Shown here in pieces: positions 1 through 36,725 of a stretch of 36,725 bases of DNA (positions are counted from its first letter, which is position 1; each line of letters begins with the position of its first letter). The stretch comes from Bacteroides caecigallinarum (GTDB lineage: Bacteria; Bacteroidota; Bacteroidia; Bacteroidales; Bacteroidaceae), in contig NZ_JACJLE010000043.1 of the NCBI RefSeq assembly GCF_016901995.1, positions 1 through 36,725 on the forward strand. Reading direction: 5' to 3'. The notes below the pieces were generated by a model, which ran no database searches, had not been told where the DNA came from, and was given only the letters and a program-made list of their open reading frames with translations. The position numbers and the translations under genes are program-made.

Positions 1-4
1 ATTT

Positions 5-53
5 AAAAGGGGCCGTATCAAACTCTGTATTGAGTAATGATGCGGCCCTTTTT
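5..53. terminator. Bidirectional intrinsic terminator at window start
   Basis: Arms at 7-20 and 38-51 pair over 14 bases with two G-T wobbles, and a second small stem (ACTC/GAGT) lies inside the loop. A run of T follows on the plus strand (49-54) and TTTTAAAT follows on the minus strand. It can close a plus-strand gene lying left of the window and also the minus-strand HAD gene that ends at 140. Confidence 0.8.
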
Positions 54-62
54 TAGTCTTTT

Positions 63-123
63 AGGGTGCTCAAATTTCAAATTATAAGTTCATTTTTTCA
101 AAAAATGAATTTTGACACACCCT
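63..123. repeat. Nested inverted repeat downstream of the HAD gene
   Basis: The centre is a perfect 10-base inverted repeat with a one-base loop (TTCATTTTTT at 89-98, AAAAAATGAA at 100-109). Outer arms AGGGTG (63-68) and CACCCT (118-123), with CAAA/TTTG just inside (71-74, 111-114), give a second level of symmetry. It may be a mini transposable remnant or a second transcription-end structure; no coding sequence accompanies it. Confidence 0.5.
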
Positions 124-139
124 CTTTGTGAGTTATAAT

Positions 140-571
140 CTATCTGAATATTTTACTGAATATTCCACCCTTTTTCTTGCTTTTATTTTCGTATGAATTT
201 ATATTTTCATTATAAATATCTTCATAAGTGAGCTTTTCAGAAATCATTCTATATATAGTTCCCCAGTCCGGGAGTCCTCCTAGATTTCTGTCGTCAATGA
301 ATAAATCAGCTTTCAGCTTTCTGGAGAAATGATCATGCGATTTTTTTTCTTCTGGATAATTACTGTTTATAGCATAAAATTCCAATCCACGTTCACGGCA
401 AAATTCTACGGCCTCTTCCAAAAGTTTATCCTCTCTCACAGTCCAAAGAATCAGGGTGTGTCTTTCTTCTTTTAGTTTTTTGAGTGTATCAATAGCAAAT
501 GGAATTTCCTTACCTATGTATGGATATTTATGCTCAACTATTGTACCATCAAAGTCAACTGCTATAATCAT
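140..571 (-). CDS. Small HAD-superfamily hydrolase
   Basis: The 143-residue protein is a minimal haloacid-dehalogenase fold enzyme with no large cap domain. Motif I is DFDGT (nucleophile D6, acid/base D8), motif II is the Thr in LWTVRED (T44), motif III is a Lys near 85, and motif IV is FIDDRN (D93/D94, Mg2+ binding). All are intact, so it is probably an active cytoplasmic phosphatase, but the substrate cannot be told from sequence. The Lys-rich tail (residues 130-143) is low complexity. It starts 18 bases after the stop of the upstream helicase gene, so the two are probably co-transcribed. Confident of the fold, not of the role. Confidence 0.85.
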   Translation of the reverse strand: MIIAVDFDGTIVEHKYPYIGKEIPFAIDTLKKLKEERHTLILWTVREDKLLEEAVEFCRERGLEFYAINSNYPEEKKSHDHFSRKLKADLFIDDRNLGGLPDWGTIYRMISEKLTYEDIYNENINSYENKSKKKGGIFSKIFR

Positions 572-589
572 AACTTCTTCTCCTATATA

Positions 590-1843
590 TTATTTATCCT
601 TTTTCTTTGTGTCTTTGCTTTTGTTTTCTCTGCTTTTAGTATTCTTTTTGCCGTTTCTTGGCTTACGTGAAGATTTCTTCTTTTCTGTTTTAGGAGCATA
701 TTCAGGACCATCTTCCATTCCTTCGGGCATTTGTAGTTTATAGATATTTTTGTCCAGGAATTTTTCTATCTGATAGAATTTGGTTTGTTCGTTTTCACTA
801 ACAAATGTTATGGCACAACCGTCATTGTTGGCACGTGCCGTACGGCCTATACGGTGTACATAGTCTTCGCAATCGTGTGGTACATCGTAGTTGATAACAA
901 GTCTGATATCGTCAATGTCAATGCCTCTTGCAACTATGTCTGTAGCTACAAGGATATTGACTCTGCCATTTCTGAATTCATGCAGTATTTCCTCTCTTTG
1001 GCTCTGTTCCAGGTCGGAGTGCATCTCACCAACCTTCAGCTTCATGCGTAAAAGTGCTTTTGTTACTTCCTTGACTTTCATCTTGGATGAAGCAAAAATG
1101 ATGACTCTTTCCGGCTCTTGTGATGAGAAGAGGCTTTTAATTATATCGAGTTTCTGTGATTCATAACAGATATATGCAGCCTGAATTATTTTTTCTGCAG
1201 GTTTTGAAACTGCGAGTTTTACCTCTGTAGGATTATTTAGAATGTTTTCTGCCAATTGTCTGATTTTTTCCGGCATAGTAGCAGAGAACATAATTGTCTG
1301 TCTTTCTTTAGGCAGATGCTTTACTATCTGGATAATGTCATCATAAAATCCCATGTCGAGCATTCTGTCGGCCTCGTCTAATATGAAAAATGACACTTTT
1401 GATAAATCAACATATCCTAAGCTGATATGACTGATGAGACGTCCAGGAGTAGCTATTACGACATCAGCTCCCAATGTGAGTCCTTTTTTTTCTTGTTCAA
1501 AACGTACACCATCGTTACCTCCATATACTGCAACACCTGATACCGGCATGAAATATGAGAATGCTTCCATCTGCCTGTCTATCTGTATTGCGAGCTCACG
1601 GGTAGGGGACATTATTATGCAGTTTATAGAGTCTTCAGGATAATTGCCACTGCACAATTTGCTTAGGACAGGTAAAAGATATGCTGCTGTTTTACCTGTT
1701 CCGGTCTGTGCCACTCCTATAAGGTCATGTCCTTCCAGCAGAACAGGTATGGTATGTTCTTGGACTGGGGTACATTCTTTAAAGTTCATGGCGTCAAGTG
1801 CGTTTAAAACGCTATCGTCTAAATTTAATTCTGAAAACTCCAT
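590..1843 (-). CDS. DEAD-box ATP-dependent RNA helicase (RhlE-like)
   Basis: At 417 residues this has the full set of superfamily-2 motifs: the Q-motif region with TPVQ (25-28), Walker A AQTGTGKT (45-52), PTREL (80-84), TPGR, DEAD (156-159), SAT (187-189), ARGID and HRIGRTAR (330-337). The tail from about 385 onward is almost all Lys, Arg, Ser and Asn, typical of RhlE-type helicases and likely to bind RNA non-specifically. Expected roles are ribosome assembly and mRNA turnover, often at low temperature. A TAACTTTG box 60 bases upstream of the start is its likely promoter, and the HAD gene follows as second cistron. Paralogues are common in Bacteroidales, so no specific symbol is assigned. Confidence 0.93.
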   Translation of the reverse strand: MEFSELNLDDSVLNALDAMNFKECTPVQEHTIPVLLEGHDLIGVAQTGTGKTAAYLLPVLSKLCSGNYPEDSINCIIMSPTRELAIQIDRQMEAFSYFMPVSGVAVYGGNDGVRFEQEKKGLTLGADVVIATPGRLISHISLGYVDLSKVSFFILDEADRMLDMGFYDDIIQIVKHLPKERQTIMFSATMPEKIRQLAENILNNPTEVKLAVSKPAEKIIQAAYICYESQKLDIIKSLFSSQEPERVIIFASSKMKVKEVTKALLRMKLKVGEMHSDLEQSQREEILHEFRNGRVNILVATDIVARGIDIDDIRLVINYDVPHDCEDYVHRIGRTARANNDGCAITFVSENEQTKFYQIEKFLDKNIYKLQMPEGMEDGPEYAPKTEKKKSSRKPRNGKKNTKSRENKSKDTKKKDK

Positions 1844-1904
1844 TTTGGATTGTATTTTATGCTGATGTGTTCGTTATGAAAGTATTACTTCGGATAATAC
1901 GTTG

Positions 1905-1912
1905 CAAAGTTA
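1905..1912 (-). promoter_or_regulatory. Sigma-ABfr -7 box for the helicase-HAD operon
   Basis: On the minus strand this reads TAACTTTG, a full match to the Bacteroidota -7 consensus TAnnTTTG, about 60 bases before the helicase start codon. A clear TTTG at -33 is not visible. Confidence 0.6.
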
Positions 1913-2061
1913 ATCAAAATATGCTTTATAAGCCATATAAACACGTTTTTTTTGTATTTTAACCTCATAAATAATGAGTTTTTCTATTGATGTATATCAT
2001 AAAAATATGTTGAATAACATAAAATTTTTTATGAAAATTATGCTGCTACTTAAAAAAGACG

Positions 2062-2069
2062 TATATTTG
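2062..2069 (+). promoter_or_regulatory. Sigma-ABfr -7 box for the thioredoxin-like gene
   Basis: TATATTTG matches TAnnTTTG exactly. It would give a leader of about 125 bases before the start at 2200, longer than for most genes here. Confidence 0.55.
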
Positions 2070-2088
2070 CGTCGATTTCAAACAATAA

Positions 2089-2178
2089 ATGCATCCAAAA
2101 CTTATTATCCGTGACGGATATATGGATGTAAAAATAATGTTCCGAGATGAAATCACTGTTAAGGACAGGCTCGGATAG
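2089..2178 (+). CDS. Possible 29-residue leader or upstream ORF
   Basis: An ATG at 2089 opens a 29-codon frame ending in TAG at 2176-2178, about 20 bases before the thioredoxin-like gene. The peptide starts MHPKLIIRDGYMDV and is rich in charged residues, with no signal or membrane segment. It lies just downstream of a good promoter box and overlaps two RNA dyads. It may be a real small protein, a leader peptide, or chance coding in a structured leader. Confidence 0.25.
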   Translation: MHPKLIIRDGYMDVKIMFRDEITVKDRLG

Positions 2179-2199
2179 TATTAACTAAAATCACATTAC

Positions 2200-2694
2200 A
2201 TGATTAAAAGTGTAAAGCCGATTTTTGTTGTATTAGTATTCAGTTCCTTAATTTCTTTCTCATTTATTGAGAAGAAAGACCCTACAGAGAAATTGGTACC
2301 TGGTGACAAAACACCGATGCCAGTTCTTGAATTTGAAAAGCAGTCGCTCAACCTGCGTGCCGATGAAGGTAAATATACATTGTTGAGCTTTTGGGCGGGA
2401 TATGATGCAGTGTCGAGAGTAAAGAACGCAGAATTATGCCATGCATTGCAGAATACGGACCGCATTAAGATGATTTCTGTTTCAATGGACCGTTACGAAT
2501 CTGTTTTTCGTGCGGCTGTAGAACAAGACGGATTGGAATCGGCGCTTTGTTGCATTGAAACAGACGGCAAGTCTTCTGAAATCTTTAAGGAGTTTGGTCT
2601 TAGAGATGGTTTTGCCAACTATCTTATTGATAGTGACGGAATGATAGTGGCAAAGAATGTTACTGCCGAAGAATTGGTCTCGTATATGAATTGA
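2200..2694 (+). CDS. Exported thioredoxin-fold protein lacking the CXXC motif
   Basis: This 164-residue protein has an N-terminal hydrophobic segment (about 7-23) after two lysines, suggesting export or an envelope anchor. The rest follows the TlpA/AhpC-TSA pattern: PVLEF, then a beta strand YTLLSFWAGYD, a VSMDR strand and a DGFANYLIDSDGMIVAKN strand-turn like that of periplasmic thioredoxins. The WCxxC site is replaced by W65-A-G-Y-D-A-V-S, so both redox cysteines are absent. The remaining cysteines (C80 and a CC pair near 117) are not in an active-site position. It is unlikely to be a disulfide oxidoreductase and may be a chaperone-like or binding derivative. It is monocistronic, with its own promoter and a terminator at 2747-2785. 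Confidence 0.75.
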   Translation: MIKSVKPIFVVLVFSSLISFSFIEKKDPTEKLVPGDKTPMPVLEFEKQSLNLRADEGKYTLLSFWAGYDAVSRVKNAELCHALQNTDRIKMISVSMDRYESVFRAAVEQDGLESALCCIETDGKSSEIFKEFGLRDGFANYLIDSDGMIVAKNVTAEELVSYMN

Positions 2695-2746
2695 TATTCA
2701 TTCGAGATTTTGAAGATGAAATTATCGAATACAACAAAAAAGCAAA

Positions 2747-2797
2747 AGAGGCTGTCTTTTAGGTTATTACCTTAAGACAGCCTCTATTTTATTTTTG
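2747..2797. terminator. Bidirectional terminator between convergent genes
   Basis: A perfect 12-base stem (2747-2758 with 2774-2785, AGAGGCTGTCTT and its complement) plus an inner AGGT/ACCT pair is followed by T-rich sequence on both strands. It serves the thioredoxin-like gene (plus) and serine palmitoyltransferase (minus). Confidence 0.9.
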
Positions 2798-2805
2798 TCT
2801 CTCTC

Positions 2806-3993
2806 TTATTTTATGATTTCAAGTTCCTTGAAACATTTCAGCAATTTGTCAATTGCATAGTCAATCTGTTCCTTGGTATGTGTTGCCATGAGTGCAAATC
2901 TTACAAGAGTATCTTGAGGTGCACATGCAGGAGGTATTACAGGGTTTATGAATACTCCTTCATCGAAAGCCATTTTTGTTACAAGGAAAGTCTTGTCTGT
3001 GTCGCGTACATACAATGGTATGATAGGACTCTCAGTGTCACCTATTTCAAAACCGCATTCACGGAAGCGTTTCAATGCATAATTGGTTATTTTCCACAGA
3101 TTTTCCTGACGTTCCGGTTCTGTCTGCAAAATGTGAAGTGCCTCTATCGCTGCAGCTGTTGCGGCAGGAGTGCTGCTGGCTTGGAATATGTATGAACGTG
3201 CGTTATGGCGTAACCAGTTGATGATGTCTTTGTCTGCAGCCACGAATCCACCGATTGAAGCCAATGACTTACTGAATGTACCCATTATGATATCAACTTC
3301 GTCAGTTAAGCCGAAATGGTCGCAAACACCACGTCCGTTACGTCCGAATACTCCAACTCCATGAGCTTCGTCAACATAAACTGTTGCATTGTATTTTTTC
3401 TTCAGACGGATTATCTCAGGCAAGTTCGCCAAATCACCTTCCATAGAGAAAACACTGTCAACAACGATCAGTTTAATTGCGTCAGGTTCGCATTTCTGAA
3501 GTTCTTTTTCCAAAGCTTCCATATCGTTGTGCTTGTATTTCAGCTGTGTAGCGAAAGTAAGACGTCGTCCATCAACGATAGATGCGTGGTCACGGTCGTC
3601 ACAAATGATGTAATCGCCACGTCCCACAAGCTGAGGTATTACTCCCTCGTTTACGGTGAAACCTGTAGAGAAACAAAGAGCTTCGTCTTTACCGATAAAT
3701 TCAGCAAGTTCTTTTTCCAACTGTACATGGATGTCTAGAGTGCCGTTCAGCAGTCTGGATCCGGCGCATCCTGTTCCGTACTTACGTGTTGCGGCTATTG
3801 CTGCATCAATAATTCTTTGGTCGTATGTCAAACCCATATATGAGTTTGATCCGAACATTAACACCTTTTTGCCGTCCATCATCACCTCTGTATCCTGGTG
3901 ACTGTCTATTTCGCGGAAATAAGGATAAACCCCCTTCTCCATATACATTTGCGGGAGTCTGAATTTACTTAACTTTTCTTGTAATAATCCCAT
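2806..3993 (-). CDS. spt: Serine palmitoyltransferase
   Basis: The 395-residue protein belongs to the alpha-oxoamine synthase family of PLP enzymes. It condenses L-serine with a long-chain acyl-CoA to give 3-ketosphinganine, the first step of sphingolipid synthesis, as established for the Bacteroides enzyme. Visible features are the GSNSYMGL entry (48-55), the glycine-rich GTGCAGSRLLNG (73-84), the YVDEAHGVG strand (D208 contacts the PLP ring, H211) and the GTFSKSLASIGG loop with the Schiff-base Lys K242. Related KBL and BioF enzymes share these motifs, but the MGLLQEKLSK start, the length and the overall sequence resemble Bacteroides SPT. A TATCTTTG box lies 40 bases upstream. A lipid kinase is transcribed divergently from the same spacer. 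Confidence 0.9.
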   Translation of the reverse strand: MGLLQEKLSKFRLPQMYMEKGVYPYFREIDSHQDTEVMMDGKKVLMFGSNSYMGLTYDQRIIDAAIAATRKYGTGCAGSRLLNGTLDIHVQLEKELAEFIGKDEALCFSTGFTVNEGVIPQLVGRGDYIICDDRDHASIVDGRRLTFATQLKYKHNDMEALEKELQKCEPDAIKLIVVDSVFSMEGDLANLPEIIRLKKKYNATVYVDEAHGVGVFGRNGRGVCDHFGLTDEVDIIMGTFSKSLASIGGFVAADKDIINWLRHNARSYIFQASSTPAATAAAIEALHILQTEPERQENLWKITNYALKRFRECGFEIGDTESPIIPLYVRDTDKTFLVTKMAFDEGVFINPVIPPACAPQDTLVRFALMATHTKEQIDYAIDKLLKCFKELEIIK

Positions 3994-4033
3994 ATTTTAT
4001 TAGATAGATTTTCTTCGTTGTTTTAACAGCCTG

Positions 4034-4041
4034 CAAAGATA
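4034..4041 (-). promoter_or_regulatory. Sigma-ABfr -7 box for spt
   Basis: The minus strand reads TATCTTTG, a full match to TAnnTTTG, about 40 bases before the spt start codon. The -33 element is not clear at the usual distance. Confidence 0.6.
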
Positions 4042-4136
4042 GTAAAATTTCAACAAAGGGTAACAATACGGAACATTTTTTATACCTGTAAATAAGATTT
4101 TGTATTATTAGAAAGTTTTATATTCAAATTATATAT

Positions 4137-4144
4137 TACATTTG
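4137..4144 (+). promoter_or_regulatory. Sigma-ABfr -7 box for the lipid kinase
   Basis: TACATTTG matches TAnnTTTG 25 bases before the start codon, with a TTTT (4116-4119) 17 bases upstream as an imperfect -33 element. It is divergent from the spt promoter about 100 bases away. Confidence 0.6.
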
Positions 4145-4169
4145 CATAAACAACCAACATGTACTAGAT

Positions 4170-5222
4170 ATGGACATCAGAGAGGATATTATATTCATAG
4201 TGAATCCTATTTCAGGCACTCAAGACAAAGCAGCCATCCTTGAATATATAGAATCCAATATTAATCGGAATATATTTAATCCTAGAATTATAAAGACAGA
4301 ATATGCCGGTCATGGCTATGATATAGCCCGCAAGGCTGTGGAAGATAAAGTGTCGTTTGTTGTTGCAATAGGAGGTGATGGAACTATAAACGAGATAGGA
4401 AGTGCATTGGTACATTCCGATACGGCATTGGGCATTATACCTTGTGGCTCCGGCAACGGTCTTGCACGTCATTTGCATATACCTATGAACTATCAGAAAG
4501 CACTTCAGGTTATCAATAAAGCTAATGTGCGTTCTATTGATTATGGAAAGATTGCCGGTCATCCTTTTTTCTGTACATGTGGAGTAGGTTTCGACGCTTT
4601 TGTGAGCCTGAAATTTGCCGGATCGAAACGAAGGGGGCTCGTTACTTATCTGGAAAATACATTGATGGAGAGTCTTCATTATGAACCAGAAACATATGAA
4701 ATAGAGAATTCGGAGGGTACAGTTAAGTATAAAGCTTTTCTTATTGCGTGTGGAAATGCCTCACAGTATGGAAACAATGCATATATTACTCCGCAAGCCT
4801 CTCTTTCCGACGGTATGATGGATATTACCGTATTGCAACCTTTCACTGTGCTTGATGTGCCATCTTTGTCTTTCCAGCTGTTTACGAAAACTATCGACAT
4901 GAATAGCCGGATAAAAACCATGAAGGATAAGAAGATAACTATTCATAGGGCGACAGAGGGAGTATTCCATTTTGACGGTGATCCGATGATGGGACCTAAA
5001 GATCTTGTGGTTGAGATTATACCGTCTGCTTTAAAAGTGATATGCCCGCCTAAACCTAATAAAAGCATTTATGAACCGCATAATATTTTGCAACATATAA
5101 CGGATTTTATTGAGGCCAAACCTGTTTCAGCTTCTATTGCCGAGAAACATAGGCAATTGATGGAGATGAACAAGACAATAATGAAAAAACTGGTAAAGAA
5201 AAACAATCCTCCTGAAGAATGA
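4170..5222 (+). CDS. DAGK-family lipid kinase (YegS/DgkB-like)
   Basis: This 350-residue cytoplasmic or membrane-associated protein has the diacylglycerol-kinase catalytic domain: VNPISG (11-16), the ATP-binding GGDGTINE (68-75) and PCGSGNGLAR (91-100), followed by the C-terminal beta-sandwich typical of YegS and sphingosine kinase relatives. The family phosphorylates lipid hydroxyls such as diacylglycerol, sphingoid bases or ceramide. Because it is divergent from spt, a sphingoid or ceramide substrate is an attractive inference, but the sequence alone does not separate it from undecaprenol or diacylglycerol kinases. The Lys-rich C terminus ends six codons after a run of basic residues. A terminator follows at 5242-5291. 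Confidence 0.85.
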   Translation: MDIREDIIFIVNPISGTQDKAAILEYIESNINRNIFNPRIIKTEYAGHGYDIARKAVEDKVSFVVAIGGDGTINEIGSALVHSDTALGIIPCGSGNGLARHLHIPMNYQKALQVINKANVRSIDYGKIAGHPFFCTCGVGFDAFVSLKFAGSKRRGLVTYLENTLMESLHYEPETYEIENSEGTVKYKAFLIACGNASQYGNNAYITPQASLSDGMMDITVLQPFTVLDVPSLSFQLFTKTIDMNSRIKTMKDKKITIHRATEGVFHFDGDPMMGPKDLVVEIIPSALKVICPPKPNKSIYEPHNILQHITDFIEAKPVSASIAEKHRQLMEMNKTIMKKLVKKNNPPEE

Positions 5223-5241
5223 TGTTCTTTTACCGATACAG

Positions 5242-5291
5242 ACAGGGAAGTACTACTACATATGTGCATTGCAGTACTTCTCTGTTTTTTT
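5242..5291 (+). terminator. Intrinsic terminator of the lipid kinase gene
   Basis: A 13-base stem (5242-5254 with 5273-5285, one G-T wobble) is followed by seven Ts. It ends two bases before the stop codon of the convergent trmN6 gene, so it may act for that gene too, although its minus-strand T-run is weak. Confidence 0.85.
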
Positions 5292-5292
5292 A

Positions 5293-6000
5293 TCAAAGAT
5301 AGAAATCCGAGGTCAGATCATCATATTCTTTGCTCCTGACTCCATTTTCTGAAAGAAGTAGTTGAGATATAATCGTTATATTATTTCTGCAATCTTTTTT
5401 GAACTCCATGAGTACTCGTTTGGGGGGAGCTCCGGGCTTTGTTATGACCTCTGTCTTTTTTGTCAGGCTTAAATTGTTTTTTATAGCCTCACTGATAAAA
5501 TCCATAGCGGATGTTGCAGGTAATATAACGCAGAATCTACCTTTGTCCTTGAGCATGAATGAGGTAGTCCGTGCCAAATGGCTAAAACATAGTCCGTCTG
5601 TATGTCTTGCTATATTTCTTTTTTCTGAGAATCCTTTTGTCTTTTCATTAAAAAACGGAGGATTAGATACTATCAGGTCATATTCGGTATTGTGATTCTG
5701 GAAGTATTCATTTATATCAGCTTTTACTACATTTAGCCTGTCCTTCCATAAAGTGTTGTTCATGTTTTCTTCAGCTTGTGCAGCAGCTTCTTCGTCAATT
5801 TCTATCCCGGTGATAGTGGCATTGCATTTTTGTGCAAGCATTATTGCTATAAGTCCTGTCCCTGTTCCTATATCTGCTATTTTTGATGCTCCTTCTGTAT
5901 TAGTCCACGCTCCAAGCAAAACTCCGTCAGTCCCGACTTTCATTGCACACTTGTCCTGATTGATCGTGAATTTCTTGAATTTGAAATATTCGTTTCCCAT
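5293..6000 (-). CDS. trmN6: tRNA1(Val) adenine37-N6-methyltransferase
   Basis: The 235-residue protein is a class I SAM-dependent methyltransferase of the YfiC/TrmN6 group, which makes m6A37 in tRNA-Val. The N-terminal FKFKKFTINQDKCAMKVGTDGVLLGAW signature runs from about 6 to 32. The SAM loop is DIGTGTGL (43-50), an acidic residue closes strand 2 (IEIDEEAA), and the amino-methyltransferase motif is NPPFF (113-117). The open frame extends upstream to 6495 through unrelated sequence and into lon on the other strand. I chose the ATG at 6000 because homology begins there and a TATCTTTG box lies 22 bases upstream. Confidence 0.88.
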   Translation of the reverse strand: MGNEYFKFKKFTINQDKCAMKVGTDGVLLGAWTNTEGASKIADIGTGTGLIAIMLAQKCNATITGIEIDEEAAAQAEENMNNTLWKDRLNVVKADINEYFQNHNTEYDLIVSNPPFFNEKTKGFSEKRNIARHTDGLCFSHLARTTSFMLKDKGRFCVILPATSAMDFISEAIKNNLSLTKKTEVITKPGAPPKRVLMEFKKDCRNNITIISQLLLSENGVRSKEYDDLTSDFYL

Positions 6001-6022
6001 TATTGCCCTTGTTAAGTTTGTG

Positions 6023-6030
6023 CAAAGATA
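6023..6030 (-). promoter_or_regulatory. Sigma-ABfr -7 box for trmN6
   Basis: The minus strand reads TATCTTTG, an exact TAnnTTTG, 22 bases before the start codon at 6000. It supports that start over the longer open frame. Confidence 0.6.
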
Positions 6031-6105
6031 CGCAAATAGCCCGGTTTGCATATGCTGAAGCATAACATTTGGTATAAAATGTTTTATTATTATGTGTATA
6101 ATCAT

Positions 6106-6113
6106 TAACTTTG
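6106..6113 (+). promoter_or_regulatory. Sigma-ABfr -7 box for the lon operon
   Basis: TAACTTTG matches TAnnTTTG 37 bases before the lon start. The -33 element is not obvious. No CIRCE-type heat-shock inverted repeat was seen in the 150-base spacer. Confidence 0.55.
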
Positions 6114-6150
6114 TAGCCGTTTGTTTAAACAGATAATTCAAAATTAATAT

Positions 6151-8610
6151 ATGTCTGAGGATAAAAATAAAAGAGAAGAAGTAGCTTTGATAGCCAAAAT
6201 AGATATTGACCAGTCTGAAATGCCTACAGAGGAATTGAATGGGGAAATGCCGGTCCTGCCGTTGCGAAATATGATAATATTCCCTGAAATAGTAATGCCT
6301 GTAGCCATTGGCCGAAGAAGCACACTTGAATTGGTGAAGTCTGCTTATAAGAAAAAAAGTCCAATAATTCTTGCTACACAGAAGGATGCTTCTGTAGATA
6401 ATCCTGTATTTGAGGATTTGTATCCGCTCGGCGTTATAGGCAGAATAGTCCGTATAATAGAATTGCCGGGAGGAGCTACAAATGCTTTGATACATACAGG
6501 AGGTCCGAAAGTCAGGATAGAGAAAATCACTTCTACTGATCCGTTCCTTATGGGAACTGCCGAACCGGTAGTGGAAAACAATAAATCACCTAAAACCAAT
6601 GAATTCAAGGCTATAATGAGTACATGCTTTGATGTAATGAAAAAGTTACACGAAAGTATGGAAGAACTTGGCCCTGATTTCCTTATGGCATTGAGGGATA
6701 TGGAAGGGGATTCTGTAAGAATCAATTTCATATGTTCTAATTTCCCTTTAGAGGTGAGCTCCAAGTATGAATTGCTGAAGCATGACAACATCAAAGACAG
6801 GGCAATTCACCTTATCGGTTATTTGAATGAGCAACTTGAGATTGCCAAGCTGAAACAGAATATCCAGATGCGTACTCGCGAAGAGCTGGACAAACAGCAG
6901 CGTGAGTATTTCCTGCAGCAACAATTGAAAAATATTCAGGATGAATTAGGTAACGGTGCCGAAAGCGAGATTGATAACTTACGCGCACAGGGAAAGAAAA
7001 AACAATGGTCGAAGGAAGTGGCTGAAATATTTGATAAGGAAGTCACAAAACTTGAACGTATCAATCCCCAGTCGCCTGATTATAATGTGCAGTATTCATA
7101 TCTGCAGAATTTGTTGGCATTGCCATGGAATGTATATACACCGCAGACATTCAATCTGAAATCGGCAGAAAAAACTTTGAATCATGATCATTATGGTCTT
7201 GAAAAAGTAAAAGAACGCATATTGGAACATCTTGCTGTACTGAAGCTGAAAGGTGACATGAAATCGCCTATTCTTTGCCTTTATGGCCCTCCAGGGGTGG
7301 GTAAGACATCGCTTGGACGTTCCATTGCAACGGCTCTGAAGAGAAAATATGTCAGAATGTCGCTGGGAGGTGTACACGATGAAGCTGAAATACGAGGACA
7401 TAGGAAGACGTATATAGGTGCTATGCCGGGAAGAATCATAAAGAGCCTTATCAAGGCAGGTTCTTCAAATCCGGTGATAATTCTTGATGAAATTGATAAA
7501 TTGGGTAATAGTAATCAGGGTGATCCTGCATCTGCTATGCTTGAAGTCCTTGATCCGGAACAGAATGGTACATTCCATGACAACTATATAGATATTGATT
7601 ATGATTTGTCGAATGTGATGTTTATCGCTACTGCTAACAATCTTGGTGGAATACCTGCTCCTCTTCTTGACAGAATGGAGCTGATTGAGGTCAGCGGATA
7701 TATAACAGAAGAGAAAGTAGAAATAGCCAGAAGACATCTTATTCCTAAAGCGATGGAGGCTAACGGACTTACAAAAGACAATATAAAGTTCTCAAAATCT
7801 GCTATAGAATTCATCGTGGAGAATTATACCAGAGAGAGCGGTGTGCGCGAGCTTGAAAAGAAAATAAACAAGGTGATGAGACGTACCGCTTATAATATAG
7901 CTCTTGGTAAGGAAGTGGCTTCAAAGGAACTGAAACCGGAGGATATACCTGCATGTCTTGGTCCTGTAGAGTATTCAAGAGATAAATATCAGGGAAATGA
8001 TTATGCCGGTGTAGTTACAGGTCTGGCTTGGACAGCTGTTGGCGGTGAAATTCTTTTTGTGGAAACGAGTCTCAGTAGAGGAAAAGGAAGTCGTCTTACT
8101 CTGACAGGAAATCTTGGAGATGTTATGAAGGAGTCTGCTATGCTTGCTCTGGAGTATCTTAAGGCTCATAATGATTTGCTGGATATACCTGAAGAAGTGT
8201 TCGAGAACTGGAATATCCATATCCATGTACCAGAAGGAGCAATTCCTAAGGATGGCCCGTCTGCAGGTATAACTATGGTGACTTCATTGGCTTCTGCGCT
8301 TACAAGAAGAAAAGTCAAGAATCGCCTTGCCATGACAGGAGAAATAACATTGCGTGGAAAAGTCCTGCCTGTTGGAGGTATTAAGGAGAAAATTCTAGCA
8401 GCTAAGCGTGCCGGTATAGAAGAAATCATATTATGTAAGGAAAATAAGAAGGATATAGACAATATACCTGAAATATATCTCAAGGGTCTTAAATTCCATT
8501 ATGTAAATGATATTAGGGAAGTTCTGGATATAGCATTGACTGATGAAGTAGTTACAAATGCGCCAAAGCTTACTATACCTGAGACGAATAAAGATAATGA
8601 CAATAAATAA
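6151..8610 (+). CDS. lon: ATP-dependent Lon protease
   Basis: The 819-residue cytoplasmic AAA+ protease degrades damaged and regulatory proteins. Order of parts: LAN substrate-binding domain (about 34-230), coiled linker with [16 protein letters not shown] (252-267), AAA+ module with Walker A GPPGVGKT (379-386) and Walker B ILDEID (444-449), and the C-terminal Lon protease domain. The catalytic dyad is S704 in PKDGPSAG and K747 in GGIKEK; the spacing of 43 residues equals that of E. coli S679/K722. Length is normal for LonA, with a slightly longer acidic N terminus. It begins an apparent operon with tgt (24-base gap) and lptG. Confidence 0.97.
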
Positions 8611-8634
8611 TTACTGCCATATTAGAATAATCAT

Positions 8635-9765
8635 ATGAAATTTGAATTACAATATACCGATCCCAAATCAAATGCAAGAGCGGGGCTTATCACTACAGAT
8701 CACGGACAGATAGAAACTCCGATATTTATGCCTGTAGGTACATTGGGTACGGTCAAAGGTGTGCAGCTTCTGGAACTTAAAGAAGATATTAAAGCTCAGA
8801 TAATACTGGGCAATACATATCATCTTTATCTGAGACCTGGACTGGATGTTATTGAAGGTGCGGGAGGATTGCATAAGTTCAACGGATTTGACCGTCCTAT
8901 GCTGACTGACAGTGGAGGATTCCAGGTGTTCTCTCTTTCAGGCATAAGAAAAATGCGCGAGGAAGGTGTAGAATTCCGTTCACACATTGATGGCTCGAAA
9001 CATTTGTTTACGCCTGAAAAGGTTATGGATATTGAGCGTACAATAGGGGCGGACATTATGATGGCATTCGATGAATGTGCTCCAGGTACTTCCGACTATC
9101 AATATGCAAAAAAATCAATGGAACTCACTCACAGATGGTTGGATAGGTGTATTACAAGGTTTAATGAGACAGAGCCGAAGTATGGATACAACCAGTCATT
9201 GTTCCCTATAGTGCAGGGATGTGTTTATCCTGATTTGCGTAAGCGTTCTGCTGAGTATATAGCTTCGAAAGGAGCTGATGGTAATGCGATAGGCGGACTT
9301 GCAGTGGGCGAGCCTACAGAGAAGATGTACGAAATGATTGAGGTGGTAAATGAAATACTTCCTCAGGATAAGCCTAGATATCTTATGGGAGTAGGTACTC
9401 CAGTAAATATACTTGAAGGTATAGAACGAGGAGTCGATATGTTCGATTGTGTGATGCCGACACGCAACGGTAGAAACGGTATGCTGTTCACCAAAAACGG
9501 AATAATGAACATGCGCAATAAGAAATGGGAGAAAGATTATTCTCCTATTGAGGCTGATGGCGCATCGTATGTAGATACCTTGTACAGTCGTGCCTACCTT
9601 CGTCATTTGTTCCATGCCGAGGAATTGTTGGCATTGCAGATAGCTTCTATACATAATCTGGCATTTTACTTATGGCTTGTCAAGGAAGCAAGAGCACATA
9701 TAATAGCCGGTGATTTCTCTACCTGGAAGCCTGCTATGGTTGAGCGTCTTTCTACCAGATTGTGA
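8635..9765 (+). CDS. tgt: tRNA-guanine transglycosylase (Tgt)
   Basis: The 376-residue enzyme exchanges guanine-34 of GUN-anticodon tRNAs for preQ1 on the way to queuosine. The TIM-barrel motifs are present: TDSGGFQVFSL with general base D92, DECAP, GGLAVGEP, MGVGTP, and VDMFDCVMPTRNGRNG with the nucleophile D271. The zinc site is odd. Where bacterial Tgt usually has CxCxxC just before YSRAYL, this protein has G-A-S-Y-V-D, so the three cysteine ligands are gone, while the later His in SIHNL remains. The fold may be stabilised another way; the catalytic centre looks intact. Second gene of the lon-tgt-lptG run. Confidence 0.95.
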   Translation: MKFELQYTDPKSNARAGLITTDHGQIETPIFMPVGTLGTVKGVQLLELKEDIKAQIILGNTYHLYLRPGLDVIEGAGGLHKFNGFDRPMLTDSGGFQVFSLSGIRKMREEGVEFRSHIDGSKHLFTPEKVMDIERTIGADIMMAFDECAPGTSDYQYAKKSMELTHRWLDRCITRFNETEPKYGYNQSLFPIVQGCVYPDLRKRSAEYIASKGADGNAIGGLAVGEPTEKMYEMIEVVNEILPQDKPRYLMGVGTPVNILEGIERGVDMFDCVMPTRNGRNGMLFTKNGIMNMRNKKWEKDYSPIEADGASYVDTLYSRAYLRHLFHAEELLALQIASIHNLAFYLWLVKEARAHIIAGDFSTWKPAMVERLSTRL

Positions 9766-9803
9766 TTTGTGGACAGTAAAATCCATTGAACCCCTATAAA
9801 AAT

Positions 9804-10934
9804 ATGAAGGAGAAACTTGAAAAGATAAAGGATAAATATCTGAAACGTTTTTGGTTAAGACGTATAGACAGATATATAATGAAAAAATTCCTGGGCACAT
9901 TCTTTTTTGCCCTGGCGCTTATTCTGTCTATATCTGTAGTGTTCGATATAAATGAAAATATTGATAGTTTTATCAATAATAAAGCTCCTGTTGAGGCTAT
10001 CATATTCGATTACTACATGAATTTCGTTCCTTATTATGCCAATCTTTTCAGTCCTCTGTTCATTTTTATATCTGTGATATTTTTCACCAGTAAGTTGGCG
10101 GAGAATTCGGAAATCATAGCTATGTTTTCCACTGGTATGAGTTTCAAGCGGTTGTTGGTGCCATATTTCTTGTCTGCTGCCATTATTGCAATTGGAAGCT
10201 ATATCCTAAGTTCGCAATATATACCTAAAGGCAGTATCACCCGAATAGACTTCGAAGCCAAATACAAGAATAAAAAGAAAGTAAATTATGCAAGGAACAT
10301 CCAGCTTGTAGTCGATACTGGAACTATCGCCTACATGGAAAGATATGAGAATTATAATCTGACTGGCTACAGGTTCTCTCTTGACAAGTTTGAGGATAAC
10401 AAGTTGGTTTCGCATCTCACAGCCCGACGTGCTACGTATGATACAACAAAGGTGCACAGATGGATAGTGAGGGATTATATGATAAGGGAAATGAAAGGTA
10501 TGAAGGAGGTTATCACAAAAGGAGAGAGACTTGATACCATAATAAAGATGGAGCCGCAGGACTTCCTTATTACCCGAAATCAGTATGAAACCTTGACAAG
10601 TCCTGAATTGAAAACCTACATAGACAATCAGAAACGTCGTGGTTTTGCAAATATAAAGGAGTTTGAAGTGGAATATTACAAGCGTATAGCCACTCCTTTT
10701 GCGGCATTTATTCTGACTCTTATAGGAGCCTCGCTTTCTTCCAAGAAAGTGAAAGGTGGTATGGGACTCAATCTTGGAGTTGGTTTAGGTTTGAGTGCTT
10801 CATATATACTTTTCCAGACCATATCTTCCACATTTGCCATAAGTGGTAATGTGCCGCCGGTACTGGCCGTCTGGATACCTAATATATTATTCCTGTTTAT
10901 TGCTATATATTTGTATATAAAAGCTCCAAAATAA
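9804..10934 (+). CDS. lptG: LptF/LptG-family lipopolysaccharide export permease
   Basis: The 376-residue inner-membrane protein of the YjgP/YjgQ family works with LptB2 and LptC to pull LPS out of the inner membrane. It begins with a short basic helix, then RRIDRYIMKKFLGTF and three membrane segments (about 30-52, 70-95, 115-138). A beta-jellyroll periplasmic domain (about 145-280) follows, then three C-terminal membrane segments (about 288-372), including LIGASLSSKKVKGGMGLNLGVGLG, the family signature. A TTG 18 bases upstream is in frame, but I chose the ATG at 9804. LptF and LptG are hard to tell apart without a partner; the symbol is the usual one for this position after tgt. A strong terminator follows. 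Confidence 0.85.
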   Translation: MKEKLEKIKDKYLKRFWLRRIDRYIMKKFLGTFFFALALILSISVVFDINENIDSFINNKAPVEAIIFDYYMNFVPYYANLFSPLFIFISVIFFTSKLAENSEIIAMFSTGMSFKRLLVPYFLSAAIIAIGSYILSSQYIPKGSITRIDFEAKYKNKKKVNYARNIQLVVDTGTIAYMERYENYNLTGYRFSLDKFEDNKLVSHLTARRATYDTTKVHRWIVRDYMIREMKGMKEVITKGERLDTIIKMEPQDFLITRNQYETLTSPELKTYIDNQKRRGFANIKEFEVEYYKRIATPFAAFILTLIGASLSSKKVKGGMGLNLGVGLGLSASYILFQTISSTFAISGNVPPVLAVWIPNILFLFIAIYLYIKAPK

Positions 10935-10962
10935 CAAAAAATATTGTTGGTAGTTTATTCCG

Positions 10963-11010
10963 TAACGCCCCGTAAAACAGCAGTCTGTTTTGCGGGGCGT
11001 TATTTCGTTA
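10963..11010 (+). terminator. Intrinsic terminator of the lon-tgt-lptG operon
   Basis: Two 18-base arms (10963-10980 and 10985-11002) pair throughout with a single wobble around a four-base loop CAGT, GC-rich at the base (ACGCCCCG/CGGGGCGT). TTTCGTTA follows. It is one of the strongest hairpins in the window. Confidence 0.92.
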
Positions 11011-11315
11011 TACTTTTTTAACGTACTGCTTTTTCAGTTTGTTGCTATAAAAAATCATGCCAATTTATGTAAGGATATTTTGTGTTTGAAAAATACAATA
11101 ACTATACACATTTGTCTTTATGTAATGGATTTGTAAATATCTGTAATATAAAGAATTTGCTATACTTGTTCCGGCAGGAATTAAAAGTGGCAATATTACG
11201 TAAATTACATATTGTATGTTTTATGAAAAGACTATAAGGTGATATTGTAATATATATGATATGTATTTATCTGATAATTAACCGTGTATAGCTTGCGAAA
11301 ATTTTTCTTTTATTT

Positions 11316-11347
11316 CTTGCTTAATTAAAAATAAAGCTTTTTATTTG
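11316..11347 (+). promoter_or_regulatory. Probable promoter of the xylose operon
   Basis: TTTATTTG at 11340-11347 differs from TAnnTTTG by one base, and CTTG (11316-11319) lies 20 bases upstream as a possible -33 element. It is 21 bases from the xylR start codon, in line with other promoters here. Confidence 0.4.
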
Positions 11348-11367
11348 CACTCGAAAACGATAAACAC

Positions 11368-12099
11368 ATGAATAGTATGGAACACAAAATGCCTTTGGCT
11401 AACAATCATATTTCAGTTGACTGCGTAGTGGTTGGTTTCGATGGCGAACGACTGAGAGTCCTCCTGCTTAGACGAATTGGTGAAGATAGCGGAGAAGTAT
11501 TTCACGATATGAAATTACCGGGTAGTCTTATATATATGGATGAAGATTTGGATGGAGCCGCTATGCGTGTGTTAAACGAGCTTACAGGATTCAAGAATGT
11601 GAATCTTATGCAATTCAAAGCTTTCGGTTCAAAAGACAGAACAAAAAATCCTAAAGACGTCAGATGGCTTGAAAGGGCAGAGAAAGCAAAGGTGGAACGT
11701 ATTGTTACCATAGCATATCTTTCTCTTGTGAAAATAGATAGAGCATTAAACAAGAATCTGGATAATTTTCAGGCAGAATGGGTTCCTTTGGATGAGGTGA
11801 AGGATTTGGCGTTTGACCATAATCTTATAATAGAGGAAGCGATGAAGTTCATACGTCAGTATGTGGAGTTCAATCCATCCTGTTTGTTCGATCTGCTTCC
11901 ACGAAAATTTACAGCGTTGCAGTTGAGAGTTCTTTATGAAGTTCTGTTCGGCAAACAGATTGACGTCAGAAACTTCCATAAGAAGATTATGATGATGGAA
12001 TACGTAATTCCTATGGACGAGTTCCAGCAAGGAGTCTCACACAGGGCTGCGAGATATTACAGATTTGACAAGAAGATATATAATAAGACAAGAAGATAA
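11368..12099 (+). CDS. xylR: Nudix-type xylose-responsive transcription regulator
   Basis: The 243-residue protein has an NrtR-like layout: an N-terminal Nudix domain (about 15-150) and a C-terminal winged helix (about 175-240, with FTALQLRVLYEVLFG and SHRAARYYRFD). The Nudix box (52-74, from GSLIYMDEDLDG to LNELTG) has lost the paired glutamates of the REUxEE core, which reads RVLNEL here. It should therefore sense a ligand rather than hydrolyse one. In Bacteroidales this family controls arabinose and xylose genes. It is the first gene of the operon, 17 bases before xylB, so autoregulation with xylose or a pathway intermediate as effector is likely. The ATG at 11377 is an alternative start. 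Confidence 0.85.
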   Translation: MNSMEHKMPLANNHISVDCVVVGFDGERLRVLLLRRIGEDSGEVFHDMKLPGSLIYMDEDLDGAAMRVLNELTGFKNVNLMQFKAFGSKDRTKNPKDVRWLERAEKAKVERIVTIAYLSLVKIDRALNKNLDNFQAEWVPLDEVKDLAFDHNLIIEEAMKFIRQYVEFNPSCLFDLLPRKFTALQLRVLYEVLFGKQIDVRNFHKKIMMMEYVIPMDEFQQGVSHRAARYYRFDKKIYNKTRR

Positions 12100-12116
12100 T
12101 CTAAAACCATAATAAC

Positions 12117-13598
12117 ATGTATTTATTAGGATATGATATTGGTAGTTCGTCTGTTAAGGCGAGTTTGGTAAATGCCGTTACTGGCAAGTGTGTAGCTTCT
12201 GCTTTTTATCCTAAAACTGAAGCGGCTATTATAGCAGTTAAACAGGGATGGGCAGAACAGGAACCTGCAAACTGGTGGGAAAACCTCAAACTTTCCACTA
12301 AGGCAATAATGGCAGAGTCCGGAGTTAAGGCTGAAGATATCAAGGCGATTGGTATTTCTTATCAGATGCACGGACTTGTATGTGTAGATAAAAATCAGAA
12401 TGTTCTTCGTCCTGCTATTATATGGTGCGACTCAAGAGCTGTCCCATACGGACAAAAGGCGTTCGAAACAATAGGCGAAGAGAAATGTCTGTCTCATTTG
12501 CTGAACTCTCCGGGTAACTTTACTGCATCAAAGCTTGCATGGATAAAAGAAAACGAACCGGAAATATTCGAGAAGATATATAAGATAATGCTTCCGGGCG
12601 ATTACATCGCAATGCGATTGACAGGCGAGATCTGTACTACAGTATCAGGATTGTCAGAAGGAATGTTCTGGGATTTCAAGAACAATCGTGTGGCTGACTT
12701 CCTCATGGATTATTACGGCTTCGACAAGTCAATCATCGCAGACATCAAGCCAACTTTCTCAGAACAGGGTAGAGTTACTGCAGCTGCAGCACAGGAATTG
12801 GGACTGAAAGAAGGTATTCCTGTTACATATCGTGCCGGAGACCAGCCTAACAATGCATTGTCACTGAATGTATTCAATCCTGGTGAAATAGCATCTACAG
12901 CAGGTACTTCAGGAGTTGTATATGGTGTAAACGGTAAAGTGAACTACGATCCTAAATCAAGAGTAAACACTTTTGCTCATGTCAACCATACAGAAGAACA
13001 GACACGTCTCGGTGTGTTGCTGTGTATCAACGGTACAGGTATATTGAACTCATGGATCAAGCGTACAGTTGTTCCTGAAGGTGTTTCATACGCTGAAATG
13101 AATAATCTGGCAGCTCAGGTTCCTATAGGTTCGGGTGGCGTTAGTATATTGCCTTTCGGTAATGGCGCTGAACGTATGCTTCAGAACAAGGAAGTAGGAT
13201 GCTCTATCAATGGTGTAAACTTTAATCTTCATACACGCAACCATATTATACGTGCAGCACAAGAAGGAATTGTGTTCTCTTTCAAATATGGTATAGATAT
13301 TATGAAGGGCATGGGTATGGATGTACAGAAAATCCATGCAGGACATGCCAATATGTTCCTCAGCCCTATATTCCGTGAGACATTGGCCGGAGTGACAGGT
13401 GCTACAATTGAATTGTATGATACTGACGGTTCTGTAGGTGCAGCCAAAGGTGCCGGTATGGGAGCAGGTATCTATAAGGATAATAACGAGGCATTTGCAA
13501 CACTTGAAAAACTTGAAGTTATCGAACCGAAACTGAGTGATGCCGCTGCTTATGCTGACGCTTACGGACGTTGGGTAGAATATTTGGAAAAACTTTAA
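12117..13598 (+). CDS. xylB: Xylulokinase
   Basis: This 493-residue FGGY-family sugar kinase phosphorylates D-xylulose to xylulose 5-phosphate in the cytoplasm. Seen are the N-terminal phosphate loop GYDIGSSSVKASL (5-17), YQMHGLV (82-88), IIWCDSRA (101-108), the catalytic base D242 in RAGDQPNNAL, and the C-terminal ATP-site glycines GSVGAAKGAGMGAG. Length fits XylB. Glycerol and ribulose kinases share the fold, but the position between a Nudix regulator and xylose isomerase settles the substrate. A 63-base gap to xylA has no hairpin. Confidence 0.94.
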   Translation: MYLLGYDIGSSSVKASLVNAVTGKCVASAFYPKTEAAIIAVKQGWAEQEPANWWENLKLSTKAIMAESGVKAEDIKAIGISYQMHGLVCVDKNQNVLRPAIIWCDSRAVPYGQKAFETIGEEKCLSHLLNSPGNFTASKLAWIKENEPEIFEKIYKIMLPGDYIAMRLTGEICTTVSGLSEGMFWDFKNNRVADFLMDYYGFDKSIIADIKPTFSEQGRVTAAAAQELGLKEGIPVTYRAGDQPNNALSLNVFNPGEIASTAGTSGVVYGVNGKVNYDPKSRVNTFAHVNHTEEQTRLGVLLCINGTGILNSWIKRTVVPEGVSYAEMNNLAAQVPIGSGGVSILPFGNGAERMLQNKEVGCSINGVNFNLHTRNHIIRAAQEGIVFSFKYGIDIMKGMGMDVQKIHAGHANMFLSPIFRETLAGVTGATIELYDTDGSVGAAKGAGMGAGIYKDNNEAFATLEKLEVIEPKLSDAAAYADAYGRWVEYLEKL

Positions 13599-13661
13599 TA
13601 AAAAAATAATATAATAGATTAATTGTCAACTTTAATATTAACTTTTTAAATTTTGAATATT

Positions 13662-14978
13662 ATGGCAACAAAAGAGTACTTTCCTGGAATTGGAAAAATC
13701 AAATTTGAAGGTGTAGAAAGTAAAAACCCTATGGCTTTCCGTTACTACGATGCTGAAAAAGTAATCTTGGGTAAAAAGATGAAAGACTGGTTGAAGTTCT
13801 CTATGGCTTGGTGGCACACTTTGTGCGCTGAAGGTGGCGACCAGTTCGGTGGCGGAACTAAGTCTTTCCCTTGGAAAGGAAATGCTGACAAAGTACAGGC
13901 TGCTAAAGATAAAGCAGATGCTGGATTTGAAATCATGCAGAAATTGGGTATAGAATATTATTGCTTCCATGATGTTGACCTTTGTGATGAAGCAGAAACA
14001 ATCGAAGAATATGAAGCTAACTTGAAAGAAGTTGTTGCTTACCTGAAACAGAAACAGGCTGAAACTGGCGTTAAACTGTTGTGGGGTACAGCAAACGTAT
14101 TCGGACACGCACGTTATATGAACGGTGCTGCTACAAACCCTGATTTCGACGTTGTAGCTCGTGCTGCTGTTCAGATTAAGAATGCTATCGATGCTACTAT
14201 CGAACTTGGTGGTACTAACTATGTATTCTGGGGCGGACGTGAAGGTTATATGTCACTTCTTAACACAGACCAGAAACGTGAAAAAGAACACTTGGCTCAG
14301 ATGTTGACTCTTGCTCGTGACTATGCACGTTCTAAAGGCTTTACTGGTACATTCCTTATCGAACCAAAACCAATGGAACCATCTAAACACCAGTATGATG
14401 TTGACACTGAAACAGTTATCGGTTTCTTGAAAGCTCACAACCTTGACAAGGACTTTAAAGTTAATATCGAAGTAAACCACGCTACTCTTGCCGGTCACAC
14501 ATTCGAACACGAACTTGCAGTAGCTGTTGACAACGGTATGCTTGGTTCTATCGACGCTAACCGTGGTGACTATCAGAACGGATGGGATACAGACCAGTTC
14601 CCAATCGACAACTACGAATTGATCCAGGCTATGATGCAGATTATCCGTGGCGGTGGTCTTGGAAACGGTGGTACAAACTTCGATGCTAAGACTCGTCGTA
14701 ACTCTACAGACCTTGATGATATTTTCATCGCTCACATCGCTGGTATGGATGCTATGGCTCGTGCTCTTGAAAATGCAGCTCGTTTGCTCGAAGAATCTCC
14801 ATACAAGAAGATGCTTGCTGACCGTTACGCTTCATTCGATAGCGGTAAGGGTAAAGAGTTCGAAGAAGGTAAACTTACTCTTGAAGATGTTGTTGCTTAT
14901 GCTAAGGCTAATGGCGAACCAAAACAGACTAGCGGTAAGCAGGAACTTTACGAGGCTATTGTAAATATGTATTGCTAA
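13662..14978 (+). CDS. xylA: Xylose isomerase
   Basis: The 438-residue class II xylose isomerase converts D-xylose to D-xylulose with two divalent metal ions. It shows the long N-terminal insert [34 protein letters not shown], the ring-opening His H103 with D106 in [25 protein letters not shown] with the metal-ligand Glu and the adjoining Lys, and the metal-site [15 protein letters not shown]. The ATG at 13662 gives the usual start; an in-frame TTG three codons earlier is rejected. Codon use is markedly biased toward GCT, GGT, AAA and GAA compared with its neighbours, suggesting high expression. Confidence 0.97.
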
Positions 14979-15002
14979 TATCTGATTGAATGTCAGAGCA
15001 TG

Positions 15003-15068
15003 GTCGGCGCACGGCTGTCGGCGGTATTAAACCTATGACAGCTGTGAGCCGGCTTATTTCGTTTTTAT
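15003..15068 (+). terminator. Hairpin between xylA and xylE
   Basis: Arms 15003-15019 and 15037-15053 pair over 17 bases with one mismatch and two G-T wobbles around a 17-base loop. TTATTTCGTTTTTA follows. It resembles a leaky terminator or an mRNA 3'-end stabiliser inside the operon, giving more xylA than xylE product. Confidence 0.65.
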
Positions 15069-15087
15069 AATTTATAATCTTGATATT

Positions 15088-16566
15088 ATGAATAATACAG
15101 AAAAAGGCAGCAAAGCTTATCTTTTTTCCATAGTCCTGGTAGCTGTATTAGGAGGATTGTTGTTTGGATACGACACGGCTGTTATCTCTGGAGCGGAAAA
15201 AGGACTTCAGGCATTCTTTATGGGTGCAAGTGATTTTACATATACCGATGCATGGCATGGCATTACTTCTTCCAGTGCGCTTATAGGTTGTATCATTGGT
15301 AGTGCCATATCAGGTTTCTTTGCTTCAAGATTTGGACGTAAGAACTCACTATTCATGGCAGGCATTATGTTCTTCCTATCAGCGTTAGGTTCATATTGGC
15401 CTGAGTTCCTTTTCTTTGATTATGGAAAACCTACATACTCATTATTGATAGCTTTCAATTTTTATCGTGTTCTAGGGGGAGTTGGTGTCGGTCTGGCTTC
15501 TGCCATTTGTCCTATGTATATAGCTGAGATTGCACCAAGTAATATTCGTGGAACATTGGTTTCATGGAACCAGTTTGCCATTATATTCGGTCAGTTAGTG
15601 GTGTATTTCGTTAATTTCCTTATTTTGGGAGACAATATAAATCCTGTTATCAAGGCAGTAGAAGGTGTAAATCAGATTATTAATCCTGGAGAAGCCGCTT
15701 GGACTATCGAGACCGGATGGAGATTGATGTTCGTTAGCGAGGCTGTTCCTGCAGGACTTTTCACATTGCTTGTTTTGCTTGTGCCTGAAACTCCGAGATA
15801 TCTTGCAATGGTTGGCAAGGATGAAAAAGCTTTGTTCGTACTTAGCAGAATCAATGGTCTGACTCAGGCTAAGGCAATACTTCAGGATATCAAGGCTACA
15901 GCCGAAGAAAAAACAGAAAAACTGTTTACTTACGGATGGACTGTTATTTTCGTAGGTATCATGCTTAGTGTATTCCAGCAGGCTGTAGGTATCAATGCCG
16001 TATTGTATTTCGCTCCTCGTATATTTGAAAGCATGGGTATGGGTAACCCGATGGTTCAGACAGTATTTATGGGTGTTGTGAACATATTATTCACTCTTCT
16101 TGCTATTTTCACAGTTGAACGTCTTGGAAGAAAGCCTCTTCTTATATGTGGATCTATAGGCATGGCCATAGGAGCACTTGGTGTGGCATTGAGTAACGCA
16201 GTTACTGGTCTTCCTGCTATTGTTCCTGTTGTCAGCATTATGATTTACAGTGCTTCGTTCATGTTCAGCTGGGGACCTATCTGCTGGGTTCTTATTGCAG
16301 AGATATTCCCTAATACTATTCGTGGCGGAGCTGTAGCTATAGCAGTGGCATTCCAGTGGATATTCAATTTTATTGTTTCTTCTACATTCCTTCCTATGTA
16401 CAATATGAGTGCAGGTGATATGGGTGTGAAGTTTGGCCACATGTTCGTTTACGGACTTTATGGAGTGATTTGTATTCTTGCAGCTGTATTTGTATGGAAG
16501 ATGGTTCCTGAAACAAAAGGCAAGACTCTGGAAGATATGACCAGACTTTGGAAGAAAAACAAGTAA
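15088..16566 (+). CDS. xylE: D-xylose:H+ symporter, MFS sugar porter
   Basis: The 492-residue inner-membrane transporter has 12 predicted membrane helices and the sugar-porter signatures: GYDTAVISGAEKGL in helix 1, RFGRKNSL between helices 2 and 3, PETPRYL at the central loop, QQAVGINAVLYFAPRIF in helix 7, RLGRKPLL between helices 8 and 9, and VPETKGKTLE after helix 12. These match XylE and related porters. The insertion after helix 3 (residues about 100-115) and the longer loop near 180-205 are usual in XylE types. It is last in the xylose operon, after a hairpin that may lower its expression relative to xylA. Confidence 0.92.
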   Translation: MNNTEKGSKAYLFSIVLVAVLGGLLFGYDTAVISGAEKGLQAFFMGASDFTYTDAWHGITSSSALIGCIIGSAISGFFASRFGRKNSLFMAGIMFFLSALGSYWPEFLFFDYGKPTYSLLIAFNFYRVLGGVGVGLASAICPMYIAEIAPSNIRGTLVSWNQFAIIFGQLVVYFVNFLILGDNINPVIKAVEGVNQIINPGEAAWTIETGWRLMFVSEAVPAGLFTLLVLLVPETPRYLAMVGKDEKALFVLSRINGLTQAKAILQDIKATAEEKTEKLFTYGWTVIFVGIMLSVFQQAVGINAVLYFAPRIFESMGMGNPMVQTVFMGVVNILFTLLAIFTVERLGRKPLLICGSIGMAIGALGVALSNAVTGLPAIVPVVSIMIYSASFMFSWGPICWVLIAEIFPNTIRGGAVAIAVAFQWIFNFIVSSTFLPMYNMSAGDMGVKFGHMFVYGLYGVICILAAVFVWKMVPETKGKTLEDMTRLWKKNK

Positions 16567-16607
16567 TTCCACGTTGTAATTTTTTTGATTATAGACATGC
16601 GAAAAAA

Positions 16608-16695
16608 ACGTGCGGTCGTTTTATATAAAATGAACTGTCGTTTTAAATAGAATGAACTGTTGTTTTTAGTAAAACGTGCGTTCATTTATTTTGAA
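16608..16695. repeat. Array of four tandem 22-base units (array A)
   Basis: Units start at 16608, 16630, 16652 and 16674. Each is a 12-base block (ACGTGCGGTCGT, ATGAACTGTCGT, ATGAACTGTTGT, ACGTGCGTTCAT) followed by a 10-base AT spacer. GAAAAAAA precedes the first unit. The same design recurs at 32989-33054. It lies 41 bases after xylE and beyond the terminator of the convergent hexosaminidase gene. Not protein coding. Confidence 0.85.
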
Positions 16696-16715
16696 TGTAT
16701 TGCAGCTAAATAAAA

Positions 16716-16757
16716 TAAGCCCTAAAGGTCGCAATGATCTTTAGGGCTTAAATATTT
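16716..16757. terminator. Bidirectional terminator for xylE and the hexosaminidase gene
   Basis: A perfect 12-base stem (16716-16727 with 16739-16750, TAAGCCCTAAAG and complement), an 11-base loop and AT-rich flanks on both sides lie between two convergent genes. AATATTTTT follows on plus, TTTTATTTAG on minus. Confidence 0.9.
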
Positions 16758-16776
16758 TTATGTTGATGTCATGAAT

Positions 16777-19017
16777 TTATTTGACGACAATTTCATCCAG
16801 GAAAATCCATCCTCCGTCTATATCTACTGCTTTAGCGTATATTCTTATAAATCTGGCTGTTGCCTTTCCTTTCCATGAGAAGTCATGGAATATTACGCCT
16901 TCCCTGTCTGTTGGAATTTCATGTGTCAAAGTGTCCAAATCCTTAAATTTCTTACCGTCATTCGAAATCTGTACCTGAATGTATTTAGGCAGCCACACAT
17001 AGGGCCCTTTGGCCTGCATCCCAAGAATAGATATATTTGATATATCGGTCTTTTCTCCTAAATCTATAACAGCGTCAACATCGGTATTGAGAAATCCTAG
17101 CCATTTTCCGTCATTATAACCTTGTCCTCCATGATATCCGTCTATAAGGGTACTTTCTCCGGATGCCGGATAGTTTTTGGAATATTGGGTCTTGAGTGTT
17201 ATTTTCTTCTTTATTGCCTTATGGTAATCAATGTCTTTTTCGAGAACTTTACCTACAGGTTTGCCATCGCCAAATGCGCGTGCAGACAGTTTCATTGTTC
17301 CTTTCACTGTCAGCGAATCTTTATATATAGGTGAGTTTACATCGGGCTCTGTTCCATCGGTAGTATAATGGATGTTTACACCGGTTTTTTCGCATGTCAA
17401 GGCAACTTTTATTTCTTTTTTGTCATAATCAATGCGTATTCTTGTTTCTATATCTGCCGAAAGGGTATAAGGGTTGAATCCCTTGTCTATAAGTCTTGGA
17501 ATTTCATTGTTTACACGTTCTTTGAAATTATTCCAGTTCTTATTCTCCGGCATAGTCCATCCCACTTCTGCTATTGCAAGGATACGCGGATAAATCATAT
17601 ATTCCGTATGCTCAAGAGTAGGCATGTATTCTCTCCACACGTTACCCTGTACGCCTAAAATCATTTCTGCCTGTTCACTATTGAATGATGCTGGTATAGG
17701 GTTATACGAATATACCTTTTCAAGAGTCAGATAACCGCCTATCGCTTCAGGCTCGGTGGAAGGATTTGCCTGATAACCGTCAAGGTAGCAAAATTCTCCC
17801 GGTGTCATAACTACTTTATGACCGGCTTTTGCGGCGGTAATTCCTCCCTGTTCTCCACGCCATGACATGACAGTGGCATTTGGAGCAAGTCCTCCTTCAA
17901 GTATTTCATCCCATCCTATGATGTCACGTCCTTTGCTGTTCACGTACTGTTCTATGCGGTGTATCATGTAGCTTTGCAACTCATCTATGTTGTCAAGACC
18001 TTCTTCCTTCATCCTCCTCAAACAGTCAGGACATGTTTTCCATCCGCTCTTTACTGCTTCATCACCGCCAATATGTATGTAATGTGAAGGGAAAAGGTCA
18101 ATCACTTCGTCAAGTACGTCTTGCAGAAAATCGAAAGTGGCTTCTTTACCTATACAGAAATCAGAATTTTTGTACATGTCGTTTGAGCATGACAATAGGG
18201 GATAAGCTGCAAGTACCTCTTCCGAGTGACCTGGCATTTCTATTTCGGGGATTATTGTGATATGCCTTTTTTCTGCATAATCAAGTATCTCCTTTATATC
18301 ATCTTGTGTGTAATAGCCTCCATGAGCGTTGGCGTCGTCCTGATTGCAGTAATGTCTGTCAGAATTCCACCATTCCTTCCATGTCTCATATGGGCGCCAT
18401 GCTGCGAAATTTGTAAGTCGGGGATATTTTTTTATTTCAATTCTCCATCCGGCTCCGTCTGTCAGGTGCCAGTGGAATCGGTTCATCTTGTAACGTGCCA
18501 GCGCATCAAGTTGTTTCTTTACGAATTCCTTGCTGCTGAAGTGTCGTGATTCGTCAAGATGCAATCCACGGTATTCGAATCGCGGCTTGTCTAGAATTTC
18601 GATAGAAGTAATGAAGTTGTAATCGTTCTCTTCTGCCAGTTGTAATACGGACTGCAGTCCGTAGAAAAGACCTGATGATGTTTGCGCTGAAATATCTATG
18701 CCATTAGGAGATATTTTGAGAATATATCCTTCGTCTCCTAAATTATTGTCGGAGACTGTTTCCATTTTAATAAATCTGTCCGAACGGTTGTCGGCAGAAT
18801 AGTCTATTTTCAATGGAGTAGTTTTGATATAGCTCACCATATCATCAAGCTCTTTTCCAGTCAGATTTGTTTTAAATGCCAAATCAGAGGACAGTTCTAA
18901 TCTACCTTCCTTCACCGTCATTTCTTGGGGGTGCGGAATTACATTTTGTGCTGTCGTAACATTGAAGTTTGCTAGGAACGACAGGCACAATAAGAATGAG
19001 ATTGTTCTTTTTTTCAT
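16777..19017 (-). CDS. GH20 beta-N-acetylhexosaminidase, exported
   Basis: The 746-residue enzyme removes terminal N-acetylglucosamine or N-acetylgalactosamine from glycans by substrate-assisted catalysis. Signal peptide about 1-23 (cleavage near TTAQ). GH20b support domain about 27-140. GH20 barrel about 148-500 with GLHLDESRHF, the HWHLTDGAGWR loop and the catalytic pair D319-E320 in HIGGDEA. Then a chitobiase-type C-terminal domain (about 545-610, YTTDGTEPD) and an F5/8 type C (discoidin) carbohydrate-binding domain (about 620-746). It has no lipobox, so it is probably periplasmic or reaches the surface another way. It lies 44 bases after an M48 peptidase gene on the same strand, possibly one transcript. 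Likely used for host mucin or N-glycan foraging. Confidence 0.93.
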   Translation of the reverse strand: MKKRTISFLLCLSFLANFNVTTAQNVIPHPQEMTVKEGRLELSSDLAFKTNLTGKELDDMVSYIKTTPLKIDYSADNRSDRFIKMETVSDNNLGDEGYILKISPNGIDISAQTSSGLFYGLQSVLQLAEENDYNFITSIEILDKPRFEYRGLHLDESRHFSSKEFVKKQLDALARYKMNRFHWHLTDGAGWRIEIKKYPRLTNFAAWRPYETWKEWWNSDRHYCNQDDANAHGGYYTQDDIKEILDYAEKRHITIIPEIEMPGHSEEVLAAYPLLSCSNDMYKNSDFCIGKEATFDFLQDVLDEVIDLFPSHYIHIGGDEAVKSGWKTCPDCLRRMKEEGLDNIDELQSYMIHRIEQYVNSKGRDIIGWDEILEGGLAPNATVMSWRGEQGGITAAKAGHKVVMTPGEFCYLDGYQANPSTEPEAIGGYLTLEKVYSYNPIPASFNSEQAEMILGVQGNVWREYMPTLEHTEYMIYPRILAIAEVGWTMPENKNWNNFKERVNNEIPRLIDKGFNPYTLSADIETRIRIDYDKKEIKVALTCEKTGVNIHYTTDGTEPDVNSPIYKDSLTVKGTMKLSARAFGDGKPVGKVLEKDIDYHKAIKKKITLKTQYSKNYPASGESTLIDGYHGGQGYNDGKWLGFLNTDVDAVIDLGEKTDISNISILGMQAKGPYVWLPKYIQVQISNDGKKFKDLDTLTHEIPTDREGVIFHDFSWKGKATARFIRIYAKAVDIDGGWIFLDEIVVK

Positions 19018-19061
19018 TGTATCAGGTTTTGTGGTTTGAGGATTTTCAGGGTAGTATTAGC

Positions 19062-19853
19062 TTATTTTTTATACTTTTTCAGTTCTGGCAATATCTTGTT
19101 TATTTCGTTTATTCTGTGTGCATCACTTGGGTGTGTGCTCATAAATTCAGGAACACTGCCACCGGACTGTGCCGACATTTTCTGCCAGAAATTAACGGCA
19201 ACTTCAGGATTATATCCGGCAATTGTCATCAGTATAAGCCCCATATAGTCGGCTTCCAGCTCATGTGTTCTTGAGAAAGGAAGCATCACGCCATACTGCG
19301 CACCTATTCCGTAAACTGTTCCTGCTACATTTTTTACCATAGCACTTTTTTCAGACAATGCAGCCGAAAGTATTTGCGAGCCATACTGTGCCGCAATCTG
19401 CTGGCTCATTCTTTCATTGCTGTGTTTAGCTACGGCATGTGCCACTTCGTGACCTATCACTACAGCCAGTTCGTCGTCTGATGCTACTAGTTTCATAAGC
19501 CCTTCGTAAACCACAATCTTTCCACCGGGCATACAGAACGCATTGACCTGTTTGTCGGCTACAAGATTGAATTCCCAGGAAAAGTTTTTGATCTCGTCCG
19601 TCATTCCTGCTTGTCTGAGATACTCTTCTGTAGCTGCGGCTATCTTCAGACCTACACGTTTGACCATGGCCGTTTGTGATGAAGATGTCGATTTTTGAGC
19701 AGTCTTGATATAATCATTATATTGTGTGAGGCTTGACGACAGGACCTCAGAATCGGAAACAAGTAATAACTGTTTTCTGCCTGTCAGTGGAACTGAACCA
19801 CAGCTTGTGAGGAGGCATATTAAAGCGAATATAAAGATGTATTTCTTTTCCAT
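19062..19853 (-). CDS. M48-family metallopeptidase, lipoprotein
   Basis: The 263-residue protein carries a lipoprotein signal ending LLTSC (lipid-anchored Cys18) and a zinc-peptidase domain like that of BepA/LoiP and YcaL. HEVAH (135-139) supplies two His ligands and the catalytic Glu, and ELEAD (198-202) the third ligand. The MPGG motif before the helix (108-111) and the STHPSDAHRI tail motif are typical of M48C envelope proteases. It probably takes part in outer-membrane protein quality control in the periplasm. Upstream partner of the GH20 gene by position only; no functional link is evident. Confidence 0.92.
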   Translation of the reverse strand: MEKKYIFIFALICLLTSCGSVPLTGRKQLLLVSDSEVLSSSLTQYNDYIKTAQKSTSSSQTAMVKRVGLKIAAATEEYLRQAGMTDEIKNFSWEFNLVADKQVNAFCMPGGKIVVYEGLMKLVASDDELAVVIGHEVAHAVAKHSNERMSQQIAAQYGSQILSAALSEKSAMVKNVAGTVYGIGAQYGVMLPFSRTHELEADYMGLILMTIAGYNPEVAVNFWQKMSAQSGGSVPEFMSTHPSDAHRINEINKILPELKKYKK

Positions 19854-19878
19854 AAAGTTGATATTATAATATTATAGG

Positions 19879-19886
19879 CAAATATG
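19879..19886 (-). promoter_or_regulatory. Possible -7 box for the M48 gene
   Basis: The minus strand reads CATATTTG, one base off TAnnTTTG, 25 bases before the start codon. The distance fits the other promoters here, but the sequence match is weak. Confidence 0.3.
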
Positions 19887-20007
19887 ATAAAAAAAAACGA
19901 TTATTCAAAGTGTATGTAGTGGGAACGGATTATCTATACTCATTCTAATTAGAGCCTGGTGCTTACACATTGCATGTATAATTCTTCAAAAATATTCTTA
20001 TTTTTTC

Positions 20008-20015
20008 TACTTTTG
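20008..20015 (+). promoter_or_regulatory. Sigma-ABfr -7 box for the redox operon
   Basis: TACTTTTG matches TAnnTTTG 33 bases before the polyferredoxin start. No clear -33 element or FNR-type dyad was found in the 195-base divergent spacer. Confidence 0.55.
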
Positions 20016-20048
20016 TATGAATATGTATATAAATGACATTATTATATT

Positions 20049-21548
20049 ATGTTGAGAAAAGTTAGACAGATTCTTGCTCTGGTGTTTTTCCTTTGTATAA
20101 CATTATTGTTCCTTGATTTTACCGGGACAGTGCATGCCTGGTTTGGTTGGATGGCAAAAATTCAGTTTATGCCGGCTTTATTTGCTGTAAATGCAGTGGT
20201 ATTGGTATTTTTATTCCTGCTCACATTAATTCTGGGGCGTGTATATTGTTCCGTTATTTGTCCTCTTGGAGTTATGCAGGATGTGATTTCGCGTATCGGT
20301 GGGATGCGTAAGAATAAGAAAAACAGGTTCACTTATTCACCGGCACTCTTTTATCTGAGATATGTTGTTCTGGCAATATTTATCGCCGCATTTTTTCTAG
20401 GAGCAGGTTCGGTGGTAGCTTTGCTGTCGCCATACAGTTCATACGGAAGGATAGCCTCAAATCTGTTGGCTCCGATATGGCAGTTTGGCAATAATATCCT
20501 GGCATATTTTGCCGAACGTGCAGAAAGTTATGCTTTTTATTCTACAGAGGTTTGGATAAAGAGCCTTCCTACATTTGTTATAGCAATAGTCACTTTCATT
20601 ACAATATTTGTTCTGGCATGGCGTAACGGACGTACTTATTGCAATACTATCTGTCCGGTAGGTACAATATTGGGCTTTATTTCACGCTTCTCTATTTTCA
20701 GAATTGAGATAGACAAAGATAAATGCAAGAACTGTCGTCTTTGTTCCAGACAGTGCAAATCGTCATGTATCGACATCAAGAATCATAACATAGATTACAC
20801 ACGTTGTGTGGCATGTATGAATTGTCTCGATTCATGTAAGCATGATGCTATACATTATGTATCTCGCTTCCGTAAAGACAAGGGAAATGAGGTGAAGACA
20901 GAGAGTAAGGGGGAAACAGATAATTCCAGAAGAGCATTTCTTACAACTGCTGCAGTGATTACAGCAGGAAGTGCATTGAAGGCACAGGAAATGAAGGTTG
21001 ACGGCGGACTTGCAAAAATAATAGACAAGAAAGTTCCTCATAGAAATACACCTATACTTCCTCCGGGAGCATTGAGCAAGAACAGTTTTGCCAAGCAGTG
21101 TACCGGATGCCAGTTGTGCGTCTCTGTTTGTCCTAATCAGGTGTTGCGTCCTTCGACAGACCTTATGCGACTTATGCAGCCTGAAATGTCGTATGAAAGA
21201 GGATATTGCCGTCCGGAATGTACCAAGTGTTCCGAAGTGTGTCCTACAGGTGCAATAAATCTTATCTCACTGGCCGACAAGGCTTCTACCCAAATAGGAC
21301 ATGCCGTATTCATAATGGAGAATTGTGTTGCGGTTAAGGATGGAGTGGAATGCGGTAACTGTGCCCGTCATTGCCCTGCTGCCGCCATAAAGATGATACG
21401 CAGGGATAAAGACGATAAGAACTCCCCTAGAATACCTTCTGTCAATGTGGAAAGATGTATAGGCTGTGGAGCATGCGAGAACCTTTGTCCGTCACGTCCT
21501 TTCAGCGCAATCTATGTGGAGGGACATGAACGCCATAGAATGATTTAA
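20049..21548 (+). CDS. Membrane polyferredoxin, NapH-NapG-like fusion
   Basis: The 499-residue iron-sulfur protein starts with a four- to five-helix membrane part (about 8-210) holding two NapH/NosR-type motifs, CSVICPLG (67-74) and CNTICPVG (198-205). A first ferredoxin-like module follows (CKNCRLCSRQC at 226, CVACMNCLDSC at 253). A linker then carries a twin-arginine-like stretch SRRAFLTT (293-300) and a hydrophobic run. A second module (351-480) has CTGCQLCVSVCP, CTKCSEVCP, CGNCARHCP and CIGCGACENLCP. Six cluster-type Cys groups suggest electron wiring from the quinone pool or cytoplasm. It looks like NapH joined to NapG, but no nitrate reductase is near. An aldo/keto reductase follows after 16 bases and is the likely redox partner. 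Confidence 0.85.
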   Translation: MLRKVRQILALVFFLCITLLFLDFTGTVHAWFGWMAKIQFMPALFAVNAVVLVFLFLLTLILGRVYCSVICPLGVMQDVISRIGGMRKNKKNRFTYSPALFYLRYVVLAIFIAAFFLGAGSVVALLSPYSSYGRIASNLLAPIWQFGNNILAYFAERAESYAFYSTEVWIKSLPTFVIAIVTFITIFVLAWRNGRTYCNTICPVGTILGFISRFSIFRIEIDKDKCKNCRLCSRQCKSSCIDIKNHNIDYTRCVACMNCLDSCKHDAIHYVSRFRKDKGNEVKTESKGETDNSRRAFLTTAAVITAGSALKAQEMKVDGGLAKIIDKKVPHRNTPILPPGALSKNSFAKQCTGCQLCVSVCPNQVLRPSTDLMRLMQPEMSYERGYCRPECTKCSEVCPTGAINLISLADKASTQIGHAVFIMENCVAVKDGVECGNCARHCPAAAIKMIRRDKDDKNSPRIPSVNVERCIGCGACENLCPSRPFSAIYVEGHERHRMI

Positions 21549-21564
21549 TAATAAAGATTGTAGT

Positions 21565-22941
21565 ATGGAAAAGAAAAATATAAATCGAAGGGATTTTATA
21601 AAGATAGTAGGGATAAGTACAGCTACGGTTAGCGGACTGTTTTATGGATGTGGAAAAGGTAAATCTGATGAAAATGTCTCTCCAGACCCTACATCACCGG
21701 TTCCTGTGGATAAGATGACATATCGTACTTCCAGCCGTGGTGACAAGGTCTCATTGCTGGGATATGGCTGTATGCGATGGCCTACACTTAAATCTCCGGC
21801 AGGTGACGGTAATGTGATAGATCAGGATGCAGTAAATGAGCTTATTGACTATGCCATGGCGCATGGAGTGAACTATTACGACACGTCTCCGGTTTATGTT
21901 CAGGGATGGTCGGAAAAATCGACAGGTATAGCTCTTAAACGTCATCCGAGGGATAAGTTTTATGTAGCAACAAAGCTGTCGAATTTCTCTAACTATACGC
22001 GCGAGAATTCCATAAAGATGTACAAGAGGTCGTTCGAGGAACTTCAGGTGGACTATATCGACTATTATCTGCTTCATTCCATCGGCAATGGCGGCATAAA
22101 GACTTTCCGTGCCAGATATATTGAGAACGGAATGCTTGACTATCTAATTGAGGAAAGAAAAGCAGGGAGAATCCGTAATCTCGGATTTTCGTTCCATGGT
22201 ACAAAAGAAGTATTCGATGAGGTGCTTGCCATGCACGAAAAGGTGCATTGGGATTTCGTGCAGATACAGTTGAACTATGTTGACTGGCGTCATGCATCAG
22301 GAAATAATGTAAATGCAGAATATCTTTATGCGGAGCTGGAAAAACGTAATATTCAGGCAATAATAATGGAACCGTTGCTTGGTGGTCGTTTGTCGAATGT
22401 TCCACAACATATAGTTGACAGGTTTAAACAGAACAGACCGACTGAGAGTGTCGCGTCTTGGGCTTTCCGATTTGCCGGAACTTGGGATAAGGTACTTACT
22501 GTCCTGAGCGGTATGACATATATGGAACATTTGCAGGACAATATCCGTACATACTCTCCATTAGTCCATCTTACAGATGAGGACAAGGAATTCCTTGAAG
22601 AGACAGCACAGCTTATAAAGAAATATCCTACAGTGCCTTGCAATGACTGTAAATACTGTATGCCATGTCCATACGGTATAGATATTCCTGCCATATTGGT
22701 TCACTACAACAAGTGTGTCAACGAAGGTAATGTACCTAAGTCAAGTAAGGACGAGAATTATGACAAGGCACGCAGGGCATATCTTGTAGGTTACGACAGA
22801 AGTGTCCCTAAACTGAGACAGGCAAGCCATTGTATTGGCTGCAAACAGTGTATAGAGCATTGTCCTCAGGATATAAATATTCCTCGTGAGTTGCATCGTA
22901 TAGACCGTTTTGTAGAGTCATTAAAGCAAAATAAGTTATGA
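21565..22941 (+). CDS. Tat-exported aldo/keto reductase with C-terminal Fe-S clusters
   Basis: The 458-residue protein begins with a twin-arginine signal, NRRDFIKIVG (7-16), and a possible lipobox at LFYGC (C29). The aldo/keto reductase barrel (about 50-345) keeps the tetrad D106, Y111, K137 and H171. The C-terminal part has two four-Cys groups (359, 362, 365, 368 and 423, 426, 429, 433), the second a classic CxxCxxCxxxCP, so one or two 4Fe-4S clusters are expected. NAD(P)H is not normally available outside the cytoplasm, so electrons probably come from the upstream polyferredoxin; that is inference. It overlaps the next gene by four bases (ATGA), implying translational coupling. Confidence 0.88.
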   Translation: MEKKNINRRDFIKIVGISTATVSGLFYGCGKGKSDENVSPDPTSPVPVDKMTYRTSSRGDKVSLLGYGCMRWPTLKSPAGDGNVIDQDAVNELIDYAMAHGVNYYDTSPVYVQGWSEKSTGIALKRHPRDKFYVATKLSNFSNYTRENSIKMYKRSFEELQVDYIDYYLLHSIGNGGIKTFRARYIENGMLDYLIEERKAGRIRNLGFSFHGTKEVFDEVLAMHEKVHWDFVQIQLNYVDWRHASGNNVNAEYLYAELEKRNIQAIIMEPLLGGRLSNVPQHIVDRFKQNRPTESVASWAFRFAGTWDKVLTVLSGMTYMEHLQDNIRTYSPLVHLTDEDKEFLEETAQLIKKYPTVPCNDCKYCMPCPYGIDIPAILVHYNKCVNEGNVPKSSKDENYDKARRAYLVGYDRSVPKLRQASHCIGCKQCIEHCPQDINIPRELHRIDRFVESLKQNKL

Positions 22942-23375
22942 TTCAATTTTGGGATGGTGAGATGTCGTCATTGAAAGACGAGTTGCAGAAAGGCGGCTGG
23001 TCGTGCGTCATAGGCAATGGTGCTGAGATGCGGACATTCTCACGCAGAGGTGTAGCAGATTTGTATGATATACTTATGACTGAGCCTGAATTACTTGAAG
23101 GGGCTTCAATTGCCGATAAGGTAGTAGGGAAGGGAGCTGCTGCACTAATGATTTTAGGAAAAGTTTCAAGACTTCATACACATATAATAAGTACTCCGGC
23201 ATTGGCCTTATTGCGCAGTGCCGGAGTAATTACCGATTTTGATATAGAGACAGATTATATTATAAACCGTGACGGAACAGGACGTTGCCCTGTAGAGACA
23301 TTGTGCGATGGATTGTCTGAACCGGAGAAAATGCTGCCTCTTATATCGGATTTTCTTTCCAAAATACGTTCCTGA
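22938..23375 (+). CDS. DUF1893-family protein
   Basis: The 145-residue protein matches the DUF1893 (TM1506-like) family, to my recollection a cytidine-deaminase-like fold without a proven function. Recognisable stretches are ADKVVGKGAAALM (59-71), ISTPALALLRSAG (84-96) and IINRDGTGRCPVE (108-120). There is no signal peptide or membrane segment, so it is cytoplasmic. Its start overlaps the stop of the Fe-S aldo/keto reductase gene, so it belongs to that redox operon. Several such proteins sit beside ferredoxin genes, hinting at a role in handling a cofactor or reactive metabolite, but I cannot assign one. It ends only five bases from the convergent metallo-hydrolase gene. Confidence 0.8.
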   Translation: MIQFWDGEMSSLKDELQKGGWSCVIGNGAEMRTFSRRGVADLYDILMTEPELLEGASIADKVVGKGAAALMILGKVSRLHTHIISTPALALLRSAGVITDFDIETDYIINRDGTGRCPVETLCDGLSEPEKMLPLISDFLSKIRS

Positions 23376-23380
23376 AATAT

Positions 23381-24184
23381 TTACAGTTCAAAGATTCCTG
23401 TAGGTGACGTTCTTCTCAAAGGAACAACTTCCAGATCTCTGCCAACAATTATATCCTTTGATTTTAAAGCGGTTTCCACTGTCTTCAAAGCCAGTTCGGG
23501 ATGATTATTGTCTTTACTTAAATGGCATAGCCACAGGTATTTCAGTTGTGAAGGAAAATTACAGGAAATAAACTCTGCCAGTTCCTTGTTGCATAAATGT
23601 CCGTTGCCGCTTGCAATTCTTTCTTTCAGGTGGGTAGGATAAGGCCCTGTGTCAAGCATTGTCTTATCGTAGTTCGCTTCCATCACCAGATAGTCGGAAA
23701 TGCTTACAAACTGGGCTACGGTAGGAGTGATGCGTCCTATATCTGTTATGAACGTAAACATCTTGTCGCATATCTTTATGCTATATCCGACATTGTCTGT
23801 CGAGTCGTGCGGGACCTCAAAACATGTAATCTCAAGATCGTCCAGCTTGACAGTTTCTCCTTTGCTGATATATCTTTTCATGTTCTCGGCCAGCTTTTCA
23901 GTCATGCAGTAGCTCCTTTTCATGCCTTCGTGCACTTCCGGTGTCGCATATATCGGTATGTTATGCTTTCCTGCCAGATGCCCTACAGCCTTGATGTGGT
24001 CGGCATGGTCGTGTGTAACAAATACGGCTTTAATCTCATTCAAATCTATGCAGTGTTCCTTAAAAATCTTTTTTACTGAACGTATTCCCAACCCACCATC
24101 TATCAATACGGACGTGTTACCATTGCTCAGATAATAGCAGTTTCCGCTACTTCCACTGGCAAGGCTTAAAAACTTTATATTCAT
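23381..24184 (-). CDS. MBL-fold metallo-hydrolase (WalJ/YycJ-like)
   Basis: This 267-residue cytoplasmic metallo-beta-lactamase-fold protein resembles YycJ/WalJ, a group with presumed nuclease or phosphodiesterase activity connected to cell division and DNA repair. It begins FLSLASGSSGNCYYL, the usual YycJ opening. The di-metal motif is THDHADH (57-63), followed by FEVPHDSTDNVGYSI with a further metal His and FITDIGRIT with the bridging Asp. The C-terminal LWLCHLSKDNNHPELA supplies the last His. Single gene; TAATTTCG about 55 bases upstream (24239-24246) is a weak promoter box. No terminator fits in the five-base gap before the convergent gene. Confidence 0.88.
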   Translation of the reverse strand: MNIKFLSLASGSSGNCYYLSNGNTSVLIDGGLGIRSVKKIFKEHCIDLNEIKAVFVTHDHADHIKAVGHLAGKHNIPIYATPEVHEGMKRSYCMTEKLAENMKRYISKGETVKLDDLEITCFEVPHDSTDNVGYSIKICDKMFTFITDIGRITPTVAQFVSISDYLVMEANYDKTMLDTGPYPTHLKERIASGNGHLCNKELAEFISCNFPSQLKYLWLCHLSKDNNHPELALKTVETALKSKDIIVGRDLEVVPLRRTSPTGIFEL

Positions 24185-24273
24185 ATCGTTATTTCGTATT
24201 TTGTGTTCTTATGATTTTTGAAGTCGAAAAAAGTTGTGCGAAATTACAAAAAATAGGCATAAAAAACTAGTGC

Positions 24274-24310
24274 AACATTGAATTTATGGGTATAGACATC
24301 AGTCAATGTT
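24274..24310. repeat. Inverted repeat upstream of the cobyrinate synthase gene
   Basis: AACATTGA (24274-24281) and TCAATGTT (24303-24310) are perfect complements 21 bases apart, each flanked on the outside by TGC(A). The dyad sits just upstream of the -7 box at 24332 and may be an operator or a small hairpin. Confidence 0.4.
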
Positions 24311-24331
24311 ATGCATAAAGAATATTTTTTG

Positions 24332-24339
24332 TACTTTTG
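24332..24339 (+). promoter_or_regulatory. Sigma-ABfr -7 box for the cobyrinate synthase gene
   Basis: TACTTTTG matches TAnnTTTG 29 bases before the start codon. The leader is too short for a cobalamin riboswitch between this site and the gene. Confidence 0.55.
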
Positions 24340-24368
24340 CAACTGCAATTTTAATCGACTGTAACTGA

Positions 24369-25709
24369 ATGAAACCACAATTTCTCATAGGAGGAGCAAC
24401 GTCAGGGAGCGGAAAGACTGTTTTCGCTTTAGGGCTTCTTCGTGCCTTGAGAAAGAGGGGGATAAAGGTGCAGCCGTTCAAGTGTGGTCCCGATTTCATG
24501 GATACACAATTGCATGCCATTTCTTCAGGAACAGATTCTGTAAATCTTGACTCATGGTTTGCAGGACGGACACATCTCCAGTATGTGTATAACAAATATG
24601 GAGAGAAGTCCGATGTGAGTGTCATAGAAGGTAATTCAGCATTGTTTGACGGATATAAGAGAATGCAGGGCAGTAGTGCGGAGATTTCGCAACTTCTTTC
24701 AGTACCGGTAATATTGGTTGTCAATGCCAGATCTGCTGCATATTCCATTGCTCCGATGCTTTATGGATATAAGTTCTTCCGTCCTCAGGTCAGGATTGTT
24801 GGTGTAGTTTTCACTCAAGTGTCATCTCCTACACATTTTTCTTATTTAAAGGATGCCTGTAACGATACAGGGCTACACACTCTGGGATATATTCCGTTTT
24901 ATGATACCTTAAAACTTCCTTCGCGTCATTCAGCATACACACAGACCGTAAGGGCTGAAATAGACGAGATATCAGAAAAGGTGTCGGTTTACATAGAGCA
25001 AAATATGGATATTGACCGTATTTTGAAAATGTGTACACGTATTTTCCCATGTGAATATACGTTACCATATACTTCCGATGTAGAAGAAACTGCATACCAA
25101 TTCTATAGTCCAAGGAAATATCGTATAGCGATTGCGCGCGATTCTGCATTTAACCAGATATATAAGGAAAATCTTGACTGTCTATCGGCTTTAGGTACAA
25201 TTACTTTTTTCAGTCCGCTGTACGGAAATAATCTTCCGGAAGCTGATCTTGTGTATATCCCAGGAGGCTATCCCGAATTTTATGCACGCCAATTACACAG
25301 AAGAAAACCTTTTATGAAACAATTGAAGGAATATGCTGAAAACGGTGGACATTTATTGGCAGAGTGTGGTGGCTTGGTTTTATTGTCAAGCTCTCTGACG
25401 GTACGCGACGGTGGCAGTGCATACGAAATGAGTGGCGTGTTTCCGTTTCATTGTACAATGAAAGATTCCTGCCTGCATACAGGATACCGTTCTTTAGATT
25501 TGAATGGTATATCTCTTAAAGGTCATGAATTCCGGTATTCTTCTTTCAGTATTGACGATAAAACAGAACTGCGTGATATCAAGTGTCTGACAGTGAATAA
25601 TACACGTGGCAATGATGCCAGTACGCCGGTTTACAGATATAAGAATGTGATAGCAGGCTTCACCCATTGGTATTGGGGTGAAACCGATATTATGAAGCTG
25701 TGGAAATGA
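24369..25709 (+). CDS. cbiA: Cobyrinate a,c-diamide synthase
   Basis: The 446-residue ATP- and glutamine-dependent amidase makes cobyrinate a,c-diamide on the way to vitamin B12. The N-terminal dethiobiotin-synthetase-like domain has GGATSGSGKT (8-17), KCGPDFMDT (39-46), DSWF and VIEGNSALFDG. The C-terminal class I glutaminase domain (about 250-446) has IPGGYPE, the nucleophile C333 in LLAECGGLVLL, and H433 in FTHWYWGE. CobB/CbiA is the best family fit; cobyric acid synthase (CbiP/CobQ) has a different opening. No other cobalamin gene is in the window, so it stands apart from the main pathway cluster. It ends nine bases from the convergent response-regulator gene. Confidence 0.92.
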   Translation: MKPQFLIGGATSGSGKTVFALGLLRALRKRGIKVQPFKCGPDFMDTQLHAISSGTDSVNLDSWFAGRTHLQYVYNKYGEKSDVSVIEGNSALFDGYKRMQGSSAEISQLLSVPVILVVNARSAAYSIAPMLYGYKFFRPQVRIVGVVFTQVSSPTHFSYLKDACNDTGLHTLGYIPFYDTLKLPSRHSAYTQTVRAEIDEISEKVSVYIEQNMDIDRILKMCTRIFPCEYTLPYTSDVEETAYQFYSPRKYRIAIARDSAFNQIYKENLDCLSALGTITFFSPLYGNNLPEADLVYIPGGYPEFYARQLHRRKPFMKQLKEYAENGGHLLAECGGLVLLSSSLTVRDGGSAYEMSGVFPFHCTMKDSCLHTGYRSLDLNGISLKGHEFRYSSFSIDDKTELRDIKCLTVNNTRGNDASTPVYRYKNVIAGFTHWYWGETDIMKLWK

Positions 25710-25718
25710 CAGTCAAAA

Positions 25719-26501
25719 TCAGAACCATTCCTTAAATTCTGAGGCCTTAGCCTTGCTTATTATGATTTTATCCTTCAAGTCCATTGGAATGTTCAGGTTT
25801 ATTACCAGACGTCCGTTAAACCACAGGCTGATGTCCTTTATTGCTTTTCTTGAAATGAGAAACTGGCGGTTTGCCCTGAAGAAAAGTTTTGGATTCAGCA
25901 TTTCCGTAAGTTCGTCCAGTGAAAGAGTGAAAGGATATTGCTTTCCGTCAGCATTGACTGCCTTTACCTGTCCGTCGGATATATAGAAGAACAAAATTGA
26001 TTCTACAGCCAGTGGTATGAACCTGTCGCCTTTTTCTGGAATAAGGAAATGCGATTTATAGTTTTCTTCCTTATTCAGCCTTTTTATTATTTCATTTATC
26101 ATGTTGTTCTGTTGGGCTGCTTCCTGTTCCTTGCAAGGCATATTTGTGTGAAGCAGTTTTAGTTTGTCAAATGCTTTCTTCAGATCCTCAGCATTGATAG
26201 GTTTTAGCAGATAGTCAATACTGTTTACCTTGAAAGCTTTCAGGGCATACTCATCGTATGCAGTGGTGAAAATAATAGGGCAGGTTATATCTATACTGTC
26301 AAAAATTTCGAATGCAGAGCCGTCGGCCAGATGTATGTCCATAAATATCAGGTCGGGCATCGGATTGTTTTCCAGCCACTCCAGACTTTCGCATATACTG
26401 TCAGCACAGCCAACTATTTCAGCTTCACTGCACACATCCTCCAATATGGCTTTCAGATTTCTTAGTGCTGCTTTTTCATCTTCAATGATAAATATCTTCA
26501 T
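25719..26501 (-). CDS. LytTR-family response regulator
   Basis: The 260-residue protein has a receiver domain (1-120) with acidic pocket E7-D8-E9 region, phosphoacceptor D55 in FMDIHL, T and K near 80 and 102 (TTAYDEYALKAF, LLKPI), then a linker and a C-terminal LytTR DNA-binding domain (about 155-255, FRANRQFLISRKAI near the end). LytTR domains bind paired 9-base direct repeats about 21-22 bases apart. It is the last gene of the efflux operon, 12 bases after its cognate kinase gene, so the pump, adaptor and control system are made together. A candidate operator lies at 32932-32961. Confidence 0.92.
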   Translation of the reverse strand: MKIFIIEDEKAALRNLKAILEDVCSEAEIVGCADSICESLEWLENNPMPDLIFMDIHLADGSAFEIFDSIDITCPIIFTTAYDEYALKAFKVNSIDYLLKPINAEDLKKAFDKLKLLHTNMPCKEQEAAQQNNMINEIIKRLNKEENYKSHFLIPEKGDRFIPLAVESILFFYISDGQVKAVNADGKQYPFTLSLDELTEMLNPKLFFRANRQFLISRKAIKDISLWFNGRLVINLNIPMDLKDKIIISKAKASEFKEWF

Positions 26502-26513
26502 ATCAGTCTTGGT

Positions 26514-27557
26514 TTATATAAGAGGTAAAACAACAGTAAATGTGTCATCAGTTTCAATTATCTCAATATCTTTCTTATATAACAGTTTATATCTGTTGCT
26601 CAGGTTGCTAAGCCCTATGCCCGTGCTGCTTACAGTGCCTCTCCTTAGCTGTAGTCTGTTGGAAACCTTAATGGAATCATTCTTTGTTCTGACTTCTATG
26701 CTTAACGGATGTCTGTTGCTTATCTCGTTGTGTTTAACTGCATTCTCTATCAGTAACTGTATAGACATTTTTGGAAGCTTCTTGCTCATTTCAGATTCGG
26801 CAATTTCGAATTTGAATGTAAGATTGTCCTCATATCTCATTTTCAGAAGATATATGTAGGAATACACGAATTCCATTTCTTCTTTTACTGATATGGAATG
26901 TGAGTCACTGTCTTTCTGTAAGGTATATCTCATTACTTTTGACAGTTCATTCAGATACTCCTGGGCTTTTTCCGGCGATTCCCTTATCAGCGAATATAGT
27001 GTGTTCAGCGAATTGAAAAGCATGTGCGGGTTCAACTGGTTTCTCAGTGCCTCAAACTGGTTGGCTATGTTTTCAATCTTCAATTGTTGCATTTCCATCA
27101 TCACCTTTCTGCTTTTCAGGCTTCTGTTCATCAGATAACAGCTTAGAGTGATTATTCCTGAAAGAAGGAAATCCCTCAGCGGGTGTGTATATACGTGTAC
27201 ACTGGCTTCTATGGCCGGTATGCCGTATGTCCTGTGAAGAAGTACGAAACACTTTCCCATAATTCCGTTCAGCAACAGGTCCAGGAAAAACATTATGAAG
27301 ATAGCTTTTGTACCTAATTCTGTGCTATCACTGTTGAACCTGAAAATCATTCTGTTGAGCCAGAACAGTATTATTATGGACAGGTAGGTGAACAATACTT
27401 CACAGCCAACCTGTGTCCAGTCTAAACTGGGATATACCGTATTGGCCTCTTCGGGACTGAATAACGCAATCAGTTCCGGGAAATTCATGGTAAATGCCAC
27501 GGTTATCCCAATGGCATTTACCAATACATGATATTTGTTTCTGCTGAAATATTTCAT
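26514..27557 (-). CDS. LytS-like sensor histidine kinase
   Basis: The 347-residue inner-membrane kinase has about four hydrophobic segments in its first 145 residues (roughly 10-30, 50-70, 84-106, 128-145), with no large periplasmic sensor domain. A short coiled coil (150-172) leads to the His_kinase-type phosphoacceptor motif LRNQLNPHMLFNSLN, with H178 predicted. An HATPase domain (about 255-347) follows, with the N-box LIENAVKHNE and a G-box STGIGLSNLSNRY. It signals to the LytTR regulator encoded next. Metal pumps usually pair with CusS/CzcS-type kinases, so this pairing is less usual. Stimulus unknown. Confidence 0.92.
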   Translation of the reverse strand: MKYFSRNKYHVLVNAIGITVAFTMNFPELIALFSPEEANTVYPSLDWTQVGCEVLFTYLSIIILFWLNRMIFRFNSDSTELGTKAIFIMFFLDLLLNGIMGKCFVLLHRTYGIPAIEASVHVYTHPLRDFLLSGIITLSCYLMNRSLKSRKVMMEMQQLKIENIANQFEALRNQLNPHMLFNSLNTLYSLIRESPEKAQEYLNELSKVMRYTLQKDSDSHSISVKEEMEFVYSYIYLLKMRYEDNLTFKFEIAESEMSKKLPKMSIQLLIENAVKHNEISNRHPLSIEVRTKNDSIKVSNRLQLRRGTVSSTGIGLSNLSNRYKLLYKKDIEIIETDDTFTVVLPLI

Positions 27558-27566
27558 TCCGCAAAG

Positions 27567-28478
27567 TTACATATTTTTATTCAGTTGAGCATTTACATAC
27601 ATGCCCGGGCGGAATAATTTGTTTGTTTCCTTCACTTTGGCATATACGTTGATCGAGCGGTTCTCTGTATTTACAGTCTGGTCGATAGATATAATTTCAG
27701 CATTGAATTTTGTATCTTTTATACCATTGACTGTAAATGCCAGGCTATCACCGATATTCAGATGCGCAAGGTCTTTTTCGTATGCTGTGAGCAAAAGCAT
27801 TATCTCCGATTTGTTTATGATTTTACATACCGATTCTCCTTCGCCTACATACGTTCCAAGGTTTACGCTCATATTTGTTACATATCCGCTTATCGGAGCC
27901 TTTACCTCAAGATACGTTTTGATACCGTTCTTCAGAAGTTCGTCAGTATCTACATCCAGCAGTGCAAGTTTAGCTTTCGATGCTTCCAGCTGGCTCTTCA
28001 TGGAAAGATATTCTGCCTTGCTCTGTTCGAATTTCTTTTCAGATGCAGCCTCTTCAGAGACAAGTTTTTCCTGTCTTTTGAATTCTTTTTCCAGGAATTC
28101 TGTCTGTGCATTGGCAGTCAGGAATTCCTGCTGCAGAAGAATGAAATCCGGATTTTTTAGCGAGGCTATTATCTCTCCGCTTTTCACGTAGTCGCCTTCA
28201 AATACGGATATTTCGTGTATTGAGCCGCCCATGGTCAGTGTAAGTGTGGAACTCATTTTAGGAGGCATTATTATTACTCCGTTGAATGACACAGGAGGCA
28301 TTACCTGTGTAGCTCCGGTATTGGCGTCTGTTTCTTCTGATTCCGTATTGTTATTTGCTGTAGTGTCTTCAATAGTGATGTTTTCACTTACTGTTTCATT
28401 TGATGAACCGTTTTCTCCCGAACAGCCCATCATGATAAAGGCTGAGAATATGCTAATCGGTAAAAATATCTTTTTCAT
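27567..28478 (-). CDS. RND efflux periplasmic adaptor (CusB/CzcB-like) lipoprotein
   Basis: The 303-residue membrane-fusion protein has a lipoprotein signal ending MMGC (Cys19), so it is probably anchored in the inner membrane facing the periplasm. After a low-complexity Ser/Thr/Asn/Glu linker (20-60) come a barrel-sandwich half (GGSIHEISVFEGDYVKSGEIIASL), a helical hairpin (about 115-175) and the second half ending APISGYVTNM. A beta-barrel domain follows. At 303 residues it is shorter than most CusB proteins (about 400), lacking much of the membrane-proximal domain. It lies nine bases after the pump gene and ten before the kinase gene. Confidence 0.9.
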   Translation of the reverse strand: MKKIFLPISIFSAFIMMGCSGENGSSNETVSENITIEDTTANNNTESEETDANTGATQVMPPVSFNGVIIMPPKMSSTLTLTMGGSIHEISVFEGDYVKSGEIIASLKNPDFILLQQEFLTANAQTEFLEKEFKRQEKLVSEEAASEKKFEQSKAEYLSMKSQLEASKAKLALLDVDTDELLKNGIKTYLEVKAPISGYVTNMSVNLGTYVGEGESVCKIINKSEIMLLLTAYEKDLAHLNIGDSLAFTVNGIKDTKFNAEIISIDQTVNTENRSINVYAKVKETNKLFRPGMYVNAQLNKNM

Positions 28479-28487
28479 GTCTAAATG

Positions 28488-31400
28488 TTATTTATCTGTG
28501 TATAGTTCAAGTTCGAGCACTGATACGTTGTAGTTATATACAGTCTCAATATATGATTTCTTTATGTCTCTTGCTGAATTGATGCTCTGTACAAATTCAG
28601 TGATGTCTATCTCGTTTGCACCGTAACGTGATACTGCGCTGTTTTGTAATGACTCTGCTTCATACAATGCTGCTTCGGTGAAGTACTGGAGGCTTTCTTT
28701 CTGCTGTTTCAGTCTGCCTTTCAGTTCTTCCACTTTATTGTTAAGCATGGTCTTGTTGTTGTCAGCTTCCCATTTCGCTATTCTCAGACTGATTTTAGCC
28801 TGCTTGCTTCTGCTTTTCTGAGGAAAGAACAATATCGGGAATGAAACTCCCACCATCCACGAATTAAGGTTTTTCAGAGGAGCGATTTTCTGACGTGTAT
28901 ATCCGAATGAAAATTCAGGGAAGAACTTGCTCCTTTCTATCTGCAGCAGTTTCTTTTGCTCATCTACTTTTCCCAGGAAATAGTTCAGATGGTCTGCCGA
29001 TGGCAATAAATCAGTGTCACTGCTCTGGAATATTACAAGAGAATCGTCAGAAGGCAATATCTGAATGTCTGAATAGCATACCCATGTCAGCCTTTTCTTT
29101 GCCAATGAGACTTCTTCCTGCCAGTGGAGCAGCATGGTACGCATATTTGCCGCCATAGCAGAAATCATGTTTTTCTCTGTCAGGTCGATGTCTCCCTGAG
29201 AATAGCGCAAATCTCCACTCTGTTTTAACTTTCCTGCTATCTCATCCTGATGCTTGTACAGACTGTATATGCTGTTGGCATACTGGTAATATGTCCATGC
29301 ACGCTTAACTTCGGCTATGATTTCCTTTTTAACCATATTACGGTAGTATTCTCCTGTACTGACCTGCGATTTTACAAGGGAATTCTTATAGAATGGGGTA
29401 AGGAACGAACCGAGAGACTGCTCTATGCTCATTTCATTGTCCTTGTTGAATTCACCGTTCAACTGTCCCCAGGCATAACTGAAGGAAGTGCTTCCTCCGT
29501 CCCATATTTCTCCTCTTGTGGCTCTCGACTTTTCTATTTCTGCTGTAGAGACTTTCAGTCTTGGGTGGTTCTGTAATGCAATCTCTATAGCTTCCTCCAT
29601 GCTTACTCGTTTAGCCTCACTGCTTTGGGCATTGACACCTACGGCAAATGACAGGATTATAGCTGTCATTGCTATGGTTCGTGCTGTACAGCTCGTCTTT
29701 CTGTTATTCTTTCTTCTCATAATAGAGTGTGAAATATTATTTACAAGTTTATAGAACACAGGAATGATAATCAGTGTCAGAACTGTAGATACAATCAATC
29801 CGCCTATCACCACTGTAGCCAATGGTCTTTGTACTTCCGCACCGGCTGACGTAGCTATTGCCATTGGCACAAATCCCAATGAAGCCACAAGTCCGGTAAG
29901 GAATACAGGTCTCAGCAGATGCGGACATCCGTGTCTGATTATACTTCCTGTACACATGGTGTATTCGTTCTTCTTTCTTAAATCGTTGAAATGGTTTATC
30001 ATAAGAATACCGTTTAATACAGCCACACCGAACAGAGCGATAAATCCTACTCCGGCAGAGATACTGAACGGCAATCCTCTAAGCCATAAAGCCACGATAC
30101 CACCAATCAGTGACAATGGAACGGTAGAGAACACAACAAGCGAATAAATAACGCTTCTGAACGCAAAGAACAGCAACAGCAGTATGAGCAGCAATGCGAT
30201 AGGGATAACCACAGTAAGAGTATCAATGGCATTCTGCAGATTTTCAAACTGTCCGCCATATTCAAAGTAGTATCCCGGTTTGAGCTTAACGTTCTTGTCC
30301 AGTGATTCCTGGATTTTTGAAACCACCTGCTTTATGTCAGCATTTCTTACGTTTACGCCAATTACCACACGTCGTTTCGTAGCATCACGGTTTATCTGAA
30401 GAGGTCCGTTCTGGAAAGATATTTCGGCTACTTCACTCAGAGGAATGCGTATTCCCTCGGCAGTACGCACAAACAGTCTGTTTATGTTCAGGTCTTTCAC
30501 CTTCTCGTTGTCAAGACGTACAACGAGGTCGAAACGTCTCTCGTTTTCGAATACCACTCCGGCTGTTTCTCCTGCATATGCAGTACGGATAATGGTGTTC
30601 AGTTCTTCTATGTCTATACCATAACGCGCTATCTTGGCTCTGTCATAGTTTACAAGGAGCTGTGGCAATCCCATAGCCTGTTCCACAAGCACGTCAGATG
30701 CTCCCGGAACCTGCTCAACGTATTTTGCGGCTTCTTTTGCTTTGTTGTAAAGTTCCTCCATATCCTCACCATATAGCTTGATGGCAATATCGGCCTTTGC
30801 TCCCGTCATAAGCTCGTTGAAACGGAGCTGTATCGGCTGACTGAAGTTGAATTCCACATCCTCGATACCTTCGAGTGCGGCTTTCATCTTTTCCACCATT
30901 TCTGCTCTGCTTCCAGCCGATGTCCATTCGGAGAAAGGTTTCATCACAATCATTATGTCCGCATCTTCCACGGCCATAGGGTCGGTAGGAACTTCCGCTG
31001 TACCTATTTTTGCCACTACATGCTTTATCTCAGGGAATTTCTCTTTAAGAATCTTCTCTGCCTCAAGTGAGACCTGGATGCTTCTGCTTAGAGAACTTCC
31101 GGCTGGCAGTGTCATCTGCATGGCAAAGTCTCCTTCATCAAGCGTAGGGATGAACTCTGCTCCAAGCCTTGTAAACAGGAACAGCGATGCTATGAGAGCA
31201 ACAAACGATGTCGCTATAGTTCCCCAGATATGTTTCAGACAGAAATTCAGTGTCTTGTGGTAGTAGATGTTCAGGCCGGAGAAAAAACGGTCGGCAAGTG
31301 TAGGTTTTACCGAAACGGTCTTTTTCAGGAACAGTGACGCCATCATCGGAACGTATGTGAGTGAAAGCAATAATGCACCTATGATACAGAACACCAGTGT

Positions 31401-32837
31401 CTTTGCCATAGGGGTGAAGTACTTGCCTTCTATTCCTGTAAGTGTGAGGATAGGGAAGAACACTATCAGTATTATCAGTACAGCGAAAGTGGCACTTCTC
31501 ACCACATTGCCCGCACCTTTTTCCACTTCAGCGTCCATTTCCTCTTTAGTGAATGTCCTGCCCATCATATTCTTGCCGTAGATATGTGCCAGGATTCCTT
31601 CAAGTATCACTATCGAGCCATCCACCACAATACCGAAGTCTATTGCTCCAAGACTCATCAGATTGGCCGATACACCGAATATCCTCATCATAATGAATCC
31701 GAAAAGCATGGCAAGAGGAATGACTGATGCCACGATAAGTCCTGCCCTGACATTTCCGAGGAATATGATAAGCACAAGGAATACTATTATGGCACCTTCT
31801 ATAAGGTTCTTTATTACGGTAGATATGTTTCTGTTTACGAGTTCCGAACGGTTCAGATAAGGCTCTACTGTTACACCCTCAGGTAGCATCTTTTGTACTT
31901 TGGCTACACGTTTTTCAAGTTCTCCTGTCACGACATTGGCATTCGCGCCTTTGAGCATCATCGCTATACCGCCCACACATTCGCCTTCGCCGTCCTTTGT
32001 CATCGCTCCGAAACGCTTTGGAGCACCGAATCTCACCTTGCCGATATCTCCGACATGTACCGGGATACCGCCACGGTTCGTTATAACAATCTGTTCTATA
32101 TCCTTCACGTCCTTAATCATACCTTCCGAACGGATATAGTACGCGCGGTTCACCTTTTCTATATAACTGCCTCCGGTGTTCTGGTTGTTCTTGCTGAGTG
32201 CTGAGAACACTTCGCCGATAGTGATATTCAGTGAATACAGAGCGTCAGGGTCAACAGCCACTTCATACTGTTTCAGATATCCTCCGAAACTGTTTATCTC
32301 CACTATACCGGGTATTCCTGAAAGCTGTCTTTTCACTATCCAGTCCTGAATGGTTCGCAGCTCCATTGCATCGTATTTGTCTTCGTATCCCGGTTCAACC
32401 TTCAGTACGTACTGGTATATCTCGCCCAGTCCGGTGGTGATAGGCATCATCTCCGGTGTACCCAGTTCGGGTGGAATCTCCCCGGCAACTGTTTGGATTT
32501 GTTCGTTAATCAACTGCCTGGCATCCAGAGTCGGTACGTTTTCCTTGAAAACCACTGTAACGAGCGAAAGTCCGAATCTTGATACAGATCTGATTTCTTC
32601 CACATTCATGATATTGCTCATGGCAATCTCTATCGGGAATGTGATGAGCTGTTCCACTTCCTGTGGAGCAAGGGTAGGTGATACAGTAACTATCTGTACC
32701 TGATTGTTTGTTATGTCCGGCACGGCATCTATAGGCAGTGTAAGCATGGAGTATATACCTCCTGCCAACAGCATTATTGTAGCCATTGCCACAAACAGTT
32801 TTTTTCTGATTGAGAAATGAACGATTTTTCTAAACAT
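28488..32837 (-). CDS. HME-RND metal efflux pump fused to a TolC-like outer-membrane factor
   Basis: The 1449-residue protein is two proteins in one frame. Residues 1-1036 form a CusA/CzcA-type proton-driven pump: TM1 at 12-30, PDITNNQVQ after it, the TM4 proton-relay DFGIVVDG (D400, D406), and two periplasmic porter halves. Residues 1070-1449 match an outer-membrane-factor helical barrel (EEAIEIALQNHPRL, NEIDITEFVQS). At the joint, M1040-RRKNNRK then a hydrophobic run ending VNA (1068-1070) looks like a signal peptide. Fused versions of this length are known in Bacteroidota. An internal ATG at 29720 (residue 1040) could start a separate 410-residue factor. Substrate is probably Cu/Ag or Co/Zn/Cd; I cannot decide. 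First gene of the operon. Confidence 0.92.
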   Translation of the reverse strand: MFRKIVHFSIRKKLFVAMATIMLLAGGIYSMLTLPIDAVPDITNNQVQIVTVSPTLAPQEVEQLITFPIEIAMSNIMNVEEIRSVSRFGLSLVTVVFKENVPTLDARQLINEQIQTVAGEIPPELGTPEMMPITTGLGEIYQYVLKVEPGYEDKYDAMELRTIQDWIVKRQLSGIPGIVEINSFGGYLKQYEVAVDPDALYSLNITIGEVFSALSKNNQNTGGSYIEKVNRAYYIRSEGMIKDVKDIEQIVITNRGGIPVHVGDIGKVRFGAPKRFGAMTKDGEGECVGGIAMMLKGANANVVTGELEKRVAKVQKMLPEGVTVEPYLNRSELVNRNISTVIKNLIEGAIIVFLVLIIFLGNVRAGLIVASVIPLAMLFGFIMMRIFGVSANLMSLGAIDFGIVVDGSIVILEGILAHIYGKNMMGRTFTKEEMDAEVEKGAGNVVRSATFAVLIILIVFFPILTLTGIEGKYFTPMAKTLVFCIIGALLLSLTYVPMMASLFLKKTVSVKPTLADRFFSGLNIYYHKTLNFCLKHIWGTIATSFVALIASLFLFTRLGAEFIPTLDEGDFAMQMTLPAGSSLSRSIQVSLEAEKILKEKFPEIKHVVAKIGTAEVPTDPMAVEDADIMIVMKPFSEWTSAGSRAEMVEKMKAALEGIEDVEFNFSQPIQLRFNELMTGAKADIAIKLYGEDMEELYNKAKEAAKYVEQVPGASDVLVEQAMGLPQLLVNYDRAKIARYGIDIEELNTIIRTAYAGETAGVVFENERRFDLVVRLDNEKVKDLNINRLFVRTAEGIRIPLSEVAEISFQNGPLQINRDATKRRVVIGVNVRNADIKQVVSKIQESLDKNVKLKPGYYFEYGGQFENLQNAIDTLTVVIPIALLLILLLLFFAFRSVIYSLVVFSTVPLSLIGGIVALWLRGLPFSISAGVGFIALFGVAVLNGILMINHFNDLRKKNEYTMCTGSIIRHGCPHLLRPVFLTGLVASLGFVPMAIATSAGAEVQRPLATVVIGGLIVSTVLTLIIIPVFYKLVNNISHSIMRRKNNRKTSCTARTIAMTAIILSFAVGVNAQSSEAKRVSMEEAIEIALQNHPRLKVSTAEIEKSRATRGEIWDGGSTSFSYAWGQLNGEFNKDNEMSIEQSLGSFLTPFYKNSLVKSQVSTGEYYRNMVKKEIIAEVKRAWTYYQYANSIYSLYKHQDEIAGKLKQSGDLRYSQGDIDLTEKNMISAMAANMRTMLLHWQEEVSLAKKRLTWVCYSDIQILPSDDSLVIFQSSDTDLLPSADHLNYFLGKVDEQKKLLQIERSKFFPEFSFGYTRQKIAPLKNLNSWMVGVSFPILFFPQKSRSKQAKISLRIAKWEADNNKTMLNNKVEELKGRLKQQKESLQYFTEAALYEAESLQNSAVSRYGANEIDITEFVQSINSARDIKKSYIETVYNYNVSVLELELYTDK

Positions 32838-32873
32838 AGTTTTTGCGTGATTATGTTATTTCTGATAATAACG

Positions 32874-32881
32874 CAAAAATA
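32874..32881 (-). promoter_or_regulatory. Sigma-ABfr -7 box for the efflux operon
   Basis: The minus strand reads TATTTTTG, an exact TAnnTTTG, 37 bases before the pump start codon. No TTTG lies at -33, as expected for a promoter that needs an activator. An 8-base palindrome CGGTACCG sits at 32900-32907. Confidence 0.55.
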
Positions 32882-32931
32882 TGTATTATGTCAATGCTCC
32901 GGTACCGATATCTTATGAGGCTGATAAAAAC

Positions 32932-32961
32932 GGAGGTGAAGTGACTGTTTGTGGAGGTGAA
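32932..32961 (-). promoter_or_regulatory. Candidate LytTR operator: 9-base direct repeat, 21-base period
   Basis: GGAGGTGAA occurs at 32932-32940 and again at 32953-32961, identical, with 12 bases between. On the transcribed strand they read TTCACCTCC. They lie 51-80 bases upstream of the -7 box. Paired direct repeats with 12-13-base spacing are how LytTR-family regulators bind, and the operon encodes such a regulator. Confidence 0.5.
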
Positions 32962-32981
32962 ATATCATTCTGTTTTCACTG

Positions 32982-33024
32982 AAAAAAAACGTGCCCGCAT
33001 TCGAAATCAAATGCGGGCACGTTT
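32982..33024 (-). terminator. Intrinsic terminator of the SPFH gene, formed by repeat array B
   Basis: Arms 32987-33000 and 33011-33024 (14 bases, core ATGCGGGCACGT) pair perfectly around a 10-base AT loop. On the minus strand eight Ts follow directly (A-run 32982-32989). It stands 39 bases after the SPFH stop codon and is built from two of the 22-base units. Confidence 0.85.
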
Positions 33025-33054
33025 AAAGTCAAACACGGGCACGTTTTAATTTAA
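32989..33054. repeat. Array of three tandem 22-base units (array B)
   Basis: Units start at 32989, 33011 and 33033 with 12-base blocks ACGTGCCCGCAT, ATGCGGGCACGT and ACACGGGCACGT, each followed by a 10-base AT spacer. A partial fourth (ACGTGG) runs up to the SPFH stop codon. GAAAAAAAA precedes the first unit, as in array A at 16608-16695. Two blocks are exact reverse complements and make the SPFH terminator. Confidence 0.85.
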
Positions 33055-33062
33055 ACGTGGGG

Positions 33063-34040
33063 TTATCCTTTAAGTATATCCTTAATGCCTCCCAAAGAGC
33101 CAAGTAGGGAAGTAGCTTCGTACGGTATATAGACTGTCTTGTTATCCTTTCCGCTTGTCATTTCTTTAAGGGTCTCGATATATTTCAGTGCAATCTGATA
33201 AGATGCCGGATCAGAGCTTGTTCCCTTTATAGCCTCTGCCAGTTTCTCAATGGCCTCAGCCTCAGCTTTTGCCTGAAGGATTTTTGCTTCCGCTTCACCC
33301 TGAGCCATCAGAATCTGGGATTCTTTCTGAGCCTTAGCCTGATTTATCTGTGCTTCCTTCTCTCCTTCGGAATAAAGAATCTTCGAAGTCTTGTCACCTT
33401 CAGCCTTCAGAATCTTTGCACGGCGTTCACGTTCTGCCTGCATCTGCTGTTCCATGGCACGGCGTACACTCTCGGGAGGAGTAATGTCCTGTAGTTCCAC
33501 ACGGTTTACTTTAACTCCCCATTTGTTTGTTGCCTCGTCAAGAACCTCACGAAGACGGGAGTTGATTGTATCGCGCGATGTAAGAGTTTCGTCCAGTTCC
33601 AGTTCACCGATAATGTTACGTAGAGTTGTCTGCGTGAGTTTCTCTATTGCGTTAGGCAGGTTTTCTATTTCATATACCGACTTGAACGGGTCTGTAATCT
33701 GAAAATACAGCAATGCGTTAATGCTGGTGGTCACATTATCTTTGGTAATCACGCTCTGTTCCGGGAAATCGTAAACCTGTTCACGAAGGTCTATCACGTC
33801 CGACATTCTTATAAGTGTCTGTGTAGCTCCGTTCATTCTTGTTACCACATACCTTGTATAAACTTTTCTCGGTCTGTCAAGAATAGGCCATATTATGTTT
33901 ATACCGGAAGACAACGTGCTGTGGTATCTTCCCAATCTCTCAATCACTTTTGTTTCCCCCTGTCGGATAATTTTAAGCCCTTGCACTGCGAAAACTATCA
34001 CAACAAGTGCCACAAGCCCTACAATAATCAAAGCTCCCAT
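33063..34040 (-). CDS. SPFH/Band 7 membrane protein (stomatin/QmcA-like)
   Basis: The 325-residue protein has one N-terminal membrane helix (3-21), the SPFH domain (about 22-185: RQGETKVIERLGRYHSTLSSGINIIWP, LNALLYFQITDP-type strand, LRNIIGELELDETLTSRD, VNRVELQDITPPESVRRAM) and a long Ala/Glu/Gln-rich coiled coil (about 190-270). A short conserved tail follows. Such proteins oligomerise into membrane cages or rafts and often partner an NfeD protein, which is encoded just upstream here (42-base gap). Role is probably membrane organisation or quality control, inferred from the family. Its stop codon abuts repeat array B. Confidence 0.93.
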   Translation of the reverse strand: MGALIIVGLVALVVIVFAVQGLKIIRQGETKVIERLGRYHSTLSSGINIIWPILDRPRKVYTRYVVTRMNGATQTLIRMSDVIDLREQVYDFPEQSVITKDNVTTSINALLYFQITDPFKSVYEIENLPNAIEKLTQTTLRNIIGELELDETLTSRDTINSRLREVLDEATNKWGVKVNRVELQDITPPESVRRAMEQQMQAERERRAKILKAEGDKTSKILYSEGEKEAQINQAKAQKESQILMAQGEAEAKILQAKAEAEAIEKLAEAIKGTSSDPASYQIALKYIETLKEMTSGKDNKTVYIPYEATSLLGSLGGIKDILKG

Positions 34041-34082
34041 AATGAATGTGTGTTTTTAAGAAGTTTATAATAAAGATATTTA

Positions 34083-34517
34083 TCATGCTTTTCTGACGGT
34101 GAGTATAATGCTGTCCACTTTAAGAACGACAACTTTCTCGCCTTTCATAATATTGTTTCCGTCTTCTGATACAGCCTTCCATCTGTCCCCGTCAATGGCT
34201 ATGCGTCCGCTGTTTGTTTCCGCTACAATATCTTCCTCTACAATGGCGGTTCGTCCGATAAGAGCTTCCACTCCGCTTTTCGGCGAATCTTTCTTCCTTG
34301 AAAGGAACTTAAGCATGAACGGACGTACATAGATGAATGATATTAAGGTGAAAACGGCAAATACCGTAATTTGCCAAACCAGAGAGTCGGTGAAACAAGA
34401 TGCCACTGCTGCGCCAACGGCTCCAATAGCCAGACAGAGTGCAGCAAAACCTACGGTGATTATTTCTATTATTACCAGTGCCAGTGCTATGGCAAGCCAT
34501 ATTTGCCAGATTTCCAT
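34083..34517 (-). CDS. NfeD-family membrane protein
   Basis: The 144-residue protein has two to three closely spaced hydrophobic segments (about 6-40 and 46-66) and a C-terminal OB-fold domain (about 83-144: ALIGRTAIVEEDI, GRIAIDGDRWKAVSEDG, GEKVVVLKVDSIILTVRK). This is the short NfeD1b-type form with no ClpP-like protease domain. NfeD and SPFH genes are a conserved pair; the two proteins probably form a complex in the inner membrane. It is first in the two-gene unit, with a promoter-like sequence at 34546-34576. Confidence 0.9.
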   Translation of the reverse strand: MEIWQIWLAIALALVIIEIITVGFAALCLAIGAVGAAVASCFTDSLVWQITVFAVFTLISFIYVRPFMLKFLSRKKDSPKSGVEALIGRTAIVEEDIVAETNSGRIAIDGDRWKAVSEDGNNIMKGEKVVVLKVDSIILTVRKA

Positions 34518-34545
34518 AAAATGAGTGTTTTAAAAAATTATGTTG

Positions 34546-34576
34546 TCAAGATATTAAAAGTTTTCGGGTTTTCAAA
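34546..34576 (-). promoter_or_regulatory. Probable promoter of the NfeD-SPFH operon
   Basis: On the minus strand TTTG (34576-34573), a 19-base spacer and TATCTTGA (34553-34546) resemble TTTG-N19-TAnnTTTG, with two mismatches at the end of the -7 box. It is 28 bases from the NfeD start codon. Confidence 0.4.
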
Positions 34577-34600
34577 GGGGAATGAAGAATTTATTTAGAA

Positions 34601-35587
34601 CTAAATAAAAGGATATCTTGTATTCAGATAATCTACCCATTGCCTGTTCTTTTCATTCATTTCAAAATGTTTACTTATAAGAAGAATTAGTTTCTCAATA
34701 GTAATATATCCGAATGTCGATTTCCCATATTCTGACAGTAATTTTTCATATTCCGGAAGTACTTTCTTGAAATGGATATTACCATTGGGATATAGTGTGA
34801 TACTATGAAATCTGTAGATTTGTCCGTTCATAACCATTGTCGCACCTAACAAATGGTTTCTCCATATCTGGCGAAAATCATCTTTACAAAGCAATGTTTC
34901 ACATAGACGGCGGTTACATATCTCATTTGTGTACAATCCGCATTGTCGAGTCTTGGTGGCGTATAGAGAATCTTCCTGCTCCATAACTCTTTTTCTTTCT
35001 AATTTTCCAAAAGGATACCCTTCTTCAGTATATTTCACTTCAATACATACACCACACTCTTTCCCATTATAAATATATTCAATATATGTGTCGAATGAAG
35101 TATTGTCATCAAGTGCGGTCTCTTTTTGCGGAGCCCACTCAATACGAATATCTGTGACTTTGTCTATCTCGTCAGTTTTCAAAATTTCCTTTAATAGGGC
35201 AACCGTTGCCTGTTTATCTAAATTCATAGGATAAAATACATTCCATGGAATATGCTCACTCCTTAACATATTACCCATAAGTCCCTCATGGAGTGCGGCG
35301 TTCATCTTTGTATACCGCTCCTTTATACCATTTAGTATATAGCTTCGATAAACCTCACAGAAATTATATCCTAACGAAGCGAATGGCTCCATAAGGAAAG
35401 CACCATACTTACCGAACTTGTGTTTAGGATCGTATGGAATACCTAATACCATCTGGCGGAAGAGTGATTGCTTTTTCCTCGCATGTGCTTTAAAAGCTGG
35501 CTCATTGGCGCTAAGTGGGATTTCTTGATATGATGCTTTCTGCTTTAATAATATAAGCTTTTCTAGTTTATATATTTTGTTTGTCAT
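34601..35587 (-). CDS. PD-(D/E)XK nuclease-like protein (PGN_0703-like)
   Basis: The 328-residue cytoplasmic protein carries a likely nuclease core: D166 in SFDTYIEY, then E183-V-K185 in CIEVKYTE (the D...ExK pattern), followed by an EEGYPFGKLERKR stretch. It resembles the PGN_0703 group of putative restriction endonucleases from Porphyromonas and Bacteroides; that match is from memory of the motif, not a search. The N-terminal HARKKQSLFRQMVLGIP region is conserved in that group. Its stop codon lies inside a 9-base inverted repeat (34590-34609). No methyltransferase gene is adjacent in the window. Codon use is AT-richer than in the efflux and SPFH genes, in line with an accessory gene. Specificity is unknown. 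Confidence 0.65.
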   Translation of the reverse strand: MTNKIYKLEKLILLKQKASYQEIPLSANEPAFKAHARKKQSLFRQMVLGIPYDPKHKFGKYGAFLMEPFASLGYNFCEVYRSYILNGIKERYTKMNAALHEGLMGNMLRSEHIPWNVFYPMNLDKQATVALLKEILKTDEIDKVTDIRIEWAPQKETALDDNTSFDTYIEYIYNGKECGVCIEVKYTEEGYPFGKLERKRVMEQEDSLYATKTRQCGLYTNEICNRRLCETLLCKDDFRQIWRNHLLGATMVMNGQIYRFHSITLYPNGNIHFKKVLPEYEKLLSEYGKSTFGYITIEKLILLISKHFEMNEKNRQWVDYLNTRYPFI

Positions 35588-35787
35588 ACTTTTAAACCTA
35601 TGTACTGAAGAATATGATGAGTAATTATTTGTAATCAGTTTTCGTAATTAAATTTGTGGACTATAACAATTAAAGCAAGTAACCTAATTAATCAGGTAGT
35701 AGACATGGAAGAGATGTTGTTTTAAGATTATGAAGTCTGAACTTGTGATATCTACAAGTAGTGGGGCATATATCTTTTAAAAAACAT

Positions 35788-36528
35788 TTATCCAATAAAA
35801 CAATATTTATTGTGATATTTTAAATAAGTCTTGTGTGCCTCTTCAATACGACAAAGAGATAAAGTTGAAGTCAATCCCAATAAATACTTGTCATTTTTGG
35901 AAAGCAATTTTGAGTAAATTGCTTTCCCCTCAGAGGTGAATGTTAAGTAACCCAAATCAAATAACTTATCATAATTTGGTAAAAGTAATAATCCGTTGAA
36001 TACATCCAGCCGTTCATCATTTGTTGAATCTTTCCAAGGTTTTATGTGAGAAGCTACTAGCATATCTGTTAATGAACATTTGCTTATAGCACATCCATCC
36101 CAATACTTAATCAAATTGTTACGAAATACCCCTTGACCTCTTCTAGACAAGATAATAGATTCTTTTTCAGTAACAGACAGATGTTGATTCTCTTTAATTT
36201 TCTCAATCTCTGATAAAATACTGTTATCGTATCGCTTACGATAATCTGATTTTAGGAAATCTAAGAATTTACGTAAACCGGAACGAAAATCAGAGATAGA
36301 TTTTCTAGTACAATATTTTTCCCTTTCAGTGCAGCGTATTTCCTCTTTTCGTAAAATATCTTCAACACTTTCTTCATTTAGAGTATTATCTATACGGTAA
36401 GTCGTTGAAAGAAACTTTAATCTAGAAATATAATCACTACTAGTTTTTGGAGTTAAACCTCCTTCCGTAACCATGTAATGATAAAAATCCGATTGGATGT
36501 TCAAAAAATGTTTTTCCTTCTTGTCCAT
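35788..36528 (-). CDS. HNH endonuclease with N-terminal recombinase-like helical domain
   Basis: The 246-residue protein ends in an HNH_2-type nuclease domain (about 133-205): VFRNNLIKYWDGCAISKC with C146 and C151, ASHIKPW with H161, and NGLLLLPNYDKLFDLGYLTF with N178. The usual last His of the motif is Asn (PNYD), a variant common in this family. The first about 100 residues (FYHYMVTEGGLTPKTSSDYISRLKFL... FRSGLRKFLDFLKSDY) look like the four-helix core-binding domain of tyrosine recombinases, without a catalytic recombinase part. Together they suggest a DNA-binding restriction or defence nuclease. A 54-residue gene lies four bases upstream, probably in one operon. AT-rich. Confidence 0.8.
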   Translation of the reverse strand: MDKKEKHFLNIQSDFYHYMVTEGGLTPKTSSDYISRLKFLSTTYRIDNTLNEESVEDILRKEEIRCTEREKYCTRKSISDFRSGLRKFLDFLKSDYRKRYDNSILSEIEKIKENQHLSVTEKESIILSRRGQGVFRNNLIKYWDGCAISKCSLTDMLVASHIKPWKDSTNDERLDVFNGLLLLPNYDKLFDLGYLTFTSEGKAIYSKLLSKNDKYLLGLTSTLSLCRIEEAHKTYLKYHNKYCFIG

Positions 36529-36532
36529 CTAA

Positions 36533-36697
36533 TTATTGTTTATTTTCTTCATTATCTACTTCTTCCATTGCACGCATCAGAGTATTTAATACCTGATCGT
36601 ATTCTTCACTCAACCAATCTAAGCAAACACTTTCTCTTTCTTGGTAAAGCAAATCATAGGCATCTGCTAAAGCTTTACGAATCAATTTTGTATCCAT
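36533..36697 (-). CDS. Small acidic protein, 54 residues
   Basis: A complete frame runs from ATG at 36697 to TAA at 36533-36535, four bases before the HNH gene start. The product (MDTKLIRKALADAYDLLYQE... ending VDNEENKQ) is acidic and predicted helical, with no signal or membrane segment. The tight spacing and same strand imply co-transcription and perhaps translational coupling with the HNH nuclease; an inhibitor or specificity subunit is possible but unproven. I do not recognise a family. Confidence 0.6.
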   Translation of the reverse strand: MDTKLIRKALADAYDLLYQERESVCLDWLSEEYDQVLNTLMRAMEEVDNEENKQ

Positions 36698-36725
36698 ATC
36701 TTATTTTATGCAAATTCTATTTATT

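Follow-up and report, generated by a model that had tools for sequence, protein, structure and literature searches.

The four-unit array that begins at position 16,608 of the window, the whole stretch of 36,725 nucleotides of Bacteroides caecigallinarum DNA analysed here, is best explained as a member of a dispersed, extragenic class of Bacteroidota repeats, usually built of three to six units (most commonly four) with dyad-symmetric ends. These repeats are defined by a common geometry and not by sequence: the letters change between species and the register stays. Dispersed repeats of bacteria are mostly ascribed to RAYT-driven REP elements or to IS-derived MITEs. If a factor reads the arrays, they would point to an undescribed genome-wide DNA-binding system in Bacteroidota, with a specificity that co-evolves with dozens of sites; if the arrays are mobile, the enzyme behind them is not a known one. 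We tentatively propose, with confidence somewhat short of even, that the arrays are binding platforms, with two helical turns per unit, for a putative factor co-evolving with its sites, and that they are gained and lost in the manner of REP elements.

The array, which we call array A, lies on the forward strand at 16608-16685. An earlier note on this DNA had described four units in exact 22-base register, made of 12-base blocks and 10-base spacers, with a small set of hexamers paired anew from unit to unit, and all of this is borne out over 16608-16685; the last ten bases of the span it gave, 16686-16695, are flank and not another unit. The blocks are ACGTGC.GGTCGT (16608-16619, within the 18-base unit 16605-16622), ATGAAC.TGTCGT (16630-16641), ATGAAC.TGTTGT (16652-16663) and ACGTGC.GTTCAT (16674-16685). 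The 22-base register stands, but the division into 12 and 10 bases is only another cut of the same 22, and the better one is the consensus unit of 18 bases, AAAACG-N6-CGTTTT, followed by a 4-base linker; array A is a degenerate copy of this 18+4 class. Convergent genes flank it, it is 41 bases from the preceding stop codon, that of a sugar-transporter-like gene (gene names here and below are our reading of the ORFs, save where a family search backs them), and it adjoins a separate, canonical terminator-like hairpin at 16716-16750. We refer to the genome of this window as G000, to its sister genomes as G015 and G018, and to the first array family as F1. After the same transporter gene in G015, array A is absent and a similar terminator hairpin is kept; by eye, the gene beyond is a different one.

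Array B (32989-33066, forward strand) has the same plan, with blocks ACGTGC.CCGCAT, ATGCGG.GCACGT, ACACGG.GCACGT and ACGTGG.GGTTAT, the first two being exact reverse complements. Blocks 1-3 are conserved in two sister genomes (loci L198 and L217). The degenerate fourth block overlaps, at 33063-33066, the 3' end of an ORF at 33063-34040 on the minus strand. Over the window, a degenerate two-unit pattern with up to three mismatches has more matches than chance would give: 28, where 100 shuffles average 12.7 and never exceed 24. Six of the 28, with 0-3 mismatches, come from arrays A and B.

The earlier note had staked its reading on further copies in the same genome and on the lack of a catalogue entry. 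Dozens of copies are present. Array A as a DNA query gave 15 further rows in this genome (E 8.9e-10 to 8.1e-4), two of which are the second strand of places already counted, and two other arrays used as queries brought additional copies. A sequence-only family model, R1, was made from the gap-free alignment of 26 four-unit G000 arrays; it matches array A, itself among the 26 training sequences, at 16602-16690 on the forward strand (64.7 bits, E 1.7e-17). With 150 of 740 candidates scored, this model gave 92 rows in G000, by our count 48 distinct places at E<=0.1, of which 42 reach E<=0.001; 26 of the places had trained the model. Rfam had no match at gathering score on the window, and on 13 loci tested it returned a tmRNA, a SAM-II riboswitch and a tRNA only, none of them covering an array. 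Among 138 arrays, 64 have four units, 44 three, nine two and 21 five or more; those of G015 and G018 have mostly three, and those of B. mediterraneensis and Phocaeicola plebeius five or six. At loci that had been picked for 22-base families, 147 triples of palindromes have a period of 22; the 73 with a period of 33 are the same arrays read at an offset, and no other period between 19 and 33 has more than two. Repeat lags of 21, 33 and 44 are also enriched outside arrays.

Among the matches listed for 60 genomes, with 72 candidates scored per genome, the family model has a match in 22 genomes, all within the genus: 12 of the 36 genus genomes are rich (at least 25 rows), ten have 1-8 rows, which in several look by eye unlike arrays, and 14 have none; nor does any of the 24 genomes from other families. 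Of 296 genomes drawn from the phylum, at least two, this genome among them, have a match at E<=1e-5, a lower bound given the strict filters and 18 candidates scored per genome. A pattern blind to the core, run over genomes of named species, gave 82 stretches, all in what we take, going by record titles, to be Bacteroidota. They come from B. caecigallinarum, B. mediterraneensis, P. plebeius and Ca. P. excrementigallinarum, and also from Prevotella veroralis, P. vespertina, Kaistella, Chryseobacterium, Paenimyroides, Hufsiella, Lentimicrobium and others, though beyond Phocaeicola and Prevotella some of the stretches that occur singly could simply be hairpins of the ordinary kind. The frame and the 22-base register are seen with other words in Phocaeicola/Bacteroides, Prevotella and flavobacteria. 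More tandem repeats of 22-base period, their palindrome not clear, occur at three loci of other Bacteroidota (L096, L153, L172).

What differs from genome to genome is the core, the central six bases of the unit. Its word is TGCGCA in G000, TGGGCA in G015, CCTTGA/TCAAGG in excrementigallinarum, CACTTG in mediterraneensis, TACCTC in both Prevotella and TCCTTA in Kaistella. The mean information per position in core versus linker is 1.23 against 0.22 bits in the P. veroralis/vespertina set, 1.06 against 0.08 in the excrementigallinarum set and 0.91 against 0.12 in the mediterraneensis/plebeius set (linkers 0.05-0.23 bits over the three sets), figures that slightly favour the core because units were oriented by it; the scanner rewards the frame itself, which inflates the frame statistics. 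Only the excrementigallinarum set was found entirely core-blind, since the Prevotella set includes loci from the word pattern AAAACGTMMYTHCGTTTT and the mediterraneensis/plebeius set four loci from the G000 model. Likewise, the arrays of G000 and G015 came mostly from word-biased queries, so the uniformity of words in these two genomes is overstated. Matches to AAAACGTMMYTHCGTTTT number 18 in P. veroralis and 16 in P. vespertina, and in 17 and 15 of them, respectively, the core is exactly TACCTC; the control gave none. The linkers of these arrays differ. In both Prevotella and in excrementigallinarum, words recur beside unlike linkers even inside one array. That the 18-base unit, core included, is better kept within a genome than its linkers fits a sequence-specific factor. 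The largest word family of G000 counts against such a reading: its linkers are also alike, position by position, as whole-array copying would produce with no need of a binding factor.

The register is not confined to F1. Two further families, F2 (GTNACACGWWCGTGTNAC+4) and F3 (TGCTGACTATAGTCGGCA+4), are dissimilar to F1 and keep the 18+4 plan. By our count F2 has 11 distinct places in G000, 19 in G018, 22 in G015 and 11 in G022, and none in G005 or G001. Seventeen F2 chains were listed, three of them shifted readings of real arrays and one (L347) another sequence; the 13 arrays read comprise twelve of four units and one of six, the fifth unit of two five-unit chains (L281, L310) being taken as chance. 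F2 shares ACG-like steps with F1, a likeness of letters by which the two may be remotely akin. With F1 and F2 set apart, a family-blind scan for three consecutive palindromes gave five hits of 22-base period, of which three look real (L291, L101, L189), one proved to be F2 and one is AT-rich; other periods gave 0-2 hits, save four at period 33, at loci picked for period-22 arrays. A phage origin was considered and rejected, as neither the F1 pattern nor an F2 pattern has an exact match in viral_contigs.

Different families also stand at the same sites. Orthologous loci of G018 and G000 are mostly 80-95% identical, and places where G000 has F1 are occupied by F2 or F3 in sister genomes; F3 stands in G018 at the place of G000 array L027. 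We sought 16 G000 arrays in G018 and G015 through their gene ends and compared 13, L003, L017 and L022 having no usable ortholog. By our reading, the 12 loci with a G018 ortholog have F1 at six (one degenerate), F2 at two, F3 at one and no array at three; the 12 with a G015 ortholog have F1 at six, F2 at two and none or nothing recognisable at four, with one-flank-only alignments including L010, L027 and L004 in G015, L002 in G018, L019 in G015 and L035 in both. Between genomes, then, the same place can carry other words, another family or no array. In ten sets of orthologous arrays from G000, G015 and G018, differences number 27 of 588 positions in the frame, the lowest rate of the three, 29 of 294 in the core and 11 of 140 in the linker, pairs within such a trio not being independent. 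The core therefore changes about as fast as the linker at any one place, yet is alike across the genome, which argues for concerted change. Six G000/G018 array pairs have 12 differences at the first triplet position, seven with G in G000 and none with G in G018, a small count in which the seven fall in three arrays and the other five are without G. At one locus (L006/L289/L288), among the lines listed, all three words differ between G000 and G015 (core identity 0.17) with linkers and flanks kept and blocks 1 and 3 still complementary; its linker identities are 0.90 and 0.95, values that 0.5% and 0% of 428 non-orthologous pairs attain. Full replacement of words with kept linkers is clear at this locus only, as kept linkers at four other loci of low core identity were not beyond chance. 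We also saw one unit-number difference of 22 bases (L283/L284) and one inverted 10-base spacer (L199/L222).

With respect to genes, the arrays are extragenic, many stand at 3' ends, and convergent gaps are over-represented. None of 145 arrays lies inside a gene call. Leaving out 23 without genes on both sides, 122 arrays divide into 38 convergent, 58 tandem and 26 divergent gaps, against 14, 97 and 57 among 168 other gaps; the gene caller misses tRNA genes, so some of the divergent cases are tRNA gene 3' ends. The median distance from a gene 3' end to the array is 42 bases (n=134). A tRNA-Thr gene ends beside the array at L008 and L122 and at the sister loci L292 and L293, an arrangement seen in four genomes (G000, G015, G018 and ET12). 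By eye, arrays of different words lie near the same ribonuclease-Z-like gene at L008, L122 and L128, in three species. On one 4.03-Mb contig, G007:C1, the 51 array places among the matches listed are more frequent in the half that lies opposite the GC-skew-inferred origin (mean position at 1.90 Mb; Rayleigh p about 0.02). A role as chromosome-organising sites, tried on this contig, was set aside since this bias is weak.

The neighbouring genes offer no evident carrier. When 671 ORFs taken from array loci were compared all against all, four clusters spanned at least four loci, by eye of TonB/SusC type, AraC type, ABC-ATPase type and one of no recognised kind. In the ABC-type cluster four of the five loci, two of these four being orthologs, have an array as the neighbour, and in the AraC-type cluster at least three of the seven do; both are probably just common gene families, and the idea that the arrays adjoin a gene for their mobility or regulation was set aside. 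Neighbours in genomes outside Phocaeicola look ordinary by eye, and no DNA-binding gene recurs downstream of arrays in the 50 of 56 listed cases that were read by eye. Two observations concern mobile DNA nearby. At L005 and L018 in G000 and L251 in G022, the array has the same IS-like end (..GTGTACTGAATTT..) no more than about 60 bases away, and each of the three contigs runs out 72-105 bases past the start of that end, as if an IS preferred sites beside arrays. Loci L023, L201, L202, L203 and L218 are alike over hundreds of bases, with arrays beside genes that look by eye to be of a DUF3987/DUF4248-type mobile island, so some arrays may travel with islands.

Their place at gene ends would be accounted for if the arrays were bidirectional intrinsic terminators or 3'-end RNA hairpins, with 18-base arms, a loop of four bases or longer and then T-runs. 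As a general account we consider this improbable, although some loci behave so. Array B folds well (z -5.8 and -7.4) and array A moderately (z -3.6 and -2.6), whereas the two direct-repeat arrays tested fold not clearly better than shuffles (L200, z -0.01; L144, z -1.6). The tRNA-Thr arrays of all four genomes each have, by eye, a block pair complementary at 11 or 12 of 12 bases, the locus L006/L289/L288 keeps its complementary blocks through near-complete sequence change, and by eye the G018 place of L004 has a different hairpin instead of an array. Where a gene has its 3' end facing the array, a long T-run with a partner block is found more often (21% of 70, 20% of 64) than where none does (12% of 52, 9% of 58). 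Complementary blocks are common but not required, and a stable stem-loop with a T-run is present in only part of the arrays. Against within-genome shuffles, perfectly complementary block pairs are above chance in G000 and in CASENM/G003, which is better explained by hairpins than by binding; they are borderline in JAFYWH and ET12, at chance in G015, G018 and excrementigallinarum, and below chance in mediterraneensis/plebeius and P. veroralis/vespertina. Most of 12 F2 arrays listed have, by eye, no flanking A- and T-runs, and beside array A the terminator is a separate hairpin that G015 keeps without the array. The block-pair shuffles and fold tests do not support the hairpin as the general plan, and a consensus RNA structure for the 26 G000 arrays was set aside (17 predicted pairs, three with two-sided change, -6.46 kcal/mol). 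Termination may be a role of some arrays, and is not their defining trait.

More weight goes to mobility, which we still think rather unlikely: a REP/BIME- or MITE-like population copied whole by an enzyme other than RAYT and tolerated near gene ends, its words reflecting ancestry. The 26 G000 arrays align without gaps, linkers included; arrays are present, absent or replaced by other families at orthologous places, are patchy among the genomes searched, come in several families per genome, and are enriched in convergent gaps, an enrichment also known for REPs. Part of the earlier note's suggestion of a mobile or recombining element is upheld by these swaps of place, the 22-base change in unit number and the inverted spacer; no transposase was found to go with it. 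PF01797 matched three of 40 genus genomes (G002, G017, G019), with control matches in five of 14 known genomes, and this Y1 transposase family was found in none of the 12 array-rich genomes (three of them only 65-84% complete), on which we reject RAYT-driven mobility. Neither a target-site duplication nor a clean empty-site junction was defined, and by eye most copies show no leader or tail, though about 40 bases before the array are shared by a subset in G000, G015 and G018, some from paralogous loci. Where words recur beside unlike linkers, as in P. veroralis/vespertina and excrementigallinarum, whole-array copying fails to explain their uniformity. It is very improbable that the arrays are a functionless minisatellite by-product, palindromic tandem DNA held in register by template switching at replication; the unit-number change (L283/L284) and the inverted spacer (L199/L222) are what this would predict, but it would predict neither words that hold across the genome, recurring at unrelated loci whose linkers differ, nor a single register shared by several sequence families.

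Words that run genome-wide beside near-random linkers, in a fixed register of two turns, are what make us favour binding platforms. In this proposal, each 18-bp unit would be a site for a putative sequence-specific DNA-binding factor, probably a dimer that grips the symmetric ends and also reads the central six bases. Since units recur every two turns, several bound factors would face the same side of the DNA and could occupy the array cooperatively close to gene 3' ends. The preference of the factor would drift between lineages and the arrays of a genome would drift along with it, producing the words of each species, while the gain, loss and exchange of arrays at favoured sites would resemble what REP/BIME elements undergo. 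We infer the existence and kind of the factor, the cooperativity and any function at gene ends. Of the earlier note's idea of paired half-sites every two turns, the geometry is confirmed, is shared among Bacteroidota and comes with units better conserved than linkers; the protein was not found, and the lack of any such factor among genes near arrays, in the clusters or among neighbours read by eye, counts against the binding reading. The half-sites of a simple dimer are also a poor match to the core, which is strongly asymmetric in Prevotella (TAC.CTC) and asymmetric too in Kaistella (TCC.TTA), and so ill-suited to a plain homodimer site. Binding platforms and a REP-like mobile population can both hold at once. 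A bolder version, which we lean against but consider possible, is a new class of element: register-locked (18+4) palindromic arrays whose dissimilar families coexist and replace one another at gene-end sites, each with its own fast-evolving multimeric DNA-binding protein, so that genomes would switch dialect in concert.

Among known systems, CRISPR arrays also have palindrome-containing repeats at regular spacing; the arrays described here have 4-base linkers between 18-base units in place of spacers of CRISPR length, mostly 3-6 units and several dozen dispersed places. Plasmid iterons are tandem units of about 22 bp that bind protein, but they occupy one origin locus, whereas these arrays are spread over the chromosome near gene ends. 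The broad features of REP/BIME-like elements are present, as the arrays are dispersed, outside genes, palindromic by a dyad test and near 3' ends. REPs, BIMEs and REPINs are likewise dispersed, extragenic and palindromic, with dozens of copies and lineage-specific sequence, and carry a GTAG or CGTC tag, with RAYT for the GTAG kind (PMC3733652, PMC8049555). Our arrays differ in their tandem units, strict 22-base register, failure to yield a RAYT in array-rich genomes and lack of a fixed tag: by eye, no GTAG or CGTC at the palindrome end is common to the species, CGTC occurring only within words like ACGTCA. In a literature survey that was mostly superficial, nothing was found on 18+4 arrays, and the nearest printed element is the related BrickBuilt, a minisatellite/MITE of Porphyromonas gingivalis (PMC4596501). 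BrickBuilt shares with our arrays a Bacteroidota host, an intergenic setting (19 places), short and imperfect tandem units (23 nt), strain-variable unit number, stem-loop potential and the lack of an Rfam match; it differs in its 23-nt repeats without spacers, present in 1 to 22.8 copies in elements of up to 991 nt, in a leader and tail with inverted-repeat ends, and in having no BLASTn match outside the species (PMC4596501). The arrays described here do not match a spacerless 23-nt repeat: their period is 22, as 18+4, in mostly 3-6 units with no general leader or tail seen, and they combine a frame that crosses genera with genome-specific cores and several dissimilar families in one register.
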